From assembly GCF_001426225.1 (NCBI RefSeq), contig NZ_LMRT01000015.1:29526-93525 (forward strand): a stretch of 64,000 bases of DNA, given 5' to 3'. The stretch is from Allobosea sp. Leaf344. Lineage in GTDB: Bacteria; Pseudomonadota; Alphaproteobacteria; Rhizobiales; Beijerinckiaceae. The position numbers were made by a program, and so were the translations under genes. This document shows, one piece after another, positions 1 to 64,000 of this stretch (its first letter is position 1; every line of letters begins with the position of its first letter). The notes below the pieces were generated by a model that did not search any database, was not told where the DNA came from, and saw only the letters and a list, made by a program, of their open reading frames with translations.

Positions 1-586
1 TCGCGACCGTTACCGGCTCGAAACGGCCCGCCTTGTCCATGGCGACGAGGTCGGGGCGGAAATGCAGCATCAGCGACGTCTCGATATCGCCGGCATGGAT
101 GCCGTGATTGGCGTCGAGCTCGTCATAGACGCCGTCGGGCAGGCCGAAGCTGCGCCAGGAGGTGGTCACCGCCATCATGCCGTGGCTGACGCGCAATTCG
201 CGCGCGACCACCTTCATCGGGTCGATATTGCCGCCATGGGAGGTGACGATGACCAGCTTGCGCAGGCCGGCGCGCCTGACGCTTTCGCCGATCTCGATCC
301 AGCCCCGCGTCGCCGTCTCCCAGCCCAGGGTCAGCGTCCCCGGCGAATGCAGATGCTCGTTCGACTTGCAGATCGCCAGCGTCGGCAGCACCAGCACGTC
401 GAGCTCCGCCGGGACATGCGCCATCGCCTCCGCCAGCATGGCGTTCATGATCACGGTATCGACGGCGACGGGCAGATGCGGGCCGTGCTGCTCGGTCGCG
501 GCGAGCGGCAGCACCGCCACCGTCCTATCCGCCACAAGCCCTTCGAAATCGGTGGTCTTGAGATCGCCCCAGAAGCGCGCCGTCAT
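1..586 (-). CDS. Creatininase-family amidohydrolase (C-terminus off the left edge)
   Basis: The reading frame starts with ATG at 586 and runs leftward past base 1, so only about 195 N-terminal residues are present; family members are usually 240-270 residues. Visible family features are the N-terminal ATEQHGPHLP segment (metal ligands Glu and His), a VxVDT segment, and SHGGN followed later by NHGIHAGDIETS, which carry further metal-binding residues. Known members hydrolyse cyclic or linear amides such as creatinine or formamidopyrimidines with two divalent metal ions. It lies 47 bases downstream of the FAD oxidoreductase on the same strand and is probably co-transcribed with it. The substrate cannot be read from sequence. 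Family assignment is firm; the exact reaction is unknown. Confidence 0.88.
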   Translation of the reverse strand, partial: MTARFWGDLKTTDFEGLVADRTVAVLPLAATEQHGPHLPVAVDTVIMNAMLAEAMAHVPAELDVLVLPTLAICKSNEHLHSPGTLTLGWETATRGWIEIGESVRRAGLRKLVIVTSHGGNIDPMKVVARELRVSHGMMAVTTSWRSFGLPDGVYDELDANHGIHAGDIETSLMLHFRPDLVAMDKAGRFEPVTVA

Positions 587-633
587 GGAATCCTGTCCTC
601 GTCTCTCGATCTGTCGGTGAGCTCGGGTCGAGC

Positions 634-2025
634 CTATTCCGCGGCCGCGTCCAGGCTGGCTTCCCAGCCCAGCAGCTTGCCCGGGTTCATCAGCCCGAGC
701 GGGTCCGCCAGCCGCTTGAACTCCGGCTGCGGCGCGTCGATCTGCTTCCAGCCGGCATTGTTCAGCACCCAGCTATGCGGATTCGAGACCTGGATCCCGG
801 CGGCATCGGCCTGCGCCATGATCTCGTGCAGGCGCTCGGCCGTCGTGAAGCGCACCAGCGGCAGGCTGGAATGATAGACCTTGCCCTGCCGGCGCTGGAA
901 CTCGATGTGGAACAGCACATCCTCGTGGAAATGCCGCTCCGCCCAGGCCAGCAATTCGAGATTGCGCAGCGGCGGGAACCGCAGCTGCAGATAGGTGATG
1001 CTCGGATCGACCTTGAGCGCGTGCAGCGTGGTGTGGTTCCAGGTGTATTCGTAGAGCGGCCCCGGCGCGCCCTTCTCGCGATGTTCGCCGAAGGCCGCGG
1101 CGCGCGCCTCCGCCGCGCCGCGTGCGAAGGTGACGGTGCCGCCCATCTGTGCGACGAGCCGATCCAGCTCGTCGCCCTGCGGCTCCGACACCATCAGGAT
1201 CGCGAAGGCCTTGTTCTCGCCGAGCCAGGGCGCGAGCCGGCGCAGATAGGGCGCGATCCGCGGATCGTGGATGCTGACCAGCTTCTTGGCGATGCCGTCG
1301 CATTCGGTGAAGGCCTGGCCGAATTCCGCAGCCTTCTGCAGAGTGTCGAAGATCGCGATCCGCTCAGCCCAGTCATGCGCCGGCGCGAGCGGCACCTCGA
1401 CCTCGGTGATGATGCCGTTGACGCCATAGGCATGCATCACCTTGAGGATGTCTGGGCCGCGCAATTCGATCAGCCGCGGCTCCGGCTCCACGGTCATCAC
1501 CTCCACCGCGATCACCGCGCCCAAATTGTCGATCTGCCCCCAGGTGCAGGAGCCCGCACCGGCGGCGCCGCCGGCGACGAAGCCGCCGATCGTCGCCTGC
1601 GCCCGCGTCGAGGGGTGCATGCGCAGCTCCTGGCCCAGCGGTGCCACGGCCTTGTCGATGTCGAGCATATTGGCGCCGGCCTCGAAACGCCCGGCGCCCA
1701 GGCGGGTCGAGACAATGCGGTTCAGCCGCGTCATGTTCAGCACGACGCCGCCCTCCAGCGGCACGGCCTGGCCGTAATTGCCTGTGCCGCCGCCGCGCAC
1801 CGTCACCGGGACGCGATGCCGGGCGCAGGCCGAAGCGACGCGCCGCAGCTCCGCCTTGTCGCGCGGCAGAACCACCAGCTCCGCCTGCTTCCCTTCGAGA
1901 TCCGGCTTCAGCACCGGCGAGAACCAGAAGAAGTCGCGGCTATGCATGCGCAAAGACGGCGCATCGTCATAGAGGGTCAGGTCGGCGAGCTCGGCGCGCA
2001 GCGCCGCGAGGGCAGGGTGGGTCAT
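634..2025 (-). CDS. FAD-binding PCMH-type oxidoreductase (paralogue 1)
   Basis: This 463-residue protein belongs to the GlcD/vanillyl-alcohol-oxidase-type flavoprotein superfamily. The FAD-binding PCMH domain spans roughly residues 45-220, with the nucleotide loop TVRGGGTGNYGQ at about 75-86 and a glycine-rich run (GGFVAGGAAGAGS) at about 147-159. A conserved SRDFFW motif sits at 29-34 and YEYTWNHTTL near residue 325; both recur in the paralogue at 5097-6488, which has the same length. The protein ends with NPGKLLGWE, as usual in this superfamily. No signal peptide is seen, so it is likely cytoplasmic. It diverges from an ABC transporter and precedes a creatininase-family gene, suggesting oxidation of an imported substrate followed by amide hydrolysis. 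Substrate and electron acceptor are unknown. Confidence 0.9.
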   Translation of the reverse strand: MTHPALAALRAELADLTLYDDAPSLRMHSRDFFWFSPVLKPDLEGKQAELVVLPRDKAELRRVASACARHRVPVTVRGGGTGNYGQAVPLEGGVVLNMTRLNRIVSTRLGAGRFEAGANMLDIDKAVAPLGQELRMHPSTRAQATIGGFVAGGAAGAGSCTWGQIDNLGAVIAVEVMTVEPEPRLIELRGPDILKVMHAYGVNGIITEVEVPLAPAHDWAERIAIFDTLQKAAEFGQAFTECDGIAKKLVSIHDPRIAPYLRRLAPWLGENKAFAILMVSEPQGDELDRLVAQMGGTVTFARGAAEARAAAFGEHREKGAPGPLYEYTWNHTTLHALKVDPSITYLQLRFPPLRNLELLAWAERHFHEDVLFHIEFQRRQGKVYHSSLPLVRFTTAERLHEIMAQADAAGIQVSNPHSWVLNNAGWKQIDAPQPEFKRLADPLGLMNPGKLLGWEASLDAAAE

Positions 2026-2189
2026 GCGGGTCCTGGATCAGAGGCGCTCCACCTTAGCGCGCCGGCCGGGCGAGGGAAGCGCCAGTCTGGAATGCGCCCC
2101 TTCAGATTTCAGCCTGCCTGGAAATTGAGCATCTGCGCGTTCTCTGTGCGAAAGCGCGCTATCGTGCATTTTCAGTCCTGGCTTCGGCA

Positions 2190-2205
2190 TGGCATACATG
2201 TTGCT
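2190..2205 (+). promoter_or_regulatory. Sigma-54 (RpoN) promoter
   Basis: TGGCATACATGTTGCT fits the -24/-12 consensus TGGCACG-N4-TTGCW, with the invariant GG and GC at the correct 10-base spacing. The predicted start site is near 2216, leaving a leader of about 41 bases before the ATG at 2257, which has a good ribosome-binding site (AGGGAGG at 2242-2248). It points toward the NitT/TauT-type transporter operon. Sigma-54 promoters need an upstream activator such as NtrC; no convincing NtrC site was recognised. Confidence 0.65.
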
Positions 2206-2256
2206 CGCCCGCGTCCGAAGCCGCCATCGGCCGTGCATTCCAGGGAGGTTGCCATC

Positions 2257-3285
2257 ATGACCATGAAGTATCGCATCAGCCGGCGCGCGGCGCTGGGCCT
2301 GCTGGGCGGATCGGCCGCCTCGGTTCTCGTGCCCGTCCCCGGCGCGCGGGTGAACGCCCAGACCCTCGACAAGGTCAGTTACCAGACCAATTGGCGCGCC
2401 CAGGCCGAGCATGGCGGCTTCTATTACGCGGCGGTCAACGGCATCTACAAGAAATACGGCATCGACGCCGAGATCCGCCCGGGCGGCCCGCAGCAGAACC
2501 CGTCCCAGCTCCTGCTCGGCGGGCGCGTCGACATGATCATGTCGAACTCCTTCGAGGCGATCCGCTACGCGCAGGAGAACATCCCCTTCCTCTGCATCGC
2601 GTCGATCTTCCAGAAGGACCCGCAGGTGCTGATCTCGCATCCGGGCCAGGGCAATGACTCGCTCGCCGCGCTGAAGGGCAAGCCGATCCTGATCGGAGCC
2701 GCCGGCCGCAGCAGCTATTGGCCCTTCCTGAAGGCGAAATTCGGCTATGCCGACGAGCAGATCCGGCCCTACACCTTCAACATGGCGCCGTTCCTGGCCG
2801 ACAAGACCATCTCGCAGCAGGGCTTCCTCTCCTCCGAGCCCTTCGCGATCCAGAAGGCGGGCGTGAACCCGGTCGTGCACCTGATCGCCGATGCCGGCTT
2901 CGAGAACTACAACACCACCATCAACATCTCCCGGAAGATGGTCGACGAGAAGAAGGACCTCGTCCAGCGCTTCGTCACCGCCACGCTGGAAGGCTGGGCG
3001 GAATATATGAAGGCCGGCCCGGGCAATGCCGCCGCCGACGCCCAGATCCTGAAGGACAACCCCGACATGGATCAGGAGAAGATCAATTACGCGCTGAAGG
3101 TGATGAACGAGAAGGGCATCGTCACCTCCGGCGACGCGCTCACCCTCGGCATCGGCGCGATGACCGATGCGCGCTGGGCCAGCTTCTACAAGACGATGAC
3201 CGATGTCGGCGTCTTCCCGGCCGGCATCGACGTCAAGAAGGCCTACAGCCTCGAATTCATCAACAAGGGCGTCGGCAAGGCCTGA
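2257..3285 (+). CDS. NitT/TauT-type ABC transporter substrate-binding protein (NMT1/THI5-like)
   Basis: This 342-residue periplasmic protein begins with a twin-arginine signal (SRRAALGLLGGSAAS, cleavage near VNAQ about residue 34). The mature part shows the NMT1/THI5-like pattern: TNWRAQAEHGGFYYA near the start, then QLLLGGRVDMI and the second lobe. Relatives bind sulfonates, thiamine precursors, pyrimidine derivatives, riboflavin or aromatic acids. The ATG at 2257 is chosen because AGGGAGG lies 8 bases upstream; the open frame extends far upstream only as non-coding read-through. It is the first gene of an operon with an ATPase, a permease and an FAD oxidoreductase, behind a predicted sigma-54 promoter. 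The ligand is not predictable from sequence. Confidence 0.92.
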   Translation: MTMKYRISRRAALGLLGGSAASVLVPVPGARVNAQTLDKVSYQTNWRAQAEHGGFYYAAVNGIYKKYGIDAEIRPGGPQQNPSQLLLGGRVDMIMSNSFEAIRYAQENIPFLCIASIFQKDPQVLISHPGQGNDSLAALKGKPILIGAAGRSSYWPFLKAKFGYADEQIRPYTFNMAPFLADKTISQQGFLSSEPFAIQKAGVNPVVHLIADAGFENYNTTINISRKMVDEKKDLVQRFVTATLEGWAEYMKAGPGNAAADAQILKDNPDMDQEKINYALKVMNEKGIVTSGDALTLGIGAMTDARWASFYKTMTDVGVFPAGIDVKKAYSLEFINKGVGKA

Positions 3286-3307
3286 GCCTTCGCCCGCGAT
3301 CGACAGG

Positions 3308-3343
3308 GCAGGCGCCGCCGGAAATCGCACCGCCGGCGCCTGC
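3308..3343 (+). terminator. Intercistronic hairpin after the binding-protein gene
   Basis: GCAGGCGCC pairs perfectly with GGCGCCTGC around an inner partly paired stem and a short loop. There is no U-tract, so it is more likely a processing or mRNA-stabilising hairpin that keeps binding-protein expression above that of the ATPase and permease than a true terminator. Confidence 0.5.
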
Positions 3344-3374
3344 GACGAGTTCCACGAGCAGCGGATTTCAGGCT

Positions 3375-4190
3375 TTGGACACAGCCTCTCTGAGCACGGC
3401 GGCCAGACCCCATATCGACGTCGAGAAACCCCTGGTCTCGATCAGGCACGTCTCCAAGCAATTCGCCAACGGCACGCTGGCCGTGCGCGACGTCGATCTC
3501 GATCTCGGCTCGGGGCAGTTCATCAGCCTGCTCGGCCCCTCCGGCTGCGGCAAATCCACCTTGCTGCGGATGATCGCCGGTCTCGGCTCGCCGTCCTCCG
3601 GCACGATCGACTGGCCTCGCACCAGCCATGACGCGGCGGGCAGGCCCGAGCGCGATCTCGGCTTCGTCTTCCAGGACCCGACGCTGATGCCCTGGGCGAC
3701 GGCGCTCGGCAATGTGATGATGCCGCTGACGCTGAAGGGCGTGCGCAGGCGCGAGGCGGAGGCGCGGGCCGCCGAGATGCTGGCGCTGGTCGGGCTGAAG
3801 GGTTTTGAAAAATCCTATCCGCGCGAGCTGTCCGGCGGCATGAAGATGCGCGTCTCGATCGCGCGGGGGCTCGTGCTGCGGCCGAAGATCCTGCTGATGG
3901 ACGAGCCCTTCGCGGCGCTCGACGAGATCACCCGCCACCGCCTCAACGACGATTTGCTCGAGCTCTGGTGGAAGGAGCGCTTCACCGCGGTGTTCGTCAC
4001 CCATTCCGTCTTCGAATCGGTCTATCTCTCGAAGCGCATCGTGGTGATGGCGGCGCGTCCCGGCCGTGTGATGGCCGATCTCGACGTCGACGCCCCCTAT
4101 CCGCGCGACGAATTGTTCCGGACCTCGGCCGATTACGCCCATCTCTGCCGCGTCGTCTCCGGCAAGCTCAAGGAGGCGATCGGCTCATGA
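3375..4190 (+). CDS. NitT/TauT-type ABC transporter ATP-binding protein
   Basis: This 271-residue nucleotide-binding subunit carries Walker A (GPSGCGKST), a Q-loop (VFQDPTLMPW), the signature LSGGMKMRV, Walker B (LLMDEPFAALD) and the H-loop (FVTHS). No ATG exists between the stop of the previous gene and the ABC domain in this frame; TTG at 3375 gives the usual family length, but the ribosome-binding site is weak, so the start is uncertain. The frame remains open upstream across the binding-protein gene by chance. The TGA stop overlaps the ATG of the permease (ATGA), indicating translational coupling. It energises uptake of the unknown ligand. Confidence 0.9.
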   Translation: MDTASLSTAARPHIDVEKPLVSIRHVSKQFANGTLAVRDVDLDLGSGQFISLLGPSGCGKSTLLRMIAGLGSPSSGTIDWPRTSHDAAGRPERDLGFVFQDPTLMPWATALGNVMMPLTLKGVRRREAEARAAEMLALVGLKGFEKSYPRELSGGMKMRVSIARGLVLRPKILLMDEPFAALDEITRHRLNDDLLELWWKERFTAVFVTHSVFESVYLSKRIVVMAARPGRVMADLDVDAPYPRDELFRTSADYAHLCRVVSGKLKEAIGS

Positions 4191-5095
4191 GCGCGTCTCG
4201 CTCCATCCAGGCGGGGGAACCGGTCGCGCTGGGCATCGCCCCCGCGCATGACGGCACCGATGCGCAGGCGCTGCCCGTCTTCGCCGCCGAGGCGCGGGTG
4301 CTCGGCCTGCCGGCCAGCACCTGGCCGCGCATCCTTGCGCCGCTGATCATCGGCATGCTGGCGCTCGGCCTCTGGGAGTTCGCCGTCCGCGCCAATGGCA
4401 TTCCCTCCTATGTCCTGCCCGGGCCGCTGCTGATCGGCCAGACGCTGGTGGCGGATTGGGGCACGCTCTCCGGCTCGCTCTGGATCACGTTGCGGATCAC
4501 CTTCATGGCGCTGGCCGCGGCGGTGATCGTCGGCGTCACGCTCGCGGTGCTGTTCACCCAGTCGAAATGGCTGGAAATGTCGCTGCTGCCCTATGCGGTG
4601 ATCCTGCAGGTCACGCCGATCGTCGCGATCGCCCCGCTGATCATCATCTGGGCCGGCGACATCAACCTGTCGCTGCTGATCTGCGCCTGGATCGTCGCGT
4701 TCTTCCCGATCCTGTCGAACACCATCCTCGGGCTCAACTCGGCCGATCACAATCTGATCAACCTGTTCCAGCTCTATGGCGCGACACGCTGGCAGACGCT
4801 GCGCTATCTCAAGCTGCCGGCCGCGCTGCCCTATTTCCTGGCCGGGCTGAAGATTTCCGGCGGCCTGGCGCTGATCGGCGCTGTGGTGGCGGAATTCGTC
4901 GCCGGCACCGGCGGCAGCGCCTCCGGCCTGGCCTATCGCATCCTGGAATCCGGCTACCAGCTCAAGATCCCGCGCGTCTTCGCGGCGCTGATCATGATCT
5001 CGGTCTCCGGTATCGCGATCTTCCTGGTGACCAGCTGGATCTCGCATCTGGCGCTGCGGCGCTGGCATGAAAGCGCGCTGAAGCGGGAGAATTGA
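4187..5095 (+). CDS. NitT/TauT-type ABC transporter permease
   Basis: This 302-residue inner-membrane protein has about six hydrophobic segments beginning near residue 42 (LAPLIIGMLALGLWEFAV) and the EAA-like coupling loop around FQLYGATRWQTLRYLKLP, typical of the SsuC/TauC (BPD_transp_1) family. The ATG at 4187 overlaps the stop of the ATPase gene by four bases. It ends one base before the ATG of the following FAD oxidoreductase, so transporter and enzyme are clearly one transcription unit. Confidence 0.93.
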   Translation: MSASRSIQAGEPVALGIAPAHDGTDAQALPVFAAEARVLGLPASTWPRILAPLIIGMLALGLWEFAVRANGIPSYVLPGPLLIGQTLVADWGTLSGSLWITLRITFMALAAAVIVGVTLAVLFTQSKWLEMSLLPYAVILQVTPIVAIAPLIIIWAGDINLSLLICAWIVAFFPILSNTILGLNSADHNLINLFQLYGATRWQTLRYLKLPAALPYFLAGLKISGGLALIGAVVAEFVAGTGGSASGLAYRILESGYQLKIPRVFAALIMISVSGIAIFLVTSWISHLALRRWHESALKREN

Positions 5096-5096
5096 G

Positions 5097-6488
5097 ATGA
5101 GCGCCATCCCCGAGCGCAGGCCGCGGCCACAGCAGCCCTCGCGCTACGACATCGCCGGCTTCACGAGCGAGGTCGCCGGCATCGAGCTGATCGACGAGCC
5201 GCAGGTGGTGCGCAAGCGCTCGCGGGATTTCTTCTGGTATTCGCCGATCCTGAACCGCGAGCTCGCCGAGAAATCGGCCGATATCATCGCGGTGCCGAAG
5301 GACGAGGCGGAGGTGGTCCGCATCGCCGCCGCCTGCGCCAGGCGCCGCATCCCGCTGACGGTGCGCGCGGCGGGCACCGGCAATTACGGCCAGGCGGTGC
5401 CGCTCGAGGGTGGCGTGCTGCTCGACATCACGGCTCTCGCCGGCGTGGAGTGGCAGAAGCCCGGCGCGGTCCGGGCCGCCGCCGGCACGCGCCTGCTCGA
5501 TCTCGACATGGCGACGCGCGAGCACGGCTTCGAGCTGCGCATGCACCCGTCGACCAAGCGCTCGGCGACGCTCGGCGGCTTCATCGCCGGCGGCTCGGGC
5601 GGCGTCGGGTCCGTGACCTATGGCGGGCTGCGCGAACCGGGCAACATCCTGGCGGCACGCATCGTCACGGTGGAAGAGCAGCCGCGCATCCTGGAGCTGC
5701 GCGACGACGCCGCCCAGAAGGTCAATCGCGCCTATGGCACCACCGGCATCATCACGGCGCTGGAGATGCCGCTCGCGCCGGCCTGGCCCTGGATCGACGT
5801 CATCACGGTGTTCGACGATTATATGGAGGCGTTCCAGGCGGGTTATGACGTCGCCTTGGCCGATGGCGTGGTCAAGAAGCTGGTGACACCGATCGCCTGG
5901 CCGATCCCGGGCTATTTCGGCGCGCTGAAACAGCATTGCCCGGAGGGCAAGAGCATCCTGATCTGCATGATCGCCGAGGCCTCGCTCGGGCCCTTCAAGG
6001 CGCTGATCGGCGGGCGCGGCACCGTCACCTACGAGGCGCCGTCACAGGAAGGCCCGGGAACCGTCCCGCTCTACGAATATTGCTGGAACCACACCACGCT
6101 GCAATGGCTGAAGAGCGACCGCTCGGTCACCTATCTCCAATGCCTCTTCCCGCATGACCGGCTGGTCGAGAGCGCCCGGGAGATGATCGCGCGCTTCCCC
6201 GACGAGGTTCTGGCGCATCACGAATTCATCCGCTTCGGCGGGCGCGTCACCGCCAGCGCGCTGCCCGTGCTGCGCTTCACCGATGCGGAGCGGCTGAACC
6301 GGATCATCGCCGAGCATGAGGAAGCGGGCGTGATGATCGCCAATCCCCATGTCGTCTCGCTGGAGGCCGGCAGCCGGCACAAGCGCGCCGATGCCGATCA
6401 GCTCGGCTTCAAGCATGAGGTCGATCCGCACGGGCTGCTGAACCCGGGCAAGATGGACAGTTTCGTCGCCGCCGATCAGGCGAAATAG
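5097..6488 (+). CDS. FAD-binding PCMH-type oxidoreductase (paralogue 2)
   Basis: This 463-residue flavoprotein is homologous throughout to the one encoded at 634-2025. Shared landmarks are SRDFFWYSP (about residues 42-50), TVRAAGTGNYGQAVPLEGG, ELRMHPST, a glycine-rich GGFIAGGSGG loop, YEYCWNHTTL near residue 325, and NPGKMDSF at the C-terminus. In the flavin loop it has Ala-Ala-Gly where paralogue 1 has Gly-Gly-Gly. It is the last gene of the ABC operon, with one base between the permease stop and its ATG. Having two copies on either side of one transporter promoter suggests two successive oxidations, two related substrates, or a hetero-oligomer. Its last 13 bases overlap the 3' end of the convergent gene. 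Confidence 0.9.
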   Translation: MSAIPERRPRPQQPSRYDIAGFTSEVAGIELIDEPQVVRKRSRDFFWYSPILNRELAEKSADIIAVPKDEAEVVRIAAACARRRIPLTVRAAGTGNYGQAVPLEGGVLLDITALAGVEWQKPGAVRAAAGTRLLDLDMATREHGFELRMHPSTKRSATLGGFIAGGSGGVGSVTYGGLREPGNILAARIVTVEEQPRILELRDDAAQKVNRAYGTTGIITALEMPLAPAWPWIDVITVFDDYMEAFQAGYDVALADGVVKKLVTPIAWPIPGYFGALKQHCPEGKSILICMIAEASLGPFKALIGGRGTVTYEAPSQEGPGTVPLYEYCWNHTTLQWLKSDRSVTYLQCLFPHDRLVESAREMIARFPDEVLAHHEFIRFGGRVTASALPVLRFTDAERLNRIIAEHEEAGVMIANPHVVSLEAGSRHKRADADQLGFKHEVDPHGLLNPGKMDSFVAADQAK

Positions 6489-7438
6489 GCGAGCTTGCGC
6501 TCCGCAGCCATCTCGTCGAGCTCGCGCAGGGCATGCTCGGAGGTGGCGAGGGCGAGGCCCGCCAAGGCGAGCCCCTCGGCTTCCCCGCTCCCGGCGGCCG
6601 CTTCAGCAGCCGGATGATCGTCCGGCGGCGCGGCGTCGCGGCTCGTCGCGGACAGGGCGGCCTCGCGCAGCGCGTTCGCCTCCTCGTCGATCTCCTCGAA
6701 GACGATGTCGTCGCTGACCAGCGACTGCGAGTGCAGCTTCAGCTCCGAGGCGGGGCGGGGGGAGACCGAGCGCGATTCCGCCAGCACGGAAACCGGGCCG
6801 GCATCGATCTCGACGATCTCGATGTCGTCGTAATGGCCGAGCGGCGCGCCGTCGCCCAGGAAGGCGGAGGCGTAGCGCCCGGCCGGGGCGGGGGTGTCGT
6901 CGGCCTTGTCGCAGAGCGCCCGCAGGCTGCTGTCGAGCATGGCGATCGTGTCGGAGATCTTGGTGATCTGCTGCGCCGTACCCTCGACCTGCCCGCTGGC
7001 GGAGTAGATCTCGGTGGCGCGCCGGTCGAGCTGGTCGCACAGCGCCTCGTTCGCGCCGGCTTCGCGCAGGCTCCAGGACGCTTCCTGAATGCTTTCCGTC
7101 GCCGTGACGATGGCCGAAGCGGCGGCTTCGATCCGGCCGGCGAGCCCCGACGACACCGTGCTGTCGCGCCCGCTGATCCGCTCCAGATCGAGGCGCAGAT
7201 CGGCGATCAGCGCCGCCACCTCGCCATTGTCCCGCTCCGTCGGCTGCGGATGCGGCGCCACGCCCATCACCCGCTCGAGCCGCTGGATCGCCGAGAGGAC
7301 CTGCGCCGTATCGGCCTGGCGGTTGCGCTTGGCGAATTCCGCCATGAACCAGCGGCCGCGCGCCGTTTCCATGACGGCGGTCGCGATCGCCTCATAGTCC
7401 TTTTCGCTCAGCGGAGTCAGCGAACGCGCTTCGCTCAT
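6476..7438 (-). CDS. CheZ-like / conserved alphaproteobacterial protein of unknown function
   Basis: The 320-residue acidic protein opens with a block resembling a widely conserved alphaproteobacterial N-terminal region (DYEAIATAVMETARGRWF, about residues 14-31, followed by AEFAKRNRQADT). I recall such proteins being annotated as CheZ-like in Hyphomicrobiales, but this was not checked by search. A long helical middle, rich in Ala, Ile and Ser, follows, and the C-terminal half is low-complexity and acidic. ATG at 7438 is preferred; a TTG two codons upstream is also possible. There are no membrane segments or catalytic motifs. It converges on the FAD oxidoreductase gene with a 13-base coding overlap. 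Function unknown; a chemotaxis phosphatase role is only a weak hypothesis. Confidence 0.8.
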   Translation of the reverse strand: MSEARSLTPLSEKDYEAIATAVMETARGRWFMAEFAKRNRQADTAQVLSAIQRLERVMGVAPHPQPTERDNGEVAALIADLRLDLERISGRDSTVSSGLAGRIEAAASAIVTATESIQEASWSLREAGANEALCDQLDRRATEIYSASGQVEGTAQQITKISDTIAMLDSSLRALCDKADDTPAPAGRYASAFLGDGAPLGHYDDIEIVEIDAGPVSVLAESRSVSPRPASELKLHSQSLVSDDIVFEEIDEEANALREAALSATSRDAAPPDDHPAAEAAAGSGEAEGLALAGLALATSEHALRELDEMAAERKLAYFA

Positions 7439-7564
7439 GGCCAACCTGTTCGTGCTGGACTGGCCGAATCAGGGTCCGTCAGTCGAGATGTGGCTGGAGC
7501 CTGTTCTACAAGCCGTTAAGGAAGTGCTGCCGCCCCATGGTCTTCGGCGAGAAACGACTTGCCT

Positions 7565-8821
7565 ATGCTGGCTGAGCCGCCGAACCCGCCGCGCGCCGCT
7601 GCGGCCCGGCTCGGGCTGTTGCAGGCGCTCAACTTCCTCGGCGTCGGGATCTACCTGCCGTTCTTTCCGATCTGGCTGGCGGCGCGGGGGATGGACGAGG
7701 TCGCCATCGGCTATCTCCTCACCATCCCGATCATGGTGCGCATTGCCGCCGCCTCCTGGCTGACCGGGCTGGGCGACCGGCTGATCTCGCCGGTGACGCT
7801 GCTGGCGCTGCTGAACGGCACCGTCAGCCTGTCCTATCTCGCGCTGCTGCCGGCCGAGAGCGGCCTCGTCATCGGGCTGGTGATGGCGCTGAACGCCGTG
7901 GCGCTGTCGGGCGTCGTGCCGCTGGCCGATCTGCTGACCACGGCGCAGAGCCGCATCCATCCGGCGGTGAATTACGGCCGCGTCCGCCTCTGGGGCTCGG
8001 TCAGCTTCCTCGCCGCGAATATCGGCGGCGGCTGGCTGATCGCGGCCTTCGGCCCGGGCGTGGTGCCGCTCGCCCTGTCGTTGGGCTCGGCCTTCGCCAC
8101 GCTGGCGGCGCTGGCGGCTCCGGCGCCGCCCGTCGAGGTGCCGCCCTCCGCCGCGGCCGGCGAGGCGGCGCCGCGCTTTTGCCGGGCCTTCTGGTACGCG
8201 GTGGCGGCGGCGGCTTGCGTCAACGCCACCCATGCGGCGTTGTACGGCTTCGGCTCGCTGCATTGGCGCAGCCGCGGCTTCGGCGACCCGGCCATCGGCC
8301 TGCTCTGGGCCGTCGGCGTCGCGGCGGAGATCGCGCTGTTTCTGTGGGGCGGCGGCGTCGTGGCGAGAGGCGCGGCGCCCGGGCTCGCCTGGATCGCCAT
8401 GGCCGGTTGCGCCGCGCTGCTGCGCTTCGGCGCGATGGCGCTGGATCCCGGGTACCTCGCCACGGCCCTCCTGCAACTCCTGCATGGGCTGAGCTTCGGC
8501 GCCATGCATCTCGGCGCGATGGCCGCCGTCTCGGCGCTCGCGCCGGCGGGCCGCCGCGCGGCGGCGCAGGGCCGCCTCGTCGCCGTCAGTGCCGTGGCCA
8601 GCGCCGGCATGACCATCCTCTCCGGCTACCTCTACCGGCGCCATGCCGAACTCGTCTTCCTGTCGATGATTCCGCTTGCGATCACAGGTCTTTGCTGCGT
8701 CGCCCTTGCAATGCGCCACCTGCCCGGCGATAGAGATGGCTGGGGTGGATCAGGACCGATCGGACAGGCGCCACGGGCAGGTCGTGAGACCGCGCAGGCT
8801 CGGGCGAAGGATGTCACTTAG
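7565..8821 (+). CDS. MFS transporter, HcaT/PPP-like (MFS_1_like) family
   Basis: The 418-residue protein has about 12 hydrophobic segments. Its N-terminus (RLGLLQALNFLGVGIYLPFF) and the GRVRLWGSVSFLAANIGGG loop after TM4 resemble the HcaT/LacY-like MFS_1_like group. Only the family can be given; the substrate is unknown. ATG at 7565 is used; TTG two codons earlier is an alternative. The stop is four bases before the mlaE-like ATG, so this carrier is probably transcribed with the lipid transport genes that follow, which is an uncommon arrangement. Confidence 0.88.
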   Translation: MLAEPPNPPRAAAARLGLLQALNFLGVGIYLPFFPIWLAARGMDEVAIGYLLTIPIMVRIAAASWLTGLGDRLISPVTLLALLNGTVSLSYLALLPAESGLVIGLVMALNAVALSGVVPLADLLTTAQSRIHPAVNYGRVRLWGSVSFLAANIGGGWLIAAFGPGVVPLALSLGSAFATLAALAAPAPPVEVPPSAAAGEAAPRFCRAFWYAVAAAACVNATHAALYGFGSLHWRSRGFGDPAIGLLWAVGVAAEIALFLWGGGVVARGAAPGLAWIAMAGCAALLRFGAMALDPGYLATALLQLLHGLSFGAMHLGAMAAVSALAPAGRRAAAQGRLVAVSAVASAGMTILSGYLYRRHAELVFLSMIPLAITGLCCVALAMRHLPGDRDGWGGSGPIGQAPRAGRETAQARAKDVT

Positions 8822-8825
8822 CACC

Positions 8826-9968
8826 ATGGCGACCCTCGACCCCGCCGAGCCCCAGGCACTCTTCCGCGATGAAGCCGGCACGCTGGCGGTCATCCTGTCG
8901 GGCTCGTGGAGCGCCGACCGGGCGCCGCGCGTCGAGGCTCTGGTGGCGGAGATCGGCGGGCGCATCGCCGCGGCCAAGCGCGCGCGGGTCGATCTCTCCG
9001 CCGTCGGGCGGCTCGATACGCTGGGCGCCTATGTCGTCAACCGGCTGAAGGCGCAAAATCCCCAAGGCACCGAGATCGACATCGTCAGCGACCGGCGCGA
9101 ACATGCGATCCTGCTGGAGGAGGTGGCGGTCCAAGACCATGCGACCATCGCCCCGCCCGGCGAGTTCGGCGTCGTCAGCGTCCTCGTCAATATCGGCGCC
9201 GCCATCATCCGTTTCGGGCGCGATCTGGTCGGCGGCTCGGTGTTTCTGGGCGAGGTGGTGGTCGGCCTGGGCCGCGTCATCGTCAAGCCGTCGAAGTTCC
9301 GCGGGCCGTCCCTCGTCAACCAGATCGAGCTGATCGCCTTCAACGGCGCGCCGATCATCATGCTGATCTCGTTCCTGGTCGGCTGCATCGTCGCCCAGCA
9401 GGGCATCTTTCAGCTGCAGCAGTTCGGCGCCACCGCCTTCGTCGTCAACCTCACCGGCATCCTGATCCTGCGCGAGCTCGGCGTGCTGCTCACGGCGATC
9501 ATGATCGCGGGGCGCTCCGGCTCGGCCTTCACCGCCGAGATCGGCTCGATGAAGATGCGCGAGGAGATCGACGCGCTGCGGGTGATGGGCCTCGACCCGA
9601 TCGAGGTGCTGGTCGTGCCGCGCATCCTGGCCCTGGTGATCTCCCTGCCGATCCTCGCTTTCATCTCCTCGATGTCGGGGCTCACCGGCGCGGCGCTGGT
9701 CTCCTGGCTCTATGGCGGCATCGGCATCGACACCTTCCTGGCGCGGCTGCAATCGGTCATCACCTGGAAGCATTTCGCCGTCGGCCTGATCAAGGCGCCG
9801 TTCATGGCCTTCGTCATCGGGCTGATCGCCTCGATCGAGGGGCTGGCGGTGAAGGGCTCGGCGGAATCGCTCGGCCGCCAGGTCACGGCCTCCGTCGTCA
9901 AGGCGATCTTCATGGTCATCGTCGTCGACGGGCTCTTCGCCATGTTCTTTGCATCCATCGCCTTTTGA
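8826..9968 (+). CDS. mlaE: Mla-type ABC transporter permease with N-terminal STAS-like domain
   Basis: The first about 110 residues of this 380-residue protein resemble a STAS domain (VILSGSWSADRAPRVEALVAE, then RVDLSAVGRLDTLGAYVV). The rest is the MlaE/YrbE permease with about five to six membrane segments and the conserved MKMREEIDALRVMGLDPIEVL block. In alphaproteobacteria this fused form is normal. ATG at 8826 is chosen; an alternative ATG at 8811 would overlap the MFS gene by 11 bases. The protein forms the inner-membrane channel of a retrograde phospholipid transport system with the ATPase, MCE protein and lipoprotein encoded next. Confidence 0.94.
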   Translation: MATLDPAEPQALFRDEAGTLAVILSGSWSADRAPRVEALVAEIGGRIAAAKRARVDLSAVGRLDTLGAYVVNRLKAQNPQGTEIDIVSDRREHAILLEEVAVQDHATIAPPGEFGVVSVLVNIGAAIIRFGRDLVGGSVFLGEVVVGLGRVIVKPSKFRGPSLVNQIELIAFNGAPIIMLISFLVGCIVAQQGIFQLQQFGATAFVVNLTGILILRELGVLLTAIMIAGRSGSAFTAEIGSMKMREEIDALRVMGLDPIEVLVVPRILALVISLPILAFISSMSGLTGAALVSWLYGGIGIDTFLARLQSVITWKHFAVGLIKAPFMAFVIGLIASIEGLAVKGSAESLGRQVTASVVKAIFMVIVVDGLFAMFFASIAF

Positions 9969-9984
9969 GGACCGTAACCGCCAG

Positions 9985-10815
9985 ATGAGCGACGTGATCA
10001 GCGCAGCAGCCAGAGAGTCGGGCCCGCACGCCGCTCCGCCCGCGTCGGAGCCGGCCATCCGCGTGCGCGACCTCAAGGTGGCGTTCGGCGACAAGGTGAT
10101 CATGGACGGGCTCGATCTCGACGTGATGGCCGGCGAGATCCTCGGCTTCGTCGGCGGCTCCGGCCAGGGCAAATCCGTGCTGACCCGCACCATCCTCGGC
10201 CTCGTCTCCAAGGCGCGCGGCACGATCGAGGTCTTCGGGCAGGATGTCGATACGCTCGACGCCACGCAGCGCCGGGCCCTGGAGCGCCGCTTCGGCGTGA
10301 TGTTCCAGCACGGCGCCCTGTTCTCGGCGCTGACGGTGAAGCAGAACATCCAGGTGCCGATGCGCGAGTATCTCAAGCTGTCGCCCTCGCTGCTCGACGA
10401 GATGGCGATGGTGAAGCTCGCTCTGGTCGGCCTGCCCGCGGATGCGGCGGACAAGGCGCCCTCCGAACTCTCCGGCGGCATGATCAAGCGCGCCGCCCTG
10501 GCGCGGGCCCTGGCCCTGGATCCGGAGATCGTGTTCCTGGACGAGCCGACCTCGGGGCTGGATCCGATCGGCGCCGCGGAATTCGATGCCTTGATCGTGA
10601 CCCTGAAGCAGACTTTGGGGCTGACCGTGTTCATGGTAACCCACGACCTCGACAGCCTCTATTCGTCCTGTGACAGGATTGCCGCGCTGGCGGATAAGCG
10701 GGTGGTCGCGGTCGGCCCGCTGGCGACGATGCTGGCGGCGGACCATCCGTGGATCAAATCATATTTCGGCGGCGAGCGCGCACAGGCGCGCCTGCCCGGC
10801 ACGGCGCAGGGATAA
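9985..10815 (+). CDS. mlaF: Mla-type ABC transporter ATP-binding protein
   Basis: This 276-residue ATPase has Walker A (GGSGQGKSV, residues 57-65), signature LSGGMIKRAALARAL, Walker B (IVFLDEPTSGLDP) and H-loop (MVTHD). The SGQGKSV and GGMIKR variants are typical of the MlaF/MKL group. It starts 16 bases after the permease gene, with ATG at 9985. It powers lipid movement between the membranes together with its neighbours. Confidence 0.95.
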   Translation: MSDVISAAARESGPHAAPPASEPAIRVRDLKVAFGDKVIMDGLDLDVMAGEILGFVGGSGQGKSVLTRTILGLVSKARGTIEVFGQDVDTLDATQRRALERRFGVMFQHGALFSALTVKQNIQVPMREYLKLSPSLLDEMAMVKLALVGLPADAADKAPSELSGGMIKRAALARALALDPEIVFLDEPTSGLDPIGAAEFDALIVTLKQTLGLTVFMVTHDLDSLYSSCDRIAALADKRVVAVGPLATMLAADHPWIKSYFGGERAQARLPGTAQG

Positions 10816-10825
10816 GCACTACACG

Positions 10826-11968
10826 ATGGAATCGCGTGCAAATTATGCGCTGGTCGGGCTGTTCACGATCGCTGTGCTCGCTGCCCTGTTCGGCTTCGTC
10901 TACTGGTTCAACAGCGGCGGGGCAGGGCGCCGGCAGGATGTCCGCATCATCTTCAGCGGCACGGTGACCGGGCTCGGCCGCGGCTCCAGCGTGCTGTTCA
11001 ACGGCCTGCGCGTCGGCGAGGTCACACGCATCGAGCTGCAGCCGGACGATCCGCGCCGGATCTATGCGGTCGTCCAGGTCGACAGCTCGACGCCGCTGCG
11101 CGTCGACACCCGCGCCCGCATCGAGGCGCAGGGCCTCGCCGGTGTCGTCGCGGTCCAGCTGCTCGGCGGCGAGCCCGGCGCCGACGTGCTGAAGCCCGCC
11201 CAGGGCCAGAGCATGCCGACCATCGTGGCCGAGCGCTCGGAGTTCCAGGACATTCTCGAGACCGTCCGCACCATCGCCAAGCGCGCCGACGAGATGCTCG
11301 GCAGCGTCGAGACGCTGGTCAAGGAAAACTCCGGGCCGATCGGCAATACCGTCCGCAATGTCGAGAAGTTCTCGGCCGCCCTGGCCGAGAATTCCGACGG
11401 CATCGACAAGCTGATGCAGAGCTTCGGTACCATCGCCGAGACGATCAACCCGCTGGCGCAGAAGCTCGGCGTGCTCAGCGAGGAGCTCACCGAGATCGTC
11501 CAGTCGGTCGACCAGAAGAAGGTCAGCGCCATCGTCGACAATGTCGATCGCTTCACCGCCGCGCTCGGCAGCTCCAGCGGCGATGTCGGCAAGGCCGTGA
11601 AGGACGTCGCCTCCATCACCGACAAGCTGAACCGTGCGGCCGACCAGGTCGAGGGCGTGCTGAAGGCGGCGCAGACCTTCCTCAACACCGCGTCGGGGAC
11701 TGAAGGGCGCAGCGCCTTCCAGGAGGTCGCCGACGCCGCCAAATCGATCCGGGTGCTGGCCGATAATCTCGACAAGCGCACCGCCGAGATCACCGCCGGC
11801 ATCAGCCGCTTCACCGGCCCCGGCCTGCGCGAGATCGAATCGCTGGCGACCGACGGCAAGCGCACCCTGACCGACCTCAACCGCACCCTGCGCAATATCG
11901 AGCGCAACCCTCAGCAGTTCATTTTCGGCGGCAAGCCGCCGCTTCCTCAATATGGCGGATCGCGCTAA
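10826..11968 (+). CDS. mlaD: MCE-domain lipid-binding protein (MlaD-like)
   Basis: This 380-residue protein has one N-terminal membrane anchor (about residues 8-27), an MCE domain (about 37-115, with FSGTVTGLGRGSSVLFNGLR), and a long helical periplasmic tail with repeated amphipathic segments rich in VEKFSAAL / NVDRFTAALG-like motifs. It is longer than the about 180-residue E. coli MlaD, as is usual for alphaproteobacterial members. ATG at 10826 follows the ATPase stop by ten bases. It likely forms the hexameric periplasmic ring on the transporter. Confidence 0.93.
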   Translation: MESRANYALVGLFTIAVLAALFGFVYWFNSGGAGRRQDVRIIFSGTVTGLGRGSSVLFNGLRVGEVTRIELQPDDPRRIYAVVQVDSSTPLRVDTRARIEAQGLAGVVAVQLLGGEPGADVLKPAQGQSMPTIVAERSEFQDILETVRTIAKRADEMLGSVETLVKENSGPIGNTVRNVEKFSAALAENSDGIDKLMQSFGTIAETINPLAQKLGVLSEELTEIVQSVDQKKVSAIVDNVDRFTAALGSSSGDVGKAVKDVASITDKLNRAADQVEGVLKAAQTFLNTASGTEGRSAFQEVADAAKSIRVLADNLDKRTAEITAGISRFTGPGLREIESLATDGKRTLTDLNRTLRNIERNPQQFIFGGKPPLPQYGGSR

Positions 11969-12575
11969 CCTCATGTCCATGTTCGTATCCATGCGTTTCC
12001 GGGCCACTCCCGCGCGCCTCGCGCCCGCAGCCCTCTCCGCCATGCTGCTGCTCTCCGGCTGCGGCGGCGGCGCCACCCCCACGACCTTCGATCTCTCGGC
12101 ACCGTCCGATTTCGGCCGGGTCGGCGGCTCGCGCGCCGCGCTGGTCATCGCAGAGCCGACGACGGTGCAGGCGCTGGATTCCGACCGGATCATCGTCAGG
12201 GATTCCACCGGCGCGCTGTCCTTCCTCGGCGGTGCGCAATGGTCCGACCGGGTGCCCAAGCTGGTGCAGACGCGGCTGGTGCAGACCTTCGAGAATGCCA
12301 GCCGCATCGCCTCCGTCTCGCGCCCGGGCGACCGGATCACGCCCGACGTGCAGCTGATCACCGATATTCGCCGCTTCACCATCGAGACCGCCAGCGGCGC
12401 GGCCGTGGTCGAGATCACCGCCAAGCTGGTCGGCGACCGCAACGGGCAGGTCCAGCGCGCCAGGATCTTCACCGCGAGCGTCCCGGCCTCGGCCGGGGAT
12501 GGCGCCGCCGCCGCGCAGGCGCTCGACCGCGCGCTGTCCCAGGTGCTGATCCAGATCGTCCGCTGGGCGCGCTGA
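11952..12575 (+). CDS. ABC-type transport auxiliary lipoprotein (PqiC/LptE-like, PF03886 type)
   Basis: The 207-residue protein has a lipoprotein signal with the lipobox LLSGC, lipidated Cys at about residue 37. The mature part (TTFDLSAPSDFG at the start, SLFLGG-like barrel strands, ALSQVLIQIVRWAR at the end) fits the ABC-type transport auxiliary lipoprotein family that accompanies MCE systems. It overlaps the mlaD end by 17 bases in another frame; an ATG at 11973 would remove the overlap. It probably anchors the lipid path at the outer membrane. Confidence 0.9.
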   Translation: MADRANLMSMFVSMRFRATPARLAPAALSAMLLLSGCGGGATPTTFDLSAPSDFGRVGGSRAALVIAEPTTVQALDSDRIIVRDSTGALSFLGGAQWSDRVPKLVQTRLVQTFENASRIASVSRPGDRITPDVQLITDIRRFTIETASGAAVVEITAKLVGDRNGQVQRARIFTASVPASAGDGAAAAQALDRALSQVLIQIVRWAR

Positions 12576-12670
12576 GCGTCGCGGAGGCTCGCCGGTCCCT
12601 CACGGATCGCGCGCGCTTCGCCCGACGCGAACAGGTTCCCGCGCCTGACCGCTCCCTGGTCCGGACAATG

Positions 12671-12700
12671 AAAAAGGCCGCCGGTTCCGGCGGCCTTTTT
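12671..12700. terminator. Strong bidirectional rho-independent terminator
   Basis: A near-perfect inverted repeat, AAAAAGGCCGCCGG - TT - CCGGCGGCCTTTTT, sits between the convergent ends of the Mla operon and the giant repeat protein gene. It has A-tracts and T-tracts on both sides, so it can stop transcription from both directions. Confidence 0.92.
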
Positions 12701-12720
12701 CATGATCGATGGGGCGGCGC

Positions 12721-15700
12721 CTATTCGAAGCGCCCGCTCGCATGGGCGAGCATGGTGTAGACCTTGCCCGTCTCGGAGGTCAGGTAGGTCTTGGTCACCA
12801 TCGAATCGCGGTCGTCCTTGGCCGCCTCGCCGAGCAGCCGCTCGAACTCCTCGATATAGCGGTCGACCGTCTCCTTGAACTCCGGATCGCGGCGATATTT
12901 GCGGCGGATCTCGTCGAAGGTCTGCTGCCCCTGCAAGGTGTAGAGCCGGCGGGTGAAGACGTTGCGCTCACCGCTCTTGTAGCGGTCCCACAGCTCCACC
13001 GCCGCCTCATGGTCGATCATCCGGGCGATGTCGACCGACAGCGAATCCAGCCGCTCGATCGAATGGGTGGTCGGACGGCTGATCTCCGCCGGCCTGTCCT
13101 CGCGCGACGCCCGGTTCAGGAGATCCGAGAGCCAGCCGGCCTTGGCCGGCTGCGGCTGCGGCTCCGGCGCGCGGCGGGACACCTCGGCCGGCACGGCCGG
13201 GCGCGGGGCGGCCGGCTTGGCGATCGGCGCGGCCTCGACGCGCGGCTCCTGGCGCGGCGCCTCCTGGATCACCGGGTCGAGCGAAGGCCGCAGCAGCGGC
13301 TCCTGCACCGACGGCATCCGCGCCTGCGTCACGGTGGTGTAAGCGGGGCTCGGCAGCGAGGGGGAGGGTGCCGCCGCCCGGCGGGGCTGCGCCTCGGCCG
13401 GGAGCGCCACATCGCTGCGGCGGCCGGATTTGGTGACGATCTCGGTCAGCTCGTTGAGCGCCTTGATCTGCTCGGCCACCACACGGCGCATGGCCGCGGT
13501 CGATTCCTGCGTCTCGCGCGGCAGGTCGAGCACGCCGCGCTTCAGCTCGGCGCGGGTCGCCTCCAGCTCGCGCTGGACCTCGGCCGTGACGCTGCGCATG
13601 TCCTGCGCCGCCGTCTGGAAGCGCTCGGTGACCTTGGCGAGCTCGCCGCCGACCTCGCGCGTTACCTGCTCATAGGCGGCGCGCAGGGCGTTGGCGGTGC
13701 GCTCGCGCTCCTTGGCCGTGGCGGCCCGGATCTGCTCGAACTGCTCGGACAGCGCCGCCGTGGTGGTCTCGGCGGATTCGCTGAGCACGCCGCCGATCTG
13801 GCGGGCACGCCCTTCGGCCGCCGCGAGCGAATCGTCGATCAGCGCGGCGAAGGAGCGGGTGACCGATTCGACATCGTCGGTCCGGCTCGCGATCAGCCCA
13901 TGCAGCTCTTCCAGCGTCGATTTGCGATCCGCCAGGGCCTTGCCGACCCGCGCCTCGACCTGCTCGAGGCGCGAGGCGACGGCGTTCAGCGCGGCGGCGC
14001 TCTCCTGCGTGGCGGCGCCGAGCGTGGCGCTCTTGTCGTCGAGCTGGCCGACCAGCGCCGTCGTCTCCCGCAGCGCCCCCTCCGAGAAGGCTTTGAGCTG
14101 GTTGACCTGCTCGGCCACCTGCTGGGAGGCCTTGCCGGTCTCGTCCATCACGCTGGCGATCACCGACTGCAGCTCGCCGACGCGGTTCGACAGCCCGCTC
14201 TCGACCGCGGCGAGGTTCTTGTTCGCCCCGGTGACGATCTGCTGCATCAGCTGGTTGGCTTCGCCGAGACGGCTCAGCATCCCGCCGAGCTCGCCGCGCA
14301 GCTTCTCATTGGTCGCGACCAGCGCCTCGACCGAGTGCTGCGAGCCGCTCTCCAGCGTCTCGCGCAGGGCGGCGCTGGAGGTCTCCAGTGCCGCGGTGAT
14401 GTCGGCGCTGCGCTCGCGCAGGCGCTCCACGATGGCGGTGCCGCGGCTCTCGATCGCGCGGACGACCGTGTCGCCGATGGTCGAGACCTGGTCGGCGATC
14501 GCCTGGCCGCGCGACCCGAACTCGCCGATGAGGGTGATGCCCCTGTCGTCGAAGAGGTTGCGCAGCTCGTCGGTGCGGCTGTCGAAGCTGGTGGCCAGCG
14601 CATCCGAACGCTGCTGCAGCGTATCCGCGAGCTCCTGGCCGCGGGAATCGAGCACGCCGGAGACGAGGTCGAGCCGGTTGACGACGCGCTCCTCGAAGCG
14701 CGCGACGCTCTGGTCGAGCGTATCGGCGATCTGCAGGGCGCGCCCGCCCAGCGTCGAATTGATCGCGTCGGCCTTGTCGCTGAGCGTCCGCGTGAGGGAT
14801 TCGCTCTTGGAGGTGACCGCCTCGCCGATCTCGTCGGCCTTGGCCGCCAGCGCGCGGGTGACCTCGCGGCCGCCCTCCGCCAGCACGCGGGCGATATCGA
14901 CCGTGCGCTCGACCAGCGCCTCGTTGAGCGCCGTGGCGCGGGAGCCGAGATTGCCGTCGATGCGGGCGATGAGACCGTCCAGCGACTGGCCGATCTCGGC
15001 GCTCTTGGCGCTGGAGCGCTCCTCGAACACCTTGATCTGCGCTTCCATGGCCGCGGCGGCCTCGGCCGTGCGGCGCGCCAGGATCTCGGCGGCCTCGTTG
15101 GAGCGAGCCCCGACCTTCTCCGCCAGCTCCTGGCCCTCATGCGCCAGCAGGCGCTCGAGCTCGGCCAGGCGGCCGGTCACCGTCTCGGTGAAGGAGCGGG
15201 TATCGGCTGCGACGCGCGAGGCGAGGTCGCCACCCCTGTTGACGATGATCTCCTCGAAGGCGGCCAGTCTCTCGCCGAGCCCGGTCTCGATCTCGCGGCC
15301 CTGCGTGTCGAACAGCCTGACCAGCGCGTCATGCCGGCCGGCCAGCGCTTCGTTGAGCGCCTGCGAACGGGCCTCGACCGAGCGCAGCATCGATTCCGCA
15401 TTGGCCGACAGCGCCTCGTTGACGCGTCCGCCCTGCTGGGTGAGCGCCAGCACGATCTCGCGGCCGGTGCCGGCCAGCAGCGTGCGGGCCTCGTCGGCAT
15501 GGGTGGTGAAGGTCTGGCGCAGCCCGTCCGTCGCCTCGATGACGCGGTCGGCCACATGGCGCCCGTCGACATTGATGGTTTCGGTGAGGGAGCGGCTGGC
15601 CTCCGCCATACGCCGTGCCAGCTCTTCGCTCTGCTCGCCGAGCAGGCCGTGGACTTCCTGCCCCGCCGCCGTGAGATCGCGCACCAGCGCCTCGCGCTGG

Positions 15701-18426
15701 CTGCCGAGCATGCTGCCGACCCGGTCTCCGGTTTCGGAGAGGCCCGCGATCAGCCCGTCCTGCTGCGCGGCGAGGGCGAGGCGCGCGCCTTCCGCCGCCT
15801 GCGTGACGCGGGCGGTGAGGGTTTCGGCCTGCGCGTCGATCTGCCGGTTCAGCGTCTCGCCGGTCTCGGCGAGACGGGTGATCAGCGCGCCGCTGCGCTC
15901 GGCCAGCACGCCGTGCACGGAGCGGCCGACATCGGCGATGCGGGATGCCAGCACCTGGCTCTGGTCGCCGAGCAGGTCCTTGAGATCGAGCCCCGCCTGC
16001 GAAACCTTGACGGTCATCGCGCCCGCCTGCTCGTCGAGCAGCGAGCTGACGCGGTTGCCGGTCTCGCTGAGGCCGCTGAGCAGCGCCTCGCGCTGCGAGC
16101 CGATCAGCCCCTGCAACTGCTCGCCGGCATCCTGCACCCGGGCGACCAGCGTGTCGCTCTGCCGCAGGACGAGCGCGTCGATCTGCTGCCCGGCCTCGTC
16201 CAGGCGCGACACCAGCGTCTCGGTGCGCCCGTCGAGCGTCGCACCGACCTGCGCAGCGACCGAGGAGACCCGGCTCGCGAGCGCCTCGCTATTGGCGTCG
16301 AGCAGGCGCGCGGCCTCCTCGCCGGCATGGCTGACGCGGGTGACCAGCTGCTCGCCGGCGCCATTGACGCGGTTGACCAGCGCCTGGCTGCGGGCATCGA
16401 GCAGATCGCCGACCTCGGTGCCGACGCCCGACACCCGGGCGACGACCGCGGTGCTCTGGCTGTCCAGGATCTCGGCGGCCTCCTGGGCCGCGCCGGAGAC
16501 GCGCGCGACCACGGCGGAGCTGCGATCCTCGAGCAGGCCCGCGGCCTCCTGGGCCGCGCCGGTGACACGGCTGACCAGAGCGCCGGACTGTTGGTCGAGA
16601 AGGCTGTGGACGGTCTCGCCGGTCTCCGACAGGCGCTTCACCAGATCGCCGCCCTGTTCGCTGAACAGCCCGTGGACGGTGGCTCCCACCTCGGTGAGGC
16701 GTGCGGTCAGATCCGCGCCATGGTTTTCGACCGTGCTGGCCAGCGTCCTGCCGGCCTCGTCCACGCGCAGGACGATGGAGTCGCTGCGCTCGCGCAGCAC
16801 GTCGTCGACCGTGCGGGCGGTCTCGTTCAGCCGCGCGACGAGGGTCTCGCCCTGGCTGCCGATGAGCGTGTTGACGGAATCCCCGACCTGCTGGAGCCGC
16901 GTGGCGATCGCCTCGTTCTGCCGGTTCAAAAGGCCGTTCACGCCGCGCCCGACCTCGGCGAGCCGGGTAGTGACGCTCTCGCCTTCCTGGGCGAGCAGGC
17001 TGCGCAGGCTCTCGCCGGTCTCGGTCAGGCGCTGGCCGACGGCGTCGGTCTGCCCCTCGATCAGCGCGACGATCGAACGGCTGGAGCTCTGCAGGCGCTC
17101 TGTGACATCCGCACCGCGCTGCGCGATCTCGCTGGTCAGGCTCTCGCCCGTGGCGCGCAGAGCGTCGTTCACCGCTTCCACACGCTGCGACAGCGTGTCG
17201 GCGACCTGGCTGCCGGTTTCGGAGATGGCGCGCGTGACGTCACGCGCTCCCGCGCTCAATTCCTCGGTCAGCGCCGCGCCGGTGCGTTCGAGCGAGGCGG
17301 AAATCTCGCGCGCACGGCCGTCGAGCAGCGTCGAGAGCTGGTCGCTGGCGCCGGCCAGCCGCTCGCTGACCTCGCCGGAGGTCAGCTGCAGGCGCTCCAC
17401 CAGCTCGTTGCCGCGGCCGCTGATCTCCTCGACCATGCGCTCGCCGGCGCGGCCGAGAGCGATGGTGATCTGGTCGCCCTTCTCGCCCAGCGAGCCGGAC
17501 ACCCGGTCGCCGGCTTGCGACACCGCCTCGGCGATGAGGCGGCTGGCATTGTCGAGATCCTTCGACAGCCCTTCATGGGCGCCGCTGATCGCGAATTTCA
17601 CGCGCTCGGCATTGCCGACCACGGCCTCGCGCTGGGTGACCAGCTCGTCGATCAGCGAGCGCAGGCGGATCTCGTTGTCGGCATAGGCGCGCTCGAGCGT
17701 CGCGATCTCGCCGCGGACGATCGTCTCGAGCTCTCCGGCGCGCGCCACGGCGCGCTCGATCCCGTCACCCATGGCCGCGACTTCGCGGCGGATGGTCTGG
17801 CTCAGGGAGAGGATCGAATCGGCTCCGACCACCTCCGGCTCGGCGAGGCGCAGCGCGACTTCGGTCATCGCCCGCGAGACCAGCCGCATTTCCTGCGTGC
17901 GCCGGTAGAGCGCGGCGAGCACGAAGAAGAAGACCACCGGCGCGCCGGCGGCGAGGGCGAGCAGGGTCCATTCGCCGATGCCGAGACCGGCCAGCGATTC
18001 CGGCACGCCGCCGGAGAACGAGCCGTAGCGGCTGACCAGGACGAAGGCGACGCCGGCCAGCCAGGCGACCGAGCCCAGCGCCGCGAACCAATAGGGCTTC
18101 AGCGAAGGCCGCGCCGAGAAGGCCTGGACGAGGGAGCTGGAATCGCGGCGGTCGTCATTGGCGACGCGGGTGGTGTCGGGCGCGATCAGCGGCCGGGCCG
18201 CCTGCGGCTCCGGCGCGGGCTTGGCCGCCGGAGCGGGCGCGGGCGGCGGTGGCGGGGTCTCGACGCGCGGCAGGTCGAACTTCAGATCCGCCTCGGTCGC
18301 CGCCGGCAGCTTGGGCCCGTCGGCCGGGGCATTGCCTTCGCCCTGAGGCTGATCGAGCCTCAAAGCCTCCTCGATGGCCGACATGGCGGCCTCGGTCGGG
18401 TCCTGAAGCTTATTTTGCCGGGTCAT
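12721..18426 (-). CDS. Giant membrane-anchored apolipoprotein-like 22-mer repeat protein
   Basis: This 1901-residue protein has a Pro/Ala-rich N-terminal segment (about 1-108), two membrane segments at about 112-131 and 152-172, and a very long helical region. At least residues 346-972 form 28 consecutive units in 22-residue register, one being 33 residues; each follows a pattern like LxxQSxALVxRVxxAGxEVxxL. More degenerate helical repeats continue to about residue 1650. A Pro-rich linker (about 1660-1740) leads to a conserved-looking C-terminal domain of about 110 residues (IARMIDHEAAVELWDRYKSG onward). The repeat resembles apolipoprotein A/E helices (PF01442), a common automatic annotation for such alphaproteobacterial proteins. 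It probably lines or bridges the envelope. Function unknown. Start ATG at 18426. Confidence 0.93.
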   Translation of the reverse strand: MTRQNKLQDPTEAAMSAIEEALRLDQPQGEGNAPADGPKLPAATEADLKFDLPRVETPPPPPAPAPAAKPAPEPQAARPLIAPDTTRVANDDRRDSSSLVQAFSARPSLKPYWFAALGSVAWLAGVAFVLVSRYGSFSGGVPESLAGLGIGEWTLLALAAGAPVVFFFVLAALYRRTQEMRLVSRAMTEVALRLAEPEVVGADSILSLSQTIRREVAAMGDGIERAVARAGELETIVRGEIATLERAYADNEIRLRSLIDELVTQREAVVGNAERVKFAISGAHEGLSKDLDNASRLIAEAVSQAGDRVSGSLGEKGDQITIALGRAGERMVEEISGRGNELVERLQLTSGEVSERLAGASDQLSTLLDGRAREISASLERTGAALTEELSAGARDVTRAISETGSQVADTLSQRVEAVNDALRATGESLTSEIAQRGADVTERLQSSSRSIVALIEGQTDAVGQRLTETGESLRSLLAQEGESVTTRLAEVGRGVNGLLNRQNEAIATRLQQVGDSVNTLIGSQGETLVARLNETARTVDDVLRERSDSIVLRVDEAGRTLASTVENHGADLTARLTEVGATVHGLFSEQGGDLVKRLSETGETVHSLLDQQSGALVSRVTGAAQEAAGLLEDRSSAVVARVSGAAQEAAEILDSQSTAVVARVSGVGTEVGDLLDARSQALVNRVNGAGEQLVTRVSHAGEEAARLLDANSEALASRVSSVAAQVGATLDGRTETLVSRLDEAGQQIDALVLRQSDTLVARVQDAGEQLQGLIGSQREALLSGLSETGNRVSSLLDEQAGAMTVKVSQAGLDLKDLLGDQSQVLASRIADVGRSVHGVLAERSGALITRLAETGETLNRQIDAQAETLTARVTQAAEGARLALAAQQDGLIAGLSETGDRVGSMLGSQREALVRDLTAAGQEVHGLLGEQSEELARRMAEASRSLTETINVDGRHVADRVIEATDGLRQTFTTHADEARTLLAGTGREIVLALTQQGGRVNEALSANAESMLRSVEARSQALNEALAGRHDALVRLFDTQGREIETGLGERLAAFEEIIVNRGGDLASRVAADTRSFTETVTGRLAELERLLAHEGQELAEKVGARSNEAAEILARRTAEAAAAMEAQIKVFEERSSAKSAEIGQSLDGLIARIDGNLGSRATALNEALVERTVDIARVLAEGGREVTRALAAKADEIGEAVTSKSESLTRTLSDKADAINSTLGGRALQIADTLDQSVARFEERVVNRLDLVSGVLDSRGQELADTLQQRSDALATSFDSRTDELRNLFDDRGITLIGEFGSRGQAIADQVSTIGDTVVRAIESRGTAIVERLRERSADITAALETSSAALRETLESGSQHSVEALVATNEKLRGELGGMLSRLGEANQLMQQIVTGANKNLAAVESGLSNRVGELQSVIASVMDETGKASQQVAEQVNQLKAFSEGALRETTALVGQLDDKSATLGAATQESAAALNAVASRLEQVEARVGKALADRKSTLEELHGLIASRTDDVESVTRSFAALIDDSLAAAEGRARQIGGVLSESAETTTAALSEQFEQIRAATAKERERTANALRAAYEQVTREVGGELAKVTERFQTAAQDMRSVTAEVQRELEATRAELKRGVLDLPRETQESTAAMRRVVAEQIKALNELTEIVTKSGRRSDVALPAEAQPRRAAAPSPSLPSPAYTTVTQARMPSVQEPLLRPSLDPVIQEAPRQEPRVEAAPIAKPAAPRPAVPAEVSRRAPEPQPQPAKAGWLSDLLNRASREDRPAEISRPTTHSIERLDSLSVDIARMIDHEAAVELWDRYKSGERNVFTRRLYTLQGQQTFDEIRRKYRRDPEFKETVDRYIEEFERLLGEAAKDDRDSMVTKTYLTSETGKVYTMLAHASGRFE
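15511..17391 (-). repeat. 66-base (22-residue) tandem repeat tract inside the giant gene
   Basis: Twenty-eight consecutive coding units, 27 of 66 bases and one of 99 bases, keep the reading frame. Most are diverged at DNA level, but some are nearly identical: the 22 bases at 16475-16496 recur exactly at 16541-16562. This shows expansion by duplication of 33/66-base modules. Confidence 0.9.
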
Positions 18427-18687
18427 GCTAGCCGCCTCGCTACGCTACTGAAGACGAACGCTTGCCTGGTGCACCGCCTCGGTTCCGCAGCCGCCTCTGG
18501 CCCGGAATCGCGCGGGGACACGACGCCCATCATTTACCAATTCGAAGGGTAGTTGAGCGTTCTCTCGATTGAAACCCATTTGAGTGCGCGATTCACAAAC
18601 GTCGTTAACGCCTCATTCACCATGTCGGCGCTTCAACGCCGGGCCAAGGCAGCCGCGACAGACCGCACTCCAGCTCCCGAGCATCCC

Positions 18688-19026
18688 ATGTCCCAGCCCG
18701 CGATCGACCTCGTCCACCTCGCCCGCCAGACCGGCGGCGACCTCGCACTGGAGCGCGAATTGCTCGCGCTCTTCTCGCAGCAATGCGTGCGGCACCTCCG
18801 CACCATCCATAACGGGGCCGATGAAACCGCCCGCATGGAGGCGGCGCATACGCTCAAGGGCGCTGCCCAGGCGATCGGCGCCTGGCAGGTGGCCGAAGCT
18901 GCGGCGCGCATCGAGCAGCGCCTGCTAGGCCGCGGCGCGCGCGTCGCCGAAGTCGAGATGGACGCGCTCGCTCTGGCCGCGGCCGAGGCGCGTGCTGCGA
19001 TCTCGCGCTTCGACGCCGCGGCGTGA
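18688..19026 (+). CDS. Hpt (histidine phosphotransfer) domain protein
   Basis: The protein is a single Hpt domain of 112 residues. The phospho-acceptor motif AHTLKGAA places the phosphorylated His at about residue 54, and the surrounding four-helix pattern ([13 protein letters not shown] before, [13 protein letters not shown] after) is intact. ATG at 18688 gives a compact domain; the open frame continues upstream to ATG 18622 or 18553, so the start is uncertain. It would relay phosphate between a hybrid histidine kinase and a response regulator, neither of which is in the window. The 261-base gap upstream is shared with the divergent giant gene. Confidence 0.85.
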
Positions 19027-19100
19027 GGCGCAATAGCGCTTTCCCATCCGCTTCGAAATATTCTAAGCCGGATGAAAAGCGCAGGCCTGCGGAGCAAGAG

Positions 19101-19421
19101 ATGCCCAAGATCACCTTCATCGATTCCCATGGCGAGAGCCGCACCGTCGAGGGCGAAGCCGGTTCGACCGTGATGGAGACGGCCGTCCGCAACGGCGTCC
19201 CGGGGATCGAGGCGGAATGCGGCGGCGCCTGCGCCTGCGCGACCTGCCATGTCTATGTGGACGAGGCCTGGGCGGACAAGACCGGCACGCCGGAATCCAT
19301 GGAAGAGGACATGCTGGACTTCGCCTTCGACGTCCGCCCCACCTCGCGGCTCTCCTGCCAGATCCGGGTGAGGGACGAGCTCGACGGGCTGGTCGTGCGC
19401 ACCCCGGCGCGCCAAGGCTGA
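19101..19421 (+). CDS. [2Fe-2S] ferredoxin, adrenodoxin type
   Basis: The 106-residue protein has cysteine ligands at about 40, 46, 49 and 86 in the spacing C-x5-C-x2-C-x36-C, diagnostic of adrenodoxin/putidaredoxin-type ferredoxins. It starts at ATG 19101 after GGAGCAAGAG. The stop lies inside the first unit of a 21-base tandem repeat. It donates electrons to an oxygenase, P450 or Fe-S cluster system that is not identifiable nearby. Confidence 0.95.
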
Positions 19422-19490
19422 GCACCCGCGCACCAAGCCTGAGCGCCGGCGCACCAAGCCTGAGCGCCCGCGCGCCAGGGCTGAGCGAGC
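19407..19490. repeat. Four tandem copies of a 21-base repeat across the ferredoxin stop codon
   Basis: Units lie at 19407-19427, 19428-19448, 19449-19469 and 19470-19490. The two inner units differ at one base only; the outer two carry a few more changes. Each unit contains the core AAGSCTGAG (or AGGGCTGAG), so each repeats a TGA in the ferredoxin frame. The array sits between the convergent ferredoxin and MFS genes. Confidence 0.96.
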
Positions 19491-19515
19491 GTGCGGCGCC
19501 TCTGTCCGGCCCGGC

Positions 19516-20751
19516 CTATTCGGCGGGTGCGGGCAGGAGCGGCTGGAGCACCGTCTCGGCGCCCGGCGCCGGGTGGCGCGGCACCAAAAAGGCCAGCGCC
19601 AGCGAAATCGTTGCGATCCCGGCCCCGATATAGAAGACGATCGCCGGGTCCTTGATCCACAGCAGGCCGAAGGTCACCGGCAGGAACACCGCCGCGATGT
19701 GGTTGATGGTGAAGGCGACCGCCGAGGTCGGCGCGATGTCGGCGGGATCGGCGATCTTCTGGAAATAGGTGCGCTGCGCCAGGGTCAGCGTGAAGAACAC
19801 GCCGTCCACAACGAACAGCGCCCCGGCCACCGCCACGCCCCAGCCCGCGAAATGGCCGTGGCTGGCCAGCGCGTAGCCGACGAAGACGGCGATCAGCGAG
19901 ATGTTCTCGATGCGGATCGTCGCGCGCTCGCCGAGCCGCCCGACCAGCCCGCCCAGCACCGGCCCCATGAAGGTGTTGATGCCATAGGTGGCGAGCAGCA
20001 GCGTCGCCGTCGCCGAGACGTCGTAGCCGAAGCGCTCGACCAGCAGGAAACCGCCGAAGGCCATGAAGATCTGGCGGCGCGCGCCGGACATGAAGGTCAG
20101 CGCGTAATAGAGCCAGTAGCGCCGCCGCAGCACGAAGCCCTTGTTCTGCGGGACGGCGCCCTGGAACCGCGGAAACGCCAGCCAGGTCGCCAGGGTCAGC
20201 GCGATCGTCAGCAGCCCCGCGGTGAGGAAAACGCTGACGAAGCCGGGCTGGAACACGCGCCAGATCACCGCGATCGAGCCGAAGGCCAGCAATTGCGCCA
20301 GGGCCGAGGCGCCGGCGATGCGGCCGAGCAGCCGAGGCGCCTGCGCCTTCGGCAGCAGCTGCAGCTGCAGCGATTGCTGGGACGTCTCATAGTAATGGAA
20401 GCCGAGCGACATGATCGTCGTGGTGAGCAGCAGCCCGCCCAGGCTCGGATAGAAGCCGGTGATGGCGACGCCGACGCCCAGCGCCAGCAGGCTGAGATAG
20501 GCCAGGATCTGCTCGCGCATGAACCAGAACAGCACGATCGCGGTGAAGGCGAGGAAGCCGGGGATCTCCCGCACCGATTGCAGGATGCCGATGTCCTGGC
20601 CGCTGAATCCGGCCGCCTCCTTGGCGAAATTATTGAGCAGCGCCGTCCAGCTGGCGAAGCCGAGCCAGTTGACGAAGGCCAGCACCATCAGGAAGACCGC
20701 CGGCGAATGCTGCAGCGCCTTCAGGCCTCGCGGGGCGGTGGCGTCGGTCAT
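19516..20751 (-). CDS. MFS transporter
   Basis: This 411-residue integral membrane protein has about 12 hydrophobic segments, with an acidic/amide loop (AKEAAGFSGQDIGILQSVREIPG) after TM1 and a cytoplasmic middle loop near residues 195-215. Start ATG at 20751 gives the compact N-terminus MTDATAPRGLKALQHSP; the frame remains open further upstream without a better start. Close functional relatives cannot be named, so the substrate is unknown. It diverges from the universal stress protein gene. Confidence 0.88.
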   Translation of the reverse strand: MTDATAPRGLKALQHSPAVFLMVLAFVNWLGFASWTALLNNFAKEAAGFSGQDIGILQSVREIPGFLAFTAIVLFWFMREQILAYLSLLALGVGVAITGFYPSLGGLLLTTTIMSLGFHYYETSQQSLQLQLLPKAQAPRLLGRIAGASALAQLLAFGSIAVIWRVFQPGFVSVFLTAGLLTIALTLATWLAFPRFQGAVPQNKGFVLRRRYWLYYALTFMSGARRQIFMAFGGFLLVERFGYDVSATATLLLATYGINTFMGPVLGGLVGRLGERATIRIENISLIAVFVGYALASHGHFAGWGVAVAGALFVVDGVFFTLTLAQRTYFQKIADPADIAPTSAVAFTINHIAAVFLPVTFGLLWIKDPAIVFYIGAGIATISLALAFLVPRHPAPGAETVLQPLLPAPAE

Positions 20752-20894
20752 GAGCGATCCGGCATCTGGCACGAAGGGCGAGGCCGGAAGCTGCCTCGGG
20801 CAGGGCTTCACAGTCGTCGCTGAATGGAGGGATACTCTTAAACCCGCCGGTCGATGCGTCAATTCTGGCCAGGGCATGACATGCATGCGCGCGA

Positions 20895-20908
20895 TTGCGC
20901 TGGATCAT
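20895..20908 (+). promoter_or_regulatory. FNR/FixK-type box upstream of the universal stress gene
   Basis: TTGCGCTGGATCAT matches the rhizobial FixK-type consensus TTGCGC-N2-GATCAA at all but the last base. Its centre is about 59 bases upstream of the ATG at 20961, leaving room for a class II promoter. It suggests induction of the stress protein at low oxygen. Confidence 0.5.
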
Positions 20909-20960
20909 GGTCGGCGCAGGCGGGACCGGCGGATGATACGGCAGCCAACAGGAGAGCGCG

Positions 20961-21383
20961 ATGTACAAATCCATCCTCGTCCCGATCGACCTCGCCGAAG
21001 CCGATCTGTCGGAGCCGGCGATCCGCGCCGCGGTCTCCTTCGCCGAAACCTCGGGCGGCACGGTGCGCCTGGTCTATGTCCGCTCCCTGGTGCCGATCAC
21101 CTATATGGAATTCGTGCCCGCCGATTTCGATGCCGAGCAGCAGAGCGACGCCGAGGCCAAGCTCGCCGCCATCGCCGCCAAGGTGCCGCTGCCGCCCGAG
21201 CAGGTCTCGGCCAAGGTCCTCGTCGGCTCGGTGCATGGCGAGGTGCTGGCGGAGGCGGAGGCGGCGGGTGTCGATCTCATCGTGATCGGCTCGCATGAGC
21301 CCGGCATGCTGGCCTATGTACTCGGCTCCAACGCCTCCACCATCGTGCGCCGGGCCAAATGCTCGGTGCTGGTGGTGCGCTAG
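20961..21383 (+). CDS. Universal stress protein (UspA family)
   Basis: This 140-residue single-domain protein starts MYKSILVPIDLAE and ends with the ATP-binding motif G-2x-G-9x-G-(S/T) seen in GSHEPGMLAYVLGSNAS, so it is of the ATP-binding UspFG-like type. ATG at 20961 has AGGAGA nine bases upstream. A FixK-like site precedes it. Such proteins help survival under energy or oxygen limitation. Confidence 0.94.
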   Translation: MYKSILVPIDLAEADLSEPAIRAAVSFAETSGGTVRLVYVRSLVPITYMEFVPADFDAEQQSDAEAKLAAIAAKVPLPPEQVSAKVLVGSVHGEVLAEAEAAGVDLIVIGSHEPGMLAYVLGSNASTIVRRAKCSVLVVR

Positions 21384-21414
21384 GGAAGACGCCGGCGCTC
21401 GGGCCCCGAGGGGG

Positions 21415-22011
21415 TCAATCCGCCGGACCGCCCGGCACGAGATGCCGGGGAACCTCGCCGGTCGCCAGTTCGAGCGGCCGGTTCAGCGTCACCATCGGCC
21501 AGACCTGCCAGAAGGAGGCGGCCGCGAGCCCGATGCCGAGGAAGCCGGCCGCCGTGGCGCCCTGCTGGAAGGCGCGCAGGCTGAAATAGCCGAGCATCAG
21601 CAGGGACAGCCCGCCGACCACGGCGAGGGCGAGCCACATGAAGTGCGGCTTGCCGGCGACGAAGCGCGCCCGCGGATTGGCCGCGGCGATGGCCGCCGAC
21701 AGCGCCGTCACGAAGGCGTGGTAGCGCGCATCGTCGCGCTCGATATCGGTGAGGGAGCGCCAGGACAGATTGCCGAAGGTGATCGACTTGCCGTCGCTCA
21801 GCCGCAGCTGCGTTCTGTAGGCCTTCGAGGTGACATTGCTCGGGGCATAGATGAAGCGGACCTGCTCGACGGCGCCCAGCGCGACCCTGTCGATCTTGCG
21901 GGTGGAATCGATCACCAGCGCGTCGCCCTCGATGCGATAGCTGATCTCGAAGCCGATCGGCTTGGGGCGCTGGCGCCAATGCGGGGGAGGGGCGTCGGGA
22001 TCGTTCTGCAT
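21415..22011 (-). CDS. Hypothetical membrane protein
   Basis: The 198-residue protein has a soluble N-terminal half that looks like a PH-like beta barrel (ISYRIEGDALVIDSTRKIDRV, later RTQLRLSDGKSITFG) and two hydrophobic segments in the second half (about residues 120-140 and 150-170). I do not recognise a named family. ATG at 22011 is the first good start; the frame is open further upstream but runs antisense to nothing conserved there and overlaps the VWA gene. It is separated from the VWA gene by about 60 bases on the same strand. Confidence 0.75.
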   Translation of the reverse strand: MQNDPDAPPPHWRQRPKPIGFEISYRIEGDALVIDSTRKIDRVALGAVEQVRFIYAPSNVTSKAYRTQLRLSDGKSITFGNLSWRSLTDIERDDARYHAFVTALSAAIAAANPRARFVAGKPHFMWLALAVVGGLSLLMLGYFSLRAFQQGATAAGFLGIGLAAASFWQVWPMVTLNRPLELATGEVPRHLVPGGPAD

Positions 22012-22070
22012 GGCCGTGCCATAGCCGCTTCGCGACGACTTGTCTCGCGCCGGCGTCTCGGCAGTCCCCG

Positions 22071-23246
22071 CTAGCGCGCCAGCACCTTCATCGCCCCGTC
22101 CAGCCCGTCCAGCGTCAGCGGGAACATGCGTCCGCCCATCAGCCCGCCGATCTGGCGGATCGACTGCGTATAGCTCCAGAGATGCTGCTGCACCGGATTG
22201 AGCCAGACCGATTTGGCGAATTTGCCCGTCAGCCGCTCCATCCACACCGCGCCGGCCTCCTCGTTCCAATGCTCCACCGAACCGCCGGGCATGGCGATCT
22301 CATAGGGGCTCATCGAGGCGTCGCCGACGAAGACCAGCCGGTAATCCGCCGGATAGGTCCGCAGGATGTCGAAGGTCGCGATGGTCTGGTCGTGGCGGCG
22401 GCGGTTCTCGCGCCAGACGCGTTCATAGGGGCAGTTGTGGAAGTAGAAATGCTCGAAATGCTTGAACTCGGCGCGGGCCGCCGAGAACAGCTCCTCCGCC
22501 AGCTCGACATGCCAATCCATCGAGCCGCCGACATCGAGGAACAGCAGCACCTTCACCGCATTGCGCCGCTCGGGCCGCAACTTCACGTCGAGATATCCAT
22601 GGCGGGCGGTTTCGCTGATGGTGCTGTCGAGATCGAGCTCCTCCGCCGCGCCGGTGCGGGCGAAGCGGCGCAGGCGGCGCAGCGCGATGCGCAGATTGCG
22701 GACGCCGAGCTCGCGCGTATCGTCGAAATCCTTGAATTCCCGCTTGTCCCAGACCTTCACCGCCCGGAAATTGCGGTTGCCGTCCTGGCCGATGCGCACG
22801 CCTTCGGGATTGTAGCCATAGGCGCCATAGGGCGACGTGCCGGCGGTGCCGATCCATTTCGAGCCGCCCTGGTGGCGGCCCTTCTGCTCCTCCAGCCGCT
22901 GCTTCAGCGTCTCGAACAGCTTGTCCCAGCCCAAGGCTTCGAGCTCGGCCTTTTCCGCGTCCGTCAGGTATTTTTCCGCGAGCTTGCGCAGCCATTCCTC
23001 GGGAATGGCGGCCTGCTCCAGCGCCTGCTGCAGCGTCTCCATTCCCTTGAAGACCGCGGCGAAGACCATGTCGAAACGATCGAGATGGCGCTCGTCCTTC
23101 ACCAGGCAGGTGCGGGCGAGATAATAGAAATCATCGACCCGATAGGCGGCGAGATCGGCATCTACCGCCTCCAGCAGCGCCAGATACTCCCGCAGCGTGA
23201 CGGGGATCTTCGCGGCGCGCAGATCGGTGAAGAGGCGGAGAAACAT
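22071..23246 (-). CDS. VWA domain-containing protein, CoxE-like
   Basis: The protein is 391 residues. The N-terminal 200 residues are helical (MFLRLFTDLRAAKIPVTLREYL, as in CoxE-like proteins). A von Willebrand A domain follows, with the metal-site motif FLDVGGSMDWHV near residue 245 and LVFVGDASM further on; the first Ser of canonical DxSxS is Gly here. Such proteins usually act with a MoxR AAA+ ATPase as a metal-cofactor insertion chaperone; no MoxR gene is adjacent. Confidence 0.9.
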   Translation of the reverse strand: MFLRLFTDLRAAKIPVTLREYLALLEAVDADLAAYRVDDFYYLARTCLVKDERHLDRFDMVFAAVFKGMETLQQALEQAAIPEEWLRKLAEKYLTDAEKAELEALGWDKLFETLKQRLEEQKGRHQGGSKWIGTAGTSPYGAYGYNPEGVRIGQDGNRNFRAVKVWDKREFKDFDDTRELGVRNLRIALRRLRRFARTGAAEELDLDSTISETARHGYLDVKLRPERRNAVKVLLFLDVGGSMDWHVELAEELFSAARAEFKHFEHFYFHNCPYERVWRENRRRHDQTIATFDILRTYPADYRLVFVGDASMSPYEIAMPGGSVEHWNEEAGAVWMERLTGKFAKSVWLNPVQQHLWSYTQSIRQIGGLMGGRMFPLTLDGLDGAMKVLAR

Positions 23247-23321
23247 GCCGCTACTGTGCGGGCTTATGCGAGCGGGTCAAGCAGTGCCGGCCATGCCGGC
23301 CCTGCCTGACCGAGCTCGGAC

Positions 23322-23594
23322 TCACGCGACGGCGTCGGCGAGATCCTTGGTGACCTTGAACTTCACGACCGTCTTGGCCGGGACCTTGATCATGGCGCCC
23401 GTCGAAGGGTTGCGGGCCTCGCGGGCTTCGCGCTTGGCGGAGGACAGCTTGCCGACGCCGCCGAGCGTGACGTCGTCGCCGGCCTTCAGCGTCTTGGCGA
23501 CGATCGCGCCGAGCGAAGCGAGGATGGCGGAGACGTCCGTCTTCGGCTTGCCGGTCTCTTCGGCGATCGCAGCGATCAGTTCGTTCTTGGTCAT
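23322..23594 (-). CDS. HU family DNA-binding protein
   Basis: The 90-residue protein is a complete HU/IHF fold: MTKNELIAAIAEETG at the N-terminus, the GGVGKLSSAKREAREARNP segment leading into the DNA-binding arm, and KVPAKTVVKFKVTKDL at the end. The AREARNP.TG arm motif is characteristic. A strong ribosome-binding site (AAGGAGGG) precedes the ATG at 23594, fitting an abundant nucleoid protein. It is a stand-alone gene. Confidence 0.97.
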   Translation of the reverse strand: MTKNELIAAIAEETGKPKTDVSAILASLGAIVAKTLKAGDDVTLGGVGKLSSAKREAREARNPSTGAMIKVPAKTVVKFKVTKDLADAVA

Positions 23595-23835
23595 GAAAAC
23601 CCTCCTTTTGAAAATTCAGGCCAGCGCGCTCTTGCCGGAGCCGCCCCTGGTGCAGGCGAGGTGATGCAAAATGCATCGGTACGCTCTGCACGGGCTGCCA
23701 CTTGACACGCGAATCACGTCTTGGCGACAGCCATGGCGCTAGATACGCACAGAAAACCGGTTCGTTCCGCCGGATTTGACGGTAATCCGAGCGCGGTCTC
23801 CCGGCCGCGAGGCGATTGACAAGCTCGGCGGCGAT

Positions 23836-23851
23836 ATTTCAAACTTAAAAT
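23836..23851 (+). promoter_or_regulatory. Candidate operator before the FAD monooxygenase
   Basis: ATTTCAAACTTAAAAT lies just upstream of the ATG at 23868. It shares 14 of 16 bases with 31118-31133, in front of the LIV-type transporter, and is an imperfect palindrome around the TTTCAAGCTTGAAA type. A MarR-like or similar regulator binding both sites is an inference. Confidence 0.42.
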
Positions 23852-23867
23852 AATTACGGGGGCGGGC

Positions 23868-25109
23868 ATGAAAGTCATCATCGTCGGGGGCGGGATTGGC
23901 GGTTTGACGCTGGCGCTGATGCTCCAGGCCCGCGGCATCGCCGCTACGGTCTACGAGCAATCCGGCGAGATCCGCGAGGTCGGCGTCGGCATCAACACCC
24001 TGCCGCATGCGATCGGCGAACTCGCCCAGCTCGGGCTGCTTCCGGCGCTCGACGCGGTCGCGATCCGCACCCGCGAGCTCCTGTACATGAACCGTTTCGG
24101 CCAGACCGTCTGGCGTGAGTTGCGCGGCATCCATGCCGGGGCGCCGGTGCCGCAATTCTCGATCCATCGCGGCCGGCTGCAGGGGGTGATCCGCGACGCG
24201 GTGCTGGAGCGGATGGGCCCGCAGGCGCTGAAGACCGGGCGCCGCCTGCAGGGCTTCGTCCAGGATGAAGGCGGCGTCACGGCGCATTTCGTCGATGCAC
24301 GCCGCGGCGAGAGCGGCGAGACGGCCCGTGCCGATCTGCTGATCGCGGCCGACGGCATCCATTCCACCGTGCGCAGCCATTTCTTCCCGGATCAGGGTCC
24401 GCCGCGCTGGAACGGCGTGCAGATGTGGCGCGGCGCCTGCGACTGGCCGGTCTTCCTCGACGGCGAGAGCATGATCATCGCCGGCGGCATGAAGGGCAAG
24501 CTGGTGCTCTACCCGATCGCGCCCGGCAAGACGCCCGGCACGCGGCTGACCAACTGGGTCGTCAACATCCGCACCGGCGATCCCGCCAAGCCGCCGCCGA
24601 AGGAGGCCTGGTCGAAACCCGGCCGGCTCGAGGACGTGCTGCCCTTCGCCCGGCGCTTCACCATTCCGGGCGTCGACATCCTGGCGCTGATCGAAGCGAC
24701 GCCGGGCTTCTGGGACTATCCGATGTGCGACCGCGATCCGCTGCCGCGATGGACCCATGGCCGGGTGACGCTGCTCGGGGACGCCGCCCATCCGATGTAT
24801 CCGGTCGGCTCGAACGGCGCCTCGCAGGCGATTCTGGACGCGCGCTGCCTCGCGGATTGGCTGGTCAAGGCCGAGCATCCGCGCCATGCGCTGGCGGCCT
24901 ATGAGGCGATCCGCCTGCCGGCGACGGCGGAGGTGGTGGCGATGAACCGGGTCGGCGGGCCGGAGCGGGTCATCGATGCGGTCGAGGCGCTGGCACCCAA
25001 CGGCTTCGACGATGTCGAGCGCGTGCTGGGCTATGCCAAGCGCGAGGCGATCGTGAAATCCTATGCCGGGAAAGCGGGTTTCGCCGTCGAGCAACTGGCG
25101 AAGCGCTGA
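23868..25109 (+). CDS. FAD-dependent monooxygenase, PhzS-like flavin hydroxylase
   Basis: This 413-residue class A flavoprotein monooxygenase has the dinucleotide fold GGGIGGLTLAL at the N-terminus, the DG motif (LLIAADGIHSTVR) at about residues 158-170, and the GD motif GDAAHPMYPVGSNGA at about 305-320. NGA after the GD motif and the overall pattern match flavin-dependent oxidoreductases of the PhzS/salicylate-hydroxylase type. It would hydroxylate an aromatic ring with NAD(P)H and O2. ATG at 23868 follows CGGGGGCGGGC; the candidate operator is directly upstream. The substrate is unknown, and the gene stands alone. Confidence 0.92.
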   Translation: MKVIIVGGGIGGLTLALMLQARGIAATVYEQSGEIREVGVGINTLPHAIGELAQLGLLPALDAVAIRTRELLYMNRFGQTVWRELRGIHAGAPVPQFSIHRGRLQGVIRDAVLERMGPQALKTGRRLQGFVQDEGGVTAHFVDARRGESGETARADLLIAADGIHSTVRSHFFPDQGPPRWNGVQMWRGACDWPVFLDGESMIIAGGMKGKLVLYPIAPGKTPGTRLTNWVVNIRTGDPAKPPPKEAWSKPGRLEDVLPFARRFTIPGVDILALIEATPGFWDYPMCDRDPLPRWTHGRVTLLGDAAHPMYPVGSNGASQAILDARCLADWLVKAEHPRHALAAYEAIRLPATAEVVAMNRVGGPERVIDAVEALAPNGFDDVERVLGYAKREAIVKSYAGKAGFAVEQLAKR

Positions 25110-25112
25110 GTC

Positions 25113-25325
25113 TCAGCCTTTCCACCCAGCGCATTGGCCGTTCGCTTTGCGGTAGCCGGGTCCGCCGCGGGAGCCGCAGCCGCCCCGGGCTTCCAGGATC
25201 GGGGCGGCGCGCTCGCTGACACCGGCCGGGCGCTCCGGCGATCCGGGTAGGGCGGCTTGGGCCGAGAGGATCTGGGTCGAGAGGAACAGCCCGGCGAGAA
25301 GCGGCAGATAAGACGAAAGCTGCAT
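25113..25325 (-). CDS. Small secreted protein of unknown function
   Basis: This 70-residue product has a signal peptide (hydrophobic SYLPLLAGLFLSTQILS, cleavage near AQA about residue 24) and a short mature chain of about 46 residues with two cysteines in a Gly-rich GCGSRGGPGYR...CAGW setting, possibly a disulfide. ATG at 25325 is supported by AGGGGGAT upstream and by the predicted promoter at 25351-25378. Similar short Gly/Cys exported proteins are common and uncharacterised in Hyphomicrobiales. Its stop faces that of the monooxygenase. Confidence 0.72.
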   Translation of the reverse strand: MQLSSYLPLLAGLFLSTQILSAQAALPGSPERPAGVSERAAPILEARGGCGSRGGPGYRKANGQCAGWKG

Positions 25326-25350
25326 GATTGTATCCCCCTGTTGCCAGTTA

Positions 25351-25378
25351 AGAATACAACTAAAAGGTGTGCTTGCAA
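25351..25378 (-). promoter_or_regulatory. Sigma-70-type promoter for the small secreted protein
   Basis: On the minus strand, TTGCAA (25378-25373) and TATTCT (25356-25351) are spaced by 16 bases, about 25 bases before the ATG at 25325. An 8-base direct repeat, TTGCAATC (25373-25380 and 25386-25393), overlaps the -35 region and could be a regulator site. Confidence 0.5.
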
Positions 25379-25424
25379 TCTCTAATTGCAATCATCTGGT
25401 GCGGTTCTGGATTGCGAGCCGCAC

Positions 25425-25736
25425 CTAGCGCTGACGGGCCGCACGCCACGATGACAGGTCAACCGGCGCGCCGACCTGGTCATCTGCCGGGTCGAGATAG
25501 GCCAAGCCGACATCGTCACCGCGTCGCCAGCACTGTTTCACCCGCACGGGAGCCGCTCCGGCGCGGGCCAGGGCAAAATGCTGCGGCAGCTCGGTCCAAT
25601 CGGCCAGCCGCACCAGCGCGCCCGTCTCGGAGACGTTGCGGATGGTGCAGGCGAAGACCGACTGCTCGCCGTTGAAGGTCAGCCGCGCCGCTTCGTAGAC
25701 CCGCTCGCGGCGGTGCTGTCGGCGATTGGCGGTCAT
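25425..25736 (-). CDS. PilZ-domain protein
   Basis: The 103-residue protein is a lone PilZ domain: an Arg-rich N-terminal c-di-GMP motif (NRRQHRRERV) and a second motif NVSETGALVRL (N/DxSxxG) correctly spaced. It should bind cyclic di-GMP. ATG at 25736. After its stop lies a 7-base-pair hairpin (25398-25425, GGTGCGG/CCGCACC) without a U-tract that may partly insulate the next gene. Confidence 0.9.
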   Translation of the reverse strand: MTANRRQHRRERVYEAARLTFNGEQSVFACTIRNVSETGALVRLADWTELPQHFALARAGAAPVRVKQCWRRGDDVGLAYLDPADDQVGAPVDLSSWRAARQR

Positions 25737-25815
25737 GCGATCTCTCCGGCGTCGGCCCCGTCCAAAGGTTCTGCCGCAGATCCGCCGCCCGCGCAGCTTC
25801 GGCTTGCGCTTAACC

Positions 25816-26286
25816 TTAAGCGGCAGGATCGGCGCCGTCCGGCGGCGGTGGCAGGAAATCGACCTCGTGCTTGGCCGACAGCGCCACCACCTCGGCGGGG
25901 TTCTGCTCGGCCATCGAATGAATGGCCCAGAACAGATCGTAGAGCCGCGCCGTGGGCGAGACCCAGAACAGGCATTTCACCGTGGCGTCGCTCTTGTTGA
26001 ACAGCCCGTGCGGCACGTTGCGGGGCAGGCGGATCAGGTCGCCGGGGCCCGCGGTGCTCTCCTGCCCGTCCAGCACGAGGTCGAGCCGGCCCTCCAGCAT
26101 GTAGATGAACTCGTCCTGGGTCGGGTGGATATGCGGCGGCACGAAGGTCCCGGGCGGGAAGGTGGCGTGCCAGGAGAAGCTCTCCGGCGTCAGCGTCTTC
26201 GGCACATAGGTCTGGCCCAGGATGTTCCAGGAGATGGCGTCCAGCCCCTCATTGGCGCGGGTCACGCCTGCTGTCAGCGGCTTCAT
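25816..26286 (-). CDS. Cupin-domain protein
   Basis: This 156-residue single cupin has motif 1 (FVPPHIHPTQDEFIYMLEG, with two His and a Glu ligand) and motif 2 (GDLIRLPRNVPHGLFN, with the third His), so the metal site is complete. AAGGAGAAC lies just upstream of ATG 26286. It follows livF by 16 bases and is the last gene of the LIV-type transporter operon, so it may be an enzyme or sensor acting on the imported compound. Quercetin-dioxygenase-like or isomerase activity cannot be told apart by eye. Confidence 0.88.
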   Translation of the reverse strand: MKPLTAGVTRANEGLDAISWNILGQTYVPKTLTPESFSWHATFPPGTFVPPHIHPTQDEFIYMLEGRLDLVLDGQESTAGPGDLIRLPRNVPHGLFNKSDATVKCLFWVSPTARLYDLFWAIHSMAEQNPAEVVALSAKHEVDFLPPPPDGADPAA

Positions 26287-26302
26287 CGGTGTTCTCCTTT
26301 GG

Positions 26303-27001
<699 letters not shown>

Positions 27002-27006
27002 GAGGA

Positions 27007-27756
27007 TCAGCCCTCCTCGCCGAGATAGGCTTCGCGCACGGCCGGGTCGGCACGCACGCTGGCAGGGTCGCCCGATGCGATTACGCGGCCATAGACCAGC
27101 ACCGACACCGTATCGGCCAGCGCGAACACCGCCTCCATGTCATGCTCGACCAGCAGCATCGCATAGCGTCCCTTCAGGCTGTTCAACAGCGCGATCAGCC
27201 GCTCGCCCTCCTCGCGTCCGACACCCGCGAGCGGCTCGTCCAGCAGGATGACGCTCGGCTCCAAGGTCAGCGCCATCGCGATCTCGAGCGCGCGCTTCTC
27301 GCCATGCGACAGCCGTCCGGCCAGAACATGGGCGCGCTCGGTCAGCCCCACCGCGGCGATGGCGGCCCAGGCCGGCTCGTTCAGCGCCGCATCCTCCGCC
27401 GCATTGCGCAGCAGCGCCAGCGGATGCGCCGCGCGCGCCTGCACGCCGAGGGCGACATTCTCCAGCACCGAGAGCGAGGGGATCGTCGAGGTGATCTGGA
27501 AGGTCCGCGCTAGCCCGGCCTGTGCCCGCTTTTCCGAGGCGAGTTCGGTGATGTCGCGGCCCTTGAACATGATCTGCCCGGCATCGGGCCGCAGCACCCC
27601 GGAAATCTGGTGCACCAGCGTCGTCTTGCCGGCGCCATTGGGGCCGATCAGGGCATGCAGCTCCCCCGGCTGGACGGCGAGCGAGACGCAATCCGTCACC
27701 TTCAGCGCGCCGAAGGCCTTGTTGATCCCGATCAGGGCGAGGACCGGTTCAGCCAT
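27007..27756 (-). CDS. livG: LIV-type ABC transporter ATP-binding protein LivG
   Basis: The 249-residue protein has Walker A (GPNGAGKTT), a Q-loop followed by the LivG-style helix (RTFQITSTIPSLSVLENV), signature LSHGEKRALEIAMAL, Walker B (VILLDEPLAGVG) and H-loop (LVEHDMEAV). The C-terminal YGRVIASGDPA.VR...V..AYLGE is a hallmark of the family. The signature has Ser-His instead of Ser-Gly, usual for LivG. It overlaps the livM 3' end by eight bases. Confidence 0.94.
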   Translation of the reverse strand: MAEPVLALIGINKAFGALKVTDCVSLAVQPGELHALIGPNGAGKTTLVHQISGVLRPDAGQIMFKGRDITELASEKRAQAGLARTFQITSTIPSLSVLENVALGVQARAAHPLALLRNAAEDAALNEPAWAAIAAVGLTERAHVLAGRLSHGEKRALEIAMALTLEPSVILLDEPLAGVGREEGERLIALLNSLKGRYAMLLVEHDMEAVFALADTVSVLVYGRVIASGDPASVRADPAVREAYLGEEG

Positions 27757-28744
27757 CGCGCCGCCCCGTCAGCCTGCCGAGCAGGCCGACCAGCCCGCCG
27801 CGGGTGAACAGCACGAACAGCACGATCATCGGGCCGAAGATCACCTTCCAATGCTCCGTCAGCCCCGACAGCACATCCTCCGCGATCAGGAAGGCCAGCG
27901 CGCCCAATATCGCGCCGTGTAGGCTGCCGACACCGCCGAGCACGACCATGAAGATCAGCTCGCCGGAGCGCTGCCAGGAGATGAAGGCGGGGCTGACGAA
28001 TTCCGTCTGGTTGGCGAGCAGGAAGCCCGACAGCCCGGCGATCATCCCGGAGATCACATAGGCGACCAGCCGGACGCGCCCGACATCGAAGCCCGTCATC
28101 GTCACGCGCGTCGCATTCTCCCGCGCCGCCCGCAGCACGCGCCCGAAGCGCGAGGCCACCAGCGCCCGGACCAGGACGTGACAGAAGGCCAGCACCGCCA
28201 GCACGACATAGAAGAACGTCGTCCGGTTCGCGAAGGGCTCGAAGCCCGCCAGCGTGCTCTGCTCATAGAGCGTTAGCCCGTCATCCCCGCCATAGGCCGA
28301 CAAGGCCTGCGCCAGAAAATAGGCCATCTGGCCGAAGGCCAGCGTGATCATGATGAAGGCGACGCCGCGGGTGCGCAGCGAGACCGCGCCCGTCACCGCC
28401 GCGAAGACGGCGCAGGCCGCGAGCAGCACCGGCAGGATGATCAGCGCCTCCGTCTGCCCCTCGGTGATCATGATCCCGGTGGCATAGGCGCCGATGCCGA
28501 TGAAGGCGGCATGACCGAAGGAGACCAGCCCGCCGACGCCGAGGATCAGGTCGAGCGACAGGGCCGCGATGGCGAAGATCATGGCCCGCGTCACCAGCGT
28601 CAGCCAATGCGCCGGCAGGCCGAGCGTCACGGCGAGCGGCACCGCCGCCAGCGCCAGGAACAGCGCGATCACGAAGACAGGGCGATGCCGCGCCGGCGCG
28701 GCGGGGCGAGGGGGCGCGGCTTGCGTGCTGGCCTCGACGGTCAT
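27749..28744 (-). CDS. livM: LIV-type ABC transporter permease LivM
   Basis: This 331-residue membrane protein has about eight to nine hydrophobic segments and the family loop around LGVGGLVSFGHAAFIGIGAYATG. The conserved RVLRAARENATRVTMTGFDVGRVRL coupling region precedes ISGMIAGLSGFL. The ATG at 28744 overlaps the end of livH by four bases. Confidence 0.94.
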   Translation of the reverse strand: MTVEASTQAAPPRPAAPARHRPVFVIALFLALAAVPLAVTLGLPAHWLTLVTRAMIFAIAALSLDLILGVGGLVSFGHAAFIGIGAYATGIMITEGQTEALIILPVLLAACAVFAAVTGAVSLRTRGVAFIMITLAFGQMAYFLAQALSAYGGDDGLTLYEQSTLAGFEPFANRTTFFYVVLAVLAFCHVLVRALVASRFGRVLRAARENATRVTMTGFDVGRVRLVAYVISGMIAGLSGFLLANQTEFVSPAFISWQRSGELIFMVVLGGVGSLHGAILGALAFLIAEDVLSGLTEHWKVIFGPMIVLFVLFTRGGLVGLLGRLTGRRDG

Positions 28745-29667
28745 GAGCGGCCCTTGGCCGGCAGCAATCCTTCGGGACGCACGAACAGCACCGTCGCCAT
28801 CACGAGATAGATCAGCATCGAGGACAGCGCCGCCCCCGTCGCCCGGGCCGATGGCGCCGACATGAACAGCCGCAGCAGATCGTTCATGAAGGAGCGGCCG
28901 AGTGTGTCGACGAGCCCGACGATCAGCGCCCCGACGAAGGCGCCGCGGATCGAGCCGATGCCGCCGACGACGATGACCACGAAGGCCAGGATCAGGATGT
29001 TGTCGCCCATGCCCGGTTCGACGGAGAGGATCGGCGCGGCCATCACCCCGGCGAAGCCCGCGAGCATGGTGCCGAAGGCGAAGACGATCATGAACAGCTT
29101 GCGGATATCGACGCCCAGCGCCGAGACCATCGGCGCATTGGAGGCTCCGGCGCGCAGCAGCATGCCGGTGCGGGTCTTTTCGACGATGAACCAGAGCAGC
29201 GCCGCCACCGCCAGCCCGGCCCCGATCAGCACGAAGCGATAGGTCGGGTAGAGGATCCCGTCGAGCAGCCGGACATTGCCGCTCAGAAGCTCCGGCACGG
29301 CGACCGAAAGCGGGGCCGCGCCCCAGACCATCTTCACCGCCTGGTTCAGCAGGAGGATCAGCCCGAAGGTGGCCAGCACCTGGTCGAGATGGTCGCGCTC
29401 ATAGAGATGGCGGAAGATCAGGAATTCCAGCGCGAGCCCGATCAGCAGCGCCGCGGCCAAGGCGAGCGCCAAGCCGAGCAGGAAGCTGCCGGTCAGCCCG
29501 ATGAAGGTCACGGCGAGATAGGCGCCCAGCATGTACTGCACGCCATGGGCCAGATTGATGAAGTCCATCACGCCGAAGACGAGCGTCAGACCCGCGGCGA
29601 CCAGAAACAGCAGGATGCCGAGCTGGAGGCCGTTGAGGATCTGAACGATGAGGAGTCCGGTGGTCAT
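28741..29667 (-). CDS. livH: LIV-type ABC transporter permease LivH
   Basis: This 308-residue permease begins MTTGLLIVQILNGLQLGILLFLVAAGLTLVFGVMDFINLAHG in composition, with about eight membrane segments. The NLAHG motif and the later GIGSIRGAFVGALIVGLVDTLGRSF are typical of LivH. ATG at 29667 is chosen over upstream in-frame codons because the family starts here. It forms the channel with LivM. The gap to the binding-protein gene is 196 bases. Confidence 0.93.
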   Translation of the reverse strand: MTTGLLIVQILNGLQLGILLFLVAAGLTLVFGVMDFINLAHGVQYMLGAYLAVTFIGLTGSFLLGLALALAAALLIGLALEFLIFRHLYERDHLDQVLATFGLILLLNQAVKMVWGAAPLSVAVPELLSGNVRLLDGILYPTYRFVLIGAGLAVAALLWFIVEKTRTGMLLRAGASNAPMVSALGVDIRKLFMIVFAFGTMLAGFAGVMAAPILSVEPGMGDNILILAFVVIVVGGIGSIRGAFVGALIVGLVDTLGRSFMNDLLRLFMSAPSARATGAALSSMLIYLVMATVLFVRPEGLLPAKGRS

Positions 29668-29863
29668 GATGTTCCGCGGTCGCCGGCCGGAAGGGCGCGG
29701 CCGGGCCCCTCCGCGATGAGAGGGGCAGGGTGAGAGGATGGCCCGGGCGCCGCGTCGCTTTCGCACCCGGCCACGGCATCGCGGGCGATGCCGGAGCGGC
29801 CCCTTGATCGTCAGGCGCCCCAAGCCGGCCGGCGGAGACGCCTGCGCCGTCAGCGCGACGCCG

Positions 29864-31033
29864 TCACTTCAGCGCGCAATCCTTGGCGTGGGGATCGGCG
29901 TAATCGGTGAAGACTTTCTGCGCGATCTCGGTCTGGAACTTGCCGTCGGCGCGCTTGGCCACCTTGACCAGGTAGAAATCCTGGATCGGATAGCCGTTGG
30001 TGTTGAACTTGAACTTGCCGCGCAGCGAGGTGAAATCGGCCTTCTTCAGCGCGGCCCGCAGCTTGTCCTTGTCGCCCGTGCCGCCAGCCGCCTTGACGGC
30101 GGAGTCGATCAGCATCGCGGCGTCATAGGCCTGCTGGGCATAGGAGCCGGGGACGATCTTGTAGGCCGCCTCATAGGCGCTGACGAAGGCCTTGGTCTGC
30201 GCGTTGTCCATGTTCGGCGCCCAGGTCATGCCGCCATAGAGGCCGACCGCGGCATCCTGCTGGGCCGGCAGCGTCGATTCATCGACGGTGAAGGCGCTGA
30301 GGAACGGGATCTTGCCCTGGAGCCCGGCCTGGGACCATTGCTTCACGAAATTCACGCCGAGCCCGCCCGGCAGGAAGGCGAAGACCACATCCGGCTTGGT
30401 GGAGGCGATCTTGGCCAGGTCCGAGGCGAAATCCATCGAGGTCAGCGGCGCATAGACCTCGTCGACGATCTCGCCCTTGAAATAGCGCTTGAAGCCGGCG
30501 AGCGAATCCTTCCCGGCCTGATAGTTCGGGGCGATGATATAGGCGCGCTTGAAGCCCTGATCCTGCGCGTATTTGCCCAGAACCTCATGGACCTGGTCGT
30601 TCTGGTATGAGGTCACGAAGAAGTTCTGGTGGCAGCCCTTGCCCGCCATGGTCGAGGGGCCGGCATTGGGACTGATGAGGAAGGCGCCGGAATCCAGCAC
30701 AGGCTTGGCGATGGCGCCGAGGATGTTCGAGAAGACGGGGCCGACGACGAAGTCGACCTTGCCGCTGTCGATGAAGCTGCGCACCTTGCCGACGGCGACG
30801 TCGGGCTTGAGCTCGTCGTCGATCACGGTGATCTGCACCGGCACCCCGCCGAGCTTGCCGCCATTCTTGTCGACCGCGAGCTGGAAGCCGTCGCGGACCT
30901 GCTGGCCGAGCGAGGCGGCCGGGCCGGTGAGCACGCTGACGACGCCGATCTTCAGCGCCTCCTGGGCCTGAGCGGAGGCGGCGGTCAGCGCGAAAAGCCC
31001 GGCGCCGAGCGAGAATGCGAGTTTCAGTCTCAT
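29864..31033 (-). CDS. LIV-type ABC transporter substrate-binding protein (Peripla_BP_6)
   Basis: The protein has 389 residues. A Sec signal peptide (MRLKLAFSLGAGLFALTAASAQAQ) precedes LKIGVVSVLTGPAASLGQQVRDG, the usual start of amino-acid/amide-binding proteins of this fold. Aromatic-acid-binding members (CouP/RPA-type) share the length and spacing. ATG at 31033 is favoured; the open frame extends 27 codons further but lacks signal features. The shared operator-like motif lies 86 bases upstream. It is the first gene of the LIV-type operon. Confidence 0.93.
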   Translation of the reverse strand: MRLKLAFSLGAGLFALTAASAQAQEALKIGVVSVLTGPAASLGQQVRDGFQLAVDKNGGKLGGVPVQITVIDDELKPDVAVGKVRSFIDSGKVDFVVGPVFSNILGAIAKPVLDSGAFLISPNAGPSTMAGKGCHQNFFVTSYQNDQVHEVLGKYAQDQGFKRAYIIAPNYQAGKDSLAGFKRYFKGEIVDEVYAPLTSMDFASDLAKIASTKPDVVFAFLPGGLGVNFVKQWSQAGLQGKIPFLSAFTVDESTLPAQQDAAVGLYGGMTWAPNMDNAQTKAFVSAYEAAYKIVPGSYAQQAYDAAMLIDSAVKAAGGTGDKDKLRAALKKADFTSLRGKFKFNTNGYPIQDFYLVKVAKRADGKFQTEIAQKVFTDYADPHAKDCALK

Positions 31034-31117
31034 ATCCGATGTCCTCCCGGGACGAGCGTGAACGCCTCGGCGCGACAGGGGGCCCTCACCCTCCTCATCG
31101 CGCGTCCGGCCCATATT

Positions 31118-31133
31118 GTTTCAAGCTTAAAAT
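31118..31133 (-). promoter_or_regulatory. Candidate operator upstream of the LIV-type transporter
   Basis: Read on the plus strand the site is GTTTCAAGCTTAAAAT, six of seven positions symmetric around TTTCAAG/CTTAAAA. It matches the site at 23836-23851 at 14 of 16 bases and lies in an AT-rich gap within a GC-rich neighbourhood. Confidence 0.45.
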
Positions 31134-31211
31134 ATCTGCAAGGGGTCGAGGGCGAAGAAAATCCGCCCCCGGCCGATCGCTTCGGGACCAAGGCTCGGGG
31201 GTCGCCCAGGC

Positions 31212-32291
31212 TCAGGCCTGCACCCCGTCGACATACCAGTCCATCTTGGACAGCATCTCGTCGGAGGCCTTCTCGCCCGCCTTCAGGCGCTGCACGCCCT
31301 TCTGGTCCTTGAGCTCGCCGGTGAAGGGGTGCAGCGAGCCGTCGACGATGCCCTTCTGGACGGCGTCGGCCGCCTGCCGCGCAGCCGGCGTCACGGCGGC
31401 GTTGTAGGGCGCCAGCTTGACCATCCCGTCCTTGATGCCGCCCCAGACGTCGCCGCTCTTCCAGCTGCCGTCCATCGCCTCCTTGACCCGGCGGATATAG
31501 TAGCCGGACCAATCGTCGACGATCGCGGAGAGATGGGCCTTCGGCGCGAAGGCGCTCATGTCCGAGGCCTGGCCGAAGGCGAAGACGCCGCGCTGCTCGG
31601 CCGCCTGCAGGGCGGCGGCGGAATCGGTGTGCTGGGTGATGATGTCGCAGCCCTGGTCGATCAGCGCCTTGGCCGCATCGGCCTCCTTGGCCGGGTCGTA
31701 CCAGGTAGAGGCCCAGATCACCTTGGTCTTGAAGTTCGGGTTCACCTTCTGCGCGGCGAGGGTGAAGGCGTTGATGCCCATCACCACCTCCGGGATCGGG
31801 AAGGAGGCGATGTAGCCGGCCGTGCCGGATTTCGACATGTGCCCGGCGATGGTGCCGATCACCGCGCGCCCCTCATAGAAGCGGGCATTGTAGGTGGCGA
31901 CGTTCTCGGCGCGCTGATAGCCGGTGGCGTGCTCGAATTTCAGCTTCGGGAACTGTTTCGCGACCTGGATGGTCGGGTTCATGAAGCCGAAGGAGGTGGT
32001 GAAGATCAGCTGGTTGCCGGCTTGGGCGAGCTGCCGGATCGCGCGGGCGGCGTCGGGCCCCTCGGCCACGTTCTCGATGAAGCTGGTCTTGATCTTGTCG
32101 CCATACTCCTTCTCCAGCGCCTTGCGGCCCTGGTCATGGGTCCATGTCCAGCCATGATCGCCGACCGGCCCGACATAGATGAAGCCGACGCCGAAGGGCG
32201 CCTGGGCCAGCGCGCGGCCGGCGGCGAAGGGCAGGGTGGCGGCGGCGCCGGCGCCGAAGGTGAAGCGGCGGCGGGTGATGATGGAGGTCAT
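31212..32291 (-). CDS. BMP-family ABC transporter substrate-binding protein
   Basis: This 359-residue protein carries a twin-arginine signal (TRRRFTFGAGAAATLPFAA, cleavage near ALAQ about residue 30) and the BMP/PnrA-like fold: VGFIYVGPVGDHGWT at the start, KFEHATGY in the middle, and ITQHTDSAAALQAAEQRG near residue 210. BMP proteins bind purine nucleosides or bases. It follows the second permease by 30 bases and ends the nucleoside transport operon, so the binding protein is unusually encoded last. Confidence 0.93.
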   Translation of the reverse strand: MTSIITRRRFTFGAGAAATLPFAAGRALAQAPFGVGFIYVGPVGDHGWTWTHDQGRKALEKEYGDKIKTSFIENVAEGPDAARAIRQLAQAGNQLIFTTSFGFMNPTIQVAKQFPKLKFEHATGYQRAENVATYNARFYEGRAVIGTIAGHMSKSGTAGYIASFPIPEVVMGINAFTLAAQKVNPNFKTKVIWASTWYDPAKEADAAKALIDQGCDIITQHTDSAAALQAAEQRGVFAFGQASDMSAFAPKAHLSAIVDDWSGYYIRRVKEAMDGSWKSGDVWGGIKDGMVKLAPYNAAVTPAARQAADAVQKGIVDGSLHPFTGELKDQKGVQRLKAGEKASDEMLSKMDWYVDGVQA

Positions 32292-32321
32292 GTCTCGTCG
32301 TCTCCTGTTGTGTCGGCGGCG

Positions 32322-33245
32322 TCAGGACGCCGTGAAAGCCTTGCCGAGGCAGGCCGGCGCATCGAGCCGTCCCGCGCCTCGCCTCAGCGACATCATGGTC
32401 AGAACCACGATTGTCGCAAGATAGGGAGCCATGGCCAGCACCTCGGGCGCCAGCCAGGCGATGCCCGCCGCCTTGGCCTGGAGTTCCAGGGTCATCACCG
32501 CGCCGAAGAGATAGGCCCCGAGCAGCAGCCGTCCCGGACGCCAGGCGGCGAAGACGACAAGCGCCAGCGCGATCCAGCCGCGGCCGGCCGTCAGCCTGTC
32601 GGCCCACATCGGCGTCAGCGCCAGCGAGAAATAGGCGCCGCCGAGCCCGGCGAGCGCGCCGCCGAAGGCGATGGCGGCGTAGCGGATGCCGATGACGGGA
32701 TAGCCGATCGCATGCGCCGACTGGTCGTTTTCCCCGACCGCCCGCAGGATCAGCCCCGGCCGCGTCCGGCGCAGGAACAGGCTGACCGCCAGCACCAGCG
32801 CCAGCGACAGATAGACCATGACGTCATGGCCGAACACGACCCGCAGCCAAGGATGGCCGGCGAGCGCCTCGGGGAAGACCGGGCCGAGCCGCTCGATGGT
32901 GCGGCCGACGAAGCCCGCGCCGATCAGCGAGGAGGCGCCGATGCCGAAGATCGTCAGCGCCAGCCCGGTTGCCACCTGGTTGGCGGTGAGCGACAGGGTC
33001 AGGACGGCGAAGACCATGGCGGTGGCGATGCCGGCGAGCGCGGCCGCGGCGAGGCCGAGCCCGGTGCTGCCCGTGCCATAGGCCACCGCGAAGCCGGCGA
33101 CCGCTCCGCACAGCATCATGCCCTCGACGCCGAGATTGAGCACGCCGCTCTTCTCGACCACGAGCTCGCCCAGCGCCGCGAGCAGGATCGGCGTCGCGGC
33201 CGCGACGAGGGTCATGACGATCGAGACCAGGATGACGCTGTTCAT
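32322..33245 (-). CDS. BMP-type (nucleoside/purine) ABC transporter permease 2
   Basis: The protein is 307 residues with about eight hydrophobic segments and the BPD_transp_2 pattern (LGVEGMMLCGAVAGFAVAYGTG, then FGGALAGLGGAYFSL). It matches the NupQ/YufQ-type second permease. The ATG at 33245 lies 73 bases after the first permease stop. It forms the heteromeric channel with permease 1. Confidence 0.92.
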   Translation of the reverse strand: MNSVILVSIVMTLVAAATPILLAALGELVVEKSGVLNLGVEGMMLCGAVAGFAVAYGTGSTGLGLAAAALAGIATAMVFAVLTLSLTANQVATGLALTIFGIGASSLIGAGFVGRTIERLGPVFPEALAGHPWLRVVFGHDVMVYLSLALVLAVSLFLRRTRPGLILRAVGENDQSAHAIGYPVIGIRYAAIAFGGALAGLGGAYFSLALTPMWADRLTAGRGWIALALVVFAAWRPGRLLLGAYLFGAVMTLELQAKAAGIAWLAPEVLAMAPYLATIVVLTMMSLRRGAGRLDAPACLGKAFTAS

Positions 33246-33318
33246 GGCGCCGCGCTCCTGAGGTCGGCGCCAGCCGCAGCCGCGTCACCGCGCGGGCGAT
33301 CGGGGGGGAGGGTCCGGC

Positions 33319-34375
33319 TCACGCGCTGCGCTCCCGCCGGACGATCCGGTATTTCACCAGCACGTCGGTCGCGAGCAGCACGAAGAGCAGCAGCGCCTGG
33401 AACATCCCCGTCGCCGCCTGCGGCAGCTTCACCGTGGTCTGCGCCACCTCGCCGCCGACATAGGTCGCGGCCAGGATCACGCCGCCGAAGACGATGCCGA
33501 GCGGGTGCAGCCGGCCGAGAAACGCGACGATGATGGCGGTGAAGCCGTAATTCGTGGGGAATTGCGGGGTCAGCTGGCCGAACGGGCCCGCCGCCTCGAA
33601 CAGCCCGGCGAGCCCGGCCAACCCCCCGCCGGCGAGGAGCGAGGCCCAGGTCACCGCATCGGCGCTGAAGCCGCCATGGCGCGCGGCGGCGGGTGCCAGC
33701 CCCACCACCTTCACGCCATAGCCCGCGACCGTCTTCTCCAGAACCAGCCAGGCCAGAGCCGCCGCGAGCAGCGCGAGGGGGATGCCGAGATGCACCAGCG
33801 AACCCTCGAGCATCACCGGCAGCGTCTGATCCGCGGTGAACATCCGCGTCTGCGGAAAATTGAAGCCGTCCGGGTCCTTCCACGGGCCGCGCACCAGATA
33901 ATACAGCGCCTGCACCGCGACATAGGTCAGCATCAGGCTGGTCAGGATCTCGCTGACCTGCAGCCGCACCCGCAGCAGCGCCGGAACCGCTGCCCAGGCC
34001 ATGCCGCCCAGCACGCCGGCCAGCGCCATCGCCGGCAGGATCCACCAGCCGCTCATCTCATAGGTCAGGAGGGCGACGCCGGTGCCGGCGATGGCGCCCA
34101 TGATGTATTGCCCCTCCGCGCCGATATTCCAGACATTGGCGCGAAAGCCGATCGCGAGCCCGAGCGCGATCATGATCAGCGGCGCGGCCTTGACGCCGAG
34201 ATCGGGCCAGCGCTGCGGCTCCAGAAACGGCGTCAGGAAGATGTCGTGCACGGCGCGGATGCCGTCATAGCCCATCAGGGTGAAGACCAGCGTGCCGAGC
34301 GCCATGGTCAGCACCACCGCGATCAGCGGGCTCAGATAGAGCATTGAGCGGCTGGGTTCGCGCCGGCGCCGCCAC

Positions 34376-34383
<8 letters not shown>
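33319..34383 (-). CDS. BMP-type (nucleoside/purine) ABC transporter permease 1
   Basis: This 354-residue permease has a short cytoplasmic Arg-rich N-terminus (LEWRRRREPSRS) and about eight to nine membrane segments with the NIGAEGQYIMGAIAGTG motif of the NupP/YufP type. ATG at 34383 overlaps the stop of the ATPase gene (ATGCTTGA), showing translational coupling. The fold and order fit purine nucleoside importers. Confidence 0.92.
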
Positions 34384-35914
<1,531 letters not shown>

Positions 35915-36006
35915 CTAGCGGCCCCTCCGGCGGCCGAGCCGCAGGCGACGGGTCCCCGTGGCGCTGCCGGGACTAAGGGTCGACGGGCGCGGCCGCGCAG
36001 CTTCGC

Positions 36007-36843
36007 TCATATCCCCTGCAACTCCCTCGACACGGTCGGCTTCGTCGGCCGGCCAAGCAAACTCCGCACCAGCTCGGCCGCCGTCAAGGCGGCGATCACC
36101 TCGGGGCGCTTGTCGTCCACATCGCCGCCGCCGATCGGGCAGATCAGCCGCGCCAAGGTCTCCCTGCGCCCGCCGCCGCGCAGGAAGCCGCTCTCGAAGC
36201 GGGCGCGCTTGGTGGCGGAGCCGATCATGCCGACATAGGCGGCATCCCCGCGCGCCAGCGCCGCCTCGGCCAGGCGGTAGTCGAGCGCATGGCTGTGGCT
36301 CAGCACGATGAAGGCGGAGCCCGGCCGCGCCGCATCCACCGCCTGCACGGGATCCTGCATGCGCAGGCAGGTGATGGCGCGGGGCAGCCCGTCCAGCACG
36401 CCGTCGCGATCATCGACCAGCAGCGTCGCGAAGGGCAGGGGGGCCAGGGCCTGGGCCAGCGCCCGCCCGGTATGGCCCGCACCGAAGATCAGGATCGAAG
36501 GGCGCATCGCGGCCTGCGCCTTCTCCCGCGCGGCGACGGCGGCGAGCTCGGGCGCGCCGGCGCGCTGCAGCGCGACCTCGACATGGCCGCCGCAGCACTG
36601 GCCCATTTGCGGCCCGAGCGGGATCGCCAGCTCGCGGCGCGCCTCGCCTGTCGTCAGCATGGCGCGCGCCAGGTCGATGCAGTGGAATTCGAGCTGCCCG
36701 CCACCGATCGTGCCCGCCATCGCCGCCGCGGAAACCGCCATGGTCGCGCCGGCCTCGCGCGGGGTCGAGCCACGGGCCGCGACCAGCGTCACCAGCACGA
36801 CGCCCTGCGCGAGATGCGTCGCGAGGAAGGCGGAGACGGTCAT
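36007..36843 (-). CDS. xdhC: Xanthine dehydrogenase accessory protein XdhC
   Basis: This 278-residue protein has the XdhC N-terminal signature (VAARGSTPREAGATMAV, GTIGGGQLEF) and a C-terminal Rossmann-like XdhC_C domain (LIFGAGHTGRALAQAL, then VGMIGSATKRARF). XdhC binds molybdenum cofactor, promotes its sulfuration and inserts it into XdhB. ATG at 36843 overlaps the stop of xdhB by four bases. Confidence 0.95.
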   Translation of the reverse strand: MTVSAFLATHLAQGVVLVTLVAARGSTPREAGATMAVSAAAMAGTIGGGQLEFHCIDLARAMLTTGEARRELAIPLGPQMGQCCGGHVEVALQRAGAPELAAVAAREKAQAAMRPSILIFGAGHTGRALAQALAPLPFATLLVDDRDGVLDGLPRAITCLRMQDPVQAVDAARPGSAFIVLSHSHALDYRLAEAALARGDAAYVGMIGSATKRARFESGFLRGGGRRETLARLICPIGGGDVDDKRPEVIAALTAAELVRSLLGRPTKPTVSRELQGI

Positions 36844-39194
36844 CCTGCAAGGGCCTCCGCCCGCACCCGCTCCACCGCCGCGAGCACGCGCTCGGGCGTC
36901 GCCGGCGCATCGAGGCGCGGGCAGATCCGGTGCCCGCCGAGGCTCGCTACCGCATCCGACAGGGCGTGCAGCACCGAGATCGCCAGCATCAGCGGCGGCT
37001 CGCCGACCGCCTTGGAGCGGTGGATCGTCGGCTCGCGATTGGGCGCGTTCTGCAGCAGCGCGACGTTGAAGATCCGCGGCCGGTCGGAGGCGACGGGGAT
37101 CTTGTAGGTCGAGGGCGCATGGGTGCGCAGCCGCCCCTTGTCGTCGAAGACCAGCTCTTCCGTCGTCAGCCAGCCCATGCCCTGGACGAAGCCGCCCTCG
37201 ATCTGCCCGATATCGATCGCCGGATTCAGCGAGGTCCCGCAATCATGCAGGATATCGGTCCGTTCCACCTTGTATTCGCCGGTCAGCGTGTCGATCGCGA
37301 CCTCGGTCGCGGCGGCGCCATAGGCGAAATAATAGAAGGGGTGGCCGCGTCCGGCCTTGCGGTCCCAGTTGATCTTCGGCGTGGCGTAGAAGCCGGTTGC
37401 CGAGAGCTGGGTGCGGGCGACATAGGCCGCCTTGACGAGATCGACGAAGGCGATTTCGCGCCCGCCGACCTGGACATGGCCCTGGCGGAACCGGATCGCC
37501 TCCGGGCTCTCCTGCCAATGCCTCGCCGCGAAGGCTACGAGCCGCGCCTTGATCGTCTCGCAGGCGTCGAGCGCCGCCATGCCGTTCAGGTCGGAGCCGG
37601 AGGAGGCGGCCGTGGCCGAGGTGTTGGGGACCTTGCCGGTGGTGGTGGCGGTGATCTTGACCTGGTCCAGCCCCACACCGAAGGCCTGCGCCACCACCTG
37701 CGCCACCTTCACATACAGGCCCTGGCCCATTTCGGTGCCGCCATGGTTCAGCGCGATGGTCCCGTCGGTATAGACATGCACCAGCGCCCCGGCCTGGTTG
37801 TACCAGGTGGCGGTGAAGGAAATCCCGAATTTCACCGGCGTCAGCGCCAGGCCGCGCTTGACGATGCGGCTCTCGCGGTTGAAGGCGGCGATCGCCTCCC
37901 GGCGGGCGCGGTAGTCGCAATCCCGCTCCAGCTGCGCCATCACCTCGCCGGCGATCATGTCCTCGACGCGCTGGTGATAGGGGGTGATGTCGCGATTCTC
38001 GCCGCCATAGAGGTTGCGCCGGCGCACCTCCAGCGGATCGAGCCCGGTGGCGAAGGCGACCTCCTCGATGAAGCGTTCCGCACCGACCATCCCCTGCGGC
38101 CCGCCGAAACCGCGAAACGCCGTGTTCGAGACGGTATGGGTGCGCAGGGGCTCCGAGCGGAGCCGGACGGCCGGGTAGAAATAGCAATTATCGGCGTGGA
38201 ACAGCGCGCGGTCGGTCACCGGGCCCGAGAGATCCGCATTCCAGCCGCAGCGCGCGGCATAGACGGCGTCGACGGCGAGGATATGCCCGTCATCATCGAA
38301 GCCGATCTCGTAATCGCAGACGAAATCATGGCGCTTGCCGGTGATGATCATGTCGTCGTCGCGGTCGGGCCGCAGCTTCACGGCCCGTCTCAGCTTGCGC
38401 GCCGCCAGCGCCGCGACCACCGCGAACAGATTGGACTGCGTCTCCTTGCCGCCGAAGCCGCCGCCCATGCGGCGCACCTCCACGGTCACCGCATGTGAGC
38501 CGACGCCGAGCACCTGCGCCACCATGTGCTGAACTTCGCTGGGATGCTGGGTCGAGGACAGCACCAGCATGTCCTCGTCCTCGCCGGGGATGGCGAGCGC
38601 GATCTGGCTTTCCAGATAGAAATGATCCTGGCCGCCGATCGTCATGGCCGCCTTGAGCCGGCGCGGGCTGGCCTGGAGAGCGGCGGAGACGTCGCCGCGC
38701 TCCAGCTTCAGCGGCTCGGTCACCAGCTCTCCCCCCGCGGCGCGCGCGGCGGCCACGTCCAGGACCGGCGCGGCTTCCTCATAGACGGCTCGCGCCAGCA
38801 GCGCCGCCTGCCGTGCCTGCGCCCGCGTCCGCGCCACCACCGCAAAGAGCGGCTGGCCGTGATGCATGATGCGGTCCGTCGCGAAGATCGGCTCGTCATG
38901 GCGATGCGTCGAGGAAATGTCGTTGACGCCCGGGATATCGGCCGCCGTCACCAGCCCCAGCACGCCGGGTGCCGCCTCGACGGCTGCCAGATCGAGCGAG
39001 ACGAGCCTGCCATGCGCGATGGTGCTGAGGCCGAGACAGGCATGGGCGAGGCCCGCCGGCTCCGGCAGATCGTCGATATAGAGCGCCTCGCCCGCCACAT
39101 GCTTGGGGGCGGAATCATGCTTGCTGCCGCGACCGACCGGTCCCTCCTGCGGTTCGGTCGCCGCAGCGGCGTCCTGGGCGAGGCCGTCAGCCAT
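36840..39194 (-). CDS. xdhB: Xanthine dehydrogenase molybdopterin-binding subunit XdhB
   Basis: This 784-residue subunit contains the molybdopterin domain with GGGFGGKETQ at about residue 250 and the catalytic-Glu region KAVGEPPLML near residue 735. Features common to xanthine dehydrogenases are present rather than those of CO or aldehyde dehydrogenases. It oxidises hypoxanthine to xanthine and urate together with XdhA. It overlaps xdhA by eight bases and xdhC by four. Confidence 0.96.
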   Translation of the reverse strand: MADGLAQDAAAATEPQEGPVGRGSKHDSAPKHVAGEALYIDDLPEPAGLAHACLGLSTIAHGRLVSLDLAAVEAAPGVLGLVTAADIPGVNDISSTHRHDEPIFATDRIMHHGQPLFAVVARTRAQARQAALLARAVYEEAAPVLDVAAARAAGGELVTEPLKLERGDVSAALQASPRRLKAAMTIGGQDHFYLESQIALAIPGEDEDMLVLSSTQHPSEVQHMVAQVLGVGSHAVTVEVRRMGGGFGGKETQSNLFAVVAALAARKLRRAVKLRPDRDDDMIITGKRHDFVCDYEIGFDDDGHILAVDAVYAARCGWNADLSGPVTDRALFHADNCYFYPAVRLRSEPLRTHTVSNTAFRGFGGPQGMVGAERFIEEVAFATGLDPLEVRRRNLYGGENRDITPYHQRVEDMIAGEVMAQLERDCDYRARREAIAAFNRESRIVKRGLALTPVKFGISFTATWYNQAGALVHVYTDGTIALNHGGTEMGQGLYVKVAQVVAQAFGVGLDQVKITATTTGKVPNTSATAASSGSDLNGMAALDACETIKARLVAFAARHWQESPEAIRFRQGHVQVGGREIAFVDLVKAAYVARTQLSATGFYATPKINWDRKAGRGHPFYYFAYGAAATEVAIDTLTGEYKVERTDILHDCGTSLNPAIDIGQIEGGFVQGMGWLTTEELVFDDKGRLRTHAPSTYKIPVASDRPRIFNVALLQNAPNREPTIHRSKAVGEPPLMLAISVLHALSDAVASLGGHRICPRLDAPATPERVLAAVERVRAEALAG

Positions 39195-40662
39195 GGGCGG
39201 CCTCCACCAGCAGCCCCGCGACGCGGGTGGCGGTGGCGGGCTCGCGGGTTTCGATCAGGAAGCGCCGCAGCAGATTCCCCGCGACGGTGAGCCGATAGCC
39301 GGCGCTGGCCCGCATGTCGCTCAGCGGCGTGAAATCGGCCGGCAGCCGGGCGATGGCGGCGTCGACCGCCGCCTCGTCCCAGACCCGGCCGCGCAAGGCG
39401 GCCTCGGCGGCGGCGGCGCGCTTGGGGATCCCGGCCATGCCGCCATAGGCCAGCCTCGCCTCCAGAATGCGCCCCTCCGCGTCGATGCGCAGGAAGAACG
39501 CCGCGCACAGCGCAGAAATATCCTCGTCGAAGCGCTTGCTGATCTTCGACACGTGGAAGAGCGCATCCGCGGGCGGCTTCGGGACGATGATCTCGGAGAC
39601 GAATTCGCCCTTGCGCCGGTCCTGCTTCCTGTAATCCAGGAAGAAATCCTCGAGCGCGATCTCACGCAAACCAGTTCCGGAACGCAGCAACAGCCTGGCG
39701 CCGAGCGCGATCAGGGCCGGGGGCAGATCGCCGATCGGCGAGCCATTGGCGATATTGCCGCCGATCGTCCCGGCATTGCGCACCTGCTCTCCGCCGAAGC
39801 GGCGCATCAGCTCGTCGAGCTGCGGCGAGAGCGCAGCCAGCGCGGCGCGGACATCGCCATGATTGGCCATGGCGCCGAAGCGCAGCGTGTCGCCGGTATC
39901 GACGATGCTCCGCATCTCCTCGCAGCGCCCCAGATACAGGATCGCCGGCGGAATCTGCATACCCTTGGTCACCCAGAGCCCGACATCGGTCGCCCCGGCG
40001 ACGAGGATCGCATCCGGATGCTGCATCACCAGCTCCGCCAGCGCCGCCTGCGTCACGGGGGCGTGGAAGCTGCGGCCCGCCTCGCCCAGCACCAGCGTCT
40101 CGCCATCGGCGAGCTCGGCGAGCCGCGCCGCGATCGCCGCCTCCGCCTGCGCCAGCCGCTCCTGGGGCCGGCCTCCGCGGTACAGAGCGAGCGCTGCGGC
40201 GATGATCGGCTGGTAGCCCGTGCAGCGACACAGATTGCCGGCCAGCGCATCCTCGATCCGGGCCACATCAGGCGCGGCTTCGTTCAGCCAGAGCGCGAAG
40301 AGCGACATCACGATGCCCGGCGTGCAGAAGCCGCATTGCGAGCCGTGATGCGTCACCAGCGCCTGCTGCACCGGATGCAGGCCGCCATCCGCCGCCTTGA
40401 GATGCTCGACCGTCAGGAGATGGCACCCCTCCAGCGTCGGCAGGAAGCGAATGCAGGCGTTGATCGCCTCATAGCGCAGGCGGCCGCGGTCGAGCCGGCC
40501 GACGACGACGGTGCAGGCGCCGCAATCGCCCTCGGCGCAGCCCTCCTTCGAGCCGGTCAGGCGCCGCTCCAGCCTCAGCCAGTCCAGCACCGTCAGGGTC
40601 GGATCGCAGGCCGCGATCTCGATCAGCTCCTCGCCGAGGATGAAGCGCAGGGTTCTACGCAT
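39187..40662 (-). CDS. xdhA: Xanthine dehydrogenase iron-sulfur/FAD subunit XdhA
   Basis: This 491-residue protein has two [2Fe-2S] domains, with a first cluster motif CAEGDCGACT (about residue 42) and second-cluster motifs CGFCTPG and CRCTGYQP, then an FAD domain (about 190-360, with AGTIGGNIANGSPIGDLPP) and a C-terminal flavoprotein domain. This is the bacterial two-subunit arrangement. ATG at 40662 is preceded by the divergent intergenic region with a perfect inverted repeat. First gene of the xdhABC operon. Confidence 0.96.
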   Translation of the reverse strand: MRRTLRFILGEELIEIAACDPTLTVLDWLRLERRLTGSKEGCAEGDCGACTVVVGRLDRGRLRYEAINACIRFLPTLEGCHLLTVEHLKAADGGLHPVQQALVTHHGSQCGFCTPGIVMSLFALWLNEAAPDVARIEDALAGNLCRCTGYQPIIAAALALYRGGRPQERLAQAEAAIAARLAELADGETLVLGEAGRSFHAPVTQAALAELVMQHPDAILVAGATDVGLWVTKGMQIPPAILYLGRCEEMRSIVDTGDTLRFGAMANHGDVRAALAALSPQLDELMRRFGGEQVRNAGTIGGNIANGSPIGDLPPALIALGARLLLRSGTGLREIALEDFFLDYRKQDRRKGEFVSEIIVPKPPADALFHVSKISKRFDEDISALCAAFFLRIDAEGRILEARLAYGGMAGIPKRAAAAEAALRGRVWDEAAVDAAIARLPADFTPLSDMRASAGYRLTVAGNLLRRFLIETREPATATRVAGLLVEAAHG

Positions 40663-40678
40663 GGCTGGATGCCCAAAT

Positions 40679-40699
40679 CATGCCTCCAGATTAGGCATG
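40679..40699. promoter_or_regulatory. Perfect 7-7-7 inverted repeat in the xdhA-guaD divergent gap
   Basis: CATGCCT and AGGCATG are exact inverted copies separated by seven bases. The element is 17 bases from the xdhA ATG and 50 from the guaD ATG, inside an 87-base divergent gap. Its placement suits a repressor operator for purine genes; the protein is not identified. Confidence 0.5.
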
Positions 40700-40749
40700 T
40701 TCGGTGCTTGGCCGAAAGCTTTGATTTGGTGCAGATATGATCTGATTTT

Positions 40750-42084
40750 ATGCCGGAGCCGAAGCCCGTGATGGAAAACACAGCGATACGGGCGTTGCGG
40801 GGCCGTCTCCTCTGGTTCGTCGACGACCCTGAGAGTGCCGGTGCGGGCGCCCATCGCTTCATCGAGGACGGGCTGCTGCTGATCCGGGACGGGCATATCG
40901 TGGCGGCCGGGCCTGCGGCCGCGCTGCTGCCGGAGCTGCCCGAAGGCGTCGAGCCGGTCGACCACCGGCCGCATCTGATCATGCCGGGCTTCATCGACGC
41001 GCATCTGCATCTGCCGCAGACCCAGGTCATCGCCTCCTATGGCGCCCAGCTGATCGACTGGCTCAACCGCTACACCTTCGTCGAGGAGCAGAAATCCGCC
41101 GATCCCGCCCATGCCGACGCACAGGCGCGCTTCTTCCTGGACGAGCTGCTGGCGAGCGGCACCACCACCGCCAGCGTCTATGGCTCGGTGCATCCGGCAT
41201 CGGTCGAGGCCCTGTTCGCCCTGTCGGCGCAGCGCGACACCCGCATGATCGCCGGCAAGGTGATGATGGATCGCAACGCGCCGGCGGCGCTCACCGACAC
41301 GCCTGAGACCGGCTATGCCGAGAGCAAGGCGCTGATCGCGCGCTGGCACGGCAAGGGCCGGCAGCTCTACGCAGTGACGCCGCGCTTCGCCATCACCTCC
41401 TCGCCGGAGCAGCTCGCCGCGGCCGGGCGGCTGGCGGCCGAGCATCCGGACTGCCATGTCCAGACGCATATCAACGAGAACCGCGCCGAGATCGCCTTCA
41501 CCCGCGATCTCTACCCCGACGCGCCCGACTATGCCGGAATCTACGAGCGCTACGGGCTGCTGCGCGGCAACAGCCTGATGGGCCATTGCATCCATATGAC
41601 CGACCGGGAATGGGCGGCCTTCGCCGCGGCCGGCGCGGTGGCGGTGTTCTGCCCGACATCGAACCTGTTCCTCGGCTCCGGCCTGTTCGACCGGGCCCGG
41701 GCCCGGCGCGAGGGGGTACGCGTCGCCATCGCCAGCGATATCGGCGGCGGCACTTCCTATTCCATGCTGCGGACGCTGGCCGAGGCCTACAAGGTGCTGC
41801 AATTGCAGGGGCAGTCGCTGTCGGCCTTCGCCGCCCTGCATGCGATCACCCGCGGCAATGCGCTGGCGCTCGGGCTCTCGGACCGCATCGGCTCGTTCGA
41901 GACCGGCCGCGAAGCCGACCTCGTGGTGCTGGATACGCGCGCGACGCGGGCGATGGCGCACCGGCTGGAGACGGCGCGCGATCTCGCGGAGGAGCTGTTC
42001 GTGCTCGTCACGCTCGGCGACGAGCGCAACGTCGCCGCGACCTATGTGATGGGCCGGCGGATCATGCCGCAAGCCGGCCGGTGA
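40750..42084 (+). CDS. guaD: Guanine deaminase
   Basis: This 444-residue amidohydrolase has the metal-binding HxH at residues 85 and 87 (IDAHLHLPQ), and the GuaD-type QVIASYGAQLIDWLN block follows immediately. Further ligands are in HIHMTDREW and SDIGGG. It converts guanine to xanthine and ammonia. It diverges from xdhA, whose product takes xanthine further to urate, and the purine transporter is downstream of xdhC; together they form a coherent purine module. ATG 40750; an ATG at 40771 is also possible. Confidence 0.95.
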   Translation: MPEPKPVMENTAIRALRGRLLWFVDDPESAGAGAHRFIEDGLLLIRDGHIVAAGPAAALLPELPEGVEPVDHRPHLIMPGFIDAHLHLPQTQVIASYGAQLIDWLNRYTFVEEQKSADPAHADAQARFFLDELLASGTTTASVYGSVHPASVEALFALSAQRDTRMIAGKVMMDRNAPAALTDTPETGYAESKALIARWHGKGRQLYAVTPRFAITSSPEQLAAAGRLAAEHPDCHVQTHINENRAEIAFTRDLYPDAPDYAGIYERYGLLRGNSLMGHCIHMTDREWAAFAAAGAVAVFCPTSNLFLGSGLFDRARARREGVRVAIASDIGGGTSYSMLRTLAEAYKVLQLQGQSLSAFAALHAITRGNALALGLSDRIGSFETGREADLVVLDTRATRAMAHRLETARDLAEELFVLVTLGDERNVAATYVMGRRIMPQAGR

Positions 42085-42091
42085 GAGCGGC

Positions 42092-42949
42092 TCAGCCGAG
42101 CGCGCCGCCCTTGCGGGCGAAGTCGAGATAGATTTCGCGCAGCCGGATCGCGGCCGGCCCCGGCGCGCCGTTGTGGATGCTGTGCCCGTCGATCGAGACC
42201 ACCGGCATCACCAGGCTGGTAGCGGAGGTGATGAAGGCCTCTTCGGCGTCCAGCGCCTCGGCCAGCGTGAATTCCCGCTCCTCGAAGGCGTAGCCGCTCT
42301 CCGCGATGAAGGCGAGGACGGCCTGGCGGGTGATCCCCGGCAGCACCTTCTGCGACAGGGGCCGCGAGATCAGCGTCTTGCCCTTGACGATCCAGGCGGT
42401 GGAGGAGCCGCCCTCGGTGACCACGTCGCCCTCCAGCATCCAGGCTTCGGCGGCCCCGTTCTCGGCGGCGTATTGCTTGGCCAGCACCTGCGCCAGCAGG
42501 CCGACGCTCTTGATGTCCCGGCGCGCCCAGCGGATGTCGGGGCAGGAGACGATCTTGATGCCGGTCTTGGCCGCCGGAGCGCTGGTCATGTTCCGCGCCT
42601 GGGTGAACATCACCAGGGTCGGCGTGGCATCCTTGGGGAAGGGGAAGTCGCGATCGGCCGCGCCGCGCGTCACCTGCAGATAGACGCCGCCCTCGTCCAG
42701 CCCGTTGCGGGCGATGAGCTCCTCGTGAATCGCGATCAGCTCCGCCCGCGACCAGGGCAGGGCCAGCTTGATCTCGCCACAGGAGCGTTCGAGCCGGGCG
42801 AGATGCGCCTCGCAATCCACGAGCCGGCCGCCGATCACCGCGGACACCTCATAGATGCCGTCGGCGAAGACGAAGCCGCGGTCGAAAATGGAAATCCGGG
42901 CCTCTTCCTCGGGGCAATACGCGCCATTGACGTAGACGGTGCGGCTCAT
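42092..42949 (-). CDS. dat: D-amino-acid aminotransferase (class IV PLP enzyme)
   Basis: The 285-residue protein begins MSRTVYVNGAYCPEEEARISIFDRGFVFADGIYEV in composition, characteristic of D-alanine transaminases. The PLP-binding Lys is expected in RRDIKSVGLLAQVLAK (about residue 146) and the cofactor Glu in EGDVVTEGGSSTAW. ATG at 42949 is natural. It converges with guaD by a seven-base gap. It interconverts D-amino acids and 2-oxo acids. A branched-chain aminotransferase is less likely. Confidence 0.9.
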   Translation of the reverse strand: MSRTVYVNGAYCPEEEARISIFDRGFVFADGIYEVSAVIGGRLVDCEAHLARLERSCGEIKLALPWSRAELIAIHEELIARNGLDEGGVYLQVTRGAADRDFPFPKDATPTLVMFTQARNMTSAPAAKTGIKIVSCPDIRWARRDIKSVGLLAQVLAKQYAAENGAAEAWMLEGDVVTEGGSSTAWIVKGKTLISRPLSQKVLPGITRQAVLAFIAESGYAFEEREFTLAEALDAEEAFITSATSLVMPVVSIDGHSIHNGAPGPAAIRLREIYLDFARKGGALG

Positions 42950-43083
42950 GGGAACGGTCTCTGTTCTTCTCAGCGGGACGGGACGACACTCCTAGCCGAG
43001 GGCTCCTCTCGATGCGAGCGACAAAGCGGGCTCGCGGATCGGCATCGGTCGTGTCTCGGTTCGAAATTGGAAGCCGATAGCGC

Positions 43084-43473
43084 TCAGGGCTTGATGCCGA
43101 GCAGGGCTTGGATTTTGGCCAGCACGTCTGCGACGACCGCCGCCGGCATCTTGCAGACGAATTCGGATCTCCGATCCGACCAGGACAGGCTTTTGAGGTG
43201 ATCGCTCAGGACCACGGCTTTCACGTCGAGGCCAACGGGCACAGCCGTTTCGAACGGGTAGCCTTTGACCTGCGTGGTGATGGGGCACAGAACGCAGAGA
43301 CGGGTCTTGGCGTTGTAGTCCCGGGGCGAGAAGACTAGCGCCATGCGCCGCCCGGCCTGTTCCCGGCCCATTTGCGGGTCGAAATCAAGCCAGATGACAT
43401 CATGGGCATCAGGGCAGTAAGGCGGGCTAGCAGAACTCGTTGCCGACCGCAGAACCCGTGTCACTCTCGACAT
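43084..43473 (-). CDS. mazF: MazF-type toxin (endoribonuclease)
   Basis: The core from about residue 18 (PPYCPDAHDVIWLDFDPQMG) through SPRDYNAKT, CPITTQVKGYPFETAVP and VVLSDHLKSLSWSDRR is a full PemK/MazF fold, with the GREQAGRRMAL segment containing the catalytic Arg region. The expected start is a few codons before PPY, but no ATG, GTG or TTG is there; ATG at 43473 adds about 16 residues and overlaps mazE by 47 bases, GTG at 43464 slightly less. It follows mazE in the usual antitoxin-toxin order. It should cut mRNA when freed from MazE. Confidence 0.85.
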   Translation of the reverse strand: MSRVTRVLRSATSSASPPYCPDAHDVIWLDFDPQMGREQAGRRMALVFSPRDYNAKTRLCVLCPITTQVKGYPFETAVPVGLDVKAVVLSDHLKSLSWSDRRSEFVCKMPAAVVADVLAKIQALLGIKP

Positions 43474-43669
43474 GCAAATTGGTCTCTGTGATTCGACTGA
43501 CCAAATCTGCAAGATCGTAGCGCGGCACACCAAGCGGCTTGATGACCAAGCAGCCATCCTTCACCGAAATATCGGCGAGCGCGCCTTCCCCGACGGACAG
43601 CTCCTGCGCGTAGGACGCGGGAATCCGCAGTGCGAGGCTGTTGCCCCACTTGGAGAAGCGCGTGTTCAT
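43427..43669 (-). CDS. mazE: MazE-type antitoxin
   Basis: This 80-residue protein has an AbrB-fold N-terminus (TRFSKWGNSLALRIPASYAQ) for operator binding and an acidic C-terminal tail (TETNLHVESDTGSAVGNEF) that should cover the toxin. ATG at 43669 is the family start. It precedes and overlaps mazF, and the pair is probably autoregulated from the 265-base gap upstream, in which I see no other gene. Confidence 0.88.
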   Translation of the reverse strand: MNTRFSKWGNSLALRIPASYAQELSVGEGALADISVKDGCLVIKPLGVPRYDLADLVSRITETNLHVESDTGSAVGNEFC

Positions 43670-43934
43670 GGCGATGTCACCCCTCAGGCTCGATGCGCCT
43701 GTCGATACAACGAAGATACATGCGTAGGGTTTCGATGCAAGTTGCAAAGTGACGCGCGGATGGCGTCACGCGGTGGCGCCGCGCGCGTTTCATGCGGATC
43801 GCGTTTCTTCGACGCGCATCGTCCGGCTCGCGCCACTCATGCGACGGGTGCAAAAACGACGGATTCCGCTTTGCGGCGCGATGCTCTAAGGCGGCTCCGA
43901 GAGATGCTCGCCCGAAGGATTTCAGGATCGCCAG

Positions 43935-44495
43935 ATGACACAGCTCGATCGGATGCCGCCCCTCGCCGCTGCGGAGCAGACGCCGGAGCAACGCCGCGCC
44001 TCGGAGGTGTTCAAGACCATCCGCGACCAGCCCGTCTTCGGCCCCTTCGTGCCGCTGCATCGCAGCCCGGACCTGATGCTGCGCCTCGCCCCGGTCGGGG
44101 ATTTCATGCGCAAGGAGCTGGTTTTCGGCGTGCGCCTGGCCGAGATCGCGATTCTCTTCACCGCCCGTCGCTATGACCAGCCGGTGGAATGGGCGATCCA
44201 TGCCGAGATCGCCGCCCGCGCCGGGCTGCCCGCGGCGGTCATCACGGCCCTGGCGGAAGATCGCCGGCCGCCCGGGATGACCGAGGACGAGGCCCTGATC
44301 TGGGATTGCGTCGCCGAGATCGACCGCAGCAGGCGGCTCTGCGATACGAGCTATGCCGCGCTGTCGGCGCGTTTCGGCGAACGCGGCGTCGTCGAGCTGG
44401 CGGCGCTGATGGGCTACTATCAGCTACTGGCGACGGTGATGAACTGCGCGCGCACAGCGGCTCCCGAGGGTCCGGAACTGCCGCGGCCGCGATGA
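43935..44495 (+). CDS. Carboxymuconolactone decarboxylase (CMD) family protein
   Basis: The 186-residue helical protein has the CMD core around FGVRLAEIAILFTARRYDQPVEWAIHAEIAARAG (about residues 64-97), where Glu and His sit as in members lacking the redox CxxC. It is therefore closer to the PcaC/4-carboxymuconolactone decarboxylase branch than to AhpD peroxidase. A stand-alone gene. The precise reaction is unknown. Confidence 0.85.
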   Translation: MTQLDRMPPLAAAEQTPEQRRASEVFKTIRDQPVFGPFVPLHRSPDLMLRLAPVGDFMRKELVFGVRLAEIAILFTARRYDQPVEWAIHAEIAARAGLPAAVITALAEDRRPPGMTEDEALIWDCVAEIDRSRRLCDTSYAALSARFGERGVVELAALMGYYQLLATVMNCARTAAPEGPELPRPR

Positions 44496-44640
44496 TCGGC
44501 GGGGCTGCGGCCTCCGACCCGGATCATCTGCGGGGCAGGGGGCTGGTCAAGCCGATCGGGCGGCCCTAGCTTCGCGTCGGAAACGAACCAGGGCGAAGAG
44601 CGGCAGCAAGCACGCCAGGCCCGACCAAGGGAGAATCATC

Positions 44641-45615
44641 ATGATCGAGAAGCGTTTGCGGCGGCGCGAGGTGATCCTCGCGCTCGGCGCCTCCGTCCTG
44701 CTGCCGGGCGCCGCGGCGGCGCAGGCCGGCCCGATCAAGCTGGTGGCGCCGTTCCCCCCGGGCGGTTCGGTCGATGCGATCTCCAGGCTGCTGCAGCCGG
44801 GGCTGCAGCAGCGTCTCGGCGCCAGCGTGATCGTCGAGAACCGGGCCGGCGGCTCGGGCTCGATCGGCGCCAACGCCGTCGCCAAGGCCGCTCCCGACGG
44901 GCAGACCTGGCTGATGGTGTTCGACACCCATGCGGTCAACCCCGCGCTGCTGCCGAGCCTGCCCTTCGACACGGTCAAGGACCTCGAGCCGGTCGAGCTG
45001 CTCGGTACCGCGCCGATGGTGCTGGCCTGCCACCAGTCCCGCCCCTTCAAGACGCTGGCCGATGTGATCGCCGGTGCCAAGGCCGCGCCGGGCAAGCTCA
45101 CCTACGCCACCATCGGCAATGGCAGCCTCGGCCATCTCGCCATGGTGCTGCTGGGCAAGCGCGCCGGGGTTGAGCTGACCCATGTGCCCTATCGCGGCGG
45201 CGGGCCTGCCGTGAACGACGCCGTCGGCGGCCATGTCGACCTGATCATCGGCTCGGCCGCGCTGCTCGCGCCGCAGGTCGCGGGCGGGGCGCTGCGCCCC
45301 ATCGTGCAGACGGCGGCCCAGCGCATCAGCACCATGCCGGACGTGCCGACGGTGATCGAGAGCGGCTATGACGGTTTCACCGCCGATGCCTGGTGGGGCG
45401 TCTTCGCCCCGGCCGGCACGCCGAAGCCGATCATCGACAAGTTCCGCGCGGCTTTGGTCGAGACGGTGCGCGATCCCGCCACGGCGAAGCGGCTGGTCGA
45501 GCAGCAGCAGGTCACGCTCGCCCTGCAGGGCGGGGAGGCGTTCAGGAGCTTCTTCGCCGAGCAGATGCGGATCTGGGGCGCCGTCGTCCGGGATAACGGC
45601 ATCAAGCCGGATTGA
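44641..45615 (+). CDS. Bug-type (TctC) periplasmic solute-binding protein
   Basis: This 324-residue protein has a twin-arginine-like signal (RRREVILALGASVLLPGAAAA) followed by IKLVAPFPPGGSVDAISRLL and the GANAVAKAAPDGQTWL segment, diagnostic of Bug receptors. AAGGGAGA lies eight bases upstream of ATG 44641. Orphan Bug proteins bind carboxylates. A D-2-hydroxyacid dehydrogenase follows, which hints at an organic acid ligand. Confidence 0.93.
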   Translation: MIEKRLRRREVILALGASVLLPGAAAAQAGPIKLVAPFPPGGSVDAISRLLQPGLQQRLGASVIVENRAGGSGSIGANAVAKAAPDGQTWLMVFDTHAVNPALLPSLPFDTVKDLEPVELLGTAPMVLACHQSRPFKTLADVIAGAKAAPGKLTYATIGNGSLGHLAMVLLGKRAGVELTHVPYRGGGPAVNDAVGGHVDLIIGSAALLAPQVAGGALRPIVQTAAQRISTMPDVPTVIESGYDGFTADAWWGVFAPAGTPKPIIDKFRAALVETVRDPATAKRLVEQQQVTLALQGGEAFRSFFAEQMRIWGAVVRDNGIKPD

Positions 45616-45731
45616 GCCGCCGGGAGGAGCGTCGCCGGCTCGCGCGGCGCCCCTTCCCAGCACAGCCGCATCGGGCGCTGCGGCCAGAGCCGCCGCGCGC
45701 CGATGCGACCCGTTTGTCCGAAGGATCCGAT

Positions 45732-46715
45732 ATGAGTCGTCCCCTCGTCGTCGTGCTCGACGACAGCCAGAACGTCGCCCGCGCCTCGGCCGATTGGTCG
45801 CCCGTCGAAGCGCGGGCCGATCTGCGCATCCTGAGCGAGGCCTTCGCGAGCGAGGAAGCGGTGGCGGCCGCCCTGGCCGATGCCGAGATCATCATTCCGA
45901 TGCGGGAGCGCACGGTCTTCACCGCCTCGCTGCTCGACCGGCTGCCCAGGCTGAAGCTGCTCGCCACGACCGGCCCGCGGACCTCGACCCTCGACATCGC
46001 GGCCTGCACCGCCCGCGGCATCGTCGTCACCAATACCGGCGGCTCGCAGGTCGGCGCGGCGACATCCGAACTCGCCTTCGCGCTGATCCTGGCCAGCGCG
46101 CGCGGGCTCGGCCGCGCCGATGCCGCCATGCATCAAGGCGGCTGGCATGAGGGCGTCCCGCTCGGCGAGGTCGTGGCCGGGAAGCGGCTCGGCATCGTCG
46201 GCCTTGGCAAGCTCGGCCAGCGCGTCGCCCGCTATGCCAAGGCTTTCGATATGGAGGTCGTCGCCTGGAGCCAGAACCTCACCGACGAAACCGCGGCCGC
46301 CGCCGGGGTGCGCCGGGTCGAGAAGACCGAGCTCTTCGCGACGAGCGACGTCATCTCCTTGCATCTGGTGCTGTCGGAGCGGACGCGCGGCATCGTCGGC
46401 GAGGCCGAGCTGCGGGCGATGAAGCCCGGCGCCTGCCTCGTCAATACGGCGCGCGGCCCGCTGGTGGCGGAACGGCCCTTCCTCGAGCGGCTGCAGGCCG
46501 GCAGCATCCGCGCCGCGCTCGACGTCTATGACAAGGAGCCACTGCCGGCCGATCATCCGCTGCGCGGCCTGCCCAATGTCGTGCTGACCCCGCATCTCGG
46601 CTATTCCGCCGCCCCGGTCTTCGCCGAATATTACGGCGAGAGCGTCGAGAACGTCGTGGCTTTCCTCGACGGCAATCCGATCCGCGTGGTCAATCCGGAG
46701 GTGCTGGCCGGCTGA
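45732..46715 (+). CDS. D-2-hydroxyacid dehydrogenase (NAD-dependent)
   Basis: The 327-residue protein has the NAD-binding fold GIVGLGKLGQRVA near residue 155 and the catalytic triad positions in NTARGPLV (Arg), DVYDKEPLPADHP (Glu) and LTPHLGYS (His). It reduces or oxidises 2-oxo/2-hydroxy acids such as glyoxylate/glycerate analogues. ATG at 45732 follows the Bug gene by 116 bases on the same strand. It converges with the malic enzyme gene. Confidence 0.9.
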   Translation: MSRPLVVVLDDSQNVARASADWSPVEARADLRILSEAFASEEAVAAALADAEIIIPMRERTVFTASLLDRLPRLKLLATTGPRTSTLDIAACTARGIVVTNTGGSQVGAATSELAFALILASARGLGRADAAMHQGGWHEGVPLGEVVAGKRLGIVGLGKLGQRVARYAKAFDMEVVAWSQNLTDETAAAAGVRRVEKTELFATSDVISLHLVLSERTRGIVGEAELRAMKPGACLVNTARGPLVAERPFLERLQAGSIRAALDVYDKEPLPADHPLRGLPNVVLTPHLGYSAAPVFAEYYGESVENVVAFLDGNPIRVVNPEVLAG

Positions 46716-46721
46716 CGCGCC

Positions 46722-49019
46722 TCAGCCGAGCTTCGCCTTCGCCCGTTCCTGAGCCTCCACCACCGCCACCGCCGTCATGTTGACGACGCCGCGCGCGGTG
46801 ACCGAGCCGGTCAGGATATGCGCCGGCTTGGCCGCGCCGATCAGGATCGGCCCGACCGGCAGCGCGTCGCCCAGCACCTTGGCGAATTGATAGGCGATGT
46901 TGGCGGCGTCGAGATTGGGGAAGATCAGCACATTCGCCACCCCCTTGAGCCGCGAGGAGGGCAGCACCCGCTCGCGCACCAGGGCGACCAGCGCGGTATC
47001 CGCCTCCATCTCGCCATCGCATTCGAGATCGGGCGCGCGCTCGCGGATCAGCCCGAGCGCCTTGCGCATCTTCAGCGAGGACGGCGTGTCGGCCGCCCCG
47101 AAATCGGAATGCGACAACAGCGCGATCTTCGGCTCGATGCCGAAACGGGCGACATGGCTGGCCGCGAGCAGCGTCATGTCGGCGACCTCCTCGGCCGTCG
47201 GCTCCGCCTTCACATGCGTGTCGGCCAGGAAGAAGGCGCCCTTGTTGGTGACGATCAGCGTCATCGCGGAGATGTCGCAGACCCCCGGCTCCAGCCCGAT
47301 AATGTCCTTGATGTGCCGCAGCCGCGAGAGGAACCGGCCTTCGAGCCCGGTGATCAGCGCATCGGCCTCGCCCCGCGCCACCGCCAGCGCGGCGATGACC
47401 GTGTTGTTGGTCCGCACCAGCGAGCGCGCGGCCTCCGGCGTCACGCCGCGCCTTCCGGCGATGTCGAGATAGGTCTGGACATAGTCGCGGTAGCGCGGGT
47501 CGTCCTCGGGATTGACCACCTCGAAATCCACGCCGGGCCGGATCGACAGGCCGAAACGCTGGATGCGCGTCTCGATCACGCTCGGCCGGCCGATCAGGAT
47601 CGGAACCGCGAGCCCTTCCTCCAGCGCCACCTGCGCGGCGCGCAGGACGCGCTCATCCTCGCCCTCGGCATAGATCACCCGCTTGGGATCGGCCTTCGCC
47701 TGGGCGAAGAGCGGCTTCATGATGAAGCCCGAGCGGAAGATGAAGCGCGAGAGGTCCTCGCGATAGGCCTCGATGTCGATCAGCGGCTTGCGGGCGACGC
47801 CGGTCGCCATGGCGGCCTCGGCGACGGCCGGCGCGATCCGCAGGATCAGCCGCGGATCGAACGGGTTCGGGATCAGCGAGGTCGCGCCGAAGGTCGAGGC
47901 TTCGCCGCCATAGGCGCGCGCCGCGATGTCGGAGGTCGCCTCCCGCGCCAGGGCCGCGATGGCGCGGACGGCGGCGAGCTTCATCGCCTCGTTGATCGTC
48001 GTCGCCTGCACGTCGAGCGCGCCGCGGAAGATATAGGGGAAGCACAGGACGTTGTTGACCTGGTTCGGATAATCCGAGCGCCCGGTGCAGATCATCGCAT
48101 CCGGCCGCACCGCCAGTGCATCCTCGGGCGTGATCTCGGGGTTCGGGTTGGCGAGCGCCAGGATCAGCGGCTTCGGACCCATCCGCCCGGCCATCTCCGG
48201 CTTCAGCACGCCCGCCGCCGACAGCCCGAGGAAGACGTCGGCCCCGTCGATGACCTCGCTCAGCGTGCGCGCATCGGTATCCTGCGCATAGACCTCCTTC
48301 CAGCGGTCCATCAGCGTGTTGCGGCCCTTGTGCACCACGCCTTCGAGATCGGTCACCCAGATGTTGCGGCGCTGGGCGCCGAGCTCGACCAGCAGGTTCA
48401 GGCAGGCCAGCGCCGCCGCCCCGGCCCCCGAGACGACGATCTTGACGTCGCCGATCTTCTTGCCCGCGAGGTCGAGCCCGTTGAGGATCGCCGCGGAGAC
48501 GATGATCGCGGTGCCGTGCTGGTCGTCATGGAAGACCGGGATGTTCATCCGGGCCTTGAGCTGCTCCTCGATCTCGAAGCATTCCGGCCCCTTGATGTCC
48601 TCGAGATTGATGCCGCCGAAGGTCGGCTCCAGCGCCGCCACCACCTCGACGAAACGCTCGATGTTCTTCTGCTCGACCTCGATGTCGAAACAGTCGATCC
48701 CGGCGAATTTCTTGAACAGGACGGCCTTGCCCTCCATCACCGGCTTGGAGGCGAGCGGCCCGATATCGCCGAGGCCCAGCACGGCCGTGCCGTTGGTGAT
48801 CACGGCGACGAGGTTCTGGCGGGAGGTCAGCTCCGCGGCCTGGGAAGGATCGTCGACGATCGCCTCGCAGGCGGCGGCCACGCCGGGGGAATAGGCGAGC
48901 GCGAGGTCGCGCTGGTTGCCGAGCGGCTTGGTCGCCTGGATCTCGATCTTACCGGGCTTGGGCGAGCGATGGTAGACCAGCGCGCCCGAGCGCAAATCGG
49001 CGGACAAGGTGCTTTTCAT
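46722..49019 (-). CDS. maeB: NADP-dependent malic enzyme with phosphotransacetylase-like domain
   Basis: The 765-residue protein has an N-terminal malic domain ([22 protein letters not shown] from about residue 30), an NAD(P)-binding malic_M domain ([16 protein letters not shown] near 190), and a C-terminal phosphotransacetylase-like domain (about 430-765, with [14 protein letters not shown]) that is regulatory in MaeB enzymes. It decarboxylates malate to pyruvate and supplies NADPH. ATG at 49019. Confidence 0.96.
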
Positions 49020-50042
49020 CGCTCTGCTTCCCGACCAGCTTGGGTGACGCGTCGAGGTCGCGCGGAAACCCCCCGCCCGTCAAGAACCGATCGGGCAATA
49101 ATGCTGTGGCGGAATGGGCGGCGCGCCCGGCCTCGCCGGGAGATGGCAGCGCTCTCGGCCGTGCCGGCAGCGTCCTGCGAGGCGGCCGCTAGAACGCCCA
49201 AACGCGCCGCTCAAATCCTCAAACGGCTTAGGCGAAAGCCGCCCAAAAGCTCGGCGAGAGGCCACCACTTCGGACCTGATCGTGATTGGATCGATCCGCG
49301 TCTCACCCCTTGGCCGATTGGGTGACACTCAGAAGGTGATAATCGTCCGCGACATCTTGCTCGAAGAGGGCACCGTCCAGACCCAGGCCCTCGATCTGAG
49401 CGGCATCTGGCAGGACCGAGAGTCCGGCTATGATGCCATCGAATCCGACACTCACATCCTGCGCTGATGCGATCAGAGGCCCCTCTCTGAATTCGGTCCG
49501 GCGGTACTGAATCTGTATAACAGTTTGCCAGAAAATCCGCCCAAATCGCAATGAGCGTGGTCAATCTTGAAAACCATCGGGGCCTCCCGGTCATTGTGTG
49601 GCGCTTCCCTGTTCGCCTAGTCCCCGACCTTGTCCGGCCACTCCTTCATGAGCGTACTGGTAGCCGTTGCTGTAACCTGCGGACGCAGACCTGAATGCGA
49701 TACATTGCGATCGAGCCGTTCCTTGGACGTACTCAGGCTTACCGGGTAGAAGAGATTACTGAGGCGGTCTTGGCCGTGATCAGAGGCGATCGGTCGTGAT
49801 GCGGCCCTGACCGCCCGACTGATTCGGCCCAAATGAGCGAACTGAGCCTGAAATCGGCCGTTGTGCCCTTTTTCTACCGATAGAAAATTCTTCAGCGAAA
49901 ACATAGAGTTAAGAGAGGGCGGTGCTGATCCGCTGTGGACACCCAGCGTGTCGTGCTTGCAGCGACAACCGTTTCAAGGCCAAAGATTCTTTGTCGCCCA
50001 GATGGTCCACAAGATTTTTTCTTGCTGAGAGGACCGTTCCAG
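49020..50042. other. Gene-poor, lower-GC stretch without a confident gene
   Basis: About 1 kb between maeB and the small membrane protein holds no gene I can support. Several 60-base samples between 49500 and 50040 give about 40-55% GC against about 68% elsewhere. Two minus-strand open frames of 82 codons (49303-49551, starting with TTG) and 95 codons (49617-49904) show no recognised motif. The plus-strand shadows are no better. Possible decayed genes or foreign remnant. Confidence 0.6.
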
Positions 50043-50225
50043 ATGGCCGACACTCCCAAACTTCCCGCGCCTCGTCGAAAATCCCAGGCGCTTCACACGG
50101 TCCAGTTCCGTTCGAAATGGATCGAAGGCGCCGCGTCCGGTCATGGCATATACATACTACCGATCGTGACCCTGATCGTTGCGCTGATCGTGGTCAGCGT
50201 CCCGGTTATCATTTGGCGCTGGTGA
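50043..50225 (+). CDS. Small single-TM membrane protein of unknown function
   Basis: The 60-residue product has a basic N-terminal segment (PRRKSQALHTVQFRSKW) and one hydrophobic helix near the C-terminus (about residues 36-58), ending in IIWRW. ATG at 50043 with GAGAGGACC upstream is more plausible than the longer frame starting at 49935. It lies inside a lower-GC stretch. Function unknown; it could be a regulatory miniprotein. Confidence 0.55.
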   Translation: MADTPKLPAPRRKSQALHTVQFRSKWIEGAASGHGIYILPIVTLIVALIVVSVPVIIWRW

Positions 50226-50329
50226 CGGGGTGGTCTGTCAATCGACCGCACGCCAATCCGCAGATTTGCCTACACCAAAAAGTTGACCCGACTGCCGATA
50301 TAGCGGCTAAATCATTGAATTTGTGCAAC

Positions 50330-50566
50330 TTAAAAGGCCTTGAAGGTGATGATCGTGTGCGTATCCGCGATCTCGGGGATCGACTGCACCTTCTCGGCGA
50401 CGAAATGGCCGATATCGACATCGGCGCCGACATGGAACTTGGCGAGAATGTCGTAATTGCCGGCGGTGGAGTAGATTTCCGAAGCGATCTCGCGATCGGC
50501 GAGCTCGCTGGCGACCTCATAGGTCTTGCCCAGCTTGCACTTGATCTCGACGAAGAAGGTCTGCAT
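50330..50566 (-). CDS. Stand-alone Lrp/AsnC-type RAM ligand-binding domain protein
   Basis: The 78-residue protein consists only of the C-terminal RAM domain of Lrp/AsnC regulators (MQTFFVEIKCKLGKTYEVA, then AGNYDILAKFHVG). It lacks the helix-turn-helix. Such single-domain proteins form beta-alpha-beta-beta-alpha-beta oligomers that bind amino acids. It follows the alpha/beta hydrolase gene region by 51 bases on the same strand. Confidence 0.9.
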   Translation of the reverse strand: MQTFFVEIKCKLGKTYEVASELADREIASEIYSTAGNYDILAKFHVGADVDIGHFVAEKVQSIPEIADTHTIITFKAF

Positions 50567-50617
50567 CGCGGGCTCCGGAGTTGCGCGCTCCTCGATAAGG
50601 CCTGTGGTCCTGCAAGA

Positions 50618-51442
50618 TCAAGCGCCGGCGAGCGCGGCGATCCTGCGGCTCATGCCGCTCTCCGGATCGGTGAGCCCGGCGATGACGGTGAAATGATTGG
50701 CGCCCGCGATCTCCTCATAGCGGGTCTGCGCGCCGCCCAGCCCCCAGACATCGACGATCCGCCGGCTCTGCTTCAGGTATTCCTCGCTCTCGGCCCCGCC
50801 GACCACCGCATCCATCACCAGCCGCGCCGGCGCCGGCCAGAAGAGTGGGCTCTGCTCCTCCGCCTCCTCGAAGCTCAGCCCGAGGGCGGTGTTGACGCTG
50901 GTCTCGGTCAGCGGCTTCAGATTGTAGAGCCCGGAAATGCCATAGGCGGCGCGCACCAGATTCTCCGGCAGGTCCGGCGCCAGCGCCTTCCAATCGGTGG
51001 CCAGCAGGCAGGCGGCGAGGTGCCCCCCGGCGGAATGCCCGCAGGCGATGATCGGCAGCCGGTAGGCCCGCCACAGGAAGGCGGCGGCGCGGCGCATCTG
51101 CTCCACGATTGTGCCGACGGTGACCTGCGGGCAGAGATCGTAGCCCGCCACCGCCATCGGCACGCCGAGCGCCGTGACACCGCGTGCCATATGCGAGAAG
51201 AAGCCGGGATCCAGCGCCTGCCAATAGCCGCCATGGATGAACAGGACGATCGAATCGCCCTTCGCGGTCTCGGGCTTGAAGAGATCGAAGCGCTGGCGCT
51301 CGCCATGGCCGTAGACGACGCCGAATTCGGCCACCGCGCTCTGGCGGAAGGCGGCCGCATCGGCCTGCCAGCCGGCGATGATGCCGGGATGCTCCGGCAC
51401 CCGCGCGCGGTTGTTGTACTCGGCTTCGTAGTCGGGCTTCAT
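50618..51442 (-). CDS. Alpha/beta hydrolase, arylformamidase-like
   Basis: This 274-residue enzyme has the oxyanion motif HGGYW (about residue 70) and nucleophile motif GHSAGG near residue 135. HGGYWQ with a preceding YGxGERQRFDLF is typical of kynurenine-formamidase-like hydrolases (KynB/AFMID group). ATG at 51442. The gene precedes the RAM-domain gene on the same strand, which could hint at tryptophan or amide metabolism. Exact substrate unknown. Confidence 0.88.
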   Translation of the reverse strand: MKPDYEAEYNNRARVPEHPGIIAGWQADAAAFRQSAVAEFGVVYGHGERQRFDLFKPETAKGDSIVLFIHGGYWQALDPGFFSHMARGVTALGVPMAVAGYDLCPQVTVGTIVEQMRRAAAFLWRAYRLPIIACGHSAGGHLAACLLATDWKALAPDLPENLVRAAYGISGLYNLKPLTETSVNTALGLSFEEAEEQSPLFWPAPARLVMDAVVGGAESEEYLKQSRRIVDVWGLGGAQTRYEEIAGANHFTVIAGLTDPESGMSRRIAALAGA

Positions 51443-51590
51443 CCGCGGCTCTTGGGTTCGATCGGCTTGCAGGTGGCGTGCCGGCCCTGCTTCGCGCCGT
51501 GCCGCATCTTGCGACAAGCCTCGGTGCAGGTCGAGGCTTTTGACAGCGCGCGCCCCAGCGGCGACAAGGCGCCCCGCAGCGAAGAGCCCG

Positions 51591-52601
51591 ATGGAGAGCG
51601 CCTTGGACAACCCGATTCTCGCCGAAGTGACGCGCGGTCCCGTGGTCGAATCTCGCCATCGCGGCGCGGCCATCGTCGTCGATGCCGAGGGGGCGGTGGT
51701 GCTGTCGCTGGGGGATGTGGCGCGCCCCGTCTTCCCGCGCTCCGCGGTGAAGGCGATCCAGGCGCTGCCGCTGCTGGAGAGCGGCGCCGCCGACCGATAC
51801 GGGCTGAGCGAGGCCGAGATCGCGCTCGCCGTCTCCTCGCATTCGGGCGAGCCGCTCCACGCGGAAACCGCGCTCGGCATGCTGCGCAAGGCCGGCCGCG
51901 ACGCCGGCTGCCTCGAATGCGGCGCGCATTGGCCGAGCAATGAGGCGGCCGCACGGGCGCTGGCGCGCTCGGGCGCCGAGCCGACCGCGCTGAACAATAA
52001 TTGCTCGGGCAAGCATGCGGGCTTCATCTGCCTGTCCTGTTCGCTGGACGAGGACCCCGCCGGCTACGTCAAAGCAGAGCATGCGGTGCAGCGCGAGGTC
52101 CGCGGCGCGCTGGAGGCGGTCACGGGCGCCCCGCATGATCCCGCGCTGGCCGGGACCGATGGCTGCTCGATCCCGAGCTATGCCGTGCCGCTGCAGGCTT
52201 TGGCCCTGGGCTTCGCCCGCATCGGCACCGGCCACGGCCTTCCACCCGAACGCGCCCGCGCCGCGGCGCGCATCCGCCGGGCCGCCGCCGCCCACCCGTT
52301 CATGGTGGCCGGCACCGGCCGTTTCGACACCCGCGCCATGGAACTGCTGGGCGAGCGGCTGTTCATCAAGACCGGCGCGGAGGGGGTCTATTGCGGCGCT
52401 TTGCCGAAGCTCGGCTACGGCATCGCGCTGAAATGCGACGATGGCGCCGGGCGCGCCGCGGAGGTGGCGATGGCTGCGCTGATCGCGCGATTCCTGCCGA
52501 TGAGCGAAGCGGAAACCGCGCAATTCGCGCCGCTGCGCGAAGTCGTGCTGAAGAACTGGAACGGCATCGAGGTCGGCCGGGTGCGAGCCGCCGCGCCCTG
52601 A
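51591..52601 (+). CDS. L-asparaginase, Rhizobium etli AnsA (ReAV) type
   Basis: This 336-residue enzyme belongs to the class 3 asparaginases (PF06089). Serine beta-lactamase-like SxxK is at Ser51-Lys54 (PRSAVK), the next motif is SSHSGEP (Ser83), and the metal/active-site pair is Cys138-Lys141 (NNCSGKHAG). A further Cys is in GTDGCSIPSYAV. All positions are offset by three from those I recall for ReAV (S48/K51/S80/C135/K138). It hydrolyses asparagine to aspartate and ammonia. ATG at 51591; divergent from the arylformamidase-like gene. Confidence 0.92.
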   Translation: MESALDNPILAEVTRGPVVESRHRGAAIVVDAEGAVVLSLGDVARPVFPRSAVKAIQALPLLESGAADRYGLSEAEIALAVSSHSGEPLHAETALGMLRKAGRDAGCLECGAHWPSNEAAARALARSGAEPTALNNNCSGKHAGFICLSCSLDEDPAGYVKAEHAVQREVRGALEAVTGAPHDPALAGTDGCSIPSYAVPLQALALGFARIGTGHGLPPERARAAARIRRAAAAHPFMVAGTGRFDTRAMELLGERLFIKTGAEGVYCGALPKLGYGIALKCDDGAGRAAEVAMAALIARFLPMSEAETAQFAPLREVVLKNWNGIEVGRVRAAAP

Positions 52602-52621
52602 CGCAGCCGCCGCGGCCGGGC

Positions 52622-53998
52622 TCAGGACACCGCGTTGTTCTCGACCCTGACCCCGGCGGCCCGCACGTCCTGCCCGCGGGTCAGATCGCCGGTGACGCTC
52701 TTGCCGTATTCCGTGCCGACCACCGCGCCGCGCGCCGCCTCGCTGATGATGTTGTTGGCGATCAGGGCATTGCGCTCCTTCGGCACCAGCGAGACGGAAA
52801 TGCCGATGCCGGTCTTGCGCACCACATTGCCGGTCGCGGCGAGGTTGCGCATCCCCCAGGACCAGCCCAGCGAGATCCCGATATCGCTGGCCCCCTCGAT
52901 GACGTTGCCGGTCACGGCCGCCTCGGCCTCGACATGCACGCCGATGCCGCCGACCGGCTCCTTGCCCTTGGGCGCGAAGCCGCGCTGCGCATTGCGGATG
53001 ATGTTGTTGGCGAAGACGCTGAGGCGCCCGCCATGGTCGAGATTGGTGATGTTGGCGCCCTGGGCGCAATCCTCCACCAGATTATTGGCGATGATCGCGC
53101 CCTCGAAGGCGAATTCCGAATAGAGCGCGGTCTCGCCGCAGCGCCTCCCCTGATTGCCCAGGATCTGCACGGCGGAGCCCGAATTGTTGCGGATGAAGGT
53201 CAGCGCGCAATCCCGCAGGCTGTTCCCTTCGATGATCACCCCCCCGGCCTTGAACAGGCTGATGCCGTTGCCGTTGGGGCCGTCGCCGCCGGCATCCGAC
53301 CGGATGCGGTGGATGTGGTTGCCGCGGATCAGCGACTGATCGTCGCCTTGCTGGCTGCGCCAGAGCTGGATGCCGTTGTTGCCGCAATCCTGGACATGGT
53401 TCTGCTCGATCGAGAGCCCGCGCGAATCCAGCGAGAACAGCGCCGATTCGCGCAGGCTGCGGAAGCGATTGCGGTCGATCCGCGCGGCGCTGCGCGCCAG
53501 CATCAGGCCGATCGCGCCGGCATTGGCGAAGTCGCAGCCGGTCACCGCCGCCTCCAGCACCTCCTCGAAGGCCACCAGCCCGGTCCGCTGCGCCACCTTG
53601 ATGTCGAGGCCGTCCAGGCCGAGCCCCTCGATCCCGCAGCGCCGGATGCGGCGCGCCAGCAGCATCGGGCCGGGTTGCGCGGCGACGAACTGCGTCGCTC
53701 CGGGCACGCCGACGAGCCGCGCCCCCTCCGGCAGCACGACCTGGCTGATGCGGTAGCGCCCCGGGGCGACGAGGAGCGGCGCATTGCGCCTGGCGGCTTC
53801 AGCGAGCCCTGCCTGCAATTGCCGCGACTGATCCTCCGAAGCGCCGGCGCGCAGCCCGAAATGCGCCGCTTCCAGCCCCAGACTGCCCAAAGCCGTGGCC
53901 GGCGCTGTTATCGGGGCCTGGGCCAGGCTGCGCCCCGCGGCCAGCATGGCCGTGCCAGAAAGAGCCGCAGACAGGACGAGGCGCCGGGACCAGACCAT
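52622..53998 (-). CDS. Tat-exported parallel beta-helix protein (TIGR03808-type)
   Basis: The 458-residue protein has a twin-arginine signal (VWSRRLVLSAALSGTAM) and, after about residue 70, consecutive right-handed beta-helix coils with NxI/NxxV turns such as GNHIHRI, GNSLRDC, NNLVEDC, NNIIRNA and GNVIEGA. The pattern and length fit the TIGR03808 family found in Hyphomicrobiales. It is periplasmic or surface; no catalytic Asp set is obvious. ATG at 53998. Function unknown. Confidence 0.9.
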   Translation of the reverse strand: MVWSRRLVLSAALSGTAMLAAGRSLAQAPITAPATALGSLGLEAAHFGLRAGASEDQSRQLQAGLAEAARRNAPLLVAPGRYRISQVVLPEGARLVGVPGATQFVAAQPGPMLLARRIRRCGIEGLGLDGLDIKVAQRTGLVAFEEVLEAAVTGCDFANAGAIGLMLARSAARIDRNRFRSLRESALFSLDSRGLSIEQNHVQDCGNNGIQLWRSQQGDDQSLIRGNHIHRIRSDAGGDGPNGNGISLFKAGGVIIEGNSLRDCALTFIRNNSGSAVQILGNQGRRCGETALYSEFAFEGAIIANNLVEDCAQGANITNLDHGGRLSVFANNIIRNAQRGFAPKGKEPVGGIGVHVEAEAAVTGNVIEGASDIGISLGWSWGMRNLAATGNVVRKTGIGISVSLVPKERNALIANNIISEAARGAVVGTEYGKSVTGDLTRGQDVRAAGVRVENNAVS

Positions 53999-54024
53999 GA
54001 GAAACTCCGTTGCCGGAGCCGGGA

Positions 54025-54696
54025 TCAAGGATCGTGCCGTCGCGTCTGTCCCATCCCGGCACGGTCGCCGCGCCCGCTGCGCGCCAGCCCGGCCGCGATC
54101 TCCACCAGCGCCCGCGCCAGCGGCTCGGCCCCCGGGCGAAATCCGGCGACGCGATCGGCCGGGCGCTGCCCGGGCTGCGGCCGGAGATAGGGCACGTGCA
54201 CGAACAGCACCGGCACCCGCGCCGGTCCGAGCGCCTCCAGCGCCAGCGCATAGCTCGAATCGCAGAGATAGCGGCCGGCCGATGCGGAGAAGCTCGCGCG
54301 CAACCCCTCCTGCCGCAGCGCCCGCAAAGCGGGCTGGGGCGAAGCCGTGCTCCGCCGCGGCAGGTTCGGCGCCGCCACGCGCCGTCCCGGCGCCGCCCCT
54401 GCCGCATCCGGCAGCAGGCGGCTGGCATTGCCGCGTCCGAACAGCTCGACCCTGATGGCACGGGAGCGCGCCGCCACCCCCAGCATCAGCACCGCGCGCG
54501 GCCGCTTCTCGACCAGCGCCGCGCCAAGCCGCGGGAGCCCGCCGGCATAGCTCGTCGGCAGCACCAGCGCCTCGGCCGCCCAGCCGGCCCGTTTCAGGCG
54601 CTGCGCCACGGCGCGGGCGAGGGTGGTCGTCGGGTTGACGCGCACCCGCGGAAACGGCCCGAAGCCGGTGACGAGGATCTCCACCGGCCGGCTCAC
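54025..54696 (-). CDS. pcp: Pyroglutamyl-peptidase I
   Basis: The protein is 223 residues. The triad positions of family C15 are all present: Glu84 (RAIRVELFG), Cys145 (GRYLCDSSYAL) and His167 (LFVHVPYL), and the GFGPF motif opens the chain at residues 11-15. It removes N-terminal pyroglutamate from peptides. The ATG overlaps the end of the MeaB gene by four bases, so the two are co-translated. Confidence 0.93.
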   Translation of the reverse strand: MSRPVEILVTGFGPFPRVRVNPTTTLARAVAQRLKRAGWAAEALVLPTSYAGGLPRLGAALVEKRPRAVLMLGVAARSRAIRVELFGRGNASRLLPDAAGAAPGRRVAAPNLPRRSTASPQPALRALRQEGLRASFSASAGRYLCDSSYALALEALGPARVPVLFVHVPYLRPQPGQRPADRVAGFRPGAEPLARALVEIAAGLARSGRGDRAGMGQTRRHDP

Positions 54697-55691
54697 AGCC
54701 CCAGGGCCCTGGCGATCCGGTCCGCCGCGACGGTGGCCGGCAGCCGCCCGGACGCCACCTCCGCCTCCAGCGCGGGGGCCAGCTGCTTCAATTGCGGATC
54801 ATGCCGCAGCCTGGCCTGCATCCGTTCCTGCACCATCGCCCACATCCATTTCACATCCTGCCTGCGGCGCTTTTCCGTGATCAGGCCGCGGGCTTCGTGC
54901 CGGCTGCGGTGATCCTCGATCCTGGCCCAGAGCGCATCGAGCCCTGCGCCGGTCAGGCCGGACAGGGTGACGACGGGCGTTTGCCAGACCGGCGAAGCTG
55001 ACGCGAGGATATGCAGCGCGGCCTGGTATTGCGCGGCGGCTGCTCTGGCCGCGCTCGCGCCGTCCCCATCCGCCTTGTTGACGGCGACGATGTCGGCGAG
55101 CTCGATGATGCCCTTCTTGATGCCCTGCAGCTCGTCGCCCGCATTGGGCAGCATCAGCACGAGAAACAGGTCGGTCAGCTCCGCCACCGCCGTTTCCGAC
55201 TGGCCGACCCCGACCGTCTCGACCAGGATCACGTCGAAGCCCGCCGCTTCGCAGAGCAGCATGGTCTCGCGGGTCTTGGCCGCCACGCCGCCGAGCGTCC
55301 CGGAGGAGGGCGAGGGGCGGATGAAGGCGTGCGGATCCACCGCGAGCCGCGCCATCCTGGTCTTGTCGCCGAGGATCGAGCCGCCCGTCCGCGTCGAGGA
55401 GGGATCGACCGCCAGCACCGCCACCTGATGGCCTTGACCCGTGAGATGGCTGCCGAGCGCGTCGATCATCGTCGATTTGCCGACGCCCGGCACGCCGGTG
55501 ATGCCGATGCGGATGGCCTTGCCGCCATGCGGCAGCAGCTCCTGCAGCAGCGCCAGCGCCTGGTCGCGATGGTCCGGCCGGCGCGATTCCACCAAGGTGA
55601 TGCCGCGGGCGAGCGCCGCCCGCTCTCCCGCGAGGATGCGCTGCGCCAGCTCGCGCGGCGACGGGGTGGGTGCGGGCTGGGGCTCGTCCAT
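54693..55691 (-). CDS. meaB: MeaB/ArgK-type GTPase, B12-mutase chaperone
   Basis: The 332-residue G3E GTPase has Walker A (GVPGVGKST, residues 66-74), the VETVGVGQSE segment around residue 160 and NKADGD near residue 200. It protects and loads methylmalonyl-CoA mutase or related B12 mutases; none is in this window. ATG 55691. It faces a divergent lipoprotein hydrolase and is followed by pcp in an operon. Confidence 0.95.
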   Translation of the reverse strand: MDEPQPAPTPSPRELAQRILAGERAALARGITLVESRRPDHRDQALALLQELLPHGGKAIRIGITGVPGVGKSTMIDALGSHLTGQGHQVAVLAVDPSSTRTGGSILGDKTRMARLAVDPHAFIRPSPSSGTLGGVAAKTRETMLLCEAAGFDVILVETVGVGQSETAVAELTDLFLVLMLPNAGDELQGIKKGIIELADIVAVNKADGDGASAARAAAAQYQAALHILASASPVWQTPVVTLSGLTGAGLDALWARIEDHRSRHEARGLITEKRRRQDVKWMWAMVQERMQARLRHDPQLKQLAPALEAEVASGRLPATVAADRIARALGL

Positions 55692-55798
55692 CGCGCCTGC
55701 CTAGCAAGGGGAGGGGCGGGGCGACAAGGAGACGCGCGTCGATGACTGTGTCCGGCGCGCACTTGATCCTCCGGACCATCGGTGAGAGCAATCGCGGC

Positions 55799-56962
55799 AT
55801 GCAGGGCCGCTCTCTCCCGATCCGTTTGCTTCTCGCGCTGGTGCTCGCCCCGCTGGCGCTCGGCGGCTGCGCCGGCGACATTCGCACGCTGGCCGTGACC
55901 AGCCACAATGCCGCCGACATCGCCGGGACGATCCGGGTCTTCGTCGCGACGACGCGCGAGCGGGCGGATGAGCCGCTCTATTTCAACGGCGAGCGCGGCC
56001 CCAGGCTGGCTTTCGCGAAGCTGGACGTCACTGTGCCGCGGGCCCACCGGCCGGGCGAGCTCGAATTGCCGAGCGTCGGCGGCACGGTCGATCCCGCCCG
56101 GCATTTCGCCGTCGCCGAGGTCGATCGGCTCGAGCTCGCGCCGGTGGTGGCGCAGGTGAAGCGCGAAATCCAGAAGCGGCCGGCCGCGGAGCGCGACGTC
56201 CTCGTCTTCGTCCATGGCTACAACACCAGCTTCGCCGACGCGGCCTTCCGCTTCGCCCAGATCGTCCATGATTCCGGCTTCAAGGGCGTGCCGGTGCTCT
56301 TCACCTGGCCCTCCCGCGGGCAATTGCTGGAATATCCCTATGATCGCGAGAGCGCCTTCTACTCCCGCGACTTCCTGGAGCTGAACCTGCGCGCGATCGC
56401 CAAGGATCTGGGCACCACGCGGATCGACGTGCTGGCCCATTCGATGGGCACGCTCTTGACGCTTGAGGCCGTGCGCCAGGCCTCGATCCGCGGCGACGGC
56501 AGTTTCGGAGGCAAGCTGCGCGACGTCATGCTGGCCGCGCCCGATGTCGATCTCGACGTGTTCCGCACGCAGATGCGCCAGATCAAGCGGCCGGTGACGG
56601 TGTTCGTCTCGGCCGACGACCGGGCGCTCGCCTTTTCCCGCCGCTTCGCCGGGGACAAGACCAGGCTCGGCGCCGTCTCGTCCAAGGACAGGGAGGTCGT
56701 CGCCGATCTCGAAAAGCTGGGCGCGACCATCATCGATCTCTCGGACGTCGCCAGCAGCGACCCTTTGAACCACGCGAAATTCGCCGCATCGCCCAAGGTC
56801 GTGCAACTGATCGGCCGCCGTCTGCGCGAGGACAAGGGCATCGCCACCCCGGGGCCGGGGCTCGGCGACAGGATCGGCGACATCGCCGGCGGGCTCGTCG
56901 GCACCGTCGGCTCCACCGTCGATCTCGTGGTCAGCACCCCCGCGAGCATCATCCGCCGCTGA
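55799..56962 (+). CDS. Alpha/beta hydrolase lipoprotein (DUF900), copy 1
   Basis: The 387-residue protein starts with a lipoprotein signal (RSLPIRLLLALVLAPLALGGC, Cys about residue 24). The DUF900 core carries FVHGYNTSF, TWPSRGQLLEYPYDRESAF and the nucleophile motif AHSMGT. ATG at 55799 is chosen because it gives a clean lipobox; ATG 55742 is an alternative. It is homologous to the next gene (57049-58059). Confidence 0.9.
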   Translation: MQGRSLPIRLLLALVLAPLALGGCAGDIRTLAVTSHNAADIAGTIRVFVATTRERADEPLYFNGERGPRLAFAKLDVTVPRAHRPGELELPSVGGTVDPARHFAVAEVDRLELAPVVAQVKREIQKRPAAERDVLVFVHGYNTSFADAAFRFAQIVHDSGFKGVPVLFTWPSRGQLLEYPYDRESAFYSRDFLELNLRAIAKDLGTTRIDVLAHSMGTLLTLEAVRQASIRGDGSFGGKLRDVMLAAPDVDLDVFRTQMRQIKRPVTVFVSADDRALAFSRRFAGDKTRLGAVSSKDREVVADLEKLGATIIDLSDVASSDPLNHAKFAASPKVVQLIGRRLREDKGIATPGPGLGDRIGDIAGGLVGTVGSTVDLVVSTPASIIRR

Positions 56963-57048
56963 TGCGCCGCATTACGGCCGCGTTAGTCTGTCTTTAAGCG
57001 TGCTCTGGCCAATTCGGCCGAACCGTTTCATCCGGAATACGCTTGCCC

Positions 57049-58059
57049 ATGCCAGTCTCCCGGCGCCAATTCTCCAGCCGCCTCGCATTGATGGCGGCCT
57101 TCCTGCCGCTCGGCCTGACCGCCTGCGCCTCGCCCGAGGCCGCGGTCTCGCCCTTCTCCGAGCCGACCCGCGCCGATGCCTCGGCGCTCGGCAAGGAGCC
57201 GCGCCTGCTGGTGATGACGACGCGCAAGCCCTCCGGCGGCGGCCAGCCCTGGTTCGGTCCGGAGCGCGGCTCCGGCCTGACCTTCGCCGAGGTCGCGCTG
57301 TCCCCGCCCGGCCGCGGCATTTCCGGCCAGGTCTCCTCGGTGATCAATGGCGATTGGGCGGTGCTCGGGCTCAACCGGCGCAATTCGAGCAATGCCGCCG
57401 AGAGCTTCTCGCAGGCCGCCACCGGCCGCGACGTGCTGCTCTACGTCCATGGCTATAACGAGACCTTCGAATCGGCCGCGCGCAGCGCCGGGCAATTGTC
57501 GCATGCGCTGGAGTTCCAGGGGCGGACGGCGCTGTTCACCTGGCCCTCGGGCGGCAAGCTCTTCGACTATGGCTATGATCGCGAGAGCGCCCTGTGGTCG
57601 CGCGACGGCTTCGTCCAGGCCCTGCGCGCTTTGGTCAACAACCCGACCGTCGGCCGCATCCATATCGTCGCCCATTCCATGGGCACCTTCCTGACCTTGG
57701 AGGCGCTGCGCGAGCTGCGCAGCGAGACCGACGTCTCGGCCCGGATCGGCGCCGTGGTCTTCGCCTCGCCGGACATCGATATCGACGCCTTCGAGCAGAC
57801 GGTGTCGAAGCTCGGCTCGCTGGCCCAGCGCATGACGCTGATCATCGATCCCGGCGATCGCGCGCTGGCGATTTCCGCCCGCATCGCAGGCGGCGTCGCG
57901 CGGGCCGGCGCGGCCGAGCGCGCCAGGCTGGAAAAGCTCGGCGTGCGCGTCGCCGACACCTCGGGCCGCGGCTGGAGCATGCTGCGGCACGACCTCTTCC
58001 TTTCCGACGGCGAAGTGACGATGGTGGTCAGGCGCGCGATGGACCGCGTCAAGAGCTGA
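57049..58059 (+). CDS. Alpha/beta hydrolase lipoprotein (DUF900), copy 2
   Basis: This 336-residue protein shares YVHGYNETFESA, FTWPSGGKLFDYGYDRESA and AHSMGTF with copy 1. Its signal combines SRRQFSSRL with lipobox LTAC, so Tat export with lipidation is possible. ATG 57049 is preferred; TTG two codons earlier is also open. The gap to copy 1 is 86 bases, same strand. It is a tandem duplicate with a shorter C-terminus than copy 1. Confidence 0.9.
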   Translation: MPVSRRQFSSRLALMAAFLPLGLTACASPEAAVSPFSEPTRADASALGKEPRLLVMTTRKPSGGGQPWFGPERGSGLTFAEVALSPPGRGISGQVSSVINGDWAVLGLNRRNSSNAAESFSQAATGRDVLLYVHGYNETFESAARSAGQLSHALEFQGRTALFTWPSGGKLFDYGYDRESALWSRDGFVQALRALVNNPTVGRIHIVAHSMGTFLTLEALRELRSETDVSARIGAVVFASPDIDIDAFEQTVSKLGSLAQRMTLIIDPGDRALAISARIAGGVARAGAAERARLEKLGVRVADTSGRGWSMLRHDLFLSDGEVTMVVRRAMDRVKS

Positions 58060-58105
58060 GGCGCCGGCCGAGGCCACGGTCCATCCGCCTGCGAGGGAGG
58101 TGGTC

Positions 58106-59002
58106 ATGGCGGTCAGGCTCGTCGGATTGGCGCTGGTGATGGGGCTGGCCTCGTCCTCCGTGACGCTGGCGCATGATCTGCGCCCGTTCCAGGAGGTCGG
58201 CCGCAGCCATGTGCTGCACGAAGACGTCTCGCCCGCCGGCACCGAGACCATCAACATCGAGACCTATGTGCCGCAGGCCTGCGCCGCCAAGCCCTGCCGG
58301 CTGGTGATCTCGATGCATGGGCTGCTGCGCAACGCCGAGGCGGCGCGCGACAACTGGATCGAGGCGGCGGATCGCTACGGCCTGCTGGTCGCCGCACCGC
58401 ATTTCGACAAGGAGCGCTTCCCCACCCGCCTCTACCAGCAGGGCGGGGTGAGGGGCGAGCCGGACCGCTCCCGCTGGATCTACGCGACGATCGAGCGATT
58501 CTTCGACGTGGCTCTCGGGAGCGGGCGTGTCGAGGGCACCGGCTACGTCCTGTTCGGCCATTCCGCCGGTGCGCAATTCGTGCACCGTATGGCGATCCTG
58601 ATGCCGGAGGCGCGGTTCACCACCGCGATCAGCGCCAATGCCGGCTTCTACACCCTGCCCGTCGGCAAGGCGGCGGCCGGCGGCTTCTCCTATCCCTATT
58701 CGCTCGACGGGACGCCGGCGACCGAGGCGTCGGCGAAGCTGGCTTTGGCCAAGCCGCTCCTCGTCATGCTGGGCGAACGCGACAACGACCCGGACCATGA
58801 ACAGCTGAACAAATCGAAGGGTGCCGAGGCACAGGGCGCCAGCCGGCTCGATCGCGGCCGGCATTTCATGGCCGTCGCCCGCGCCGAGGCCCAGCGCCTG
58901 GGCGTGGCGAGCCCCTGGCGCGAGATTCTGGTGCCCGACACGGCGCATGAGCAGCGCAAGATGGCGAATGCGGCGGCGCAGGCGCTGTTCGAGGCGAAAT
59001 AG
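58106..59002 (+). CDS. Secreted alpha/beta hydrolase (PHB-depolymerase/esterase-like)
   Basis: The 298-residue protein has a Sec signal (RLVGLALVMGLASSSVTLAH) and a serine hydrolase domain with CRLVISMHGLLRN near residue 67 and GHSAGAQF near residue 153; a His in PDTAHEQRK suits the triad. Spacing resembles PHB-depolymerase-like esterases. GGGAGG precedes ATG 58106 by six bases. It follows the DUF900 pair by 46 bases on the same strand. Confidence 0.87.
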   Translation: MAVRLVGLALVMGLASSSVTLAHDLRPFQEVGRSHVLHEDVSPAGTETINIETYVPQACAAKPCRLVISMHGLLRNAEAARDNWIEAADRYGLLVAAPHFDKERFPTRLYQQGGVRGEPDRSRWIYATIERFFDVALGSGRVEGTGYVLFGHSAGAQFVHRMAILMPEARFTTAISANAGFYTLPVGKAAAGGFSYPYSLDGTPATEASAKLALAKPLLVMLGERDNDPDHEQLNKSKGAEAQGASRLDRGRHFMAVARAEAQRLGVASPWREILVPDTAHEQRKMANAAAQALFEAK

Positions 59003-59029
59003 CCGGCTCCAGCCGCGCGGGAGGCGGTC

Positions 59030-59488
59030 TCACAGGGGCGGCAAGCCGTTGCGCTTCTTGATCGTGGCGAGCGCGAAATTCGACTCGACCGACTGGATGC
59101 ATTTCAGCCGCGTCACCTTCTGCTTCAGGAAGCGCTCATATCCTTCGATGCCGTCGGTCAGCACCCGCAGCAGATAATCCTGCGAGCCGGTCATCAGATA
59201 GCATTCGCCGACCTCGCTCCAGCTCTCCACCGCCTTCTCGAATTCGGCGATGTTCTCCTGCGTCTGCTGCGAGAGCCGCACCGAGACGAAGACGCTGAAG
59301 GGCAGCCCATAGGCCTTGGCGTCGACGATCGCGGCATAGCCCTGGATCACGCCGCTATCCTCCAGCCGCTTCAGCCGCCTGAGGCAGGGCGTCGGCGACA
59401 GCCCGACCTTCTCCGACAGCTCCTGATTGGTGATGCGGCCATGCTCCTGGAGGACGGCCAGGATCCGGCGATCGGTGCTGTCGAGCAT
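59030..59488 (-). CDS. Lrp/AsnC family transcriptional regulator
   Basis: This 152-residue protein has the N-terminal helix-turn-helix (LDSTDRRILAVLQEHGRITNQELSEKVG) and C-terminal RAM domain (YLMTGSQDYLLRVLTDG). It is divergent from the methionine-gamma-lyase-like gene, with a 166-base gap, the same arrangement as mdeR-mdeA in Pseudomonas putida; it therefore probably regulates that gene in response to an amino acid. Confidence 0.94.
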   Translation of the reverse strand: MLDSTDRRILAVLQEHGRITNQELSEKVGLSPTPCLRRLKRLEDSGVIQGYAAIVDAKAYGLPFSVFVSVRLSQQTQENIAEFEKAVESWSEVGECYLMTGSQDYLLRVLTDGIEGYERFLKQKVTRLKCIQSVESNFALATIKKRNGLPPL

Positions 59489-59654
59489 GGGATGCTCCTC
59501 TCCCGTTCAAATTTGGCAGAAACCTGCTGAAATCTGTCTGTAGAGAGCCGTAAGCATCCAAGCAATCGCGGCGCATCCCTCCTATCTTGAACGCATCGCA
59601 GCCGGTTCCCCGCCAGGGGGGCCGCAGCCTCTCTTCACCGACCGCGAGGGCGCC

Positions 59655-60938
59655 ATGAGCCAGGACGATTATCACAAGGATCGCATCGCCAACCGCAAGC
59701 TGCATCCGGAAACGCTGATGATGGGCTTCGGCTATTCGCCGGCGATGTCGGAAGGCTCGCTGAAGCCGCCGATCTTCCTGACCTCGACCTTCGTTTTCGA
59801 GAATGCCCAGCAGGGCAAGGACTTCTTCGACCTCACCTCGGGCCGCCGCCAGCCGAAGCCGGGTGAGAAATCGGGGCTCGTCTATTCCCGCTTCAACCAC
59901 CCCAATATGGAGATCCTGGAGGATCGGCTCGCCATCTGGGACGAGGCCGAGCGCTGCGCCGTCTTCGCGAGCGGCATGGCCGCCATCGCCACCACCTGCT
60001 TCGCCTTCCTGCGGCCCGGCGACAGCATCATTCACTCCCGCCCGCTCTATGGCGGCAGCGAGACCCTGCTGAAGAACCAGATGGGCGCCTTCGGCGTCAA
60101 CGCCTTCGGCTTCACCAACGGCCTCGACATCGCGCAGATGCGCGAGACGGCGAAGGCCGCGGCCGCCAAGGGGCGCGTCGGCATGATCCTGGTCGAGACG
60201 CCGGCCAACCCCACCAACGGCCTGGTCGATCTCGAAGCCTGCAAGCAGATCGCCGACGAGCTCGCGGCGTCGCAGGGTCATCGTCCGCCGGTGGTGGTCG
60301 ACAACACGATGCTCGGCCCGAAATACCAGAAGCCGCTGAAGCAGGGCGCCGATCTCTCGCTGCTCTCGCTGACCAAATATGTCGGCGGGCATTCCGACCT
60401 CGTCGGCGGTTCGATCAGCGGCTCGGACGCGCTGGTGCGGCAGGTCAAGAGCTGGCGCGGTTCGCTCGGCACGCAGCTCGATCCGAATTCCTGCTGGATG
60501 CTGATGCGCTCGCTCGAGACGCTCGACATCCGCATGAGCCGCGCCAACGAGAACGCCAGGCTGGTCGCCGACTACCTCGCCTCCCATCCCAAGATCGCGC
60601 GGGTGCATTATCTCGGCAATCTCGCGGAGGATGATCCGCGCAAGGCGGTGTTCGACCGGCAATGCTCGGCCGCCGGCTCGACCTTCGCCTTCGACGTGGT
60701 CGGCGGCGAGAAGGAGGCTTTCGCCCTGCTCGACAATCTGCAGATCATGAAGCTCGCGGTCTCGCTCGGCGGAACCGAAACCCTGGTGTCCCACCCCGCC
60801 GCGATGACCCATTCCGGCGTCGCCCGGGAATTGCGCGAGGAGATCGGCCTGACCGACGCGCTGATCCGCATTTCCGTCGGCATCGAGAATATCGAGGATC
60901 TGATCTCGGATCTGGCGCAGGCGCTCGAAGCGGTCTGA
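59655..60938 (+). CDS. Cys/Met metabolism PLP enzyme, methionine gamma-lyase-like
   Basis: The 427-residue enzyme has the PLP-binding Lys241 (SLTKYVGGHSD), YSRFNHPNMEILE, and the AFASGMAAI phosphate loop. At the position where methionine gamma-lyases have Cys116 it has Gly (PLYGGSE), so it may be a cystathionine gamma-synthase-like enzyme or a variant gamma-lyase. Context with the divergent Lrp gene supports catabolism of methionine or a related amino acid. ATG 59655 after a GGGCGCC spacer. Confidence 0.92.
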   Translation: MSQDDYHKDRIANRKLHPETLMMGFGYSPAMSEGSLKPPIFLTSTFVFENAQQGKDFFDLTSGRRQPKPGEKSGLVYSRFNHPNMEILEDRLAIWDEAERCAVFASGMAAIATTCFAFLRPGDSIIHSRPLYGGSETLLKNQMGAFGVNAFGFTNGLDIAQMRETAKAAAAKGRVGMILVETPANPTNGLVDLEACKQIADELAASQGHRPPVVVDNTMLGPKYQKPLKQGADLSLLSLTKYVGGHSDLVGGSISGSDALVRQVKSWRGSLGTQLDPNSCWMLMRSLETLDIRMSRANENARLVADYLASHPKIARVHYLGNLAEDDPRKAVFDRQCSAAGSTFAFDVVGGEKEAFALLDNLQIMKLAVSLGGTETLVSHPAAMTHSGVARELREEIGLTDALIRISVGIENIEDLISDLAQALEAV

Positions 60939-61046
60939 TCCGCGCGGCGGAGGGCGCTCGGGCGGCGCGATCCAGCCGGCCATCCTCCGCCACATCTCCC
61001 GCCGGCGCATGGCGCGGCGGCGGGCGATGTGTCGCGCAGCCGGCCG

Positions 61047-61784
61047 CTAGACCCCGATCCGCCCCCAGCCCGGCAGCTTCAGCGCCGGCTGGCGCAGATC
61101 GAGCCCGGCCACGAGCCCCAGCAGGTTGATCTCGACACCCTCGACCCAGCCGAGCGTGATGCCGGCGACACCGAAGGCCGTGGCCTGGATCCCGGTGCGG
61201 CTCGGCGTCAGCCCCGCATAGAGCCCGTCCTCTCGCCAATCCTTGCCGATCGCGGTCGGCGGCAGCGCCTGGGCGAGGTCGGGCACCTGCGCCAGCACAT
61301 GCTGGACGAAGCTGTTGGAGTTGGGCCCGGGCCAGGCGAGATAGGTTCCCGGCTTTGCATGGGGATAGCTCTGCACCGCCGCCCTGACTTGCGGGATCAG
61401 CCGCTCGGCGACCTCGCCCCGCAGCTCCGTCACCAGCTCGGGATCATTGCCGAACCAGCGCCCATCGGCCTCGCGATGGTTGACGCGGACGGGGGTGCCC
61501 CAGCCGACCACGTCGAAGCGGGTATAGGCGCTGGCGTTGCGTTCCTTCACCACCACCCAGGAATGATGTGCGAAGACACCGCGCCAGCGGCCGACCCGCG
61601 CCGCGAAGACATGCACCGTCGCCTCGGGCTCGGTCGCGGCGGCGGGCAGGAGTTTCGCGCTCGACCAATCGGCCCGCCGCCAATCCTCGGCGAGCGGCCG
61701 ATACAGCCACCAGGCCGCATGCGTCGCCAGAGGCAGGAGGAAGAGCAGCGCGAAGACGAGCAGGAATGAGCGCAGGATCAGCAT
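61047..61784 (-). CDS. DUF3750 membrane-anchored protein
   Basis: This 245-residue protein has an N-terminal membrane segment (about residues 4-24) and the DUF3750 domain: WRGVFAHHSWVVVKERNAS, then PGPNSNSFVQHVL and GKDWREDGLYAG. The HHSW and NSNSF positions suggest a NlpC/P60- or transglutaminase-like hydrolase, unproven. ATG at 61784 is chosen for the clean signal anchor; an upstream start would add 12 basic residues. Confidence 0.85.
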   Translation of the reverse strand: MLILRSFLLVFALLFLLPLATHAAWWLYRPLAEDWRRADWSSAKLLPAAATEPEATVHVFAARVGRWRGVFAHHSWVVVKERNASAYTRFDVVGWGTPVRVNHREADGRWFGNDPELVTELRGEVAERLIPQVRAAVQSYPHAKPGTYLAWPGPNSNSFVQHVLAQVPDLAQALPPTAIGKDWREDGLYAGLTPSRTGIQATAFGVAGITLGWVEGVEINLLGLVAGLDLRQPALKLPGWGRIGV

Positions 61785-61961
61785 CACGCGACGATATGGA
61801 CGCCGGGCCGGCGCCCGCAAGGGCCGCGGGGCTGCGACGGCCGGCCGCGCCCGGTCACAATCGTGTTGAGGCGCAGGCGCAAACTGTTAGTTTCGCTCCG
61901 AGCCGCGGCGGCAGGGCGGTCGCGGCCACCCCCTTCAGGGCGAGACGGGAGTCGAGACGAG

Positions 61962-63074
61962 ATGATGGCAGGCGCATGGGTGAGGAGCGTGTGTTCCGGC
62001 GTGGCGATGGGGCTCGCGCTGCTGGCAGGCGGTGCCGCCGCTGCCCAGGGCAAGGAACTGCGCATCTACAACTGGTCGGATTACGTCGATCCGGAGGTGC
62101 TGGACGCCTTCAAGAAGGAAACCGGCATCACGGTGGTCTACGACACTTTCGACCAGATGGAGACCGTCGAGACCAAGCTCCTGGCGGGCCGCACGGGCTA
62201 TGACCTGATCGTGGTCACCGCCTCCTTCCTGCCGCGCCACATCCCGCTCGGTCTCTACGCCCCGATCGACCGCGACAAGATCCCGAACCTCAAACATGTC
62301 TGGCCGGAGATCCAGGGCCGCCTCGCCAAATACGATCCCGGCAACCGGCATGCCGTCAACTACATGTGGGGCACGACCGGCATCGGCTACAACGTCGCCA
62401 AGATCAAGGAGCGGCTCGGCCCCGACGCGGTGATCGACAGCTGGAAGATCCTGTTCGATCCCGAGCAGTTGAAGAAGCTCTCCAATTGCGGCGTGCACGT
62501 GCTGGACGCGGTCGAGGAGATGTTCCCCGCCGCCTTGCGCCATCTCGGCCTGAACCCGGATTCCAAGGCCGAGGCCGATCTCAACAAAGCGGCCGAACTG
62601 CTGCGCAAGATGCGCCCGCACATCCAGAAATTCCATTCCTCGGAATATATCAACGCGCTCGCCAATGGCGATATCTGCCTCGCTGTCGGCTATTCCGGCG
62701 ATGTGCTGCAAGCGAAGAAGCGGGCGGAGGAGGCCAAGAACAAGGTCGAGATCGCCTATGCCATCCCGAAGGAGGGGGCGCTGATGTGGTTCGACTCCTT
62801 CGTCATCCCGAAGGATGCGGGCAATCCCGAAGCGGCGTTGGCCTTCATCGACTTCGTCAATCGCCCGGCGATGGCGGCGAAGAATTCCGACTTCATCCAA
62901 TACGCCAACGGCAATCTCGCCTCGAAGGAGCTGCTGTCCCAGAGCGTGCGCGACAATCCGGGGATCTACCCCTCGGATGCGGTGATGGGCCGGCTCTACA
63001 CCATCACCCCCTATGACCAGAAGGCACAGAGGCTGGTCAACCGGCTCTGGACCCGCGTCAAATCCGGCAAATGA
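61962..63074 (+). CDS. potF: Polyamine ABC transporter substrate-binding protein (PotF-like)
   Basis: The 370-residue protein has a signal peptide (cleavage near AAAQ about residue 28) and begins LRIYNWSDYVDPEVLDAFKKETG, with MWGTTGIGYN and GYSGDVLQA, all typical of putrescine-binding PotF. ATG at 61962 is used. It overlaps the potG-like gene by four bases (ATGA), so an operon is clear. It binds putrescine or a related diamine. Confidence 0.94.
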   Translation: MMAGAWVRSVCSGVAMGLALLAGGAAAAQGKELRIYNWSDYVDPEVLDAFKKETGITVVYDTFDQMETVETKLLAGRTGYDLIVVTASFLPRHIPLGLYAPIDRDKIPNLKHVWPEIQGRLAKYDPGNRHAVNYMWGTTGIGYNVAKIKERLGPDAVIDSWKILFDPEQLKKLSNCGVHVLDAVEEMFPAALRHLGLNPDSKAEADLNKAAELLRKMRPHIQKFHSSEYINALANGDICLAVGYSGDVLQAKKRAEEAKNKVEIAYAIPKEGALMWFDSFVIPKDAGNPEAALAFIDFVNRPAMAAKNSDFIQYANGNLASKELLSQSVRDNPGIYPSDAVMGRLYTITPYDQKAQRLVNRLWTRVKSGK

Positions 63075-64000
63075 GCGAGCCGAACAGGGCGCGGCCGGCC
63101 CCGGACGCGCCGCGCCGGGTGTCGCCGGGCAGCGTGCGCCGCGCCTTCCAGCCCTGGAACGAGCCGCAGGCCCGGCCGATCGTCGAGTTCCGGCAGGTGG
63201 TCAAGCGCTTCGGCGCTGTGACGGCGGTCGACCATGTCTCCCTCGCGCTCTATCCGCGCGAGTTCTTCGCGCTGCTCGGCGCCTCCGGCTGCGGCAAGAC
63301 CACGCTGATGCGGATGCTGGCCGGGTTCGAGACGCCCGATGCAGGCGAGATCCTGCTCGACGGCGTCGACATCACGGCGGTGCCGGCGCATCTGCGCCCG
63401 GTCAACATGATGTTCCAGTCCTATGCGCTGTTCCCGCATCTCAGCGTCGCCGACAACATCGCCTATGGGCTGAAGCGCGAGGGGCTGCCGAGGCCGGAGA
63501 TCGCCCGCCGGGTCGAGGAGATGCTGGCGCTGGTCAAGCTCGAGGGCTTGGGCCGCCGCAAGCCCGACCAGCTCTCCGGCGGGCAGCGGCAGCGTGTCGC
63601 GCTCGCCCGCTCCCTCGCCAAGCGGCCGAAGCTGCTCCTGCTGGACGAGCCGATGGCGGCGCTGGACCGCAAGCTGCGCGAGGCGACGCAATTCGAGCTG
63701 ATGGATCTGCAGAGCGAACTCGGCACGACCTTCATGGTGGTGACGCATGATCAGGACGAGGCCATGACCATGGCCGACCGGATGGCGGTGATGGAACGCG
63801 GCCGCCTGCTCCAGATCGCGCCGCCGGACCTGATCTACGAGGCGCCGGCCAACCGCTACGTCGCCGAATTCGTCGGCGACATCAATGTGTTCGAGGCCCG
63901 GATCCGGGCCGTCGAGGGCGAGCTGGTCAGCGCCGACGCGCCGCTGATCGGCGCGATCGCCTTCGACGAGGAGGCCGTGCGGCTCGCCGCGGGCGAGAGC
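63071..64000 (+). CDS. potG: Polyamine ABC transporter ATP-binding protein (PotG/PotA-like), 3' end missing
   Basis: The first 310 codons are present and continue beyond the right edge. Walker A (GASGCGKTT), Q-loop (MMFQSYALFPHLSV), signature LSGGQRQRVALARSL, Walker B (LLLLDEPMAALD) and H-loop (MVVTHDQ) are all intact, followed by the start of the TOBE region. An N-terminal extension of about 40 residues precedes the ABC domain, as in PotG. The permeases are expected to the right. Confidence 0.95.
   Translation, partial: MSEPNRARPAPDAPRRVSPGSVRRAFQPWNEPQARPIVEFRQVVKRFGAVTAVDHVSLALYPREFFALLGASGCGKTTLMRMLAGFETPDAGEILLDGVDITAVPAHLRPVNMMFQSYALFPHLSVADNIAYGLKREGLPRPEIARRVEEMLALVKLEGLGRRKPDQLSGGQRQRVALARSLAKRPKLLLLDEPMAALDRKLREATQFELMDLQSELGTTFMVVTHDQDEAMTMADRMAVMERGRLLQIAPPDLIYEAPANRYVAEFVGDINVFEARIRAVEGELVSADAPLIGAIAFDEEAVRLAAGES

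Follow-up and report, generated by a model that had tools for sequence, protein, structure and literature searches.

Positions 1–6488 of the analysed DNA (the window, a 64,000-nucleotide stretch of the Allobosea sp. Leaf344 genome) carry a locus that, on balance, would be a sigma-54-controlled unit for taking up a pteridine (a pterin, a lumazine or a related folate breakdown product) and breaking it down oxidatively; nitrogen shortage probably switches the locus on. Every dying cell releases folate and pterins; to our knowledge, the bacterial uptake and mineralisation of the pteridine ring have hardly been described at the gene level. The component families are already known; in open-licence papers we did not find their combination with an importer, two additional flavoprotein clades and sigma-54 control. 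From the conserved importer–hydrolase–oxygenase set come a parts list that is concrete and open to experimental test, an ABC transporter that is a candidate for pteridine import, and a prediction about regulation, namely sigma-54 control with a LysR gene instead in Bradyrhizobium loci.

An initial reading of the sequence alone had described a creatininase-family hydrolase, two paralogous 463-residue FAD proteins and a complete importer around one divergent gap, and Pfam searches together with the coordinates located every one of these parts (Table 1). The two arms divide at a 231-bp gap (2026–2256), with FAD1 and the creatininase-family gene (CRE) on the minus strand and the genes for the NMT1-type substrate-binding protein (SBP), ATPase, permease and FAD2 on the plus strand. 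The consecutive binding protein, single ATPase and single permease constitute an importer of the NitT/TauT type. The ATPase gene shares 4 bases with the permease gene, whose stop (5095) lies just ahead of the first base of FAD2 (5097); because these genes overlap or abut, ATPase-permease-FAD2 reads as one predicted operon. By eye, the SBP N-terminus, MTMKYRISRRAALGLLGG, resembles a twin-arginine leader. In the flanking sequence of the locus (L090), on contig C14, an unresolved N directly precedes window base 1. Among the matches listed, the named contigs nearest to the locus belong to Bosea, with flavoprotein identity of up to 91%.

Table 1 Features of the locus, in window coordinates
Feature	Position	Strand	Basis
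CRE, creatininase-family amidohydrolase	2..586	-	Pfam Creatininase PF02633 4.7e-58; 3' end beyond window edge
FAD1, 463-aa VAO-type flavoprotein, 6v42 family	634..2025	-	FAD_binding_4 PF01565; 6v42 405 bits
NtrC-like palindrome TGCGCGTTCTCTGTGCG	2134..2150	+	2 mismatches to TGCAC-N7-GTGCA
Predicted sigma-54 promoter TGGCATACATGTTGCT	2190..2205	+	perfect consensus match; SBP start codon 67 bp downstream
SBP, NMT1/THI5-like substrate-binding protein	2257..3285	+	PF09084 6e-24; RR-type signal sequence
ABC transporter ATPase	3375..4190	+	ABC_tran PF00005 1.4e-33; TTG start at 3375 uncertain (simple gene caller)
ABC transporter permease	4187..5095	+	BPD_transp_1 PF00528 2.4e-26
FAD2, second 463-aa flavoprotein, 6v42 family	5097..6488	+	FAD_binding_4

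FAD1 and FAD2 are 44.3% identical to each other and match, over their full length and in fold, the family of PDB entries 6v42/6v43, a flavin oxygenase involved in folate catabolism, far above the GlcD/LDHD enzymes. The folate link comes from the wording of the PDB title, and in open-licence papers we found none on this oxygenase family. FAD1 is 46.1% identical to 6v42 over the aligned part. The unusual motifs previously noticed as shared by the two paralogues proved near-invariant across a 38-sequence family alignment, in which S42, R43, D44, W47, W330, H332, T333 and T334 are invariant, and 6v42 carries all three motifs too, as SRDFYW, TGNYGQAMPLSGG and WNHTTL. When 98 sequences of at least 400 aa were placed in a family tree, FAD1 and FAD2 formed separate clades, each apart from 6v42 (~46% identity), and neither grouped as its orthologue. 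The true 6v42 counterpart of this genome is a third gene, on contig C8 and unlinked to the window locus, which is 64.5% identical to 6v42 and groups with it; FAD1 and FAD2 are 42–47% identical to that counterpart. The window proteins differ from 6v42/6v43 as sister clades that an importer and CRE adjoin.

We then counted partner genes by tblastn at FAD1-anchored loci (the best 80 of 136 matches), the simple gene caller failing at some lower-GC loci (Roseibium, cyanobacteria). Among these best 80 of 136, CRE was present at 51 loci, SBP at 49, permease at 50 and a flavodoxin-like reductase at 33, followed by a PRK07583-type amidohydrolase (22), RidA (18), isochorismatase (17), a Rieske oxygenase (16), a cupin (16) and a 2paj-like amidohydrolase (14, or 11 under stricter clustering). 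CRE and SBP occurred together at 42 of the 80 loci, at least one of them at 58, and neither at 22. Many flavoprotein contigs are short, and 11 of the 22 partnerless loci span less than 15 kb; in the 55 loci of at least 15 kb, CRE or SBP was found at 44, both at 37 and neither at 11, these last belonging to Roseibium, Breoghania, Prosthecomicrobium and cyanobacteria. Gene order varies between lineages, and the differing orders point to linkage beyond the common descent of one block.

Linkage was also evident when 60 genomes of the family were sampled without selection for flavoproteins: SBP matched in 39, CRE in 39 and the flavoprotein (E 1e-60 or better) in 18. Twenty of the 26 flavoprotein matches, in 15 of the 18 genomes, had an SBP or CRE match no more than 10 kb away, against a rough expectation of ~0.3 for genomes of 4.3 Mb; the window genome is among those counted. 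Many of the 43 SBP matches in this sample have no flavoprotein. The importer and CRE stand alone at loci such as L102–L105, L108 and L110, and the two further genomes of this genus in the sample (G011 and G052, loci L100 and L101) also have the importer and CRE alone, each with a single flavoprotein elsewhere. Likewise, 10 of the 66 loci with a called SBP gene have no flavoprotein nearby, and most of these keep the importer and CRE (the 66- and 67-locus counts leave out L114, L115 and L119, second copies of L079, L087 and L089). Because importer-plus-CRE loci recur without a flavoprotein, the importer and CRE are the stable core and the flavoproteins the variable catabolic part. The co-occurrence expected by the sequence-only reading therefore stood as recurrent linkage and partly fell apart in related genomes, including both of the same genus; a fixed five-part cassette is rejected, the flavoproteins being optional and 22 of 80 flavoprotein loci lacking CRE and SBP. 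By eye, the genes beside the importer-plus-CRE loci look unrelated.

The linked amidohydrolases bear on the substrate. For one family, present at 11 related loci, the solved structure that matches best is 2paj, the isoxanthopterin deaminase reportedly described by Hall et al. in 2010; no member is encoded in the window. In nine loci, 6v42-type genes are linked. NCBIfam gives the PRK07583 amidohydrolase the name cytosine deaminase. When the genome was searched for an isoxanthopterin deaminase, the best match was 39% identical and is an 8-oxoguanine deaminase by NCBIfam, and the best RutB-like proteins (33% and 27%) were unlinked. It is possible, though on the unlikely side, that the same machinery instead serves a different N-heterocycle or cyclic amide, for example a purine or a derivative of hydantoin or pyrimidine, and that the paralogues have diverged in substrate from the folate enzyme. 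The separate clades of FAD1 and FAD2 and their distance from the genome's own 6v42 counterpart would agree with this, as would the linked isochorismatase-family genes of relatives, which resemble RutB (134 bits against a cut-off of 378) and biuret hydrolase (cut-off also missed), and the guanine deaminase and XdhABC genes that lie in the window 30 kb from the locus. However, the 2paj-like deaminase linkage and the 6v42-type genes in nine loci point to pteridines specifically, and we judge a pteridine to be, by a modest preference, the probable substrate class.

The predicted fold of SBP is nearest to those of ThiY and other proteins that bind thiamin or formyl-aminopyrimidine, but its identity to the pyrimidine importer component (3ix1) is only 17%. 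This fold, and the existence of the importer and CRE without flavoproteins, would suit thiamin-pyrimidine salvage, in which a ThiXYZ-like importer works with CRE as the deformylase of formyl-aminopyrimidine and the flavoproteins are add-ons. This alternative, which we regard as very doubtful, is weakened because an Rfam scan at gathering score gave no match in the window, and hence no TPP riboswitch of the ThiXYZ kind, and the Rfam matches of 13 related loci included none either; moreover, the sigma-54 promoter and the deaminase and flavin oxygenase partners fit it poorly. Viral contigs scanned with SBP gave no confirmed match, and a viral fold library gave weak matches only. That FAD1 and FAD2 are ordinary D-2-hydroxyacid dehydrogenases of the GlcD/LDHD type beside an unrelated importer is barely credible, since they score 55.3–80.8 bits on NCBIfam GlcD models with cut-offs of 567.9 and 897, 6v42 lies 19 Z units above GlcD/LDHD-type structures in the fold comparison, and linkage with an importer, a hydrolase and deaminases recurs.

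CRE resembles creatininase and MftE in its Pfam Creatininase domain and in the E-x-H, D and H metal positions kept in the alignment. On the true creatininase model (TIGR04448, cut-off 235 bits), the window piece scored 85.6 bits and three full-length relatives 80.7, 93.1 and 88.3; on the mycofactocin MftE model (TIGR03964, cut-off 172 bits), the corresponding scores were 107.4 and 105.6, 115.6 and 117.3, and both identities were rejected. CRE relatives have Gly at what we take to be the Glu122 position of creatininase, the metal-ligand numbering being likewise assumed. Because both cut-offs were missed and this Glu is replaced, we assign CRE at family level only, as a creatininase-family amidohydrolase set apart from creatininase and MftE by its scores.

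If the substrate is a pteridine, it would be brought in by the putative Tat-exported SBP and the ABC importer, and its ring would be deaminated by the amidohydrolase of the C8 locus in this genome and by cluster-encoded enzymes in relatives. Oxidation would fall to FAD1 and FAD2, acting on one ring or on two, in succession or as alternatives; they would probably work as flavin oxygenases that use O2 and draw on the flavodoxin-like reductase whose gene lies nearby in many relatives. The cyclic amide (or formamide) that results would be cleaved by the metallohydrolase CRE. We infer this substrate and order of steps, and oxygenase over dehydrogenase chemistry, from the gene families. At the outset it had been suggested that, under sigma-54, a nitrogen heterocycle is imported, oxidised by the flavoproteins and hydrolysed at an amide; the 6v42 family, the linked ring deaminases and the conserved promoter site agree with that scheme and narrow the heterocycle, most likely, to a pteridine, while the gene set is not fixed. 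Counting against a pteridine are the position of FAD1 and FAD2 as 46% sisters of 6v42, the lack of a clear isoxanthopterin deaminase in the genome, the unlinked position of its C8 locus, the importer and CRE without flavoprotein and the 22 partnerless flavoprotein loci, the cytosine deaminase name of the PRK07583 amidohydrolase, and the 18 of 26 SBP clusters without a sigma-54 site (see below).

The Rut pyrimidine pathway comprises RutA, RutB, RutC and RutF. Because relatives have a flavin reductase-like gene, a RutB-similar isochorismatase and RidA proteins beside the flavin oxygenase, the clusters suggest, by analogy, a Rut-like logic with a different oxygenase fold, the family here being presumably unrelated in fold to RutA. 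They differ from Rut in missing the RutB and RutC cut-offs (RidA proteins score 31.5 bits on RutC against 169), and the window lacks these genes. It is conceivable, although decidedly unlikely, that here and in the related clusters lie the so far unassigned genes by which bacteria degrade the pteridine ring: a pterin/lumazine importer; Rut-like opening or oxidation, by flavin oxygenase and reductase, of the uracil moiety of a pteridine that has been deaminated; subsequent cyclic-amide hydrolysis by CRE, joined in relatives by RutB-like and RidA proteins; and entry of the product into xanthine metabolism, for which XdhABC is encoded in the same window. In the 1960s McNutt is said to have traced isoxanthopterin through 7-hydroxylumazine, tetraoxypteridine and xanthine-8-carboxylate to xanthine.

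The sigma-54 match picked out from the sequence alone, TGGCATACATGTTGCT, agrees perfectly with the consensus TGGCAYRNNNNTTGCW and withstood comparison with relatives. By itself it is no more than chance, as the window holds 1 match with at most one mismatch against 1.39 expected. The 4,345,447-base genome has two perfect matches, of which this is one, and none to the backwards pattern. A site with at most one mismatch is present upstream of 37 of 67 related SBP genes, against 0, 1, 1 and 0 with the wrong spacers N2, N3, N5 and N6, 0 with the backwards pattern, 2 on the other strand and a mean of 0.27 in 200 mononucleotide shuffles (maximum 2). In an earlier scan of 350 bp upstream (consensus TGGCAYRNNNNTTGCW, at most one mismatch, GG and GC cores required), 35 of 52 SBP genes had the site versus 35 of 905 other genes; it preceded 2/71 ATPase, 1/53 permease, 3/39 FAD1-like, 4/63 FAD2-like and 5/51 CRE genes. 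Many SBP loci are kin to one another and these counts overstate independence; with clustering at 75% SBP identity, the site is found in 8 of 26 clusters and is absent from 18. Because 8 of 26 clusters have it, the predicted signal spans several lineages, not all. Besides consensus, fixed spacing and conservation upstream of orthologues, the genome has RpoN, encoded by one rpoN copy.

Among the 66 loci with a called SBP gene, the site accompanies 36 of 46 with a flavoprotein and no LysR gene nearby, 1 of 10 with no flavoprotein nearby, and 0 of 10 with both a flavoprotein and a LysR gene, this last group being nine Bradyrhizobium loci and one Lichenibacterium locus that represent one or two events. 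In the Bradyrhizobium loci, a LysR gene would take the place of sigma-54 control. The palindrome TGCAC-N7-GTGCA, which resembles an NtrC site, occurs with at most two mismatches within 160 bp before the sigma-54 site at 20 of 35 loci, compared with 2 to 8 of 35 at other spacers and a mean of 3.4 in 200 dinucleotide shuffles (maximum 10). The locus may be under NtrC control, and its substrate may serve as a nitrogen source. In a hand count, the best palindrome match (at most three mismatches) starts 55–57 bp upstream of the site at 18 of the 35 loci. Four strong activator-domain genes are present in the genome, and contig C13 holds two of these at a distance of 4 kb from each other.

Phreatobacter loci (L020:11394-15026 and others) carry a carbon-nitrogen hydrolase gene and a diaminopropionate ammonia-lyase-like gene after FAD1, one of the two 463-residue flavoproteins, with an aldehyde dehydrogenase gene farther on in L020. 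These genes possibly encode later steps of the same route as the cluster at window 1-6488. A purine catabolism cluster lies 30 kb from the latter and is made up of the Xdh and guanine deaminase genes and a Bmp-type ABC set; XdhC, XdhB and XdhA all exceed their NCBIfam cut-offs, and guanine deaminase scores 560 bits against a cut-off of 375.

Coordinates of features discussed here
Feature	Position	Basis or setting
XdhC, XdhB, XdhA and guanine deaminase	window 36007-42084	NCBIfam scores
Bmp-type ABC set	window 31212-35863	adjoins Xdh/guanine deaminase genes
Single N in creatininase gene	L090 position 15525	base preceding window 1
Second perfect sigma-54 match	G000 C1:841799-841814	locus L092, same genome

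The creatininase gene is broken by a single N, past which its open frame departs from that expected from relatives, likely reflecting an assembly ambiguity.

Six cyanobacterial records (L059, L060, L062, L065, L066 and L069), one of them labelled Trichodesmium, each hold a single member of the flavoprotein family at 42-45% identity, and a search of these loci for the partner genes found none. In the two loci inspected, L059 and L065, the SRDFFW motif is changed, to SKDYYS and SLDYYH.

In ten loci (L063, L068, L071, L073, L075, L077, L078, L081, L084 and L089) a LysR gene lies close to the cluster, and none of the ten has the sigma-54 site upstream of the substrate-binding protein gene, as if one regulator had been swapped for another. 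The only other perfect sigma-54 match in the window genome stands 88 bp upstream of a 596-residue gene, followed by ABC-transporter-like genes.
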